Part shown: in pieces, positions 1 through 64,000 of the stretch | Numbering within the stretch: the stretch's first letter is position 1 | How the letters are laid out: each line of letters opens with the position of its first letter | Program-made: the position numbers and the translations under genes | Notes under the pieces: model-generated | Databases searched by the model: none | Told to the model about the DNA's origin: nothing | The model's input: the letters and a program-made list of their open reading frames with translations, nothing else | Origin: Tomocerus qinae | Taxonomy: Eukaryota; Arthropoda; Collembola; Entomobryomorpha; Tomoceridae | Direction of reading: 5' to 3' | DNA: 64,000 nucleotides | Assembly (NCBI GenBank): GCA_020055645.1 | Contig: CM034546.1 | Span: 24,428,001-24,492,000 of the forward strand

Positions 1-144
1 TTATGCAGTATATACTATAATTACCAAGTGAAGCTTTTATTACGTCACGTTATTTTCAACGTGGATAAAACCCTTTACATTGTAGAAATTTTGTTTAAAG
101 TCTAAACGTAGAGGCAGAAAGTTAATCCTAGATCCTATTTGTTG

Positions 145-2190
145 CAGAGAAAACAAAAATTCATGTAGATTAAAATGCTAATAAATCTTTTTTATGCCGA
201 GAGGCAAAACTGTTGATTGGCTTTTGAGTTTGTCAGTCGAAAAAATTGGTTTGAAGGAATATGTCTGAAAAATAAATATGGGTCCTTGTTGTTGACCGTT
301 GTCTCAATAATATTATAGTTACAACTTCCTTGAGATTTGTGATGGTATACTTTCTTACTGTTACATAGGTTGTAATGTACAAAGGCAAATGAAGAGCTTA
401 CTTATGGAAATTAGAAAGCTTCTCCATGTATAATTCATTTTTTGGTAGATGGATTGCTTATGAACATTGGACACGCAACCCACGAGTTAAAACAACCTCC
501 ACATAAAATGTTAATCATTTACACCTAAATCTGCGAATTTTCTACATTGCTAAACACGCAACACCTTTAGAGCACGAACGTCGAACTAAAAAGTGAGCCA
601 AAGCCAGACATCTCGAGGTTTAGAATTCGGCATGCTTGCCCTTTGCATTCATGACATAACTCACTCCCATTGACTAGGGTTACGTAAACTATATCCATTT
701 ACTGCTTTACATGTAAAATCTACCAGAAGCTCGCCTGTCTCAAGGGGCAACTCGATACAACCAAAGGGTTTTCAGGATAGTGTACTGGGACATACATACT
801 AACCATTTTATGATAAAACTGGCTGCCCATCTTTAAATTTTTTTAAATGTTCAAAAAGGGGTAAATTGAAAATTCGGACGCCGACATTTAATGATAACAT
901 TAGTGGGGTAATATATTACCGAAAAGCTGACGTTTTATAATTAATCTACAAGAACAAATACAATAAATCAATAGACAGAGATCATCAGAAAGGAGACAAT
1001 GGACTACGTCGGGATAAAATCTTCGAACCATGTTTTCATACTTCAAGTGTATAAATTACAATTTGGGCAAATTTCTCAGCTTACCCCAAAGTTTTTACTT
1101 TTTATACACACATATATTTCATTTGTTATTAGAACGTTTCAGCATACTAGATCACAGCCCACTAAAAACAGTATAAACTATTTATGTAGCGTGATATAAA
1201 GACACATTTCAATGTAAATACAATATTATTTTAGGATTAAATTTATGCATGTAGTTTATGAATGTCATCTTGAACAATTACACAACATACATCTTATACC
1301 AATATTTGTTATAGAATGTTAACTTTCGTTGAGGATTGTTAAGTATGTTACGTATAGCAAAAATATGATAAATTTTGATGTATGTATGATTTTATGTTAA
1401 ACGAGGACTGAGAAAACTTTGTTGACCTATTTTATCTAATATTTTTATGTGTCGGGGAACTTAGGAAATTGGAGTTAGTTAGGAGTTAGGAGTTAGGACT
1501 ACGTATTGAGGCAGGGTATTGGTCTTTTATTTTAGTCTAATCACCAGTTGGCATTGAACACTTCAATTAGAATCCATTTGACTCATTTGAGTCATTCTAC
1601 TGTTGGAATATGCTCTGTTAGCGGCGCTCCTACACTCTTTGGACTAAGACTATATGTTTGTTTTCGGTCAAAATTCAAACAATCTTGGTTATAAGAAATT
1701 GCCAAGGATAAAATTTTATCATTGGATCGAATGTCAAATCTTGAGCCTTGACATGCTTGTCCTTTCTTCACTTTTAGCACTAACTACTACGTTCGTACTC
1801 AGAAGGTGTTGCATGATCAGCATAGCATGATAAATATTCGGATAGTGAGATACTAATTATTAAAATATTTTTAATAGCGGATGGCTTAACACGTGCGTTG
1901 CGTGTTCAATGTGCATAACCAATTCATCTACCAAATAATGAATTATACATGTGACATGAAGGAAACTAATAAATAGGATAGCAAAATCCCAAGAAAGTGT
2001 CAACCGACATTTTTAGGACAATGAACAACAAGTCAGTGTATACCAATCTTTCAAGAATTCATTCAAACAAACTTTTTCTACTAACAAAGTCGAAAGCCAA
2101 TTAACAATGTTACCTTAAAAAGAGGAGTATATTAGAATTTGGGTATTTAATCTACATGACATTTTCTGCCATTTTATGCTTTCCCATATT
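145..2190. repeat. Diverged long inverted repeat (two arms)
   Basis: The stretch from about 145 to 575 reappears, reverse-complemented and diverged, at about 1800 to 2190. Shared blocks include the stretch at 425-500 against 1884-1955 and an ATTGGCTTT block at about 216 against 2090. The ~1.2 kb between the arms shows no convincing gene. It could be an old foldback transposon or two inverted copies of a dead gene. Arm ends are approximate and no target duplication was found. Confidence 0.55.
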
Positions 2191-2199
2191 ATGTGAGAA

Positions 2200-2770
2200 C
2201 CATGAAGATCCAAATTGTATTTATTTATGAACTTAATAAAAAGCGTACTGTTACTGTTACTCGTTAGGAGTCATTTTTTATTATATTGCCTGTCTCCATA
2301 CAAGTAACTAGCTGTAATATAAACCTACGTTCATCGCTTACTACATCTAATGACGAAACAGTATATTAACGTGTATTAATTAAATCTTCTATAAAAATAC
2401 TGTTGACCGTTGTATGCATCTCCGTATCGTTTTGTAATTATCCGTTGTATATATCGTTTTGTAATGACTACATTAATTATCACTACCTATTTTCCTTTAC
2501 ATTTCAACACACTTAGACATCTACTAATTGGTCTACTAAATAATCAACGGTCCATGAAATTCGGGCCAATATGCAAATTTACTTATTTCAAAATTTTATA
2601 GCACGCTTCAAGTGCTAGGATTTAACTAGTAAACAATAAAATTTTTGACGATCAGAAAATATGATTATTAACTGATTATAAGGCTAACACTACATTCATC
2701 GAGAATCTAAATACTAAAAATCAAAACATCGAAATACAATTCAACGCTACAAAATCATTATAGTTCGTAA
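2200..2770. other. Intergenic, nothing recognised
   Basis: AT-rich sequence between the inverted repeat and the small cysteine-rich peptide gene. No coding exon, palindrome or tandem repeat stands out. Confidence 0.5.
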
Positions 2771-2771
2771 T

Positions 2772-2980
2772 TCAGCCGCCGAAAGTGTCACATCGGCAAT
2801 TGGGAGGAGAGGGTCCACATTTTGCAACTCGGTTATCCCAATTCTTAATAGCACAGGCGTTCCAAATTCCACATGAGATGGTGCAACCCAAATCAAACTG
2901 GGCATTGGACGGAATCACAGCAGCCCCCAAAAACATGATTGACACCAATAGGACGAAACACAGAACTTTTGTGCTTGCCA
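2772..2980 (-). CDS. Small six-cysteine secreted peptide (last coding exon)
   Basis: On the minus strand this frame encodes a hydrophobic leader (ASTKVLCFVLLVSIMFLGAA) followed by a short mature region with six cysteines spaced C-X3-C-X5-C-X11-C-X6-C-X-C and a stop. This is the layout of a secreted, disulfide-stabilised peptide of about 42 residues. The usual insect defensin order (CXXXC as cysteines 2 and 3) is not met, because here the CXXXC pair comes first, so I do not assign it to defensins. The frame has no ATG of its own. The sequence ending TTTTGCAG just before TGGCAAGC is a good splice acceptor, so the start codon is probably split, with A from an upstream exon and TG here. A nearby candidate donor exists at about 3031 but is not proven. 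Function is unknown; an antimicrobial or signalling peptide is possible. Confidence 0.55.
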
Positions 2981-2999
2981 CTGCAAAACCTGTAAATTG

Positions 3000-4582
3000 T
3001 TTAAAAAATTTTGATCAATCAAAAATAGTACTCAATTCGATAGCCAAAATTAAAAGATATTTACGTTTTATGAATTAGATTTCAGAGGGCAATGTAATGA
3101 ATGATAATTTGTGTAGTATTATCTTATTACTGCTGTATTGATTGTAATTTTCCTGTATTTAAGCAAATTTTACCGCCATTAGTTCACAGGATTATTGGAA
3201 ATTATCAGTTTTATCAATACGGAAACAATTAATATTTTAATTATTTATCAATTTTGATAAAATGATAAAATGTAATTGATTACTGAGAATTTGATAGGGC
3301 ATATTTGATTTTTTTTCCTAATTTTCTTATGAAATATGTTCCTCTACTTTACCCATATTCAAGGTGTCGAGTGTGGCGTAAATGCCGCATGCCGTAAATT
3401 GAATTTACGGCATTTGGTATTTGGCGGCATGCCGTAAATGCCGTAAATTATTTTTGATGTTTTTATACATAAATTGATGCGGAAAGTGAGAAATAGCTTG
3501 CTAAAGGTGCTTTTATATTTATATACACAAATATTGGGTATTAAAATCATTACAATATGCCAATTTTACTGGCTGAAAAGCCTTAAAAAGTGAAAACTCA
3601 TTTTATAACTTATAAGAGTTATCATTCATTATAAATGATGGAAATTATTTTTTTCGTACTTACATTAATTGCACGTAGAAGTGTAGAAACTATCTTTTTT
3701 CCACATGATTGTGCGGTGGTTTACCTTTTGATTAGAAATATGACAAAATTAGTATGTTTAGTTTATCTAGATGGAGCTTTAGTGAACATTTATTTGTATG
3801 TTTTGTAAAAAAACCCAAAAACCCCAATGAACCCTGGGTTTTTTAGTGAAGCAATACGGTTTTTTTGCCAAAACACCCCAAAAAACCCCAATCTATAAAA
3901 AACTCGACCCACAACCCTGCAATGAACTACAATTCGCTCGCTACGTTTAAACAGGAAATTTCCCATCTTTAACAAAACAACCAAATTATAGTAGGGGGGT
4001 TATCGTTTATCTGACAAGTGCCGATAATGATAAAGCCAATATTTATCATAATGTCTGTTGATCAATGCTTTTATTACTACATTATTACTCCCTTCCCATT
4101 GAACATCACTGGGGCAGATAATAATTATAAAATGCTCTCTTTTAGACTGTTTTTGTCATTTGTGGCTTTGGTATTTAAAAGGGAACAAAACCATATTATT
4201 TTATTTGATGTGAATGAGTTTGAGTACATGTATTTACTGACGGGTTCGATTCAGTTGTGTTAAAATAGTTGATTGAATTTATTTAATTTAGAATTTCGAG
4301 CTTAGGCCAAATAATAATCTAATTGAGCACAAACGTTTGTAACTTAAAGTTAGGGAAAAGGAGAGGAGAAGTCACAGCCCCAAGACCACAATCCAGTAGT
4401 CAGTGAGCTAGTCCAAGCTCACCAGAAGATCATTTAGCAATAGAGTATGGAGGAATAGAAAAACACCTCCATTTATACATTTTAGGTAATGGCATCGCTA
4501 GACATAGATTAGTGATTAGCATTAGTTAATTATATAGGAGCAAATAACAATAATATCTAATCATAATAAATAATTTTGGAAC
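3000..4582. other. Intergenic with short palindromic and low-complexity patches
   Basis: Apart from a possible 5' exon of the cysteine-rich peptide gene, the stretch holds a GCCGTAAA palindromic cluster (about 3375-3449) and a C/A-rich AAAACCCC patch at 3809-3895 that looks like a repeat fragment. No gene is supported; the short open frames lack domains and recognisable composition. Confidence 0.5.
3375..3449. repeat. Short palindromic cluster of GCCGTAAA units
   Basis: GCCGTAAATTGAATTTACGG is a near-perfect palindrome, and further copies of TGCCGTAAA in both orientations lie within 75 bases. It may be a small transposon remnant or a structured site. No flanking duplication was identified. 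Confidence 0.5.
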
Positions 4583-5669
4583 ATTCCTAGTATAATGGCG
4601 CACTAAAAAATACAACAATATATAGCTCATTCGAAAGATCTCGTCGAGTACGTAACGAATATGGTATTTCTTTTGGGGGCAACCCCCCAAATAAAAAAGT
4701 TATGGTCGATCAAAGTTGAAAATATGACTATTTCGATACCCATGTTTTCAGAAAAAGAAGAGTTGCAAGTCTTTTAAAGCATTGATGTTTTGCTTTTCAT
4801 GTTGAATTTAACTTGTAACTATGGCAACGGAGCTAATAACAACATGTAGGCTTGGTTTTGAAAAATTGGTAAGGTTGTTACAATGGAAATTGTTCCAACT
4901 TGCCACATTCAATTTTCGTCAATTTTAAAATGGCACCTGGTCACAATTTGCGTCTTTTAAATCCTAACCTAATTAAAATTGATGAAATTAAACATGGCAC
5001 GATTTCACAATTTCCATTTTTTTAAACCTAACCTAATTAAAATTGATGAAATTAAACATGGCACGATTTCACAATTTCCATTTTTTAAACGTAACCTAAT
5101 TAAAATTGATGGAAATTGAACATGGCACGATTTCACAATTTCAATTTTTTTAAACCTAACCTAATTAAAATTGATGGAAATTGAACGTGGCACGATGTCA
5201 CGATTTCCATTTTTTAACACCTAACCTAATTTAAATTAATGGAAATTGAGCATAACACGGCCTGAATTTGAATTTTTCGGTCGGCATTTAAATTTTAAGC
5301 TGAAATCTAAACCAGACCTGGGTTACCTAAAATCTATGCAAAAATTATGAAAATACGCAACATAGAAGTTAGTGCAATTTAGAATTTTACAATACCAAGC
5401 CTATATGTCGTTATTAGCTACGTTGCCATAGTTACAAGTAAACTCACCATGAAAAGCAAAACAACAATGTTCTAAAGAACTTGCAACTCTTCATTTTCTG
5501 AAAAGATAGGTATCGAAATAGTCACATTTTGAACTTTGTTTGACCATAACTTTCTTATTTGGGGGGTTGCCCTCAAAATAAATACCATATTATTCGTTAC
5601 GTACTCGATGAGATCTTTCGAATGAGCTATATATCGGTCCATTCCAAAGTGCGCCATTATACTAGGAAT
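4583..5669. mobile_element. Foldback-type element with ~275-bp terminal inverted repeats
   Basis: The left end ATTCCTAGTATAATGGCGC at 4583 matches the reverse complement of the right end at 5669. The match continues inward for about 275 bases on each side (4583-4860 and 5393-5669) with scattered differences. The centre is a tandem array of ~63-bp units. Neither arm carries a convincing gene; an open frame of about 60 codons in the right arm is a by-product of the repeat. No clear target-site duplication was seen, so the superfamily is not assigned. Confidence 0.75.
4931..5258. repeat. Tandem array, about five ~63-bp units
   Basis: The unit contains CCTAACCTAATTAAAATTGA, then a GGCACGATTTCACAATTTCC block and a T-rich run. 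About five copies with point differences lie in the core of the foldback element at 4583-5669. Confidence 0.75.
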
Positions 5670-6275
5670 TAGCCATAATTTTAATGACTTAGCAGTCAGC
5701 AGCTTAAGCTAAGGAAAAATATCTTATTGAATATGTGCATATGCAAGATGAGTATACATGGCTAAGACAACCGATTTATAGACAGGTGACAAATAAAGCT
5801 TTTATTTCAGGAATATTCTATGCGACCATTTGGTCCTGGGCTGTCCCAAATTCCAGCTTGTTACAGGACTGAGTCACATAGAACATAATTTTGTCTTTAA
5901 CTGCGCATTGAAATCTTGTCCAAATGCAACTGATAGACCATCATACACTGTATTTTGTTTAACTCGTAATGGGGAAGTGGGTAGGCGAACATGTTTTTTG
6001 ATATCGTTGAAGTATGGATATAGCTATATAAAACACACTGCAAACTGAGAGACTGGCTTTACATGTTTGGTTGATGTAGTAATTCCTTTATCCATAGTTA
6101 ATGGCTCCATATCTATAGAATGCTACATTACTACCAAACCGACAATTGTATTTCAAGTCGAATTCTTTATTGCTGTTAATGGCGAACAACTCACTTTGAA
6201 AGCATATGAAACATTATTCGCTATAAACTTTATGTCCCCACACAGCACACGTTATGTTGTAATCACTGAAAGACC
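5670..6275. other. Intergenic, nothing recognised
   Basis: Two short open frames (about 5830-6048 and 6067-6288) show no domain. The first opens with TTG rather than ATG, and the two are not joined by clear splice sites. I do not call a gene here. Confidence 0.4.
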
Positions 6276-6384
6276 GTCTCCTATATAATCTCACTATATA
6301 TTTTCATAAGTGGTCAATGTATTATGTATTATACATAATACATTGACCACTTATGAAAATATATAGTGAGATTATATAGGAGAC
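6276..6384. repeat. Perfect 109-bp palindrome (53-bp arms, 3-base loop)
   Basis: The arm starting GTCTCCTATATAATCTCACT at 6276 is matched without a mismatch by its reverse complement ending at 6384, leaving only TTA in the centre. Such a hairpin could be a young inverted duplication, a miniature element, a source of small RNA, or an assembly artefact. Confidence 0.9.
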
Positions 6385-9158
6385 TGTCTGTTGAAGTAGT
6401 ATAAATATGACCCACAGACGATTAAATGGATTGTTGTAATTAATTTTATACTGTAGAATCAACTTGGATTAAAGTAAATTGAGTTATATTCATAATATTC
6501 AATTATCGGCCTCGGCAAGCACTGGTCCATCAACCATCATGAAATATTTCATGATTTTTTATGTACATTACGGAATATTTATGCCAAAACGTTCCCATAT
6601 ACATCCTATTCTACTATTACACATGGAAAATATATGGCAGGTATAAAGTAATGTCAATGTCTGAGTGAAATTATTGCCATTTATACGAAAGGTATCGTCA
6701 ACAGTCAACATTATGAGGAGTTTGAAAACAAGCGCAAATTGACTACAAAACAATAGGGGAGTGTGACATTGAAACTTCATATCTGGATTCAAAAAATATT
6801 TTTTGTGGTAAAACTTCGTGTACGGAATTTTTATCTGTATTATATAGCATACAATTACAACCCTGGTACTATATTGGTAATGGGCAGGCTAAATTTTGTT
6901 ATTTCGATATGAAGTATTTGCAGAAGGAGAAGGATTAAATCTGTAATCTTTTAGCGCAATAGTCTTCAGGACCAATATTGAAATCTTCAACGAAAAGGTT
7001 CAAGGTCTTTACTTTATCTGCACATGCAGCTTTTATTTCTAGATCGTCTAGTACATTGAATATAAGTAGTGTTTGCACTTTGGACGATTTATCTTTATAA
7101 CAAGTGTTGATGTCTGAAACTACACAGACGGTAGTCTCCACAAGATCACAGTGAAAATATATATCACAGTACGTGTGATGTGAATAGTGAATGTGTATGT
7201 ATAAAACATAGTTGAGATAGTTTGAAACAGCTCAGACCATGCAGTTTGCTTGATCAAATATACAACTATAAGTAAAGCGATATAAATAGCTCGCACAAAT
7301 ATTTCGGCTACAAGGTTAACACTGTGCCACAGTTGTTACTTTGCAGTGGAGTGAAATGAAGCAAAACTAAGTTATCTTAGGTGGACAAATAAAATTATCT
7401 TAAGTCTGCAAATTTTGTGAAAGAGTGAAAATTGATTTTTTGGCTGTAGTGGTAAGAAATCTTACTTGCCGTCATGATTATAAGATTTATTATTATATCA
7501 TGTATATCATAATAACCATGCATTCAGTAAACTTTAAGTAGAGCAGGCAATTATATGTCATTTGATTGTGGAAATTAGTTATAGCTACCTCTACTGTAAT
7601 CTTTCTGACACACAATGTGCTGTTAGCTATAAATGATGAGACCTGGTCAACTAGCCAGTATTAGAGTATAATAAAATATGTAAAATTTTGGCGCTGATGC
7701 TGATAATAATCATACCTTATTTACTCCTCCTAATTAATGTAAAACTGATTAAGAGAATTTCTAAAATGCTAATTCCTCATCCTCATGGGTTGGACAAAAA
7801 ATAAAAATTGGTCTGAAAAAGAGGAAAGAAGTTGGCTGGACAGTTAGGTTTTTTGACATTTTAACGTCAGTTATTTTATAAACCATTGTGAGACCTGTAA
7901 ATTCTTACCACAGTCTCCTGGCCGCAGACACCAAATTTTGTCCAATTTATCTGGTTTCAATTTCGATGATTTCATAAAACAGAGTCTTTCACGCCGTCAG
8001 TATATAAATCACGAATCTAGAACAGAAAAACTAAATGTGTCTATCATATGACATCAACCCAAAAGTTGGAAAAAGCGTCCCAATAGGGACGACCTTCAAA
8101 AATTTGTGTACCTTATAAAGGCAAAATTATGCATTTAAGATAGCAAAGTATTTTCGAAACAGTCAAATTACTAAGTTTCTGCGCTAGATTCGAATATAGA
8201 CTTAATAATGCCAATGTATGTATGGACGAATTTGTTTTTGATTTCAAAAAAGTTTCATGAAAATATTTGTCATAGCAGAAAAGTTAGTGTCAAAATGCTC
8301 AAGACTTAAGACGTAGGAAAATGTTAAACGTTGACACTTACCTATAGTCTCAGGGCTGAATTCTCAGGCTTTAAAAGCAAGTTTTACCTTAATATTATGG
8401 CTGTAATTATTATCACAAATATTTATTATTTAGGAATCTTATTGATGTTAGCTAAGCTAGTCATCACAAAAGCAAAAAATTGTCCTCTGGTAGTGGAGAC
8501 TACTAAGTGTCTGTCCCATTGCCGATGGAAGTAAATAATTTTTGGTTTAAATATTATTATGAGATAGACGGTAAGCTAAAAATATAAGCTAATATTTATT
8601 TTATCCACAGACTCTTTTATACGACTTTCTCTATTTTACATCCACCTCACTCCAGTCACTCCATCTCTATCCTCCACCTCTGCAACTACTGTCCTACTTT
8701 ATACCAAAACTTGCATAAGAATTAAACCTTTCTGTCTTATAATCACCTTCATGTTCCTACAAATGGTTCATGTTGGCTTTTCGGATTTGGGATTATAATT
8801 GTACATAGTTCCATGTTATTCAATAGAAAATTTATAAAAATGCTATCGGTCCCCTACTCGTTAAACTTATACTAAGATTCTTTTCTTCCCATTTTCTATT
8901 ACTGTTTCAGGCTGTATATTAATATTATTACTACTTTGTTTGAAAAAAAAATATTCTGTATAATATTTTATTGTAATACTTTTGCTGTATGTAATTATCT
9001 GTCTTTGTTGTCTTTCTCAACTGTAGTTCCACTGGAGACCTAGTTCAGAGGTCCATTACAGAATAACTCCTAAATCTCAACAGCTAACAGTTTACCCGAA
9101 GCTACATGATCTGATTTGTATATCGCCTTTGGCTCCCTTTAAATCCCCATAAATTACA
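6385..9158. other. Intergenic, nothing recognised
   Basis: About 2.8 kb of AT-rich DNA upstream of the kinase fusion gene. No exon with a recognisable domain, no tandem array and no clear terminal repeats were found. Some of it must hold the promoter and 5' untranslated region of the gene starting at 9159. Confidence 0.45.
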
Positions 9159-12100
9159 ATGGCAAAATCTATTCAAAAAGTCAACCCGGAGGAACTAGAA
9201 GAAATATTCGTCGAATACTTTTCTTGGTATTTGATGACAATTTCAAATGTATCGTCTGACTTTGTACCTAGGGGTCAAACCAAAGCAACACCAAACGTTT
9301 TACAAAAGGCTGGCAAAGCTGTGCCTGGTGTCCTAGGAGTATTTGGGTCTCCAGGAAGATCTGCTGCAACGATATGCCAAGCCGTCATCCAAGAAGGGTA
9401 CAATAAAGACGAGAGAAACAACAATAAGGAAATCTACAACATTCTGCCTCAAAAAAAGAAGGACGCACGCAAAATATTTGTAGACGCCGCAGTAAAACTA
9501 TTTCGGATGTTTGAATATCAATTCTCTAATGTAATCGCAGATAAATATGATGAAGATGGGAGGAGGGCAATGTCCAAGTTGGCTGAAGACGCGGCCGAAA
9601 GAGTAATAAATTACGTCAATAAAGAATACGATGTTATCATCGAACGAAAGTTTCACAAAACACAGAATTTTGTTTTCAATGGAATTTTGTTTGGGGACTC
9701 AGAATGGAATGGCATGAGTAAGGGAAGGACGTTGTTATTAAAAGACTGTTATGGAAAACATAAGAAAATAAATACCACTGATTTATTTGAGACTTCTGGT
9801 TATACTTTACATGAAAATGGAGCAATTGTTTACAAGGAATTGAAAAAAGGAAACGGAGCTGACATTTATAGATACAAACAATTTTGGCCGTTTGATGAGT
9901 ACTATAAAGCAAAAGAGGAAAAGGACGAATGGAAGACTGTTACGAACACTTCCATGAAGCAGGAGTACAAGTTAGCATTTGATGAAGCTGAAGTTTTAAA
10001 GCGAGTGCAAGATATTGCCAAAAAACTGGAACGGAAAGAAAATTCGACGAAAGCGAATGTGGAGGACGTAGGAGACAAGGTGGATGGAGTAGGAGAACAA
10101 TTGAAAGGAGTGGGAGAAAAAGTTGAGCGAGTAGGTGAAAAAGTCACAGCAGTAGATGAAAAACTGGAAGGAGTAGGGAGAAAAGTGGAAGAAGTAGAAG
10201 CAAAAATTGCTCAAGTTGTTCAACAAGGAAACGAAAATTTACTACAGGACATGGCAAAAGCGTTCAAAGATGCCCTAAGTATTCAGATTTTATTTTTTTT
10301 AAATGCACTAAAATAATTGAAATTGTGATGGTGTAAGAGACAAATATGTTGTAAATTCTCACTGAAACAGCGCAGCCAAAAACGGAGGACTTAACGTTAG
10401 TTGGGGCCCACACGTTGCGACTGGCAGATTTTGACAACTTTGACCTTCTTGGTTGCGGTGTATTTGGAGCCGTCGTGAAAGCAAGGCTTAAGAAAAAGGA
10501 CAAGAAATATGCGATTAAAATTACGTAATAACACGCCAAGTATTTAAAAAAATTTATGTAATCATAAAAAACTGAATAATTAAAATATATTGTAAATTTA
10601 GGCGTGACAATACTTATCGTGAGATAAACTGTCTTTTACGATCTGAACATCAAAATATAGTCAAATTTGAAAATGCTTGGAAGGAAAATATCACGGAGGA
10701 AACAGGAGAGCTTCACTACCAGTTCGAAGACTACGTAGGCCTAACCATCTATTGCATTCAGATGGAGCTTTGCAGTGGTCGAGATTTATCTGCATGGATT
10801 TCGAAACCCTCTGTGCAGAAAACAGTAGAAAATGCTAAACAGATTTGTTTTCAGATTTCATTAGGAGTTCAAAGCTTGCACTCCAAAAACATAATTCATA
10901 GAGACTTGAAACCAGCAAATATTCTTCTACTCAATCCTTACCGAAAAGAAAGTAACAATATACTAGTTGTGAAAATTGGAGACTTGGGGATGTCTAAACA
11001 AAGTTCCTTGGAATCCAGAGCAAGTAGAAGAAGTATAATGACCAACTGTGGAACAGAACGATATAGAAGCCCAGAACAGGTGAAACGTGTATTATTACAA
11101 TAATTTTGTTCAAGTTTAAATAAAATGGTTCTAAATTACAAAGGAAAGGGAAAAAGACTATGATGTGCTGGCTGACATATTTTCTATGGGAATAATTTTC
11201 TTTGAAGTTCTGGTCTCAACTCTAGATGGGAGAATAAAAGAAATCTCAATCTCTGACACCAGGAATGGGACATTTCCAAATGAATTCACACTCTCCTTCC
11301 TATCCGAAGTAATGTTCATCTATTAATAAATTGAAATGTACATTTTTAATGTTTTTGTATCCACATATTATGGTCACTTCGTTATGAAATACTATTTAGG
11401 GAGAGCTTATCAAAACTATGTTGTCACACAATCCTAATGATAGGCCGAACTCTGTCTCAGTGACAAATCAGTTAAATAAATTGTGGTTCACAAAAGGTGA
11501 GAACTTTGCTAATATTACATAGATAAATATTGACCACAAAACGTCTATCAGATATTAAACCTAATTATCAGCCTTTATTTATTTAATTAAAAAACGAAGC
11601 AATTAATGTCATGTTGTTAATTGTGCAATGGTTTGAATAATTAAATTAATCTTTGTAGCTACTGCTGACCCAGGACATTTCGAAGTACACAATGAGAATT
11701 GTGGACTAGAAAATCAAGACACGTAAGCACTAACGATTTTAATAATAATTAGACGCCAGACATTCAAAATGCCACAACAGGGGCATGTATGTAACAGTGG
11801 ATTTTTTTAGTATTTTAAATTCCTAATAGTACAAGAAAGTTCATTTCATATTGCCAATGTTATGCTCCTAATTTACATGAAATTATACAATGAACTGTTG
11901 TATAGGAAAAAGCCATTTTATGAATTGGGAAGTTACAAATAGGTTCGAAATTATGAAATAGGAAATAATTGTATGATATTATATGCAATTATTTGAACCC
12001 CCATCTAATCATATGAAATAACCCGAAGTTAATTTTAATTATAGTGTAATTTTAATTGATTTTCTCATACCATAGTATATAGAATTTTACATTTAAAAAG

Positions 12101-14530
12101 GCTATTAAAAGGAAAATTGAATTCCAAATAATCAAAGACGTACTAATTCGTGTTTTGTATACTATTTTAAACATTATTTTTGCAATAATTAAACAATTTT
12201 ATCATTTAATTTTCAGTGAAAACAATTCTTTGAAATCAGCCGACGAAAACCATTATTTAGAAGAGGAGACTATTGTTCTGCCGAGTCCGACCGGGATTGA
12301 AGAATTGTGGGATTGTGATATTAGGTCTCAGTCAGTGGCGACGAATTTATCCACCCAAGATTTAATTTTTGATTCCATAAATACCGAACCAGTCGTGACA
12401 TTTATTTGTCGCGAAAATATTATCGGCAAAGTGAAGCAAAGGGTGGACTCTGCATTTAGAGTACATACGGAATTGTTTGAAAGACAATTACGTCAGAAAA
12501 TGAACGATATTTGGCAGAGCTTAGATAGGGGAAATTGGGAAGTGGAAAAAGAAAACGAATTAAAACGAATCTCAGAAGAGCTCAAATCTATTGCCAATTC
12601 TTGCCCAAGCATATCTTGTGATGGTAATTGTATTGAAGTGCTTCGGTTGAAAGAACGCCTCCTTCATGAATCGGAAGGCAAGAATAGTTATCTTGAGGCA
12701 GAACAAACTGTGAATATGTACATTAAAAAGACGAGGGACTCTACGGTGAAGCATTTAAATCAAATGGCCGAAGCAATTAAAATGAAACATGGATGGTCTT
12801 GCCAATTTGATGCCATAATTGAGAGCATTTTGACTGAGAAATTGAGAGTTAAAACCAACTACTCGGAAATGGAGAGGAAATTGATGGTGGATGAAATTTG
12901 GTTTCGAGTTAAGGAAGAAGTGTCGGCGCAATTACAAGTTACTCCTGCGGATCGAATGATTATCCAAGAAGTCAAAATTGAATACGAATGCATTTCAAAG
13001 GTTTATCGGAGAATTGAAAATTGCAGGTCGACTAATATTCAGTTTCCCAAACTAGGAAAGATGGAGGCCATTGAATTTACTGTATTGGAACGAGGAGTCA
13101 ATATGGGAAAGGATATTTTAGGTTGCAAACGACAACATTCCATTTTGAACTTTCAACAAGTAACTCATCTGGAATTGGAATTAAATGAATTTCCGAACCA
13201 TCTTTTGGTGGAATATAAAACTGAACGGTTCGAATTCGGGATGGTGCGGAAGCTAAAAATTAAAACTTGTTCCCTTTTGGACAACTTCGAGAAGATACAT
13301 GGAAAACTGCTCAAGGATTTTAAATGGGAGGTCCACATTTACGCCCTGATGAAACTAATTCAAGTTATGACTGCCAAAGAGGACATTTGGAATAAAAACA
13401 ACAATCCCTTTTTCATCTTGTGTGCAAATGAAAAAACCTACAAAAATGTAAACAAACTTGATATATTGATTTACCAAAAATTTAAAATAATAACCGACTA
13501 AACTAACTAATAGCAAATCTTATTATTTTTACAGAAAATTTACATTCGACTCAGGTATGGATTTGGTTTTGAGGCAGAAAGCAGAATTATCAGTGAAGCT
13601 CTTGTGACAGCCATATTAATCCGAGGTGAAAATCTCGGGAATCGTTGGTATATCGACTATATCAAATCGATCAGTTGGCTAACTAGCAGCGAAATGGTCC
13701 GATTTCAATATTTTCAAGATCTCGCCACACTTGCTCAAGATATACAGAAAGGGAGACTTAGAGAAAAAGAACTTATAGAAAAATCTTTGACATATTTTAT
13801 CAATCCAAAATGGTCAATTGAATCTTGGTTTAAGGCAGAGTTGGATTCAACACCCACGAAAATGGCGGTCGACAAATACTTGGAACTCGTGAACACGGAA
13901 TTCAAAATTGTCGTTCAGGAAATTCGATACAAGGAAAGTAGCCAAGAAATGAAGAGCTACATCAGTTCATATTTGGCCCAAACAGAAGGCATCGACATGG
14001 GTTACAATCCAGGAGTAGATTTGAACGATGGGACGTTGGTCGAATTAAAAACCCTCAAAGTTATAATAGTGAAAGAAATGGAGAGAACTAAGGCTTCTCT
14101 CCAAGAAGATGTGGAAATCACGAAATCTTCAGTCCATTCGGAATTAACTAACTTATTAGGGTGTACCGAACATTGTTTCTGGTGCGGTAGCTTATGCTTT
14201 GGAGAGGTGGGTCATACCGAAAATATTGGTATAACCAAGAAGCATCGCACATGCCATCAGCCTGCAGGCCTTGCGGGGACCAATGATAAAGATTCAGGAC
14301 ATTTGCTGGGCACCTCGTGTGACAATTTCGGAGAAAACTGGACCGTATATTGGGCCAGGAATCCAGGGGGAATGTCCTGGACAACCGCTAAATTGCACGA
14401 AGATTTTGCTAACTGGAATTTTACATCTGATAATGGGCCAGAATATAAGAAGCTGATGGAATGGTTTTTCGTTCTACTACGTAATGATATCACCAAATCC
14501 GAAACCAAATTTTGTCGACAGACAAATTAA
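9159..14530 (+). CDS. PEK/PKR-like kinase fused to a VLIG/GVIN-type C-terminal tail (eight exons, 1,434 aa)
   Basis: Exons: 9159-10278, 10371-10524, 10602-11079, 11144-11308, 11400-11496, 11659-11722, 12217-13447, 13535-14530. All introns are GT-AG, phases agree and the total is 4,305 nt. Residues 1-298 form a mostly helical N-terminal domain with a Gly/Ala/Pro-rich stretch near 45-80. Residues 299-356 are a heptad coiled coil (repeated VGEKV). Residues 393-670 are a kinase: G-loop GCGVFG (401-406), K423, E432, HRDLKPAN (524-531), DLG (552-554), SPE (581-583). YREINCL, NAW and IQMELC resemble the eIF2alpha-kinase (PEK) group, and all catalytic residues are kept, so activity is likely. Residues 694-1434 are helical and end in the VLIG/GVIN-type zinc motif with C1313, C1317, C1320, C1324, H1330, H1340, H1344 and HQPAGLAG. 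No GTPase domain is present. A cytosolic stress or immune kinase is an inference. Confidence 0.85.
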
Positions 14531-15178
14531 CAATGACAGAAAGAAATGATTCCAAAAGTCTAAAAAAAATTTCATATTTCTTAAATATTAAACGTGTTAC
14601 ATGAATTTCTATTTTCTCCCATTTTTTGAATATTGCATATGGTGTTTGTTTAATACATATTTGCTCTCGATATTCGTCTCTAGCATACGTCTTAAGAGTG
14701 CCCTTTATCATGTTTTAAAATCGTGCTCGACTTGATCTCATACTCTGTGATATTTCTCAATATCTACGATAGCTACAAAGACGAATGATGGCTCAAAAAT
14801 AAGCCTATAGCATTTGGGGGTTACCCAAAAGGGGAAATTTCAAAATTTTATTTAGATCGCTAACAGTGAGGACATTTGCTGAGGTTATCTTTACGGCTTT
14901 CCCCAAACAGATATCCAAAATCCGCCTCTTTGTGTAACCAAGTCATTAGATTATCTTATTTTTGACCGATCGCATGACACCTTAGCTAAATTATTGTAGA
15001 ATTGGCCCTGCATCGCAAATAAATTTCGAAAAAAATTACATTTAAATGTGTACAATTAACTCGCTCTGTGAGTTCCATCATCCGTTCGTAGGTGCCTCAA
15101 TGGTATGACCGTTGGAAATGACGTCAGATTGTGCGTGATACTGTGAATATATGTATGTATGTATGTATTTATTATGAT
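14531..15178. other. Intergenic between the kinase gene and a hAT-type element
   Basis: This contains the 3' untranslated region of the kinase fusion gene and a short TATG microsatellite near 15151-15168. No further gene is seen. Confidence 0.5.
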
Positions 15179-16342
15179 CAGACGTCGGAATTTTATTTAA
15201 GTAAAATTTTTACAGCGTTCTCATAGAGTTCTGAGACTTCGAATCTACACGAATCATGCACTGAGGATTTCAAAAATATAAATGTGTTAGTAAACTTTTT
15301 TACACTTTTGAGTTATAAAAAAATTTAAAGTTTTAGTAAATTTTTTTTATATAAAAAAAGTTTACATAAAATTTTCGACATAAAAAAATTTTTAAGAAAA
15401 TATTTTGGCAATTTCCAGAATATTGTATATTCAAATTTTTTTTTCAAAATTCTGAAAATGAAACTTACAATAAAATAAATGCATTTGCATAAATTATCTT
15501 TTCAATAAGCCAACAGTGACCAAGATTATCCAAGGTTAAGCGGAGCTTTCAAACATTACATTTTAGTGTCGCTGTAGTTGGAGTTGAATTACCAGAAAAA
15601 TTGCAATATGCAGAAAATAAAACTGACAATTTCCGTCTTTATTTCTTGTCGATTGAATTTATTCTGTTATACCAATTATTGTTATAACATTTTAGTATGT
15701 ACAAGGCATTTTTGAGTCCACAGCGACAAAAAATGAGCATGGAAAATATTGAAATGTCAATGGTTTCACCTTATTTTTTATCCACAAGATTTTTCCATGG
15801 GTGTAATTTAGCCCGTTTTGTTGACTTTATTTAATTTCAATTTTAAAAATTAAATTTACGATTTAAGATAATAAGAACGATATTACCTTTGGATTGAATT
15901 TTAAGGTTCGATTTTAAATTGGTCTGGAATTTAAGAAGTTAAGATTCGATATTTAGTTTGGATTAAAATTTAATATTACAATTTATGATTTTAAGATGGC
16001 AAGTTTGGATTAAATTTTTATATTATTGAAATGTGTATGATTTTAAGATGGTAAGTTTGGATTTTAAAATTGAAGATTAAATGTACAATAATACATGCAG
16101 TTCTTATTTATCACTTGATTATTTAGGTAGAGTTTCTGGCTTTTGATTTTTCAATATGTCAATAGATAATATTTTTGCCGAAATCAAAAAAAATATTTGG
16201 AGCAAATTCTTCTATTTTTGGTAAATTTTTATAAAAACTTTTTGCCATTTTTGGTAAAATTTTATGAAAAATTTTTGCCATTTTTTGGAAAATTTTTGTG
16301 TAAATTTTTTGCGTTTTTAAATAAATAAAATTCCGACGTATG
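15179..16342. mobile_element. hAT-type non-autonomous element, copy 1
   Basis: It begins CAGACGTCGGAATTTTATTT and ends with the near inverse ...CCGACGTATG. It is flanked by the exact 8-bp direct repeat ATTATGAT (15171-15178 and 16343-16350), the target-duplication length of hAT elements. The interior is AT-rich with subrepeats (ATTTTAAGATGG blocks at about 15990-16055) and no transposase. A second copy lies inverted at 55184-56386. Confidence 0.85.
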
Positions 16343-16619
16343 ATTATGATCAACTTCTCATTACAGTGTACATGAGCCCTTAAGTTGAAAAGTCACAGGT
16401 TTACATAGGTAGACATAACACTGGTTTTGCATTTAAGGCATATACATGGAATATTTATTATTACTTATTTAAAGACATTAGTTTTATATGTTATACTTAG
16501 GTACTATAGGTACATTTCGTTGAATCAATAACAATAATTGTAATTTTATACACACTTTAGTTAATAGGACTTAGATCACTTATATTAAAATCAATGCATG
16601 ACAAGTTACACTTCTTTTT

Positions 16620-17872
16620 GGAGTTTTGATTATCAGTTGAGAGTTAATTTTGTTTCGCAAATTTGTTGTTGTAGTAGGTACATTTTTAATTCTTTACTGA
16701 ATGAGATAACATTATCATTCTCTTGAAGCGAAGATGGGAGACAGTTCCAAGTTCACGAAGCAATACTCTCTAAGACCCTTTCACTATATTTATTTTTATG
16801 AACACCTTTACAAAAAAGCTCATCTTTATTTCTAGTATCATAATTATGGATTGTGCTCTTTTTAACAAAATAATTCTCGAAGTAACGAGGACAAGAGTTG
16901 TAAATTACAGAATGCCCAAAAGTGAGTAAATTTTTTGTGAACATTTCATGTGGAAATAACCAATTTAATTTTACTGAAATTGTCTCTTTAATATTCTCAT
17001 ACCACAACCTTTGTAGATCATACGGCCAGCCCTCCGCATCCTAAGTACGTTACCAACTATTTTTAACTCTTTTTTGTTTGCCGATCCCCACACTATAGCC
17101 ATGTAGTTAATAACTGGGATAAGATATGCATTACACATAAGCATGATAATATTTTTAGGAAATAGATCTCTCATTGGGTACAATGATTTGATTATTGAAT
17201 GACACCTAAAATATATTCTATTTATTTCAGCTCTCTAGGAAAGTACTGGATCGAGAACTACACCTAACGTTTCAAACCGGTCGCTATTTTTAATAGTTAT
17301 GCCGTCTACTTCAATGACAAATTCTCCAATAGTAGACACTTGCTCAGGGTTGCCAATAGCCATCATTTGTGTTTTAGAGAGATTTAGTGACATGCCATTA
17401 TCTATCATCCATTTGTTGACAAATTGTAAGTCATCTATTAGATTATTTTTAATTTTTTCAAAATCTTTAGGTTTGCCTGATATACAAAGATTTGTGTCAT
17501 CCGCAAATAGAATTGCTATACATTTCTGTAAGACCAGTGGCAAATCATTTATGTAGATGGCAAAGATTAGATTCGAACATATTCCACCTTGTGGACAGCC
17601 CCGTGCAGTGAAAATGACCTTAGAATTCATTCCATTTTTCCCCTTAACAAATTGGAACCTTGTAGACAGGTACGACTCAAACCATTTAGGGTCCACACCG
17701 TACCATTTAAGTTTTTCGATGAAGAATTCTCTCACAATAGTGTCATATGGTTTCCTCATATCCAATGCTACTATTATACAGATGTTTCCAATTGCAAATT
17801 GTTTGTGAATTATGTCAGTTAATGCCAAAATAGCGTGCTTTGTAGAATGTTGTTTCCTTAAACCATTTGAGC
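16620..17872 (-). pseudogene. Degenerate non-LTR retrotransposon reverse transcriptase
   Basis: Reading on the minus strand from about 17872, the frame carries KQHSTKHAILALTD, then the RT core with VALDMRKPYDT (motif A region), GCPQGG (motif B) and LFADDT (catalytic FADD), and continues through LSKTQMM and LGVVLDP. An in-frame TAG follows near 17235, where such elements continue. Further matches then appear in shifted frames: PVINYMAIVWGSA, then LNWLFPHEM and YDTRNKDELF near 16971-16753. This is the order of the RT C-terminal and thumb region in CR1/Jockey-type LINEs. The 5' part (endonuclease, ORF1) is absent, so the copy is 5'-truncated and dead. Exact clade is not assigned. Confidence 0.85.
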
Positions 17873-17889
17873 TTTATATAGTAGATTTT

Positions 17890-18514
17890 CATTTTCAAAG
17901 TAATTTGTTAATTGGATGAAAACCGTCTTTAAATGAATTTGGATAGAAATGGTTGGACTGAGATGGGGCGAAAATGTTCAGGTAAAGTAGGATCAAATAC
18001 TTTAGGAATTGGTGTAACAGCACTGCATTTAAAGGGAGTCGGAATATGTTTAGGTAATAGTAATTTAGTATTGTTTCCTGACACTTACAAAACACAAACA
18101 AACCTAACAAACTGATGTCTATTTATGTGAAGAGAGAGATAGACATTTATTATTTTCTCGAAGTCAGTAAAAATTCATTATTTTTAAAATGTTGTCATTA
18201 TCTTTAATAGAAATTGTCTTTAAAAATTAAAGTAAAATGACAGTAAATAAATGAAAGTCATTAGTAAAATAAAGTACAGTAGTTTAAGGCTACTGACAGA
18301 AAATAATGAAAGTTTCCTTGACTGAATGAAACAAGAAAGTTAAAATATGCACCCATTAAGGCTAAGGTCTAAAAGTTTTAAAAGCCTGAGATTGTTTTTG
18401 CCACAAATGGGAATGTTGCTAGGTAGCCAGAAAAGATTAACATAGAGGGTAAATGTGAATCGAGAAAATTCGATTTTTTTGAAAATTTCCGAAGGACAAA
18501 AATGTGAAATGTTC
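17890..18514. other. Intergenic, nothing recognised
   Basis: AT-rich DNA between the RT remnant and the next hAT-like element. The short open frames here are without features; the first part could be more of the same retroelement beyond recognition. Confidence 0.4.
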
Positions 18515-18522
18515 CATATAAC

Positions 18523-19197
18523 CAAGGGAGTATCTAGAAATTGAATCTAGGGGGTGCTGATTTCTAAAATGGGTCCTGCATAAGTCAAATAAATTAGAAC
18601 GCCACAATATAATGCCAAAAATACGACGCGGAAAAAATTTATGAATTTCAACAATCTTCTTTTATAAAAAATCCACTTTCGAGATTTAGGGGGAGTGGGT
18701 GTAGTACCCCTTCTAAATACGTCATTTGATTGTCATTATCCACTCAGTTCGGCAGATTTAATTTTAAGTGTTTTAAACAGAAAACCTCATTTCATAAGTG
18801 GCCAATTAAATTGTTCGATACATTTCGTTTTAGATAATCATCATATTATTTAGAGATCATTAGATAATCTCAAATCCTAATAAGGTTCAATATAAGAAAA
18901 AAGGATTCGAAAATGGTCGAACATCTTCGAAAGCGCTCGAACAATTTGAAAGCGCTTGAGTATTTTCGAAAGCGCTCGAACATATTAGTAATTGCTCAAA
19001 CAGATTCGAAAATGCTCGAAAATAAGATACATAATATATGCAATTGTGGCTTACGAAATCAACAATATGTTCCTCACAATTTAGGGTTAAATAATTAAAT
19101 AGTAAATAAATGGTGAGAACACGATAATATCTAGTATGTTTTCACAATTTTAAGGGGGTGCTTAAGCACCCTAGCACCCCCCCTAAATACGTCCTTG
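18523..19197. mobile_element. hAT-type non-autonomous element (CAAGG ends), 675 bp
   Basis: It starts CAAGGGAGTATCTAG and ends AAATACGTCCTTG, an imperfect inverted pair. Both sides carry the exact 8-bp repeat CATATAAC (18515-18522 and 19198-19205). Next to each end is a G/C-rich block (AGGGGGTGCT and AGCACCCCCC). The interior includes a short tandem of TTCGAAAGCGCTCGAACA-like units at about 18905-19025. No transposase is present. Confidence 0.8.
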
Positions 19198-19205
19198 CAT
19201 ATAAC

Positions 19206-19731
19206 TACAATACAATAGGTTAAGAAGAATTTTTTAAAACCAGAGGTACTATATAAAATTGGGAATCAAAGTGCAATTCAGTGTAAATTGATACTTGTGT
19301 ACCAACGGCAGAGAACCAGTTCAATCTGAAATCTGCACTTTTATTGAACTACAATTACGATACCTGGAAACTAATGCGGCAAGTCTGTAAAGACGGCCTT
19401 CTTAAGTATCTAAAGCGTTTGTATGATTTTATTCATCAGCATTGACGGAATATCTTGCAATTAGATAGAAAATATACGTATTTTGTCGATTTTAACAACC
19501 AAAAGTTTAATATATGTTCCTCTATTATGATATCCCAGTTCTAACCCGAAACTATACCGATACCCGGATAGTTTCATAAATGATCATTCCGACAATATTT
19601 ATAAATAAAGGGATAAAATAATTGTGCTAAAAGTTTATTTTTAATTCATGAAATATTAAAGTTGAAAATACTGTAGATTTAAAATTCATTATCAAAAGAG
19701 AGAATAATTGCTATTTGTTTTTAAACAGACT
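19206..19731. other. Intergenic, downstream of the SmydA gene
   Basis: This holds the presumed 3' untranslated region of the minus-strand SmydA gene. No other feature is recognised. Confidence 0.45.
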
Positions 19732-21842
19732 TTATAGTAACGCCACCTGTTTAGAAATGTCGAGAGTGGCAAAATCATGTTTTATTTCATTAAGAGTTCG
19801 TAAACGGGCGCCTCCATCAGCAATTTCGTTTTTATAATATTCTAGAAACTCATAAGCTTCTCTGAAGTAGGGTACGCTCAATTTGATTTCTTCAAGCAAT
19901 TCTTCAGTCAAACATAGCATTGCCAAAGTCTTCAACGCAAACAGTATGTCCATCTTTGTAGTGCCTATGAATACAGAAGAAAAATTTTCATTATTTTGAA
20001 CCAAACTAGGAAGTAAAACCATGATTTTATCAGGGAAATAAAAATTAACAAAGACTCACAGCATAAATAAGAGAGTCCTGGAAAAGTAATTTCATTAACC
20101 GAGAGCTGATGCTCTAAATGTAATTTAAAGGCGTCAACGTCCATGGGACCAATTACGACCAAGCATCTAGTTACTTGCTCAACTGCTTTAAGAATGACAA
20201 AATGATTCTTGTGTAATACTTTCCCCGAGTTTTCCTTAATTATCGATTGGTAAAACGCGATGTCATCCCGAGGTGGCTTTTCAATAACAAAGTCCATCAG
20301 TTTTTGTATTTCAGGAAGAAATGTTGAAGCGCGGACGGTCTTAGAACATCGATTGCACTTCCAAGACGCCTTTCTTCCGAGGAAAAGAGGATCTTCTGGT
20401 AACATGAACCCAGAATTGGAAGTCTTGAACAACTCTTGGTTGTCCGATTCCGCATAACAGGAAGAGCAGGTCACAGCTGACATGTAAGTGCCCAACTCAG
20501 TCGGGTCGACGCATCTCTTGCACTTACACACGAAGAACTTCAATTCCCTTAGACATTTTTGTCGATCAGCTGTTCCAACGTAGGGCTGTCCAAAGTAGCC
20601 TATAGTCAATGGTTCTCCCTTTTTAATGGCAGTAGCAGTTCGCACTTGCATTTTAAAATCCGGAGACTGAGGAATGATTGAGTTGGAACAGTTTGGAGCA
20701 CAAGAGTGCGAGAATTTACTGGCTTTTATATAGGTACAGTGGATGGCAGATCTAACACAATTTAAACATTCAATTATTGAACACAACAATATAATTATTT
20801 TAGTATATTAACTTAGAACTCACCTGTCTGTAATGCTTTCACACCGAAATGAGTTTATCTTCCTCACCCAAGGAAGGGCAAATGCATCTTTGTCTGAAAT
20901 TCCCATTAAATTGAAATCAAAATGATATTTTATTGTGCATGCGTCTTCAACATTTATTTCGTCATCTTCAGCTGATTGGACAATTTTCGGCACGCTCTGC
21001 AGTTTCATCAGATCTTCGTATATCTTCTTATTGGTTTCTTTTAATGTTTTGGCACGAGTTATGTCAACAGCTAAATCGATCCGATTTGGAGCAATAAATG
21101 TTGTAATTGGAGGAAATGAAAATCCAAACTCTTTAAAAACTCTGCACTCACTGTCTACATGAATAGGTTTCTAAAAAATGATATTTTATAATAATTAGTA
21201 ATTTAATTTCACTTAATATTCAAGTATAAGCTTTAGCATTTTATAGCTGCTTACTTTTGCACATTCTTCATCACACATTGGCCACTTACAACGTCCACAT
21301 CGATAAAAATTTGTCTTCAAATTTATAAACATCCCACAAGCCAGACAAATCGCCTTGGACAAATACGAATCTTTGAAAGACTCGAGAGGCCAGTGAATAC
21401 TCTTAAGTGCTGGGGATTCATTCAAAAGAAGAGTTCCTGGCTCTAGGTCACGGCCTGCAACCCATTGCTTGCCGAAGATTGGGTCATCTTGGATTACCAT
21501 AATTGGCGAACAAGTCTTCTTGTGGTCCTTCCAGTTTTCCTTTTGATGCTCCGGTGAACAGTAAAATGTCGTCTGGCAACTCGAACATCGCTTTGACGCT
21601 TCTTTATTGCACACAATGCAATTCTAAAATCAAAGTAAATATCAGTAAAACGAAAATGCTATTTGTTAGCACTCGGTTACATATTATGATAAAAATCATT
21701 TACTCAATCCAAATTTAAAAATTGTAGGGAATTTTGAAACTAAAGTATGAAAAGACCGTAAACCTGGACATTCAACATTACAATACAACCAACAACTGTT
21801 TCTTTAACAGAAATCATCAAAATGATCAAAACTACTTACCAT
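19732..21842 (-). CDS. SmydA-type MYND/SET-domain protein (five exons, 547 aa)
   Basis: Exons on the minus strand: 21842-21840 (start codon only), 21623-21255, 21170-20824, 20751-20060, 19964-19732. Phases agree and the sum is 1,644 nt. The MYND zinc finger is at residues 3-39: C3, C6, C14, C17, C23, H27, H35, C39, with H27 where many MYND fingers have cysteine, a variant I associate with the arthropod SmydA group. A split SET domain follows, starting GRDLEPGTLLLNESP, with the S-ET core at KFSHSCAPNCSNS (252-264), GEPLTIGYFG and the cysteine-rich post-SET CKCKRC. The C-terminal helical region is shorter than in SMYD4 with its TPR domain. Family members are lysine methyltransferases or regulators in the nucleus and cytosol; the substrate here is unknown. 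The first exon carries only ATG, followed by the strong donor GTAAGTAG. Confidence 0.85.
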
Positions 21843-22869
21843 AATGTTTTAAATGAAATAAGTATTACGCAAGTGTAACGTAACACCTCTCTAGCCTAGG
21901 TCCTATTCTATTTTGTTTCAACTTAGAAAAAAATATACAAAAAACAATCGGGAATACTTCTGAATTAGGGAAATGTTAGGTCGACTTTGATATTGCAGAT
22001 CACAAATCAATGTTTTCAGTTTTGGAATGAAATTAAAAGGTCACGCTGTCACGATTGATTTTTACAAACAGCAAATACCTTAAATAAAATAAGGCTTTTA
22101 ATAGAAAAGATTATTTTGTTTATGAAGTTCTTTTTTGCAATGTGGTTGCGTTGGAATGAACTGAAAGTGTTATTGCCGCTCCAAACACAAACCCAAGGAT
22201 TGATCACTCACAACTTTAGGTTCTGTCAGTCTCATTAAATACTAAGTGCAAGGGTATTGGGCTGTACAGAGCACAGTGCATAGTGCATGTAATGTATATT
22301 TCCACTTTTTGCACTAACTGCAATCACGGCCATGGCCACCCACACTGCCAACGACATTGCGAAGATTAACTCGTATAGGTATCATTATGGTTTTATAATG
22401 TTAAGAACGCTGAATTTTCTGGGTAGAGTTCATAATTTTGTTGCTCTAACTCTGAAAACAAATTATTTCTTCCATAACTACTTGAACAAAAATATTATAT
22501 TACTGACTTTGTTTCGTTGATGAAGATGGAGCAATAATGGTATCAATTTATATACCAACTGATGACATAAGCTCCAAAGAGTTTCTGCAGCATGATCTTT
22601 AACCTGGATATTTGGAAATATGTCATTAATTACATAACCAAATCTGCACGATCCAATTGCTTTTGCAGTAATGGAACGATTTTTACCAAATTGATAATTT
22701 CAGATCACAGCTATATAGTAAATGAAACCATTCTATGCGCATGGTGTATTTCTTTGTAGACTCTTGCATAATTTATGACCATTATGAATATGAAGTTCAT
22801 GTTAAGGCTCGGTGCATGCAATACTTTCATACTTTCATACTTTCATACAATGGCAATACTTTCAAAATA
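21843..22869. other. Intergenic upstream of SmydA; one possible lone exon
   Basis: The first few hundred bases should hold the SmydA promoter. At 22332 an ATG in a good context (GGCCATGGCC) opens a short GC-richer stretch encoding MATHTANDIAKINSYR and ending at a possible donor (TATAG then GTATC). This could be a first coding exon, but no partner exon was found, so it is not called as a gene. A CATACTTT triplet repeat sits at 22825-22848. Confidence 0.35.
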
Positions 22870-23275
22870 CCGTATTAATCGAATTAATTCTCCGTATTGA
22901 AATAGTGCTCCCCCCAGGTAACTATTTCGATTTTTATCGTTTTCAGGGGCAAAATAATAGCCTTTGAGAAATAATTCTCCGTATCGAAATAATTCACCAT
23001 CCCAATCTAAGTTTCATTAGGTCAGGTCAGGTTGTGGGTATATTTGAGAGGAAATTTACTTAACCCCAGTCCCCATAATGGGGAATATGATAGTCGAGGA
23101 ACAATTTACTTTTCTATGTACCCGGATTTCAATAAAAATTGACGGTTTGTAAAATATTTCTCCGTATCAAAATAATTCACCACCTGGTTAACTATTTCGA
23201 TTATCTTAGTTTTCAAGAGCTAAAAAAAGACCAATGAAACAATAACAACCCGGAGAATTAATTCGATTAATACGG
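22870..23275. mobile_element. TA-flanked miniature element (pogo/Tc1-mariner-like), copy 1
   Basis: The ends are CCGTATTAATCGAATTAATT and its inverse, flanked by TA on both sides. At 406 bp it is shorter and more diverged than the two other copies at 30762 and 36426, and it lacks their shared open frame. Confidence 0.8.
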
Positions 23276-23277
23276 TA

Positions 23278-23807
23278 TCTGTGTTAATGTAGACATATTT
23301 TGTGAATAATTGTATTATTATATAATATTATATAATAATAATTTTAATAACTCGCCCAAACTTAAATTTTTATTAAGCAATTCACAAATCCTTTAAATCT
23401 AACTATTACAGTGTAGGTACAAAATAGATCATAAAATAAGTTTATTTTTGTTTAATTGTGAATGACATATTGACAGATTGATTTATTGCAACTGAATATA
23501 TTATTAGAAATGTTGAATGTGGCCTAAACATCATTTAGATACCTATCTAAACGTATATGTCTGTTATATCTTATCTTATATCTTTAATTATAATTATATG
23601 GAGACCGTGTTTACTATTCCAATCTTTTGATAAAATGAAGTACTTAGATAAGTTTTGAATAAAATGGATTCAAGTTCCAAGTTTCATTCATTGTTCACTG
23701 ACAATTTTATACCATTAACGTTTCTTTTAACAACACAAGAACATTAATTGGTTGTTATAAACTATATATTTACTATATGCAGCTAGATATTTATTTGATA
23801 CTTTAAA
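23278..23807. other. Intergenic upstream of the Ly6 cluster
   Basis: No gene is recognised. The last ~150 bases resemble the region upstream of the Ly6 gene at 25851 (shared CCAAGTTTCATTCATTGTTC-like segment), suggesting a duplicated promoter. Confidence 0.4.
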
Positions 23808-23860
23808 ATGAAGTTATTTCTAAAAGTATTTTTGTTCACCTTCCCTCCATCTTGCATTGG
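23808..23860 (+). pseudogene. Orphan Ly6 signal-peptide exon with a dead donor
   Basis: It encodes MKLFLKVFLFTFPPSCIG, clearly related to the first exons of the three intact Ly6 genes (MKLLVAILLVAFPVSSMG and others). Where those have the donor GGTAAG or GGTAGG, this one reads GGAGAG, so normal splicing is not expected. It may be the original first exon of the decayed copy downstream, or the remains of a separate gene. Confidence 0.6.
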
Positions 23861-24097
23861 AGAGTTGTATCAACTCTTTCTTGCCTTAACATTAAATACA
23901 AAGTACTCCTCATTAAATAGTAAAATCTTTACTCTACATAAGCATAAAGTGGGGCATGCGCATGGGATTCTTTCATATTCTTGAATAAATGTTTGTATCT
24001 ATGTCCGTAATATTTTGTAATTAATGAGTAAAGGTAATATTTTGTAATTAATGAGCAAGGACTAGACTTAGACTATCAGTACTGAGTCCAATCATAG

Positions 24098-24106
24098 TAT
24101 ATAAAA
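24098..24106 (+). promoter_or_regulatory. Possible TATA box upstream of the decayed Ly6 copy
   Basis: TATATAAAA lies about 58 bases before the ATG at 24164. The spacing would suit a short 5' untranslated region. It is a weak call in AT-rich DNA. Confidence 0.3.
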
Positions 24107-24163
24107 CGATAATTTGGAAACTTCCCATGTTGCAAGTTTGCAAGTAGCGTCTAACTTTTAACT

Positions 24164-25268
24164 ATGAATTGGAAAAGAGCATGTCGTCTTTTATATTGTA
24201 TTTATTATTGCCATTTTCCATTTTCCATAGGTAAATGGATAATTAGATCGCCCTTTAATTTTCATGAAAATGACTTATAGTGATAAAGTATTAACAAATG
24301 GTAGATGTTAATTAGTAGAGAATAGATACACTGAGTTACAGATTACTGAAAGAGCAATATTTTCAGTTTAGCTGTTTCGACATAGAAAGTTTCCCAGGAA
24401 TCATAATGACATTTTTAATAAAAATTACCAACTACTAATACAAAAGTTTGTCATTGAACTTAACTGGTCTTACAATAAAACTACTATATAATAATTTCCC
24501 TATTCAACCATACTACGTTATTAAAAAGCAGATTTCTTCATGATCACGTGAATGATTTCCAATTTACTATATCAACCCAAGTTTCCATTCACCCTCCTCT
24601 CCATTTTCCTTCAGAAGTCATCCTTCCTATTGCAAAAATGCGTTTAAACTTATTTCGTGGTATTTTTTGCAACCTTCAATTATAATTTTTTGTTTTTCTA
24701 AGGATTAAAATGTTATCAATGTTACCATTTAACTCCACCATTACCGGGGAAGACTCATATTACCCACAATGCAGAGACGCTACTGCTTATCTCGATGAAA
24801 ACAGTGTAGTCATACCAATACCAAGTAAGAAACACAAACTTTGTTGTCTCATTGAAAAAAGTATTTCATAGAAAAAGTTTGAATTGTTTTTCATCACATA
24901 CTATATTCTTTTCATCGATATTTCAAAGTAAATACTGTAGGCATAAAGTAAATAATTGATTCGTTATAATATATCTTATTCTAGTCTACCCGAGGCAAAA
25001 GTTGTTGAAAGATATGGAAATGATGACAAGTATCATCGTACAGAAGAGTGGGAGACAGCAGAAACAAGACCACTATACTTTTCTGTCTCGAACAATTGAA
25101 TACATTAAGCAAAATTTTGAAACAATATTCCTGCATTATTGTGAGGCAAGATGTAAAATTATGTACAATAAGTAATTTGAAGTTTAAGGACGAATATGTC
25201 ACAAGGATGTATAATTGTGTGTACCTTTTGAAAATTTCACCCGTGGAAAATGAAAAAAATAATTAAAA
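24164..25268 (+). pseudogene. Decayed Ly6/uPAR gene, first of the tandem cluster
   Basis: Candidate exons are 24164-24230 (a hydrophobic start, MNWKRACRLLYCIYYC), 24703-24824 and 24985 onward. Exon 2 begins like its neighbours with LKCYQCYHLTP and ends just before the shared PIP/GTAAG junction. It is one nucleotide short (122 instead of 123), so the frame breaks near the CCGGGG at 24744-24749. In the ancestral frame the fourth cysteine is also lost. Exon 3 starts with the family's IYP segment but then lacks the conserved GYGV/RGCVTNVPD/CFCN block; only a loose YSC survives. I therefore read it as a pseudogene, although a diverged gene cannot be fully excluded. Confidence 0.65.
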
Positions 25269-25850
25269 GCGCGAACCCATGAGTTTAGTTGAATTATGCT
25301 AACTTATAGAAAACGTAATTGACCTTTGATAGTATCCTTAATAACTTTAGCTATGAAAACATTTCATGTCTGCTAAAGTTGTTATTTCTGTCATTTTCGT
25401 GCTATCTGTAATTTTACTTACTTTTCGGTACTTTTCGGGCAAGTAGTGTTTTTAGGTCAGCAATTACATGTAATCAAAAAAAGTATCAAAATTTCGTCCA
25501 TCATATCATCGTCAATAGCAACCACCTTTTGTTCCAGGATGGTCCACGTAACTTTATTACGTGTCTGACTTTTTGGGGTATGATAATAATAGTGTTATAT
25601 AGCCCGTTGGGGCTATGACAGGTTGGCTTCACGTCTCAAGTACCATTCATACCAAATTATAGAAACATTATAACGTATGTATATCCAATCTTCTGATAAC
25701 AATGATAAGTTACTTATAAAGTGTATTCAATGTCCCAGTTTTTATCAGTTGCTCACAGACATTTGCCATCAAAGTAAATTATTAACAAATTAACAAAAAA
25801 TTAAACAACAATCTGTATTTACACATTTTTTAATACTTAACGCATTAACA

Positions 25851-26826
25851 ATGAAATTATTAGTGGCCATATTATTAGTTGCCTTTCCTGTATCTAGTAT
25901 GGGTAGGTTGGATTAAATTGTGTTTAAAACGACGAATTATAATTAAAATGTAATTTTGGGCTAATAACTATTTCTTTCGTTTTTTAAGGATTAAAATGTT
26001 ACCAATGTCACCATTTAACTCCCCAAATCCCAGATGAAGAAAACACTAATGACCCACTTTGCAAAGAACCCGGCGGCACTCTTTATCTTGAAGAATGCAA
26101 TGAATATAGTGAGGTCATACCAATACCAAGTAAGAAATATAACCTTTATTTAATTAAAGTCCACGATGCCCAACAAACGCGAAAAATGAAGTGAAAGTTA
26201 AGCCGGGATAAGTTTATAGTTATATTTACATTAGGTTAAGTTAGAATTGGTATTGTTAGATTGCTTTATAGATTTGCTTTTGCTATGGACATGCCTTTAA
26301 AATTGTTATTTGAACAGGACGAAAAAATTATTTAATAACTACCTAATTACATTTTTCGACTTTTTGAGCAGTTTTGCGTATATTTTTAATTAATTACTTC
26401 TTTATTATTTTTCAAGTCTACCCAAAAGTGTTGAATGGTTTGGAAATGATCACCAATCGCATTGCCGAGAGTTTGCAGCAACGGAAACAAGATATGTACA
26501 TTAACGACGAAATCAGGAACGAGACAGAGTCAGAATATTCTTGTGCATCTTTAGTGGGAGCCGGATATGGTGTAAATGGTGCTTATCGAGGCTGTGTAAC
26601 TAATGTCCCCGATATCTGTGAAAAAGGAGGTCAGCAATCATCTGTTCAATTATGTTTTTGTAACGAAGACGGTTGCAACGATCATCTAGTTCCGAGTCGT
26701 GCAAATGGAACGACCACCCCAAGAGGCGATACTACAACTTCGGGGGGAAATGGTCTATCTTCATTCTTCGTCTCTATAATTTTAGGCTTGGTTGTTTCCT
26801 TTAGCATGTCAAGAATCATTTTTTAA
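25851..26826 (+). CDS. Ly6/uPAR three-finger protein, GPI-anchored type (200 aa)
   Basis: Exons 25851-25902, 25989-26129, 26417-26826; the sum of 603 nt keeps frame. Exon 1 is a signal peptide (MKLLVAILLVAFPVSSMG). The mature part starts LKCYQC and has ten cysteines in Ly6 order: C-X2-C, PLC, EEC, YSC, RGC, DIC, CFC, and the final GCN signature. A Ser/Thr-rich linker follows, then a hydrophobic C terminus (LSSFFVSIILGLVVSFSMS) typical of a GPI-attachment signal. The family acts at the cell surface or in secretions as ligand, channel modulator or cuticle/junction factor; the specific role is unknown. AATAAA occurs about 47 bases after the stop. It shares its exon plan and phases (1,1) with the genes at 28045 and 30105. 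Confidence 0.85.
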
Positions 26827-28044
26827 ACATTTCTTATCTATAAGTAATATTGTATATTTTGACCCTACGAACAAAATAAATACTTATAATACATTAAAAC
26901 AGTAACTTATGCTTGGCAGTGGGATATTAGGACAAAAATTATGTGAAATAAATATTTTTGATGTATTTTTAGAGAAACAATTTATAAATTTTATCGAATC
27001 TGTTTAAAAATAAATCTCTGCTGTTAATAATTTGTACATAATTTCTATGAAAGTGTTAATAAAAACGCCGTTTTATCTATTAGGTATATGCATTACAATA
27101 ATGATTACATAACTAAAAATGTAGCTTTTATTTATGCGCTCACTAAAATTTAGTTTGAGTGATGATACATTTTTAAACGTAAGTTTGTGGAAATTGGACT
27201 CTTACTTCTTACCTAATTATTACACATAGTCAATGTTGTACATAGATAAACAATTCATTTGATTATTCTCGTATTAAAATGGAATGTAAGGCTGATAAGG
27301 GAACAATGGTCATTGTAGGTATCTCAAGTATTTGCCTTTAACATTCTTTCCATATACAAAATGACAAGATTTACTAGGTTTGGTTATTATTTTCGTGTTG
27401 TTGTTTATTTTTGCATTTTTTCCTACTTCAAATGGTGCATGATTCCCAATGACGATGAAGATATCGTGTATAAATGTATTTTAATACTTGCGAAACCATG
27501 AAACCTCTTGAAACTATATATTGCAGTCTCATCAGTCAATGCATGTCGCAACTTCCCCACTCCACCCAGAATAAACTGGTTCATACAGAGTATAGCTGAA
27601 GCTGGACACCACACACTTTTAGCAAAACCATACAGTATAATTATAGACTATAGAGTATTACATTATATAATAATGTCCTAAGCATTTTCGCATGAATGCA
27701 TGTGAATTAAAACATCATTTAACGAATTGCTGTTGTAACTGACTAAGTGGTCTTTGTAGCATTTTTATTTTATCTAGTGACATGTTTACATCAAATGACA
27801 TAATGTGACATTGCAAATAAAAACATTTTTCATGTTTATATAAATACAGTGTATGTAACTTTAGATTACTCAATCGAAACATTTCTTATCTTATGTACAT
27901 CTGCATAAACTGATTGTGCTTAATTTTCAATTGTCTGTCACCTGTGTATGAGAAAAATTCATGATATTCCAGTTCATTCAATAAAGTGAAGCTTAGAAGC
28001 TTGGAGATATTTATTTTTAAACCTACAACATAACCATTTTAGCC
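26827..28044. other. Intergenic between Ly6 genes
   Basis: This holds a poly-A signal for the upstream gene and the presumed promoter of the next. No other gene, array or palindrome was recognised. Confidence 0.45.
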
Positions 28045-28681
28045 ATGAAATTATTAATCGCTTTGATTCTCGTTGCCTTTCCTGTATCTAGTCTTGGTAA
28101 GGATTTGCTAGATCAATATTTTTATAGTCATATAAATTTATATAAGTTTTATAAAATATTAAATTAATAAACTTTTTTCATAGGGTTAAAATGCTACGAG
28201 TGTACCCATTTATCTCCAAATATACCCGGGGAAGATAGTACCATAAATCCACTTTGCGTAACACCTGCTCCTGCTTACCTTATAGATTGCGAGGACAGTG
28301 AAGTCATACCAATACCAAGTGAGACATTTGTTTTTTAACCAGTATAATTTCAAACCTTTCAATTATTTAGTTATACCAAAAACTTGTAAAAATTATGATA
28401 ACAATGAAAGCTTGACTTTTTTAGTTTATCCAAAAATGTTCCTGTCGATGATTGGAATGGACGTTAGTCGACTAGAGAATAATGGGAAGCAACAGAATTC
28501 AAAATACTCCTGTGCATCTTTGGTGGGAGCTGGATACGGTGTCACTGGAGCTGCCCGTGGTTGTGTAACAAATGTTCCTGATATATGCGAAAAGGCTGGT
28601 CAAGACGCAGCTGTTGAGATGTGTTTTTGCAACACTGACGGCTGTAATAATCATCTAATTCCAGCTGATCCTTCTCCTTAA
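28045..28681 (+). CDS. Ly6/uPAR three-finger protein, secreted type (147 aa)
   Basis: Exons 28045-28096, 28184-28318, 28425-28681; the sum of 444 nt keeps frame. The signal peptide is MKLLIALILVAFPVSSLG. The domain begins LKCYEC and carries all ten cysteines, including YSCASLVGAGYGV, ARGCVTNVPDICEK and MCFCNTDGCN. The protein stops at NHLIPADPSP with no hydrophobic tail, so unlike its neighbours at 25851 and 30105 it should be secreted rather than membrane-anchored. Introns are short (87 and 106 bases). Confidence 0.85.
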
Positions 28682-30104
28682 ATTAAAATATCGATGTTAA
28701 TTAAAATTTTGTTCCATCAATATTATCATTCTAGCGTTTTAATTATTTTTGTTCTATTTCACATTGCCACTTTTTATGTATTGCTATTAAAATTTGTCCC
28801 TCGTTCTATGGCATAAAATGTAATAATTATCATAAATATTAGGTTAATTGTGTAAGTGTAACAGTCATTAGTATTTTAATACGCATTTACAGAGATTATT
28901 TACGGCATAATATTAAACTATTTTTCAAGATTCATCAATAGTTTAACTTTTATCTAGATTGTCTGAATTATTAATAAATACAACAAAGTTGTCCTTATTA
29001 TGAAGATTCATAAGAACAAAGAAAAGCATGAATTGTCAGTTTTGGTTTCGCTTGTCAGCGTCAAATACTGGCAAGTTAAAAAAAATATTAGATTTGAAAT
29101 TTTCCAATTACGCTAAGGGGCATACGTCCAGAATGCTCTAGATAGATGGCGCAAAATAATGTTCCAATGAAATGGTACTTTTTTCCAAAAGGCTAAACAT
29201 TTTGTCATTTTCAGCTTCATAAACATAAAGCATAAAACTTTCCGTAGGTACTGTATGGATTGCTTTACGCCATCATCACCATTGTACATTGGGAATAAAT
29301 TAATTTTACTTGCATTGGATTTATTTCTTGATACATGAATAACTTTAGAGAAAGAATTCTCATATAACTCGTAAATGAAATTATACGTAAAAGGAATGAA
29401 TGGATCATGTTATTTTGGTTCTTTTTAAAACGCTGAGAGGCTTCTTACTTACAAAGCCATGACATCGATGGTATATCATTATTTACATCTAACACGCAGT
29501 GGACATTGTATTATAAAAATGGGTGAATAATGTCCAATTATTTATTACAAGGCGTTAAAAGGAATCTTTACTAATCAGAATAAACATTTCCCAATGAGTA
29601 AGCAGCCACTTGACACAAATAGCTTCCGACTCGCATTCACTCTTTTGTTGGTTTTCCGGCATAATTAAAAACAATATTGACAAGCATGTATAATTTTAAT
29701 TAACAACAAATCCATTAAACATATCAGTTATATAGCTCTATCCACTTCACTGGAAAACCATTATATTTATATGTTAACCTTCCCATCTTTAAAGTGAAGT
29801 TACATGTTATGGTTTACTATATGACACAACGTTGCAGACTTTTATCTAAAACTGATAATATGAACAACATCGCTTAATGATCCGAATTGAGCCGACATGT
29901 AAAAATGAACACATTTAGATAATAATATTGATTTTTAAGCATTCGATTGAAAGCTTATCTGAAGCAGAAGGTATTTTCAATGTGTATGCTTCCATTGGTA
30001 AGGTTGAATAAACAAAATTATATTTTCAATTGCTCATTAATGTCTGTGAAGTTCAATACGTTGGATAAGTACTTCTTGCTTTTGATACCTTTTGAAATAT
30101 AATC
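28682..30104. other. Intergenic between Ly6 genes
   Basis: About 1.4 kb of AT-rich DNA with no recognised exon, element end or tandem array. Confidence 0.45.
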
Positions 30105-31800
30105 ATGAAATTGTTGGCCGCTTTCTTTTTGGTAGCCCTCCCAGCATCTTGTTTAGGTAAGACGGGTATATCCACCCAAAGGAAATATAAATCTTTGGTT
30201 TTATACAATTGACTATAATAATTATAATTGTTTGAATAAAGGGCTGAAGTGCTATGAATGTATTCACCTAACTCCGCCTATTCCAGAAGAAGATTTTAGA
30301 AATGATGCATGCTATGCAGGAACGGACACAGCGAGCCTTATTGATTGCGAAAATGCATACGAGGTTATACCAATACCAAGTAAGCATTTCACACTACCTT
30401 CAAGATATTCTTTTTCTGGTTTTAGGAAAAACATTTTTGTAATCATCATAGTCATAAATCATACTACAATGGAATCTATAACTTCTATCTTTTTAACGAA
30501 GATAATAATACATTTTGTCACCAGTCGCCAACTATGCATTTTTGGATTGGACTGTAAATTACTGTGATTCAATTACCAAAAATGATTTCAAAGTTTTGCA
30601 AAATTCGTTTTTTAAACATCTTATCTTTTAAGCCATTTATTATAACAGCTGTGCAATTATTATAACAGTTCAATGTTTAACAAATGATGATGATAATAAT
30701 ATTATATCAATCAGGGTACAAAGGTACGTTTGAATTTTGATTTATAAATTCGTTAATATTACCGTATTAATCGAATTAATTCTCCGGGTTGTTATTGTTT
30801 CATTGGCCTTTTTTTAGCTCCTGAAAACGATGAAAATCGAAATAGTTAACCAGGTGGTGAATTATTTCGATACGGAGAATTATTTTTCAAACAGTCAATT
30901 TTTGTTAAGTTATTGAAAATTAAAAAATGCGAAAGAGTTTAAAAATTCAATTGATTGTGTAAATGTCCATGGGTTCAGTGAGGTCTATAGGCATTTCTTC
31001 GTCGTCTGAGGACAACAGTTTGTCATCATCATCTATCACACATATTGGCTGACCAGTTTCTGGATATTGGGTGCTTTGTAGCAGAAGCTCCATACTCCAT
31101 ACCTTTACTACAGTCTCTTCCAACTTAGATTTGGATGGTGAATTATTTCGATACGGAGAATTATATTTCAAATGCTATTATTTTGCTCTTGAAAACGAAA
31201 AAATCGAAATAGTTCTCCGGGGGAGAACTATTTCAATACGGAGAATTAATTCGATTAATACGGTATATTTCTATGTGACAATTGCAATTCCATTTAAATT
31301 ACATGCTGGTTTCTTTAAAGCTTTTTTAAATTTTTTGTTACGTAGCTAAATAACTATGACGTAAAAGATGGTCTCAATGTTGTTGTGTATTTCAGAGATG
31401 TAGAATGCATTGTATGGAGCTAAATCATTAATTTTCTATTTTTAAAGTCTATCCGAATGCCACGAAGAAGCTCATCCGTTCAGGGAGTGAAATAGGGCCA
31501 AATCAACAACCAAATCAATATTCATGCGGATTAATAGTATTATTTGGATATGGCGTCAGGGGAGCTGCTCGTGGCTGCGTAACAAATGTTCCCGACATAT
31601 ACGAAACAGGTGGTACCGCTCCAGAATCCTTTGTTAAAGTGATGTTCTGTAACACTGATGCCTGCAATTACCACACCGTAACCACTGAGGATTTAAAAAC
31701 GACGACAACCAAAGGAGAAGATGGCAGTGGATCTACACCGGTCGGATTTTCATCTCTATTTATTGTTATTTCTTTATTTGTTACTAAAATGTTCTTTTGA
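30105..31800 (+). CDS. Ly6/uPAR protein lacking one disulfide pair, GPI-type tail (180 aa)
   Basis: Exons 30105-30156, 30242-30379, 31448-31800; the sum of 543 nt keeps frame. The signal peptide is MKLLAAFFLVALPASCLG. The domain begins LKCYECIHLTP and has eight cysteines. Where paralogues have DICEK and CFCN, this one has DIYET and MFCN, so both partners of the expected C7-C8 bond are missing while C9 and C10 remain. A Thr-rich linker and hydrophobic end (GFSSLFIVISLFVTKMFF) suggest a GPI anchor. Intron 2 is 1,068 bases because a TA-flanked miniature element (30762-31263) sits in it. The intact frame and paired cysteine loss argue for a functional gene. Confidence 0.8.
30762..31263. mobile_element. 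TA-flanked miniature element (pogo-like), copy 2, in a Ly6 intron
   Basis: Terminal inverted repeats start CCGTATTAATCGAATTAATT, with TA on both sides. On the minus strand at 31171-30947 it holds an open frame of about 74 codons ending in an acidic tail with DDDDKLLSSDDEE. This frame is repeated nearly identically in copy 3 at 36426-36936. Acidic C-termini are known from pogo/Tigger-type transposases, so this may be the tail of a transposase kept after an internal deletion (inference). Confidence 0.8.
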
Positions 31801-32189
31801 ACTGTTTAAATAAATTATTTATTTCATGTTTTATTCCACTTCATCCTTCCGATTTTAGATGAGTGTAGCATTCAAAAAATATTCTTTCAAAACCCATTTT
31901 ATTATTATTATTATTCTTTCAATAGGTTGCAAGTGTGTATGCATTTTACAAAAGAATAATGGTCTCGACTCTGTGCTATACGATATCTTTAAAAATTAAA
32001 TGAAATATTGTTGGTCCCACCCTAACCATGTAGTGGCGGTGGAATAGTGGTGTATTTTGTCAAATCCCAATAATAGCTTCCTTCAATTTTAACACAGTTG
32101 AGTGGAAATCAAGTAAACATACATATCTGACATACATACAAATCTCATTTAACGATTAGCATCACATGGATGTAACATAACAGTGCAAC
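31801..32189. other. Intergenic downstream of the last Ly6 gene
   Basis: AAATAAAT shortly after the stop could serve polyadenylation. A TTATTATTATTATT run lies near 31900. Nothing else is seen. Confidence 0.4.
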
Positions 32190-32410
32190 CAAGGTAGGTT
32201 GATATAGTTACCGCTGTTACAAGGTATGAAAATAATTTGGATATAAAACCACTCAAAACCACTTATGGGGTTTTGTCCATTGCCAAAGGAGTATTCAAGA
32301 CTATGTTTTTGGGTCAGCTCAGCTGCAGTCCCCCATAAGTGGTTTTGAGTGGTTCTGGGGAAAATTATTTCCATACCTTGTAACAGCGGTTACCATATCA
32401 ACATACCTTG
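32190..32410. mobile_element. 221-bp miniature inverted-repeat element (CAAGG ends)
   Basis: The left end CAAGGTAGGTTGATAT pairs with the right end ATATCAACATACCTTG. Pairing runs on for about 85 bases per arm through GTTACCGCTGTTACAAGGTA and CCACTTATGGGG. Flanks AGTGCAAC and AGTACAAA agree at six of eight positions, compatible with an old hAT-type 8-bp duplication. Confidence 0.7.
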
Positions 32411-34584
32411 AGTACAAAAACACACAACAGTGATTGCAGGTTTTTGAATGACCCTGTAAGTGCTACTGTTGCACTGTTGGAACTGTCTGCATTTTGTAAC
32501 ATCTTTCAGTCAGTAGGACATTGGGCATCATAACGAACCTAATACTATTTGCTGATTGCTGACCGATGTATGCTGCTTAACATAATGAGGTGAGGTGAAT
32601 GAGAATATGGCCACAGAAGGCTCTTAACTTAAATAGTTGTTAGTTATTCTTAAAGCGCAAAATTTAAGATGACACCAGGTCACAAGATTATAAGAGAATG
32701 AAAGAGAAATATGTACTTACAAAGCAGAAACAGCGGCCATAATCTGCTGTACTAACAATCATCTATTCTGGACATATAATTTGTATTCCTTTAAAAAATC
32801 AAACTTAATCAAAAAGCAAAAATCATATATGTATTTTGAATGGAACTGGCTGGATCCCCATTATGTATACGCATTTTCGCATCGTTAAGGCTTGGATAAG
32901 ATAACAGGATCGTACTGTTCAATTTGTAAGTATAAATACTAGAGATGAGAATTGTGGGAAGGTTGAGAGAGCGTGGAAGAAAATATTGGCGCAATGAAAA
33001 TTCGCGCAGAAATACTAGACAAGAAGAAAGCAGGAGAAATAGTAAGAAAGTGTCTTTTTAAAATCACGGAACTGAGGTTAGGGCACTGGGCTGTACTGAT
33101 AGACGAACGATTGACTGGTCAATGATAAAAGCATTTCGAACCTACAAGCAGGACTATCAGACAACTAAACATTATTGTCCACATTACATATCTACGTCAA
33201 CTTGTTTCTTTCTATTCCTAAATTTCTCTCCTTTTCACTTCAGTCTTCCGTGAACATCTTCGAGATGAAGATGTTCAGAGGAGGACATGGATTTATTTCA
33301 GCTGTATTCAGATAATATTCCGTTAATATTGGTGGGGCCAAAGAAGCATCTTTGCCTCGCCGTTATTGACGTGATATTTTACAGCAAACTTCGACACTTA
33401 ATAAACTAAACTCGGTCCTTTACTTCCAACGGCCACCTATCTACGGCTCTAATTATAGACATCTGCTCCACAATTATTAACACACAATTACAAACTGACT
33501 TCTACTCATCCGACCCTTGAATTCTTACGTTTTCAATTCCAATTATTGCCACGTTCGTCGTTTACACTTTTATTCGGGATTAGTGACTCCAACTCAATCA
33601 AAACAGTGATATCAAGTACTCGCCCATAAACCCGGCTAGGTTATTGTCGCTGCGCACCTGTACTGATTTCTTGTTACTGGTGTGTGGTGACAATATCCCT
33701 AGCTATGTTAAACTCGACGAACTCTATCTTCCAAGATGTTTTAAATTAACATGAAAATCTTCCAACTAACAATCAAATCTACGTTTCTCTTTTTGTCTAT
33801 TTGTCTTTACTTCATAAAATAAAATGCATCTTATTACCAAGTAATTATTATTATAACTTTAAATCTTAATAAATTGTACAATTAAATGAAAAATATTTTT
33901 TTCCTTATGTGTACTTCCAATAACGATACTTTGTAAAATATTATGTTCCTACAAATAAAATTATTATCATGTACCGGTACAATAACACATTGGGTCACTC
34001 AATTGGCATAACTCATTTATCATAATTGAATTTATCATAAATACAAGTGGAAGAAATTGGCATTTCGGAAAACTAATATTGCTGCATTTTGATAGGACTA
34101 ACTCGACTTGAAAACACTGCTTTGTTAGCTAATTAATTGAATCAATTTTAAAATCTGTGGTACATTTGTGTATTTACCAGGTATCTATCATTGATATCTT
34201 TTCTTTAGATATTGATAATACAATAGATATTCATTTCCATAATGGTACCCCAAACATACAATATGCATAAATTTTACATCGTCCTTTAAGGAACGAAACG
34301 GCCAAAATCCATTTTTATTTGGTGGCGGCCAAAATCCTTTATCCATACACTTGTTAGTGGAGTTAGGCCATTTCCTGCACCAAACGAAAAATGGATATAG
34401 GCTTAATCGTCCACCAAACAAAATAAGGATTCGGTAGTCTGGACTCTGAGTAGATTTGGTTTTAAAATCCCCGCAAAGTATAGGTACTATATTCTGTACT
34501 TTCCCATAGAATACGCATCTTAACGTTAAGCAACTTGCAAGAAGGGAAGGATAGCTATGTTATATGTTGTAGTCATGGTTTCGA
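32411..34584. other. Intergenic, nothing recognised
   Basis: About 2.2 kb without a supported gene. A small hairpin (GAACATCTTC/GAAGATGTTC) lies at about 33251-33275. Confidence 0.4.
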
Positions 34585-34805
34585 GTGGGAAATGAAAGAA
34601 GTTGGACATTTCCCATTTCCCAGTGGGAAAAGTGGGAAACAAAAAAGGCCAAGTGGGTGGGAAATTGGGAAATAGAAAAATCAAGTGGAAATAGACCCTA
34701 ATTCCGCAAGATGGCGACACCCATTTCCCACTATTTCCCACTATTTCCCCAAATTGGTGGGAATTCCCAGTGTCCAAGCGAAATTTGCTGGGAAATGGGA
34801 ATATC
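34585..34805. repeat. Inverted cluster of GGGAAAT/ATTTCCC motifs
   Basis: The left half is rich in GTGGGAAA and the right half in TTTCCCAC, giving an imperfect palindromic patch of about 220 bases. It looks like a miniature element or structured repeat; no target duplication was found. Confidence 0.5.
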
Positions 34806-34910
34806 CGAAACTATGGTTGTAGTAGACTTGTACCCCGTCACACTTTACTCTATGTTGCTTTTTCTCTGCACAAAAAGTAGGACGTTACTTCGTGTGCTTG
34901 TTCTGTGGGA

Positions 34911-34983
34911 TTGTCCATCAAATCGAGCCCTGGTTGAAAGAGTAGGCCTACTCTTTCAACCAGGGGCTCGATTTGATGGACAA
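34911..34983. repeat. 73-bp palindrome with essentially no spacer
   Basis: TTGTCCATCAAATCGAGCCC and its inverse flank the centre GAGTAGGCCTACTC. The only difference between the arms is one C in a C-run. It may be a cruciform-forming site, a fresh inverted duplication or an assembly artefact. Confidence 0.85.
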
Positions 34984-36425
34984 TTTCTCTGCGTTCTAAC
35001 TCATTCAACTGCCGAACATCGTAAGGCGCCAAGTTCGAATGAGTATTGATTTTCTAACCAAGGATTCGGCAATAAAACCTCTCCTCTCCCATCATATTAT
35101 TATTCATCTACAACTAAATGTATTAACTATTGTAAAAAGTTCAATACAAAGGAAAGGTTCAGTACAGATAAATCTAGTACTAGATCTTTGAACATTTTAG
35201 TAACATCAATTCTGCACCATGCTTATTGTGTAGTTTGGGTGTACACCTGAAAATGCTAATTGGGCTTTTGAAATCTTAAGGAACGATATGTTCGGTTATG
35301 CATGAATAGAAATGGTGGTAGAAATTATTTAGATCAATGCATCTGGATGCTATTAGCTTATTTGGAGCAGCACAAAATGTAATGCGAGTTGGTATAGATG
35401 AATATCCTATAATTATTACTAACCAGAGCTCTGGTCTAGTTAGTCTGGCTCTGCAGGAGCCTTCATTAAAACATAATATCATTGTTGTAAGAACATTCCT
35501 TGATTAGAATTAGAATTTGATAATTGATATCCTTAGAAACTGGCTACCAACAGTAATAAATACAGTGGACCAAATAATAAAATAGCTATGGTTGATAATA
35601 TTTGGTTAGAAAATTTCCATTGTTTATGCATATTCGTTTAAAATGCATACAAATTGGAAAATGCATAATATTAATATGAACTATAAATAGTCAAAATCGG
35701 TGTATGTTTGAATCTAGGGAACAACAATGAGACATTTAGACGTTTGGAAGCAAACCACAGTACTTGTACTTGTGAAAATACATTATCGAGTTCGGTTATT
35801 ATTCTTATTATAGTCGCCTTTGTAACTAGCACTACAGTGCACAACGAGAAATGATGCTGACCAGGTGTCTACATCATTATAACAACTAAAGATGCAAAGC
35901 TCAAGTTACGGTAAGAAATTCCAGACAGTCCGTTAGAATTTCTTCGAAAAATCTGACGTGTAATGAAATATCTCTACATATCTTAAGTTCTTCGAGTACA
36001 GGTAGTTGTTTCTTTGTATTGTAATTGTAATCCAGTGAATGTATTCTACTCCAGGAATATCGGCATATTATTTCTAGTCGGTAAACCAATGTTTGTGAAA
36101 TATTTATCAATTCTTCAACGCGACTGCCTTTATAAATAGATTAAGTTTCTTTCTTGATACGCAATGGAACGATAAAGAGCATTGTCTCTATGCTAAAGGT
36201 TTTGAAAGTAAAATTGGAATATAATGGTTTTCCAATTGTATTAGTTGAGGACACTTATTAGCTCCAATTCGGAATACACGTTTAAATCAGCGAGAGTTTA
36301 AAAAAAGTAAAAAAGTTAGTTGGTAGAAGCAAAATGTTTTATCCTTACCATAAACTCTAAATGTCTACAGTTTCCTGAGTGTCCATAAGTTGAGACGGAG
36401 ACAAGGGAGCTGCTTGATAGACATA
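34984..36425. other. Intergenic, nothing recognised
   Basis: AT-rich, with only short open frames lacking domain signals. Confidence 0.4.
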
Positions 36426-36936
36426 CCGTATTAATCGAATTAATTCTCCGGGTTGTTATTGTTTCATTGGCCTTTTTTTAGCTCCTGAAAACGATGAAAA
36501 TCGAAATAGTTAACCAGGTGGTGAATTATTTCGATACGGAGAATTATTTTTCAAACAGTCAATTTTTGTTAAGTTATTACTTGTTGAAAATTAAAAAATG
36601 CGAAAGAGTTTAAAAATTCAATTGATTGTGTAAATGTCCATGGGTTCAGTGAGGTCTATAGGCATTTCTTCGTCGTCTGAGGACAACAGTTTGTCATCAT
36701 CATCTATCACACATATTGGCTGACCAGTTTCTGGATATTGGGTGCTTTGTAGCAGAAGCTCCATACTCCATACCTTTACTACAGTCTCTTCCAACTTAGA
36801 TTTGGATGGTGAATTATTTCGATACGGAGAATTATATTTCAAATGCTATTATTTTGCTCTTGAAAACGAAAAAAATCGAAATAGTTCTCCGGGGGGAGAA
36901 CTATTTCAATACGGAGAATTAATTCGATTAATACGG
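36426..36936. mobile_element. TA-flanked miniature element (pogo-like), copy 3
   Basis: It is near-identical to the element at 30762-31263, with the same ends, TA flanks and minus-strand open frame (36842-36618). It differs by a few bases and a 7-base indel (ACTTGTT) near 36580. The similarity implies recent movement. Confidence 0.85.
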
Positions 36937-36938
36937 TA

Positions 36939-37904
36939 ATATATAATACCTCTCAAGCTATTCCAAGCCAGAGTACATTCTATACGCACGATGTAAATGC
37001 AATCCATATTTGTAGTTAAATAACAACCCAATGTATGTAAAATATTTACTATTTCAGATTATTTTGCGATCCTAAAAGTCAATGGACGAATCGTCTGACC
37101 CCAATAGGAGACATTAGTCACTTCTCCTCTCAATCAGACAGAAGCCTGTTTACACTTTCTGAGAATTGAGTAAAAGAAGTAAAAGATATCGCGGAGAATA
37201 ATTATAGTGTGTGATATTTGATCCTCTATAGCCGCGTAATAAATATGTTCAGAACTTTATTCAACGAGACACATCAGCGACTGGCTTTCTTATCGTCTTC
37301 CTTACATCGTTGCAAAAATATGAAAACCCATTATATATCTTTTTCACCTAAAACATTTACATTATCGTCGACATTGTTTATAGATATTTTTGTATCCACT
37401 GGTAAGAATTGTATTAAAGGAACATACTGGCCCTCAGTACTATTAGACCTCAAATTCTGCTATTTAACTTCACAAAAATGGTTTATAAACTGGCACAAAA
37501 GAAATCTAAAGAGTAATAAAAAGTAGCACCAGCTCTAAGGAAATCAATTCCTTATAATTTAAACATGAAATGAAATTTTTCTTTCTAGTTTTTCAATGGA
37601 AAAGATGCAGATAAGAATTTGCCCATTATCAGTAGAGAATTTGTTTTATAGGAATTGGCGACAATCTGTCTTTCTGACTGCTCGTCAGCCCGTTATTACA
37701 ATAAATGTAGGACGGTTACAAATATTCAGTTCCAATTTCATGTCTGCAATCTAGGGTTAAATACCGTAGATTTAGAATCATGAAACGAACTATCTCGTTA
37801 AGTATAAAAGGTATAAGACTTACCCGAATCTATAATTATAGCCAATTATTATTAGATGCTTAGACATAATTAGATAGATTGGCAAACACAAGATAAGAAC
37901 AATC
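36939..37904. other. Intergenic, nothing recognised
   Basis: A frame of about 100 codons at 37218-37526 opens with TTG and shows no domain or splice context; it is not called. Confidence 0.4.
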
Positions 37905-38116
37905 TATACAAGCTTTATTATCAGGGATTCCACCAGAGTAGATCATTAAAAGATGCATATTTTATGCCAATTATAATACATTTGATATACTATTGTAAAA
38001 TTACATTAAAATCTGAATACTACGTTACGTAAGTTATTGAATTTGTCGTGATATCATGGAGTTGGAAAGTTTTGTCCAATAATCATTATAGTGTATTCAA
38101 CCAAAGCAAGCTTTTG

Positions 38117-38701
38117 CTATTGTATGAAATCTGTAGCCCTTTTACGTGCTGCTGATGCCTTAGGGCTAGCTCTTACTCCACTGACTCTTGGTATCAAGGA
38201 ATACTGTTGAGCATCTGACACCTGGAATAAACAAATTTAACTAAACTTGAAACAGTTGTAAATAACAATTACTTGACTCATATATTTAAATACAAAGACG
38301 TACATATTCTTGACGTATGTCATCAGGCCAATCAAAAACAACAGGGTTGGCTACCTCTGTTTGTAAAATTCCAAGGCTGCGACGGACTAACGATCCTCCA
38401 GAAACACCACCAACAATTAAGAAAAGAAGGAAGGAGAACTACAGTCCAAAAACAAAAAATATTGTCTAGCAATTCCTTGGAAATTTTATTTATTTAAATA
38501 AGGTTTTAATTATTTGATATACACAATTAACATGAAATTCTAATTGAAATAAACTGTTTTACTTCGTGAATATTGACTAAAGATTGCATATTATTTCTTC
38601 CGAGTTTTAAAATATAATTAATATTGTCTTACCGACTGTGAGACAAAAACAGATAGCATTAAGCTAGCCGTTAGTCCCAAAAATATATTTATTTTCTGCA
38701 T
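38117..38701 (-). CDS. Small secreted cysteine-free protein, only intact member of a four-copy family (102 aa)
   Basis: Exons on the minus strand: 38701-38633, 38438-38304, 38221-38117; all phase 0, summing to 309 nt. Exon 1 encodes a signal-like start (MQKINIFLGLTASLMLSVFV). Exon 2 begins with another hydrophobic run (FSFLLFLIVGGVSGG), then SLVRRSLG and the conserved WPDDIRQEY. Exon 3 encodes VSDAQQYSLIP and ends ARKRATDFIQ. There are no cysteines. The dibasic VRR and RKR could be convertase sites, so a precursor of short peptides is possible, but this is inference. I do not recognise the family. Copies at 40448, 46931 and 52904 are all damaged. Confidence 0.75.
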
Positions 38702-40447
38702 TGTTTTAATGAATCTTGTACTTCAATGTAGTATTTAGGCTTATGCAGGTTTCTTCCTTGTAACAGTAATCTTTGTAGTAAATATTGTATGCGAGTGAAA
38801 TGATGATGCAAAAATAAAACAAATCTTTACTGTTTACCATTAATGTGAAAGACTGCTAAGTAAGTAAGCAAAGGAAAACCGATAAGATTTGCGTCCAAAG
38901 TTGTCAACATAGTTTACTAGATTGTACCCTAATTTGAATTTAATTATGTTTTTACAGTGTTTCGTCTATCACCATCTTTCACTGTCATACCATACCTTAT
39001 ATTTTCTACAACTGGCATATAATAAAATCTGCCGGAATTAGTAAGTTATGCAAATAGAGCCAAAAATTTTAGGACCATTTTAGATTTATTTTACATTTCA
39101 TATCGTACATTGAATGTTGTTGAGAAATTGAAAATATAAGTTTCACATTAATCAATACCAGTCATTACAACCAACAGCAATATTTTCTAATTGAAACCTT
39201 GGTTTCCTAACATAATTATTATCTGATATCAATACTCTCAGAGTAATTACTTCCTAGTAATTGCCCTTGGACTTAAAAATTAGTTTTGTATTCAAGCCTT
39301 ATTGCTTAGGATAATTAGGATAGCTGATATTTTAAGCTTGGTGGGAAGTCACGAATTTTTGTTTGGAAGATAATTTCTTTATTGCGTTGTTATTCACATC
39401 ATAAGGAAATAAATTCTGACTATCAGTTAGTAGATAATTTTGTGGTGTTAATGATAAACTGCAATCTGATAGTGCCTGGAACACAAATTTAAGTCCGAAA
39501 AGTGGAAATTAGTATCTGTGTGTCTCTTCCGTTCAAAATCCAGCAAATTTTAGAAAATTGAGACTGGCGTTTTGGTTTATAATTTCAGAAAAAATAATAC
39601 AATCTTGATTTTATAAATATTAGAGCACCCATTTATTTTCCCATAACGTCGTTTATTTCTTAGTAATTTGATGCCACTATATGCTAATTTATGCGATTTT
39701 TATGTAACTTTTGCAAGAATAAATTAAATACTAATTTTCACAATATGATGCAAAATATAGTGGCCAAGCTCTTTTAACATTTTTAAAGTTATTAATTTAA
39801 TTGTTAATATTGCCGTCCATTTATTTGAAGTTATAAACAGAACTTTATATACCCTAATATTGTATATTCTATTCAATTGTATCTTACATAAATAAATTGC
39901 AAAGGAAATATACCTACATCTAACTGAAGGCTGATAATTTATAAATAGCATTTGTTCTTGTTTTGTATTTTTTACAGGGTTTTAATACCTCACAATCAAA
40001 TTACAAACAAAAAAATCAAGCAATGATTTTCATCCTAATATTTGTAAACAAAGATTTTTCAACAAGTAGTGCACGGTCGTCCAATTAGTTACTAATTTTT
40101 GGATTTTGAAGTTTAAATACAAAAGTCTAATGTGTCAAATCCATATAATATAATGTCAGAAACATAATTTTTTACAATAAAAATTTTGAGAGAAAACGAA
40201 ACATAGATTTAGTAAACACATTTTTATTTATCACACCATAGGGAGAATACTCCCCTAAATATATAGGATTTATGTATATCAGCCAATGTCAATTTAAAAA
40301 ATTGCTTTGCATTTAAAATTAATTGGATTCATTTTAAAATTATGAAGTCGTTAAACCCAGGAAATTGGAAAGTTATATTAAGTCAAAATGCAGTCTATGT
40401 AATAATTTAAACAATTTTTGCAAGGGTATCCTATAAGGACATTTTCA
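38702..40447. other. Intergenic within the segmental duplication
   Basis: The upstream region of the intact small-protein gene is conserved in the second copy (47450-48613). No further gene is recognised; the similarity reflects the duplication rather than selection. Confidence 0.45.
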
Positions 40448-41279
40448 TTAATTCACAAAGTCTGAAGATCTCTTTCGTGCTGTTTGCTTAGTTCTTGCTC
40501 TTGTGATTTGTGAAAGAAAAGAGTAAGGCTGGGTATCTGGCACCTGTATAAATAAAACTAGTAATATATAATAATAAATATTTACATATAAACATGATTA
40601 TAAAATTATAATACCTATATACTATTCTTGATCATATTCAATATTTATTTTTTATTCGTTGTAGGTTCATTTTTTCTGCTAATAAATTTAACGGAAACAC
40701 AATCTAACGTAAAATTATTTTTATGATTGCATGTATATTGTGTATTGCATTGTAATTTAATTGTAATGTCTATGTACATTACGGTTTGTGAAATGCAATA
40801 TTATACTATACGTTGGTACTATAACAATTCTTTCCAAAATATAATTTTAGTAAATGTTTACGTATTTTTGAAGGACATCATCAGGCCACACCTAACTGCA
40901 GGGTCTGCGGCTGTCTTCGAAAGTCCAAGGCTGCGGCGGACTAAAGATTCTCCAGAAACACCGCCAACAATTAGGAACAAAGCGAACAACTAAAGTCCGA
41001 AATGAGAAATTTTTGGTAACGCTATTGCTTGAGACATTATTGACTTTATCAATGTTTTAGCTACTAAAATTGCATTCATATCATAATAATTAGGTTTAAA
41101 GAATTTATTAGTTACTAATATATTTCTATATATGCATACTATTAATATTACTATTAATATTATTACAATTTAAATGTTAGTTAAATGAAAGTTACAAAAA
41201 TATTAATTACCGACTGGGAGACAAAAACTGATAGGAATAAGCTGGCCATTAATCCTATAAGTAGTTTCATTTTCTGCAT
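40448..41279 (-). pseudogene. Small secreted-protein family, second copy, one-base frameshift; H3-tail-like C terminus
   Basis: Exons on the minus strand: 41279-41211 (MQKMKLLIGLMASLFLSVFV), 40989-40862 and 40543-40448. Exon 2 is 128 nt where the related copy at 52904-53032 has 129: one C in the plus-strand CACCTAACTG is missing, which breaks the frame before WPDD. Exon 3 in the family frame reads VPDTQPYSFLS and then contains ARTKQTARK, nine residues identical to the N terminus of histone H3, before RSSDFVN and a stop. Splice sites are intact. The damage could be a real lesion or a single-base sequencing error. Confidence 0.7.
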
Positions 41280-41600
41280 GGTCTCTTTAATACTTTGTCT
41301 TTCGACAGTTCTTTCTGCTGCCAACGTCTTCAGGTAAATATGCAAAAGACTGGAAAGCCACAGAGTCTACACCATTTTTTATACCATAGCTTTTTATCTA
41401 ATTTTAGTTGGATTTGTAAATGAAGGGAAACACAACAGAATACTAAATTTTTAAATATTCATTAAATCGCATTCTAATTAGAATTTAATTATATCACACC
41501 GTTTAAGCTTTAAACATTGCCTTGTCTTATCTTATTTGTACACCTGAGAAATACTTATGGAAAACAGTGGAAAATAAATATCCTTGAATAAATTTAGAAA
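41280..41600. other. Shared divergent upstream region
   Basis: The small secreted-protein gene (minus) and the small membrane-protein gene (plus) start 321 bases apart, head to head. The same arrangement is kept in the second copy at 53401-53719, so a bidirectional promoter is possible. Confidence 0.45.
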
Positions 41601-41933
41601 ATGGAACCAAAGTGTTTCGCTTTCGGACAATTTTTTCTTAATTTTATTTTTGTCAATTCCCATTCTGTATTTGAAGATAAACAACCGGGAACGTCTATTG
41701 TCAATGTCAACCTTGGTTACTTGTATTGTTTAATATTAACTCCCGTTGGTATCGTTAGCTTATTAATTTCCTTTGCCATAATATTGATTTTGTATCGAGA
41801 TCGACATATTGTAATTTGTAATGCAATACGCTGTGTTACAGAAGAAAGTCAAAATATGACACAAATACTAACTTACGTATGCTGCTATCGCAAATATACT
41901 GTAATAAACTTGAGTTCTCAACATTTCAAATAA
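41601..41933 (+). CDS. Small single-pass membrane protein, unknown function (110 aa)
   Basis: A single exon starts with ATG and encodes MEPKCFAFGQFFLNFIFVNS (possible signal), a short polar part, one strong membrane segment (LTPVGIVSLLISFAIILILY) and a Cys-containing tail with RDRHIVICNAIRCV and YVCCYRK. No family is recognised. The duplicate at 53720-54056 is recognisably the same gene with a frameshift, so the reading frame was once maintained. It lies head to head with the secreted-protein copy at 41279. Confidence 0.5.
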   Translation: MEPKCFAFGQFFLNFIFVNSHSVFEDKQPGTSIVNVNLGYLYCLILTPVGIVSLLISFAIILILYRDRHIVICNAIRCVTEESQNMTQILTYVCCYRKYTVINLSSQHFK

Positions 41934-42097
41934 GTCTACAGAAAAACGTTGTAACGACTATTAATGAGTTTTATATACTTCTTCTTTGTTAAGTTAAGTT
42001 TGGTAGAAGGTCATGCAAGAATTTTGATTTAGGAACTAATTGTTTGTCATTGTACAGGAAATTTACTTAATTGCATTATTGTTAATCACACCATTAT

Positions 42098-45000
42098 TCA
42101 TTTTAGTTTTGCAACGTTCGAAATTTTTGACATTGCGTTTAAAATTTTAGTCACTTTTAGAGCGATATAGTAATTTGGATTACCAAAATGTGTCTCCATT
42201 TTAGTTTTGCCACGTTCGAAAATGTTGACGTTGTTTTTTAATTTTTGTCAATTTTAGAACAATATAGTAACTTGGAGGTCCTAAATGCGTCTCCGTTTTA
42301 GTTTTGCAACGTTCGAAATTTTTGACATTGAGTAAATACATAAGAGACCTTGCAGGCTGGGAACAAAATGTCACAGTCGAAGTTGTTACTTTCAGATTCT
42401 AATCTACTTACTGATATGAAAAAACTAATTTCAGGATTTTTTTTGAAAACCCGCCGTTTTTAAGTTATGGCGGTTTTCCGCCTTATTTCGTTCATCTATG
42501 ATTCATTTCTAAACGGCTGGACCGATTTTAATGAAACCAACGCCATTCTTCTCGTAAACGCTTTCCTCACATAACCCCTTTTTTAGATTTTCAATTTTTT
42601 TCAAAATTTCGAAATAAATGTTGAAAAAAGTTCAAAAATTTTTTTTTTTCAACATCGTTATCAGAATTGTTGTTAAATACGATAAAAACGCTAATTCAGA
42701 CCAAAATGAGGGTGTAAATACCAAAAATGTCATAATCTTGGGGTAATTTTCAAGCGTTAACTCAGAGTTTTTATTTTTGACAAATTATCAAAAAAATAAT
42801 TTACAGCGCAATTTGAAACAAGAAATTTACATTTTTCACTTCTATAAATACGCATAAAATGGTATAGTGCAGTACTAGTCATTACATGTGGCTTCAGCTA
42901 CTTGCCGATTTACAGCGTTACATACAACACCCCACCATAGTTTAACCCAAAATAATACACAGTGTGGTTATGTTAGAGGAACTCTTGGAATCTGAATCGA
43001 AACCTAAGGATACAGCTAAGACCCGTAATTAGGAGCTTTAAAGCTCTACAAGGAACCGAAATCAGCTGCCTCGCAGGACACGCGGTTTTAACCAAGCCTG
43101 TAATCAGCGACTCGGTTCTATCCTCCAACAGAGCCCGAAATAAGACCCAAGGAGAAGTCAGAGTAACCAACAGTCTCAAGCAAGCTGACTGTCAGTAAGA
43201 CATATAGCATTAGGCAGGTAACCACAGCAACAGATCCCAGAGACCAAACAAGTCTCAGAATTCCCATTTTCCATTAGAATTCGAACTAACCAATTTCAGC
43301 TGCAACTATACTATTGCAGTCGTTCATGCACCAACGACCGTCAATTATTACGGTAATTCAAAGCCTCGGCCTTCTGCTTTAGGTCTTGTCTAACACACTA
43401 CACAGTTTAGATGGGAGGACAGTGGCGGTCTCCCACAGAAGCGTCATTCACCTTAACTAACAGCCTAAAATAACCAATCAAATGCATAAACTCTATTGTT
43501 TATGTGATTAGAACATCCAACACTTCTGCGGGTGGCCTCTGATAGGCCATTAACCAACTGCAAGGCTCGTTTCCTGCTTCTAGTTTATACTAGGTACTAA
43601 ATACAATTCTGTGCGGTAATTAGATCGTTGTATAATTAATCAAAACAATTAGGGACATATAGTGGGGTGTTGTATGTAACGCTGTAAATCGGCAAGTAGC
43701 TGAAGCCACAGCTCCTGATTACGGGTCTTAGCTGTATCCTTAGGTTTCGATTCAGATTCCAAGAGTTCCTCTAACATAACCACACTGTGTATTATTTTGG
43801 GTTAAACTATGGTGGGGTGTTGTATGTAACGCTGTAAATCGGCAAGTAGCTGAAGCCACATGTAATGACTAGTACTGCACTATACCATTTTATGCGTATT
43901 TATAGAAGTGAAAAATGTAAATTTCTTGTTTCAAATTGCGCTGTAAATTATTTTTTTGATAATTTGTCAAAAATAAAAACTCTGAGTTAACGCTTGAAAA
44001 TTACCCCAAGATTATGACATTTTTGGTATTTACACCCTCATTAATGAGATTTTGGTCTGAATTAGCGTTTTTATCGTATTTAACAACAATTCTGATAACA
44101 ATGTTGAAAAAAAATTTTTTTGAACTTTTTCAAAATTTATTTCGAAATTTTGAAAAAAATTTGAAAATCTAAAAAAGGGGCCATGTGAGGAAAGCGTTTA
44201 CGAGAAGAATGGCGTTGGTTTCATTAAAATCGGTCCAGCCGTTTATAAATGAATCATAGATGAACGAAATAAGGCGAAAACGCCATAACTTAAAGACGGC
44301 GGGTTTTCAAAAAAATCCTGAAATTAGTTTTTTCATACAACTAAGTAGATTAGAATCTGAAAGTAACAACTTCGACTGTGACATTTTGTTCCCAGCCTGC
44401 AAGGTCTCTTATGCATTTACTCCATTGCGTTTTAAATTTTAGTCAACTGTAGAGCAATTAAGTAATTTGGATTACCAAAATGCGTCTCCATTTTAGTTTT
44501 GCCACGTTCGAAATATTTGACATTGCGTTTTAAATTTTAGTCAACTGTAGAGCAATATAGCAATTTGGACTAAATGCGTCTCCTATTTTAATTTTGCAAC
44601 GTTCGAAATTTTTGACATTGTTTTTTAATTTTAGTCAATTCTGCAGCAATATAAAAATTTGGAGTTCCTAAATGCGTCTCCATTTTAATTTTGCCACGTT
44701 CGAAATTTTTAAAATTGTTTTTTAAATTTTAGTCAATTGTAGAGCAATATAAAAATTTGGAGTTCCTAAATGCGTCTCCATTTTAGTTTTGCCACGTTCG
44801 AAATATTTAAAATTGCGTTTTAAATTTTAGTCAACTTTAGAGCAATTAAGTAATTTGGATTACCAAAATGCGTCTCCATTTTAGTTTTGCCACATTCGAA
44901 AATGTTGACATTATTTTTTAATTTTGGTCAATTTTAGAGCAATAGAGTAATTTGGAGTTCTTAAATGCGTCTCCATTTTAGTTTTGCTACGTACGAAAAT

Positions 45001-46370
45001 GTGGACATTGTTTTTTAATTTTAGTCCACTCTATAGCAATATAGTACTTTGGAGTTCTTAAATGCGTCTCCATTTTACTTATGCCACGTTCAAAAATGTT
45101 GACGTTGTTTTTTAATTTTGGTCAATTTTAGAACAATATAGTAACTTGGAGGTCCTAAATGCGTCACCGTTTTAGTTTTGCAACGTTCGAAATTTTTGAC
45201 ATTGCGTTTTAAATTTTAGTCAACTGTAGAGCAATATAGCAATTTGGAGTTCCTAAATGCGTCTCCATTTTAGTTTTGCCACGTTCGAAATTTTTGAAAT
45301 TGCGTTTTAAATTTTAGTCAATTGTAGAGCAATATAGCAATTTGGAGTTACTAAATGCATCTCTATTTTAGTTTTGCCACGTTCGAAATTTTTGACAGTG
45401 CGTTTTGAATTTTAGTCACTTGTAGAGCGATATAGTAATTTGGGTTACCAAAATGTGTCTCCATTTTAGTTTTGCCACGTTCGAAAATGTTGACATTGTT
45501 TTTTAATTTTGGTCAATTTTAGAGCAATATAGTAACTTGGAGTTCCTAAATGTGTCTCCATTTTAGTTTTGCCACGTTCGAAATTTTTGACATTGTTTTT
45601 TAATTTTGGTCAATTTTAGAGCAATATAGTAATTTGGAGTTCCTAAATGCGTCTCCTTTTTAATTTTGCCACGTTCGAAATTTTTGACATTGTTTTTTTA
45701 ATTTTGGTCAATTCTGCAGCAATATAGTAATTTGGAGTTCCTAAATGCGTCTTCATTTAAGTTTTGCCACGTTGGAAATTTTTGAAATTGCGTTTTAAAT
45801 TTTAGTCAATTGTAGAGCAATATAGTAATTTGGATTACCAAAATGCGTCTCCATTTTAGTTTTGCCACGTTCGAAATATTTGACATTGCGTTTAAAATTT
45901 TAGTGAATTGTAGAGCAATATAGTAATTTTGAGTTCCTAAATGCGTCTCCATTTTAGTTTTGCCACGTTTGAAAATGTTGAAATTGTTTTTTAATTTTGG
46001 TCAATTTTAGAGCAATATAGTAACTTGGAGTTCCTTAATGTGTCTCCATTTTAGTTTTGCCACGTTCGAAATTTTTGACATTGCGTTTTAAATTTTAGTC
46101 AACTGTAGAGCAATATAGCAATTTGGAGTTCCTAAATGCGTCTCCATTTTAGTTTTGCCACGTTCGAAATTTTTGAAACTGCGTTTTAAATTTTAGTCAA
46201 TTGTAGAGCAATATAGCAATTTGGAGTTCCTAAATGCGTCTCCATTTTAGTTTTGCCACGTTCGAAATTTTTGAAATTGCGTTTTAAGTTTTAGTCAATT
46301 GTAGAGCAATGTAGAGCGTCTCCATTTTACTTTTGCCACGCTGGAAAATGTTGACATTGCTTTTAAATTT
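42098..46370. repeat. Satellite array, ~98-bp unit, about 22 copies
   Basis: Repeated units carry GCGTCTCCATTTTAGTTTTG, CCACGTTCGAAATTTTTGAC, a GCGTTTTAAATTTTAGTCAA block and AGAGCAATATAGTAATTTGG. About 2.4 units lie at 42098-42329 and roughly 19-20 at 44423-46370. The two parts are split by a foldback element. The array sits between the two copies of the segmental duplication. Copy number is a length estimate. Confidence 0.9.
42330..44422. mobile_element. 2.1-kb foldback element with ~710-bp inverted arms, inserted in the satellite
   Basis: The arms are 42330-43037 and 43710-44422, starting GAGTAAATACATAAGAGACC and its near inverse, with high identity throughout. The satellite sequence CATT occurs on both sides (42326-42329 and 44423-44426), consistent with a 4-bp target duplication. 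The ~670-base centre is non-coding and carries an extra copy of part of an arm (43660-43709 repeats 43812-43861). No transposase is present. Confidence 0.85.
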
Positions 46371-46719
46371 TGGTTTAAAGTTTTAGTAATTTACAGTTTT
46401 CGCGTCTCCCTTACCACGGAAATTTGTGTTGATGAGTGAATATTTAAAAGTAATGAATTTTTTATTCAGCAACGGTAGTATCGGATTGGTGTTGATATTG
46501 CAGTTATTATTGAATAACAAGGGGCAAACTGACAGTGTGTGCCTAATTATGTAGGTTTTGTAATAAATGTGTACTGGAAAGTAGTGTTTTGTTTAACTAC
46601 TATTTATTACTAACTATAGCACACCAAATTACTAGCATGTGCTTGTGCATTTAAAGTTAACTACTAGCAGCAGCGGATGCGGCATGAAACATTCATTATT
46701 ACATAGATAACGCATGCAA
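46371..46719. other. Spacer after the satellite array
   Basis: Non-repetitive AT-rich DNA leading into the second duplication copy. No gene is seen. Confidence 0.4.
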
Positions 46720-46930
46720 TTTAGAGCTTTTATTATTAGTGATTCCACTAGAGAAACCCCTAAAAAGATGAACATTTTCTAACAGCTACAATATATTTTA
46801 CATACTTTGTAAAATTACATTTTAAAATCTGAATTAGTATTTTCGAGTTATTGAACTTAAATAGATATGGGAAATTTTTATTCAAAAATCATTATAGCTA
46901 AACCGAAATTAACCATATACCAAGCTACTA

Positions 46931-47449
46931 TTACTGTATGAAGTCTGTAGCTCTCTTACGTACATACTTCTGAAACCTTATTAGCCCTAGATCTTACTAC
47001 CCTGGCTTTTGGTATTAAAGAGCACAGCTGAGCATCTGCCACTGCAATAAAAAAATTTAGCTAAACTTGAAACATTTGTATATAAAATTACATGAACCAT
47101 GTATTTAAATACAAATACGTACATATTCTTGACGTATGCATCAGGCCAAACCAAAACAACAGGGTTGGCTACCTCTGTTTGTAAAATTCCAAAGCTGCGA
47201 CGGATTAAAGGTCCTCTAGAAACGCCACCAACAATTAAGAAAAGAAAAAAGGAGAACTAAAGTCCAAAAACAAAATTTTTTGCCCTGAAATTCCTTGGCA
47301 TTTTTTATGTAAATAAAGTTTTGACTAAAGTTTGCATATTATTTCTTTTGAGTTTTAAAATATAATTAATATTGTCTTACCGACTGTGAGACAAAAACAG
47401 ATAGCATTAAGCTAGCCGTTAATCCTAAAAATATATTTATTTTCTGCAT
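46931..47449 (-). pseudogene. Small secreted-protein family, third copy, frameshifted
   Basis: Exons on the minus strand: 47449-47381 (start MQKINIFLGLTASLMLSVFV), 47256-47123, 47041-46931. It is closest to the intact gene at 38117. Exon 2 is 134 nt rather than 135: CCTGATGACATACG has become CCTGATGCATACG. The exon 3 acceptor is shifted by one base, and another indel breaks the tail before RKRATDFIQ. Several independent lesions make a pseudogene the best reading. Confidence 0.75.
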
Positions 47450-49084
47450 TGTTTTAATGAATTTTGTACTTCAATGTAGTATTTAGGCTCATACAAGTTC
47501 CTTCCTTGTAACAGTAGTAATTAAGTAAATATTGTATGCGAGTGAAATAGTGCAAAAATACAACAAACCTTTATTGCTCACCATTAATGTGAAAGGCAGC
47601 TAGAGCTAAGTAAGTAAACAAAGAAAAAACGTCAAAAGTTGTCAAAATAGTTTACTAGATTGTACCTAATTTGAATTTAATTACAATTTTTACAGTGTTT
47701 CGTCTATTACCATCTTTCACTGTCATTTGTCATACTTTATATTTTCTACAATTGGAAAATAATAAAATCTGCCGGAATTAGAAAAGTTATGGAAATAGAG
47801 CCAAAAATGTTAGGACCATTTAGATTTATTTTAGATTTCCCATCCTACATTGAATGTTATTCAAAAAATTGGAAACGTAAGTTTCACAGTAGTCAATACC
47901 AGTCCATACAACCACCAGCAATATTTCCTAATTGAAACCTTGGTTTCCTAATCTAATCATTGTTTGATATCAAATATCAATAATATCAGAGTAATTACTT
48001 CCTAGTAATTGCTCTTGGACTTAATAATTGGTTTTGTACCCAGCCTTATTGCTTAGTGTAATTAGGATAGGTGATATTTTAAGCTTGGTAGGAAACCACA
48101 AATTTTTGTTTTGGAAGATATTTTCTTTATTGCGTTGTTATTCACATCAAAATAAATAAATAATAAATTCTGACTATCAGTTAGTAGACAGTTTTGTGGT
48201 GTTAATGATGAACTGCAATCTGCTTTTGAACACACATTCAAGTCCGCAAAATGGAATTCAGCATCTGTGTGTGGTCTTCTCTTCCGTTCAAAATCCAGTA
48301 AATTTTTAGAAAATTGAGACTGGCGTTTTGGTTTATAATTTCAGAAAGAATAAAACAATCTTGATTTTATAAATAAATAATAAATAATATAATCTTATTT
48401 TCCCATAAGGTTGTTCCCTTCTTAGTAATAATATGTTAATTATTGCGATTTTTATGTAAATTGCGCAAGAATAAATTAAATACTAATTTTCACAATATGA
48501 TGCAAAAGTGTAGTAGCCAAGCTCTTTTAATATTTTTAAAGTTATTAATTTAATTGTTATTATTGCCGTCCATTTATTTGAAGTCATATACAGAACTTTA
48601 TATACCCTAATAGAATTACAAATTGCTTATCATATTGTGAAAATTTCCTACTTTTACTTTCCTACTTTTACTATATCCTACTTTTTTAGCTCGCCTGAAT
48701 AAGGCAGCTTATAGAACCGCACAGTCGTCCGTACGTCCGTCCGTCCGTACCCACGATAACTTTCGAAAGCAATGACGGATATAGACCAAACTTGGCAAAA
48801 ACAATGCCTATGGACTACTGACGATCCCTATTGATTTTGGGGTAAATCGGTCCATAGCTTGCTGAGATACCGCGCGCTCACTTTGTCTTCGTTTTGATAG
48901 TTAAAGTGAAAAATGTTCATTGAAAATTGTAATACCGTTTCCTATAGATTGTTAGCGGGATAGTATAAACTATATCATGCCGCTTCTACTATAACTGAAA
49001 TTATATAGTAAAATAACAAAAACGGAAAATTACCTTTAAAAGTAAAATAACGAATCTGTTTCAAGTTTGTCTTGATTTTAACAG

Positions 49085-49425
49085 TCAATATTAATATATT
49101 TTCATTATTGACTTTGATAGTCAATATTAATATATTTTCATTATGTATTGACTTTGATAGTCAATATTAATATATTTTCATTATGTATTGACTTTGATAG
49201 TCAATATTAATATATTTTCATTATGTTATGACTTTGATAGTCAATATTAATATATTTTCATTATGTATTGACTTTGATAGTCAATATTAATATATTTTCA
49301 TTATGTATTGACTTTTATAGTCAATATTAATATATTTTCATTATGTATTGACTTTGATAGTCAATATTAATATATTTTCATTATGTTATGACTTTGATTG
49401 TCAACATTAATATATTTTCTTATGC
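49085..49425. repeat. Minisatellite, 40-bp unit, eight to nine copies
   Basis: The units read ACTTTGATAGTCAATATTAA then TATATTTTCATTATGTATTG. They are almost identical except near the right edge, which implies recent expansion. Confidence 0.9.
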
Positions 49426-49432
49426 ATTGATC

Positions 49433-50361
49433 TCCGACCAAAGTTAGTACACAAGGTTTTGGCCACCTAGCTCCCAAACGAAGGCTGCTACGAAAATAAG
49501 GTTAACACCATTGGAAAGATGACTAAGCTGACAACAACATAGGCTATAAGAAAAATTTTATAAACCCATTTTATAAATTTGAGAATTTTATGAAAGTGTG
49601 CTCAAAGACGCCTGTAATCGTATATATTTCGGACTGAGACCATTAGGTCATAAGTTGGAAACTATTCATGCTATCAAAAAACGGTCACCACCAGTGAAAA
49701 GAGGATGAAATTTACAACAGAAATGGTTATAACAACATTTTTATTAGTCCTAATTGAAACACATAACACACGAATATTTTACAGACGACTTTCTTAGGTT
49801 GAATTGTGCAAAAAAGATGACAATTTTTGAACTAATTCAGCTGCTCCCTATATTCAACGAACTTTTACCCTCAACCTAGCCTGAAACCAATTCGAATACT
49901 GATTCGCCGCAGAAGTTTGTTCTTCAGGCTTTTGGTTACAGTCTTCGAGTTCCAAAGACCATTTTCGTGGCCAATTCACGAAAAAAGAAACGAAGTGTAG
50001 TGACCTTTGCATTCCTAAATTTTAAACCAGAATGAAATTTAATAAAAAAAATTCCTTCGTAGCCTATTTTTTTGCAAATTTTCTCTACTTTTCAATGGTG
50101 GGCTTTTTATTTCCGTAGCGGCTTCGGTTTGGGTTCCAGCGACCCCTTTAATTTTTAAAAGCAAATTTTGTATTTATAACATGGGAATTAAGCCTCTGAT
50201 TTCCTGATTTTTAACTGCCAAAACGAAACTCGATAAAATTTTTCTTATAGTCTATGTTTCTGCCAGCTTAGTCATCTTTCCAATGGTGTTAACCTTATTT
50301 TCGTAGCAGCCTTTCTTTGGGAGCTAGGTGGCCAAAACCTTGTGTACTAACTTTTGTCGGA
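49433..50361. mobile_element. Inverted-repeat element nested in the previous element
   Basis: The left end TCCGACCAAAGTTAGTACAC pairs with the right end GTGTACTAACTTTTGTCGGA. About 110-130 bases per arm match, including GGTTTTGGCCACCTAGCTCC. The target duplication is unclear (TC at most). The interior is non-coding. Confidence 0.75.
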
Positions 50362-50506
50362 TCCTGTATATAAAGACCCAATTTGGAAAGTTTGATCAAA
50401 ATCCGTACGCTCGGTTTTGTGCTACGTGCGAGTACTTTTCGTCTAACAAAATGTGTACACGTTAACCTTTAATCAGGCGAGCTTCTGTTACGGCTTGCTG
50501 TAGGTT

Positions 50507-51199
50507 TAGCTCTCCTGACGAGCTATATAGAATCGCACAGTCTGTCCGTCCGCGCGATGAAACTACCCCAAGTCCGTACCCACGATAACTCTCGAAGGAA
50601 TTGACGGAATTGGACCAAACTTGGCAAAAACGTCGTCTTTGGGCTTGTGACGATCCCTTTTGATTGTTGACAAAATATGTCTAACGGTTCGCAAGTAACA
50701 GCCGAAAAAATATGTAATTTAATCTTCGGTGTTACTGTTGATTGCCATAATGGCGCTTCTATTGAAAACTTGTTGAAATATTTGTAATGGTTGTAAAACA
50801 CAGACCAAAATAAATCTGTATGCTTGTCAAACATGAATTTCTGCTCTTAAATAACAAGTATTAATAGAGTATTATTTGTCAAATTATTGGTTAACATATT
50901 CAACCTACAAATTGTCCATTTTATTCTGCTTGCTTTTAATAGGTAATTTTATAGCCGCAATAAACGTTTCTACTTAAAACTGATCCTGTTAGTGGAAATT
51001 AAAACTGTTAATAAAAACATTCGAGTGTTTCTAAATTAGACTTTTTTCAGTAGTAAGAACAATAATACGATTTTTTTGTTTGTTAAAACTGCTTCTAGCT
51101 GTCGATAAACGAGGGTACAAAAGATTAAATTGAAAATTTAAATGTGCTTTTGTTTAAAAAACAACGATTTCATTTGGTAGACAATATTAATCCATTATT
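50507..51199. repeat. Partial GCTC[G/T]CCTGA-family element and spacer
   Basis: 50507-50660 repeats the 5' part of the element at 48689 (CGCACAGTC, CGATAACTCTCGAAGGAATT, ACCAAACTTGGCAAAAAC), directly abutting that element. The rest up to 51199 is unassigned AT-rich sequence. Confidence 0.55.
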
Positions 51200-51401
51200 G
51201 TACAGAGACGTTTTAGCTTTTGTGATCAAAATTTTTCAACATGTTGTGCACGGTCGTCCTAATAGTTACTAATTTTTGCATTTTGAAGTTTAAATATAAA
51301 AGTTTAATGTGTCAAATCCGTAAATACTGTCAGGAACTTAATTTTTAAGCAATAAAAGTTCTGGGAGAAGGCGGAATATAGCTTTATCAATCATATTTTG
51401 G

Positions 51402-52471
51402 CTCGCCTGAGGAAGCGAGCTTGAAGAACCGCACAGTCTGTCCGTACGTCCGTCGCCACGATAACTTTCGAAAGCAATGACGGACATTGACCAAACTTGG
51501 CAAAAACAATGCCTATTGAATTGGGAATTTGGGGTAAACGGTCCATTGGTTTCTGAGCTACCGCGCGCTTACTTTGTCGTCATTTTGACAAAAAAAGTGA
51601 AAATTTGGCATTAAATGGACATTAAAACGTTCAATGGCGTTTCCTATAAATTGTTGGCCTGATAGTATAAAGTATTTCAATCCGCTGCTACCAAATTTGA
51701 GATTTTATAATAAAGCAAATTAAACCGGAAAGTAACTATTAGACGATGGAAAAAAATCTATTTTGGATTTATATTCAATTTTATAGTCAAATTTCCATTT
51801 TTGATTTTCTTTAAATTTTGATAATCATTATTAATCGATTTTAATTTTCTGTAGATTTTAATACTCTTAATCAATGATTGAATATCTGTTGATTTTCATA
51901 GTCAACATTAATCAATTTTGATTTCTGTTGATTTCCATTGTCAACATCAATCAATTTTGATTTTCTGTTGACTTTCATATTCAACATTAATCAATTTTGA
52001 TTTTCGTTTGATTTTCATAGTCAACATTAATCAATTTTGATTTTCGTTTGATTTTCATAGTCAACATTAATCAATTTTGATTTTCGTTTGATTTTCATAG
52101 TCAACATTAATAAATTTTGATTTTCGTTTGATTTTCATAGTCAACATTAATCAATTTTGATTATCTGTTGATTTTCATTGTCAACATTAATCAATTTTGA
52201 TTATCTGTTGATTTTCATAGTCAACATTAATCAATTTTGATTTCCTGTTGATTTTCATTGTCAACATTAATCAATGATGCTTTTCGGTTGATTTTTATAT
52301 TCAACATTAATCAATTTTGATTTTCTGTTGATTATGATAATCGATATCAATCAATTTTGATAGCCTGTTGATTTTAATACCAAAACCAAACTGCACCAGT
52401 AACCACTGTTGAACCAAAATGTGACCACGGTCCCCTTTATTCTGGCGAGCTTCTGTTACGCTTGCTGTAGG
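51402..52471. mobile_element. Repeat element with internal minisatellite, copy 2, inserted in the duplication
   Basis: It starts GGCTCGCCTGAGGAAGCGAG and ends GGCGAGCTTCTGTTACGC then TTGCTGTAGG. Comparison with the uninterrupted first copy near 40215 shows it as an insertion before CCATAGGGAGAATAC. It carries its own minisatellite at 51850-52380. Confidence 0.7.
51850..52380. repeat. Minisatellite, ~40-bp unit, about 13 copies
   Basis: Units contain TTGATTTTCATAGTCAACAT then TAATCAATTTTGATTTTCG. They are more diverged at both ends than in the middle. The unit differs in sequence from, but resembles in structure, the 40-bp array at 49085. Confidence 0.85.
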
Positions 52472-52903
52472 TTTTTATTTATTATACCATAGGGAGAATA
52501 CTTCCCTAAGTAAATGATCTATGTATACCTGCCAATCTTTATATATTTAAATTGCTTTACATTTAAAGTTAATATAAAGTCATTTTAAATTACGAAGTCA
52601 TTAAACCAACGAAATTAAAAAATTGTATTAAGTTAAAATGCAGTCTATGTAATAATTTAAAAAATTTTATCATATACAATTACAATATATTATATTATAT
52701 ACAATTTTTGATTATGCTCAATATTTGTTTTTTTATTTGTGTACGTTGCTGCTGCTGACTGAATTAACGAAAAAACAAACTAACGTAAAATTATTTTTAT
52801 GGTTGCATGTATATTGCATTGTAATAACTATGTATATCAATGCAATATTGAACGTTGGTACTACAAAAAGTATTTCCAAAATATAATTTTAGTAAATGCT
52901 TAC

Positions 52904-53400
52904 GTATTTTTGAAGGACATCATCAGGCCACACCCTAACTGCAGGGTCTGCGGCTGTCTTCGAAAGTCCAAGGCTGCGGCGGACTAAAGATTCTCCAGAA
53001 ACACCGCCAACAATTAGGAACAAAGCGAACAACTAAAGTCCATAAAGAAGTTTTGGTAACGCTAATGCTTGAGACATTATTGACTTTATCAATAGTAACT
53101 ACTAAAATTGCATTCATATTTAAAAATTCGGTTTAAAGAATTTATTAATTACTAATAAATTTATATACACATACTATTAATATCAAAGGAATTTAAATGT
53201 TGACTAGAAAGTTACAAAAATATTAATTACCGACTGAGAGACAAAACTGATAGGAATAAGCTGGCCATTAATCCCATAAGTGACACCTGAGAGAGAACAG
53301 TCGGTTTAATACTTGTATTACTCTAGAGCTGATCAGCGCTGTCACGTTAATAAAGCAATCAAATCAAATCAAATCAAATAAGTAGTTTCATTTTCTGCAT
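52904..53400 (-). pseudogene. Small secreted-protein family, fourth copy: intact exon 2, broken exon 1, exon 3 missing
   Basis: Exon 2 (53032-52904) is open with 43 codons, from LFALFLIVGG to WPDDVLQKY. Exon 1 (53400-53231) is split by a ~96-base insertion and also has one A fewer in the AAAAA run near 53245. The region that should hold exon 3 (compare 40448-40543) is missing around 52660-52690. The gene is therefore non-functional. It is most similar to the copy at 40448. Confidence 0.75.
53282..53377. mobile_element. Short retroposed fragment with CAAAT tail inside a signal-peptide exon
   Basis: 96 extra bases relative to the paralogue are flanked by ATAAGT on both sides (53276-53281 and 53378-53383). 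They end in a run of AATCA/CAAAT repeats. A short sequence with a simple pentamer tail and a target duplication suggests a SINE or a 5'-truncated LINE end. Confidence 0.7.
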
Positions 53401-53719
53401 GGTCTCTTTAATACTTTGTCCTTCGACAGTTCGTTCTGCTGCCAACGTCTTCAGGTAAATATGCAAAAGACTGAAATTTCAGGGTCTACACCATTTTTTA
53501 TATCACAGCTTTTTATCTAATTTTAGTTGGATTGGTAAATGAAGGGAAACAACAGAATACAAAATTTCTAAATATTCATTAAATCGCATTCTAATTAGAA
53601 TTTAATTATATCGCACCGTTTAAGTTTTAAATATTGCCTTGTCTCATCTTATTTGTACACCTGGGAAAAATACTTATGGAAAACAGTGGAAAATAAATAT
53701 CCTTAAATAAATTTAGAAA

Positions 53720-54056
53720 ATGGAACCAAAGTGTTTGGCTTTCGGACAATTTTTTCTTAATTTTATTTTTGTCAATTCTCAGTCTGTAATTGAAAATAGA
53801 GAATCGGAAACGTCTATTTTCATTGTCGAGACGGACCTTGGTTACTTATTAATTAATATTAACTCCGGTTGGTATCGTTAGCTTCTTAATTTCACTTGCC
53901 ATAATATTGATTTTGTATCGAGATCGAGATATTGTAATTTGTAATGCAATACGCTGTGTTACAGAAGAAAGTCAAAATATGACACAAATACTATCATATG
54001 TATGCTGCTATCGCAAATATACTGTAATAAACTTGCGTTCTCAACATTTCAAATAA
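53720..54056 (+). pseudogene. Duplicate of the small membrane-protein gene, frameshifted
   Basis: It matches 41601-41933 from MEPKCLAFGQFFLNFIF to the same end. Indels after the LGY segment (near 53845-53870) shift the frame and bring an early TAG near 53880. The membrane segment can be read only in the shifted frame. Confidence 0.7.
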
Positions 54057-54210
54057 GTCTATAGAAAAACGTTGTAAAGACTATTAATGAGATTTATATA
54101 CTTCTTCTTTGTTAAGTTAAGTTTGGTAGAATATCATGCAAGAATTTTGATTTGGGAACTAATTGTTTGTCATGCTAACATTGTACAGGAAATTTACTTA
54201 ATTGCATTAT

Positions 54211-55175
54211 TGTTATTCAAATCATAGGCAATTGAAATAACGGTGAATTTTCTGACTATCTCTATACCTACGTTTAGTCACTACGCAGATAATTCATGAG
54301 TTGAAGGACATTTGTACAAATAATATTGAAATGTAGACTGATGTCCTTCTCAGAAAGGATTTTAATTGCTGCAGCATCGAAAGGGTACATGTGATTTACA
54401 TTCTGTAGGATCATAGCTATCCATGGGTGGATGTATATTTATCATGTTAGAATTTCGTATTTTTTTCTTGCCTTAAATATACACCAAACTTCATGAAATC
54501 TTCAATATATTAAGTGTGATGCATTCTTGACAAATACGAAATCCATAAGCCTATATGGCATATCTGCTCTGAGCTAGCATAGGAAAACAAAGTAATGAAA
54601 TTCATTCCTACTGGAGCAAGTCATACAGTCTAGGACTTAAAAAATAAAACTAACTCAAATTATTTCTATATAGTACCATTAACTCCTCAGCGACCCAGGG
54701 TTCCATATGGAAACTCAAATCGCCCAATTCGGCTATATCCGAGTTCTTTTTGTCGTTGAGTAACAAACAAAAAAGTTTTTTTCCCAAAAAATTAAAACCT
54801 TGGGTTCCCCTGATTCGTCTATATCCGAGGAGTTTTCCTTCTATAGCACTTATAGTTCCTGAGATAGCATTTTTGGGATTTACGTTTCTTGAGGAGTTAA
54901 AACTATTTTGAAGTATTTTTCTAGGTGTTTATAATTAAATGTCGGCTATGTTAAAAGATGACTGTTGAGTGAATTATCGACTCCACATTTATCTATTTTA
55001 ATGGGATGATATTTGGAGTCCTGGCAGTCCAACCAATCAACATTTTTCCACAATATCTGTTAAAGACGCTTGCAGTGTACTAAGTCAGTGTGTATGGTTT
55101 GCATTAACCTTTCATATGTTAAAAATTATCAGAATGTTACCGACTCGTTGTGTATTGTGTAACATATTGACGTTT
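54211..55175. other. Intergenic, nothing recognised
   Basis: No gene or array. A patch near 54680-54850 (TATATCCGAG repeated, TCGTCTATATCCGAGGAG) may be an old repeat. Confidence 0.4.
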
Positions 55176-55183
55176 ATCATGTT

Positions 55184-56386
55184 CATACGTCGGAATTTTA
55201 TTTATTTAAAATCGCAAAAAATTTACACGAAAATTTACTAAAAAATGGCAAAAATTTTTCATAAAATTTTACCAAAAATGGCAAAAAATTTTTTATAAAA
55301 ATTTACCAAAAATGGCAAGAATTTGCTCTAAAGAATTTTTTTTGATTTCGGTAAAAATATTATCTATAATATACCATATTGAAAAATCAAAAGCCAGAAA
55401 CTCTACCTAAATAATCAAGTGATAAATAAGAATTATACATTTAATCTTCAATTTTAAATTCCAAACTTACCATCTTAAAATCATACACATTTCAATAATA
55501 TAAAAATTTAATCCAAACTTACCATCTTAAAGCATATATATTGCAATATTAAAATTTAATCCAAACTTGCCATCTTAAAATCATATAAATTATAATATTA
55601 AAATTTAACCCAAACTTAATATCGAATCTTAACTTTTAAATTCCAGACCAATTTAAAAATCGAATATTTATACCTTAAAATATCGTGCTTATTATCTTAA
55701 ATCTTAAATTAAATTTTTAAAATTGAAATTAAATAAAGTCAACAAAACGGGCAAAATTACACCCATTGCAAAATCATTTGGATAAATAATAAGTGGAAAA
55801 CCATTGACATTTCAATATTTTTCATATTACATTTTTTTGTCGCCGTGGACTCAAAAATGTCTTGTGCATTCTAAAATATTATAACAATAATTGGTATAAT
55901 AGAATAAGTTCAATCAACAAGAAATAAAGACGAAAATTGTCAGTTTTACTTTCTGCATTTTGCAATTTTTCTTGTAATTCAACTCCAACTACAGCGACAC
56001 TAAAATGTAATCTTTGAAAGCCCCGCTTAACTTTGGATAGTCTTGGTCACTTGCTTATTGAAAAGATAATTTATGCAAATGCATTTATTTTATTGTAAGT
56101 TTCATTTTGAGAATTTTGGCAAAAAATTTTAAAAACCTATACAATACTCTGGAAATTGCCAAAATATTTTCTTAAGATTTTTTTATGCCGAAAATTTTAT
56201 GTAAACTTTTTTTATAGAAAAAAAATTTACTAAAACTTTAAATTTTTTATAACCCAAAAGTGTAAAAAAGTTTACTAACACTTTTATATTTTTGAAATCC
56301 TCAGTGCATGATTCGTGTAGATACGAAGTCTCAGAACTCTGTGAGAAGGCTGTAAAAATTTTACTTAAATAAAATTCCGACGTCTG
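55184..56386. mobile_element. hAT-type non-autonomous element, copy 2 (inverted)
   Basis: Ends CATACGTCGGAATTTTATTT and ...AAAATTCCGACGTCTG are flanked by the exact 8-bp repeat ATCATGTT (55176-55183 and 56387-56394). The interior matches the reverse complement of 15179-16342, including the ATCTTAAA/CCAAACTTACC subrepeats. No transposase is present. Confidence 0.85.
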
Positions 56387-56394
56387 ATCATGTT

Positions 56395-56820
56395 GTAGCG
56401 GAGCCGTCTACAAAATATAAACAACATAGGCAAAGTATTGCTTGGTATATTTATTATGATAAATCACAGTTTGTTTACTCTTACTCTGAGTTCAAATTTT
56501 TGCCTGTCAATTTCAACATCCGTAACCCTGGTCTTGTAGTTCCAAGCGTGCACAAGAATGTCTAAATATAATTACATTAAATCATCATTTCATTGTATAC
56601 TTGTAAAACTGGTACGTACTGCTTATTACTAATTATCCAGCTATATAGTTGTATTGTAAAGTTTTTACAGATGCTAGGTTTAAAAGTCTGTATATAAACT
56701 TTTTATTGTACGCAGTATCGTTTTCCTATTTTACGTGGTAACTTGTATCTGGAGATCAATTTATTGTCACATAATAGCAAAAACTATGCTAAATTTAAAA
56801 CTAATAATGAGTATATAAAG
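56395..56820. other. Intergenic, nothing recognised
   Basis: AT-rich spacer between the hAT-type element and a tandem repeat. No feature is supported. Confidence 0.4.
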
Positions 56821-56822
56821 CC

Positions 56823-57885
56823 GCTTTAGAGCTTGTGTTACTACTCTGTAAACCAAAAGGTTTTATTATTTGCAAGGTAACTTCTTTCATCATAAATGTT
56901 CGTCTTATTGCTTGGAAATCCTTTCTTTCGAACTTGAAGATTCCTCAAATATCATAGTCGCCGTAAAAGCTTTGGTGAGGTGTACATCTTACGAATGAAA
57001 AATATTTTAGAAACCGATTGGACATTTTTGTACCAAATATTTACAATGTTATTCAATGATTTAGATTTTCCCAAAAATCTAAATTAATTAATTAACAAAC
57101 TTTACGTTTTACCAAAATAGTTATTTTGAATTTGAAAATCCAGTTTAGTGTTTGTGCAGCAACTCTGTAAACCAAAAGGTTTTATTACTTATAAGTCATT
57201 TTTTCCATCTTAAATGTTTGTCTTATTTTTTTAAAAATCCTTTTTCCGTACTAGAAAATGGCTCAAATTCATAGTCGCTGTAAAAGCTTTCTTAAGATAT
57301 ATCTTACGTAGCGGAAAATTTTTTACTTCATAATAAAGTTCATATTCTATAAACGGGTTGGAAATTATTGAACCAAATATTTACAATTAGTCAATGATTT
57401 GAATATTCCCAAAAATCTAATTTAATTAATTAACAAACTTTACGTTTTACCAAAATAGTTACTAAAAATTTGAAAATCCAGTTTAGTGTTTGGGCCGCCA
57501 CTTTGTAAAGCAAAAGTTTTTTATTTGGAAGATAACTTTGTTCATCATAAATGTTTGTCTTATTGTTTTGAAAATCTATTTTATGATACTTGAAAATGCC
57601 TCCAACATTATAGTCGCTGGAAAAGCGTTGGTAAGATATATTTTGCGTAGTCGAAAATAATCTAGAAACGGATGGGAAATTTTGGTACCAAATATTTACA
57701 ATGTAAGTCAATGATTTACATTTTCCCCGAAATTCAATTCATTAACAAACTTTATGCTTTTAACAAATTAATTACATCACTTATGAAAGTCAAATGTAGA
57801 CAAATATCATAGTCGCTGTAAAAGCTTTGGTTAGATATATATTACGAAGTGAAAAATATTCTAGAAACCGATTAGACATTTTTGT
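56823..57885. repeat. Tandem array of ~320-bp units, about 3.3 copies
   Basis: CTCTGTAAACCAAAAGGTTT recurs in altered forms at about 56846, 57165 and 57505. Each unit also holds ATAGTCGCTGTAAAAGC and AACAAACTTTACGTTTTACC blocks. The last unit is partial. No coding signal is seen. Confidence 0.75.
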
Positions 57886-57889
57886 CTAG

Positions 57890-58698
57890 TACTCTAAGGT
57901 TGAACCTTTGCAACAGTAAAGATTTCACGGTCACCAGTATTCGTTAAGTACTAACTGTTACATAATAATATCGAAATATAGCAGAAAGGGTGATGGATGG
58001 GCCTAAGAAAATCTTATATAATTACATATTCCTTAATCAATTGCGAAATACTTACTTATATTATAGCATTTAAAACTCAAACTTGGCGTCAACCTACAAA
58101 ATGTTTATTATGAAATGAAGTATGCATATGTAAAACGTCTATATACATGTACCATCTGTTCTATGCCATATTAAGAAGATGTGTGCAACATATATATTAA
58201 AAAGGTTAAACTACATACGTTATCAGGTTATATTCGAGATTATACTTCATAACATAAAACATAATTTACTAAAAGTTGACCATAACGTTTGTCTTTTAAA
58301 CACTTGCCAGATATCTGCAAATGGTCGGCATGTAAACTTGGCTTTACTCCAAGTTTACAAGGACATCTATTTTGATCAAGAGACTTTTACTAATATTCAC
58401 ACTTGCTTTAACCTAAATAGACAGCCTCATAACTGCAAAAAAGTTTTGTAAGAAATTGTGCATTTTGTATTGTCCATTTAATAACTAGCTGTGTGATATC
58501 CACAAGTTTCATAAAACTATCAACAAGTCAATAATAGTATTTATTCTCAGTAGTATCGATAATTAATTTAGTAACATTGTTCATGCTTGAACAAGCTACC
58601 TATAATTTGTTCAATCTTGTAATCTTTCTAAGCCAAATGGCTCAAAATAATTAATTAAACTCTCAACTGTTTTAGATTTACAAATATAAGATATTGAA
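57890..58698. other. Intergenic upstream of the sugar transporter gene
   Basis: This includes a frame of 90 codons at 58179-58451 without domain or splice support. It probably contains the transporter's promoter. Confidence 0.4.
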
Positions 58699-61388
58699 AT
58701 GGTGAGTAATAAACTTACTTAGAGAAATAAGGGAACGTCGAATACAATTCTGTACAATATTTTATTATTTATCAATTCCATTAAATCGGAAAATGTAAAT
58801 CCGACAAAATTACTAACTTCAAATAAAATGTGTTTTTATGACCATTTTGTTAATTATTGTAGATTAGATGGAAAATGTATATTTAAAATTCATGCTTAAA
58901 AAATACAGTAAGTAAAATTAAAAATATATCTAATTTTTGGTGACTATTATGCCTAATAATTAAAAGGGTTTCACGGGATTCCTATTGTTTTCAACCATTG
59001 CTGCCGTTTTGGGGATGTTCCACATCGGATTCATTTTGGAATTTGTATCATTTCGTTATGGAGTACGTTTTACAGGTAAATGGAACTTTCATTTCCCAAA
59101 TTATTGGTGATAATAATTATTATGTAGCTAACATTCCGTCTATGTCTATACTGCCAACAACCAAAGTAGCCCCCTAAAATATATTTATTATACGTCAATA
59201 AAATTGATCTCCTTCGCTGAAAAACATTTCTGATAATAATAATAATATGCTATGCTTATGCTGATATGTGACTGCCTGCTGAAAAAGCACTTCATGTACA
59301 GATAGAATGTATTGTACATTATGAAATTATATTTTGAAAACTTTTAATGGTATTTTTTGAAAGGTCTTGTATCTTTATCAACTGGCGATGTTTGTGGTTA
59401 CATCTTTGGTGGATTTGTTGCTAATTGGTTAGGAAGGTTAGCAAAATAGCGAAAAAAGTCTTAAATTATCTCCACATTACTGTTGAAAATAAATCAGTTT
59501 TGAAATTACTTAACAGAAAAGGAGGCTTGATATTAAGTACGGTTTTGGGATTTGTTGGTTTGGTCCTCTTGTTGGCATCCGACTATTATCACATGTATGG
59601 GATTACGACGGTTGGTTTATTTTTCATCGGGTCCAATGTTGGTGAGTTTTACCAACTAGTTTTAATATTATTCAAGACAAATTCATTTTAAACATCCAAT
59701 TGCATACTAAGTCTTATATAGGACTAAACTCTATTCTCGTACCTCTCTATCTATTGGAAATATCTCCATTGAACTTACGTGGGACTTTAGGGACACTCGG
59801 ATGCTTGACATATGCCACAGGAAAATCAGTAATGCAACTTATATTACAGAATCTGTATTTTATCTACATACATCTTTCTCTAGGTCGGTGAGATTTTAAG
59901 TTCTTATACTTTCTTATAATTCCATATAAAACATATAAACCCTGTAAAATAATTTAAAAAATTTGAAAATTTTAACCTCCTACAATTACTACAAATATTT
60001 TTATTGAAAATCAAGTTCCACAAATTTATGTTGCTTAAAAATTCCGACTAACTGTATTTATTCAGGAACGGGATTATTTCTGTCGGTATTGCAAATTCTT
60101 CTGTTACCTTTTTGCTTGGAGTCTCCTCGGTATCTTTATATCACGGAAAATAGAGAGCATCAAGCCCGTAGTGGTAAGTTATTCATATAATTTGTCCTTA
60201 GCAATTATATAGGGCATATATTTATTTAAATATTTGTATTGTGCACAAAAATTATTTTGTCGTATATATACATTAATAATATAATAAATAATTACATGAC
60301 TTGCAGTATGTATTTTGATCTAATGGTGTGCAGCCTTGCATAAACTTCGAAGTTCTGCATACGAAGTGGACGAAGACATTGAAGATATGAGCTCTGAAAA
60401 TGAATTCAGGGAAATTACCATGCGGCAGCTTCTGACATCGAGACAATTTTGGTTTCCACTTGCAATTTGCATATTTCTACAAATAGTCAAGCAGTTTTCA
60501 GGAATAAATGCGGTGAGCAATAAATCCAAAATTATTTTATCGAAATTTGTTGTAGAGACTATTAATCTTTTGCAGATACTTTATCACTCGGATAAATTGC
60601 CAGTTCAGATGGGATTTCCTGAATCCCAAAGTAGATTTTTGGGTATAGTACTCCACTTCACAATATTTGCAGTTTCATTGATTTCCGTGATGATAATTGA
60701 CCGGATAGGACGTCGCAAACTATTACTTTTTGGTCTCAGGAGGGATGTTTATATCTTCTGTCTTCATCACAATCAACATCCTCATTAGCGTAAATTTTCT
60801 TTTGAATTATTTACAAATCATTATTATTCGAAGTGTTATCGGTTTAACGATTTCTCCTATAAAAACTGATGGCGCTATACTTTTAGTTTATTATTTTCAA
60901 TTAAGTTTTATGAACAATTGCTTTCCAGGATTATTTTTCGCTTTGTAAAGACCTTTATGAAGTGGATGAATTACCTGTCAGCATTTTTCGAGTTGGGTTT
61001 CTTATTATTCTTTGCACTTGGACCGGGGTGCATTTCTTTGCTTGTAACTATGGAACTTTTCACACAAGGACCTCGACCTTTTGCCATGTCTATTGTCCAA
61101 ATCTTCAATTGGCTTTCTGTTATCGTAACATCAACTATCTTTGTGGAAACAAATGTACATTTTATTTATTCTTACCGTTGGATCTTTTGTCACTATAATC
61201 TAAATCTTACCACTCTATTTTCTTTTATACAGAGTTACTATACTATTTACATTTTCGTACCTTCCATCGTCCTATTAGGAATTTCTTGGATATTCTTTTA
61301 CAAGTTTTTACCAGAAACGAAGAATAAAACTTTCAAAGAGACTGCTACTTACTTCAAAATGCATCAATTAACAACGCTTCCAAATTGA
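58699..61388 (+). CDS. SLC2/GLUT-family sugar transporter, ten exons, frame disrupted near the middle
   Basis: Exons: 58699-58701 (ATG only), 58967-59075, 59364-59436, 59517-59641, 59722-59883, 60066-60173, 60334-60512, 60576-60789, 60929-61154, 61233-61388. The first seven join in frame (253 codons). GLUT signatures appear in order: VANWLGRKGG, PLYLLEISPLNLRG, LLPFCLESPRYLY, QIVKQFSGINA, DRIGRRKLLLFG, WMNYLSAFF, ELFTQGPRPFAMS and PETKNKTFKET. These imply twelve membrane helices and facilitated hexose transport at the plasma membrane. Exon 8 shifts frame just after LLLFG (near 60733, where SGGMF is expected), and exon 9 does not fit its phase. At least two lesions, an unresolved microexon or sequence errors are needed, so it may be a young pseudogene. 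The 78-base intron 9 has no stop and could be read through. Confidence 0.75.
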
Positions 61389-62031
61389 AAAAAATGAATT
61401 AAATATAAAAGCCACAAATTATTATTTCAAAAAACATTGTGGAAAAGATACTCAGAAAACTAAAAGCAAAATTTTCTCGCAAAATATGCCGCTTTCAGAG
61501 CGATTAAAAATATGTTAAGCAATTATAACTATCCAGAAGGGGATGCAAAGCCTATAAATTTGGGAATGAGAATAATATTTTTTTTCCAAAAAGTCAATAT
61601 TTGCAAACATTTTTCGTTGTGTGATTTTTTGCAAGGCTAAAATGGCTGGCTAAATTGGATGGCTGGCTGGTTGAAATTCTTTGTTAGCCGGTGGCTAAAT
61701 TGGCCAAAAATGGTTAAAATGGCAAAAATTGCAAAATGGGGCTTTGTGAACTGAGAAAATCATGATGTTTGGCAATTTTGGCCACTAGCCATTTAAGCCA
61801 TTTTAGCCGGCTGGATGGTAAATCATTTACAGTAGGCTAAAATGGAACACCGGTCTCAATGTACATGCACAATGCACTTAAAACGTAAATAAAATACTCT
61901 TGCCTGGATGTAACTATGTGCCCCGTTTACAACTTATTATAGTAAATAAAAGAAAAATTGCTTGCGTTTTTTAAAAAAAAACAGTATTTTATTGTTCTGT
62001 GTATAAAATAAGTGGCTTTTTTGTTCTCTGG
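61389..62031. other. Intergenic with a GGCTAAAATGG low-complexity palindrome
   Basis: At about 61635-61845 the motif GGCTAAAATGGC and its inverse GCCATTTTAGCC recur, forming an imperfect inverted cluster. No gene is seen. Confidence 0.5.
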
Positions 62032-62039
62032 TTTGTATG

Positions 62040-62210
62040 CAAGGACGTATTCAGTGGGTATTAGGGTGCTGAGCTGAAGTACCCCCTTAACTTCCCAAAA
62101 ACATACTATAGACATTTTCTCAAAATTTAATAAATAGTATTTTTACACATAATAAAATTAATGAGACATGGTCAGGCACCCCCTAAATTTGTGTTCCAGA
62201 TACACATTAG
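62040..62210. mobile_element. 171-bp relative of the CAAGG-ended hAT-type element
   Basis: It begins CAAGGACGTATTCAG, matching the end of the element at 18523-19197. It keeps a CACCCCCTAAAT block near the other end. The flanks TTTGTATG (62032-62039 and 62211-62218) are identical over 8 bp. The right end itself is degenerate. Confidence 0.6.
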
Positions 62211-62452
62211 TTTGTATGGAATTTTTATTGTTACTTAAAGACCCTTAGTACTAATACGAAGGGAAATTGCCTGTCAACAATTGAGCCTTTCAATAATTTT
62301 TCAGGGATTTTAAATTATTTTAGCGACATAATAATATTAAATTTTTTTTATAATAAAAAACTGTAAAATTCATAAGAGAATTATAAATGTCTTGATGAAC
62401 TAAAAACCAATCTAACCACATACCAACCTAAGCTTAATCAAACCTTCCGGTT
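62211..62452. other. Intergenic, downstream of the receptor gene
   Basis: Short AT-rich spacer that probably contains the receptor's 3' untranslated region. Confidence 0.4.
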
Positions 62453-63526
62453 TTAACGCCCTTTTCGGAGAGGCGATACTCTACCACGCAATTCGATATT
62501 TACGCCATCCACCGGAAATACACCATTACTTCGTCGAACATCTTTGGAGAAGGTTATTATCCACTTTAAAATATTGGTAGCATTTGTTTTCAGCTTCAAT
62601 CTAGAGTGCCACAACCATTCCAAAAGAAGAGTGATGAACGACCCAATTAGAAAGTATCCACAAACGAAGAAAATGGTATGGATTTTCATGGACAGACTAA
62701 TAGGCAATGCCTCAGATTCTTGATGCTTCAGTTTTGAGTGGGATATTACATCTTTCAAATGATACACGAAATCCCATTGTTGTTTGAAATGTTTTAGAAA
62801 ACCTCTCTTGCATGACTTGAAAATATGGAATTGAATCTATAACGGTAGCAATTTGTGAATATATAAGAGTGTGGATCAGCCAGATCTGTTTCTTTCACAG
62901 TCATGCATATTCCATTAGCAGATATCTGAGATGGTATTAAGGGCACCAGGTGATGACTGTTTGCTTTTTCGTGTACATAAAATAGTTTCATTGAAAAGTT
63001 TGTCAACATTTTCTTTATAAAGGTGGTGAAGGTCATTTTATTGTGTTCAGGTGTTGCATCGGATTGCCAATCAAATCTGAAGACACTTGAATTCATCTTG
63101 TCCAGAATTTCATATTTTTCAAAAAATTCGTTTCTTTTCTCGTTCACACTCCACCGTTTATCTGTCTGCAACAACAACTTATATCCATTTTCAACGAGAT
63201 CTTTAAAGTCTACAAATTGTTTTCTGTCTGGCGGAGCAATAATCTCGCTTGTTATCCACGTTTCATATTGAGTAGCAATTACAAATCCCATGGAAACAAT
63301 TACCAAATACAAAATGTTTCTTCTTTTATTGGACACTTCCTGATTTAAAAGGACGGCTATTGTGGATACAAAAATAAACTCGAATTTCTTGTAGAAAGTA
63401 GAAATTCTAAAGCCTAAAGAATAAAATGAAATCGGGAATAGCAAAAATATCAGCCACCAGCAATAACCATCAAATGTATTTTGAATCAGAACTGATAAAG
63501 GAATGTCCTGGACGGGGATGCAAAAA
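62453..63526 (-). CDS. Divergent ionotropic receptor, 3' exon, one frameshift
   Basis: From an acceptor (TACTTTAG) at 63527 the minus strand encodes membrane segments near GYCWWLIFLLFPISFYSLG and RNILYLVIVSMGFVIATQ. Then come YETWITSEIIAPP, KDLVENGYKLLL and, after about 170 residues, a final membrane helix (IFFVCGYFLIGSFITLLLEW). This is the arrangement of the channel and second ligand-binding lobe of arthropod ionotropic receptors (IRs), chemosensory relatives of glutamate receptors. The frame shifts once near 62805-62812 (CATGCAAGAGAGG): upstream it stops at REVF, while KRGFLKHFKQQW continues the protein in the next frame. Upstream exons with the first lobe are not in view. It is a pseudogene or carries a single-base error. 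Confidence 0.7.
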
Positions 63527-63574
63527 CTAAAGTATCCTAGTATCCAGGATACTTTGGGATTTTTGGCATTAACG

Positions 63575-63650
63575 CATGTAATAAGGCGGTACCCGCCCAA
63601 ACTCGCCCCCTTGGGGGCGGGTTTGGCTACACACACACGTGACTTTGCCG
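63575..63650. repeat. GC-rich hairpin in AT-rich DNA
   Basis: CGCCCCCTTGGGGGCG lies at the centre, with GCCCAAACT on the left and GGGTTTGGC on the right, plus GGCGGTACCCGCC just before. The composition is very unlike its surroundings and suggests the end of a mobile element. Confidence 0.6.
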
Positions 63651-63654
63651 TAAA

Positions 63655-63868
63655 AGGCGAAAAGTGAGGCGCAAAAGTAAAAGAATGAGGCGGAAAGGCA
63701 AAAAATGAGGAGCAAAAGCAAAAAAATGAGGCGCAAAAGCAAAAAAATGAGGCGCAAAAGCAAAAAATGAGGCGCCAAGCCAAAAAATGAGGCGCAAAAG
63801 AAAAAATTAGGCGAAAAGCAAAAAATGAGAAGCAAGACCAAAAAAATGAGGCTCAAAAGCAAAGAAAT
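63655..63868. repeat. Minisatellite, ~21-bp unit, about ten copies
   Basis: The units AAAAAATGAGGCGCAAAAGC repeat with small variations. Open frames that seem to extend the receptor gene through this stretch encode only repeated CASFFCF-like residues and are artefacts. Confidence 0.9.
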
Positions 63869-64000
63869 GTGAAAAGAGTCGAGAGACCCTGATACAATTT
63901 AATACATGTGCCTGTGCCTGGCCATGTGTATACTTAATATGAAAGAAATTGATATTATGATTCGATATTATGTATTGAAATTTCACTTCCCTCCAGAATC
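63869..64000. other. Window end, nothing recognised
   Basis: 132 bases of AT-rich DNA with no supported feature. Confidence 0.4.

Follow-up and report, generated by a model that had tools for sequence, protein, structure and literature searches.

Exon structure and continuity of the gene

The window analysed here is a stretch of 64,000 nucleotides from the springtail Tomocerus qinae. On its forward strand, a gene at 9159-14530 comprises eight exons separated by GT-AG introns, and its 1,434 open codons run to a single terminal stop. This model had been proposed in an earlier note on the same DNA, and each of its exons and introns, as well as the stop, was confirmed. Exon 1 (9159..10278) encodes an N-terminal domain (NTD, approximately residues 1-270) and a coiled coil (approximately residues 273-373). 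Exon 2 (10371..10524) opens the kinase N-lobe with the glycine loop and K423, exon 3 (10602..11079) holds the kinase core with E432, HRD 524-526, N531, DLG 552-554 and the activation segment up to SPEQ, exon 4 (11144..11308) encodes the C-lobe with the alphaG region (SDTRNGTFP), and exon 5 (11400..11496) ends the kinase domain. The set of catalytic residues, including D552 of the DLG, is complete and lies at the positions named in the earlier note. A linker of 21 residues, kept in the paralog L034 and partly in L046, makes up exon 6 (11659..11722). Exon 7 (12217..13447) begins with 44 residues without a VLIG match (residues 693-736) and continues with the first part of a VLIG tail (residues 737-1103), in which the close match begins around residue 758. 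Exon 8 (13535..14530) encodes the second part of the tail and the stop codon, and contains the C/H motif at 14162..14320 (C1313, C1317, C1320, C1324, H1330, H1340, H1344 and C1365).

The exon joins are supported by L034, which has exons 1-8 in the same order at 86-97% DNA identity, measured on the exons plus 30-base flanks, although it has lost the intron that separates exon 4 from exon 5. It shares with the window gene the donor after the linker exon, the acceptor before exon 7 and the reading phase. These shared features argue against two adjacent genes, one for a kinase and one for a GTPase-less VLIG tail, having been wrongly joined. So does exon 7 itself, whose acceptor is pyrimidine-rich and whose first Met, residue 788, lies 95 residues into the exon, which makes a separate gene starting at 12217 unlikely. 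What favours such a misjoin is the surroundings of related loci: among 14 places carrying kinase exons at 71% identity or more, 5 adjoin an NTD and 2 adjoin a tail, the tail being absent nearby at the other 12, and no kinase was found at four VLIG GTPase loci within the stretches read. We consider a misjoin very improbable. That most kinase copies have no NTD or tail nearby also counts against the overall explanation favoured below; a copy (91%) at C1:24345900-24347800, for example, has exon 2 and shows no NTD match in the preceding 1.6 kb.

The kinase domain and its relatives

The kinase matched Pfam PF00069 with an E value of 1.5e-40. When the single protein was searched against PDB, the best match was PERK (E 8.3e-34), followed by PKR (1.7e-30), and the top 8 entries were all PERK and PKR, with ULK1 next and then GCN2 and HRI. 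In a profile ranking of PDB, 11 of the top 13 distinct sequences were named PERK, PKR or GCN2 and the other 2 had generic kinase names (1zxe, 9bf3), while HRI came 18th, below ULK1. The position of ULK1, above GCN2 and HRI in the first ranking and above HRI in the second, counts against an eIF2alpha-kinase reading. The SPEQ and DxR landmarks aligned with those of the eIF2alpha kinases in the profile ranking. The domain is thus eIF2alpha-kinase-like, as the earlier note had it, in that PERK and PKR are its nearest relatives in the PDB rankings.

The resemblance does not extend to the whole protein. No Pfam match was found to the known eIF2-kinase sensor domains (dsRNA-binding, HisRS-like/tRNA-synthetase, heme-binding or luminal) in pieces covering the entire sequence, and in place of a known regulatory domain the window protein has the NTD and the VLIG tail. 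In the ungapped alignment of the alphaG region, the sites that we take to be Thr487 and Glu490 of PKR are Asp and Ile in the window kinase, and a Thr match needs an alignment shift of two residues. The position of what is presumably PKR Gly277 is occupied by Val. In PKR the alphaG surface docks eIF2alpha, and one published study describes Thr487 as important (PMC11556786). The contact with eIF2alpha appears to be only partly kept in the window kinase. These differences, too, count against the explanation favoured below.

The partly altered alphaG region would also suit a general immune-signalling kinase, resembling RIPK-type adaptors rather than eIF2alpha kinases, with an NTD protein as its substrate. 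The lineage-specific expansion of the kinase and its varied partner segments, which are PHR-like in L037 and L046 (below the Pfam cut-off) and repeats in L035, point in the same direction. Since the profile ranking groups the window kinase with the eIF2alpha kinases and their SPEQ and DxR landmarks align, we regard this alternative as unlikely.

The N-terminal domain and the VLIG tail

Homologues of the NTD were found at 17 or more loci in the same genome, all on contig C1. The domain precedes eIF2-kinase-like kinases in 5 cases, NB-ARC proteins in 6 (L036, L038, L039, L041, L042 and L043, all over the Pfam cut-off, with 2 further weak or broken cases), VLIG GTPases in 2 and nothing recognised in 2. 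By sequence comparison it is a so far undescribed conserved domain, common to three kinds of protein of one genome, and it tells more about the window protein than any of its other parts. The earlier description of a helical N-terminal domain thus holds as to the domain; its helices are of low confidence, because the structure model was poor (pLDDT 43). The window protein shares the NTD with the NB-ARC (NLR-like STAND) proteins, but has no NB-ARC or NACHT domain of its own according to Pfam. Because NB-ARC proteins and VLIG GTPases of the same genome carry the NTD, the immune-type role suggested in the earlier note gains indirect support. The heptad coiled coil was borne out at residues 277-366, where a/d positions were hydrophobic in 80% of cases compared to 18% elsewhere (best of seven registers), and a DNA repeat of heptad length lies at 10059-10206 within this part of exon 1.

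The tail gave no Pfam match over the cut-off, and a direct database search with it returned no match. Compared with VLIG proteins, exon 8 showed 35% identity to one from Jimgerdemannia (E 1.7e-62) and exon 7 showed 30.5% to one from Folsomia candida (E 3.9e-40), and VLIG proteins from springtails, lamprey and fungi were generally about 30% identical to the tail. VLIG genes matching the tail within the same genome were L047, L048, L051 and L052/L054, with residues 737-1103 being 82% identical (302/367) to the GTPase gene L051, and the tail 60% identical to L052 and 26-37% to L047 and L048. L051, the closest VLIG gene to the fusion, was best matched by a springtail protein, whereas L047 and L048 were best matched by lamprey VLIG rather than by Folsomia. 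L051 and L052/L054 were considered as further kinase fusions and rejected, both being VLIG GTPase genes. All eight sites of the C/H motif are present in the window protein, and each column is conserved in 29 or 30 of the 31 sequences in the alignment. A URGCP-type GTPase domain was not detected by Pfam in the window protein, while L047, L048 and L051 were positive with the same library, and no clear match to the tail fold was found in PDB. On this comparison the region is a VLIG tail, in agreement with its earlier assignment to VLIG/GVIN proteins; it resembles the URGCP-type GTPases over its whole length, and differs in that a kinase stands where they have the URGCP and GTPase domains.

The joining of a kinase to VLIG parts in a single chain, which the earlier note had singled out, is present but not unique to this gene. 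Among the best 120 of 419 VLIG proteins, 8 carried a Pkinase domain (P0019, P0035, P0046, P0047, P0051, P0056, P0060 and P0062), all from Gigasporaceae genera. Unlike the window protein, these fungal proteins also match URGCP and GTPase models. MAP3K12 ranked first for the one fungal kinase tested, that of Gigaspora P0035, which is therefore MAP3K12-like rather than eIF2-kinase-like.

After duplication, dN/dS on the window branch was 0.24-0.27 for the NTD, 0.14-0.27 for kinase exon 3 and 0.14 for tail exon 7, values that rest on small counts and suggest that each of the three parts is under constraint. The tail had 6 nonsynonymous and 11 synonymous polarised changes, with 36 ambiguous codons left out. 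L034, the sister of the window copy and the only other copy found with kinase and tail, has frameshifts and a stop and looks decayed, and L040, L045 and L046 look broken as well. Such relatives would be expected if the window gene were a recent chimera drifting to decay without function; its 1,434 open codons and low polarised dN/dS (small counts) speak against this, and we consider it very improbable.

Integrated domains of plant NLRs act as bait for pathogen factors, and the tail could by analogy be a decoy, such that factors aimed at VLIG GTPases bind it and trigger the kinase. A tail that lacks its GTPase, is closest to a single VLIG lineage and keeps the C/H motif would suit this role. 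Its apparent conservation on the window branch, in place of fast evolution, does not, and we know of no pathogen factor that targets VLIG tails; a decoy thus seems quite improbable.

A possible clustering-triggered effector

Domain order, the relatives of each part and the intact coding sequence are established from the DNA itself. They are best explained by one protein-coding gene that probably arose by exon and domain shuffling from an NTD with coiled coil, an eIF2alpha-kinase-type kinase and a VLIG tail. The window protein is most likely a kinase effector that is triggered by clustering and connects to NLR-like and VLIG partners. The NTD and coil would assemble it by homotypic contacts with the NTDs that NB-ARC proteins or VLIG GTPases carry in this genome. 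Since eIF2alpha kinases are switched on by dimerisation and trans-phosphorylation, such clustering would activate the window kinase. Through its tail the kinase may become part of, or read, VLIG assemblies like the ones built by human GVIN1 around intracellular bacteria; GVIN1 is reported to coat Burkholderia thailandensis (PMC11974893). By phosphorylating eIF2alpha, or some other substrate close by, the kinase would then halt translation, locally or in general, as a form of cell-autonomous defence. Taken as a whole, from shuffled gene to translation stop, this explanation stands in our view at about an even chance.

More tentatively, the NTD may be a new homotypic signalling module that joins NB-ARC sensors, VLIG coat formers and PKR/PERK-like translation-stopping effectors, with the kinase-VLIG-tail protein as the adaptor linking two arms. 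PKR-like and VLIG proteins are separate interferon-induced proteins in vertebrates, and to our knowledge insects have no NLRs. Here, one genome couples eIF2-kinase-like and VLIG parts on a single chain, and one undescribed domain is common to its NB-ARC proteins, VLIG GTPases and these kinases. Should the NTD be a homotypic adaptor, an NLR-to-PKR-like pathway could be put to the test in an arthropod that lacks interferon, and the role of the VLIG tail could be approached separately from the GTPase.

Gene model and identity of the tail

The gene at 9159..14530 (+) of the window is composed of eight exons with GT-AG introns, which join in frame to 1,434 codons with one stop, the terminal one, as the earlier note had proposed, and the catalytic residues of its kinase were found where that note had placed them (K423, E432, HRD 524-526, N531 and D552). 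A sister locus, L034 (C1:24.65 Mb), lies 218 kb off on the same contig with identical exon order and 86-97% identity to the window gene per exon (30-base flanks counted in). In L034, exons 4 and 5 are not separated by an intron, and a length change at their junction breaks the frame; its exon 7 carries a frameshift, read from DNA and from the way the tblastn match is split, and the codons of its exon 8 that align include one stop. A separate tail gene at window exons 7 and 8 appears unlikely, because L034 keeps the exon order and has the same splice donor downstream of linker exon 6 and the same acceptor upstream of exon 7, and because the first 95 residues of window exon 7 contain no Met. The eight exons are probably one gene. 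Other features of the window include a retroelement reverse transcriptase fragment at 17238-17873 (-) (PF00078, E 4.5e-26), a SMYD-like gene at 19968-21623 (-) with SET and MYND matches in adjoining open frames, a tandem row of three or more small, mutually similar Ly6-like open frames at 26368-31797 (+), recognised by eye and with no Pfam match, and a long tandem array of about 19 copies of a 98-base unit at 44423-46314.

Direct database search with the window tail gave nothing, and no Pfam model scored over its cut-off. The identity of the tail was settled by VLIG GTPase genes of the same genome, which carry matching tails. L047 (C1:69.18 Mb) and L048 (C1:61.13 Mb) matched the URGCP/VLIG GTPase model PF25683 with E 4.8e-66 and 5.7e-65, and their tails matched window exons 7 and 8 (for L047, 26%, E 2.8e-28, and 37%, E 4.2e-58). 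The tail of a third VLIG gene, L051 (C1:18.09 Mb; PF25683, E 2.3e-64), showed 82% identity to the window tail across 367 residues, and the two align closely from about residue 758 on. That of a fourth, L052/L054 (C1:14.52 Mb), was 60% identical to the window tail, and this gene matched L051 at 84% over a stretch of 232 residues that begins at the end of the GTPase domain and reaches into the tail. Tails were found at 14 places, and the six that were read belonged to two kinase genes and four VLIG GTPase genes.

Matches were also obtained in other species, for exon 8 with a Jimgerdemannia VLIG protein (35%, E 1.7e-62) and for exon 7 with the Folsomia candida VLIG protein P0027 (30.5%, E 3.9e-40). 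Among 120 proteins listed of 419, the six best for the whole window tail had 30-32% identity, P0027 was the best match of both L051 and the window tail, and a lamprey VLIG was the best match of L047 and L048. All eight sites of the C/H motif are present in the window gene, each common to 29 or 30 of 31 aligned sequences. Together, the genes of the same genome, the matches in other species and the C/H sites bear out the proposed VLIG/GVIN tail with its C/H motif. The window gene has retained this tail, and its GTPase was either lost or never present.

Kinase type and the expanded kinase family

The window kinase matched Pfam PF00069 (E 1.5e-40), and when the single window protein was ranked against PDB sequences, PERK came first (E 8.3e-34), followed by PKR, then ULK1, then GCN2 and HRI. 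With a profile of four kinases of the same genome, the 13 highest-ranked distinct sequences were 11 named PERK, PKR or GCN2 and 2 with generic kinase names; ULK1 came directly after them and HRI was 18th. In this profile a few paralog residues at exon joins were entered by hand, and the L046 sequence spans a break in frame. Rankings led by PERK and PKR agree with the eIF2alpha-kinase-like landmarks described for this kinase before. In contrast, a VLIG fusion from Gigaspora (P0035) has a kinase whose top match was MAP3K12. As to the joining of kinase and VLIG parts on one chain, it is present in the window gene but is not unique, since Gigasporaceae fungi have such chains (8 among 120 proteins listed of 419 matches, family membership checked). 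Neither an eIF2-type kinase in such a chain, nor the lack of a GTPase, nor the common N-terminal domain appeared among the matches listed in the literature search.

Phosphorylation of eIF2alpha by the window kinase is no more than plausible, because the sites of PKR Thr487 (placed by PKR numbering) and Glu490 in the alphaG region are not plainly kept, despite a DxRNxxFP that agrees with PERK. PKR Thr487 is described as highly constrained (PMC11556786).

Kinase exon 3 had 72 matches in the genome, and at 14 places the identity was at least 71% (13 on C1 and 1 on C16). Since the N-terminal domain adjoins five of these 14 and the tail two, the kinase-VLIG-tail fusion represents a minority within an expanded kinase family. 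The kinase was also partnered by a downstream PHR-like segment (PF08005, below the Pfam cut-off) in L037 (coding position 3846-4139) and L046 (4286-4600), and by short tandem repeats in L035. Three PKR-like kinase genes that lack the N-terminal domain stand in tandem at L050:1-9001 (C1:78.645 Mb), and the one kinase exon tested there was closest to PKR, then GCN2.

Changes since the split of the window gene and L034 were polarised with outgroups, excluding ambiguous codons (26-30 in the N-terminal domain, 9-12 in the kinase and 36 in the tail). On the window branch, dN/dS was 0.24-0.27 in the N-terminal domain (four outgroups, 14-20 changes each), 0.14-0.27 in kinase exon 3 (three outgroups, 4-6 changes each) and 0.14 in tail exon 7 (6 nonsynonymous and 11 synonymous changes; outgroup L051). 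On the L034 branch it was higher in the N-terminal domain (0.41-1.23) and the tail (0.45), not always in the kinase (0.17-0.46). Although the counts are small, each of the window copy's three parts appears conserved.

An N-terminal domain shared with NB-ARC and VLIG genes

Searching the genome with the window N-terminal domain gave 25 matches at 17 loci, and the reverse search with that of VLIG gene L047 recovered these 17 loci through 21 matches. These counts are lower bounds, because the search scores best candidates only. All 17 of these loci lie on C1, as do the 14 places where tails were found; C1 makes up 140 of the 334 Mb of the genome. The sequence following the domain was read at the window and 16 other regions. 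A kinase follows at five loci (the window, L034, L035, L037 and L046) and an NB-ARC domain over the Pfam cut-off at six (L036, L038, L039, L041, L042 and L043), accompanied by traces of TPR or FNIP, which all fall below cut-off save FNIP in L038. At two loci (L040 and L044) weak or broken NB-ARC-type exons were recognised by eye, two (L047 and L048) continue into a VLIG GTPase, with one open frame of 1,618 codons in L047 that runs from the domain as far as the first portion of the tail, and at two (L045, which is decayed, and L049) nothing was recognised. The six NB-ARC genes that start with this domain are NLR-like proteins in an arthropod. The coiled coil has a 21-base period at 10059-10206 in the window gene, and in the NB-ARC paralog L036, with its 606-codon first frame, the heptad block of the coiled coil is expanded in tandem at coding position ~1900-2580.

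Window exon 1 matched no Pfam family over its cut-off, matches before residue 270 being weak, and among 14 exons with the domain the commonest Pfam matches, where placed, sit on the coiled coil. A 14-sequence profile of the domain had its best PDB match at E 0.25. As far as these tools show, the domain is undescribed, and it links NLR-like, VLIG and eIF2-kinase-like proteins.

eIF2alpha kinases act through dimerisation and trans-phosphorylation; dimerisation of PKR is described in PMC5851622. Adaptor domains in other NLR systems bring about recruitment. Past the domain assignments, we infer that the N-terminal domain and the long coiled coil would be suited to induced clustering of the kinase. 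That the domain is common to the kinase, NB-ARC and VLIG proteins suggests, by analogy, that the latter two may recruit the kinase protein through it. The VLIG tail, in turn, could carry the kinase to VLIG coats, since human GVIN1, a VLIG protein, is described as coating a bacterium that lives inside cells (PMC11974893).
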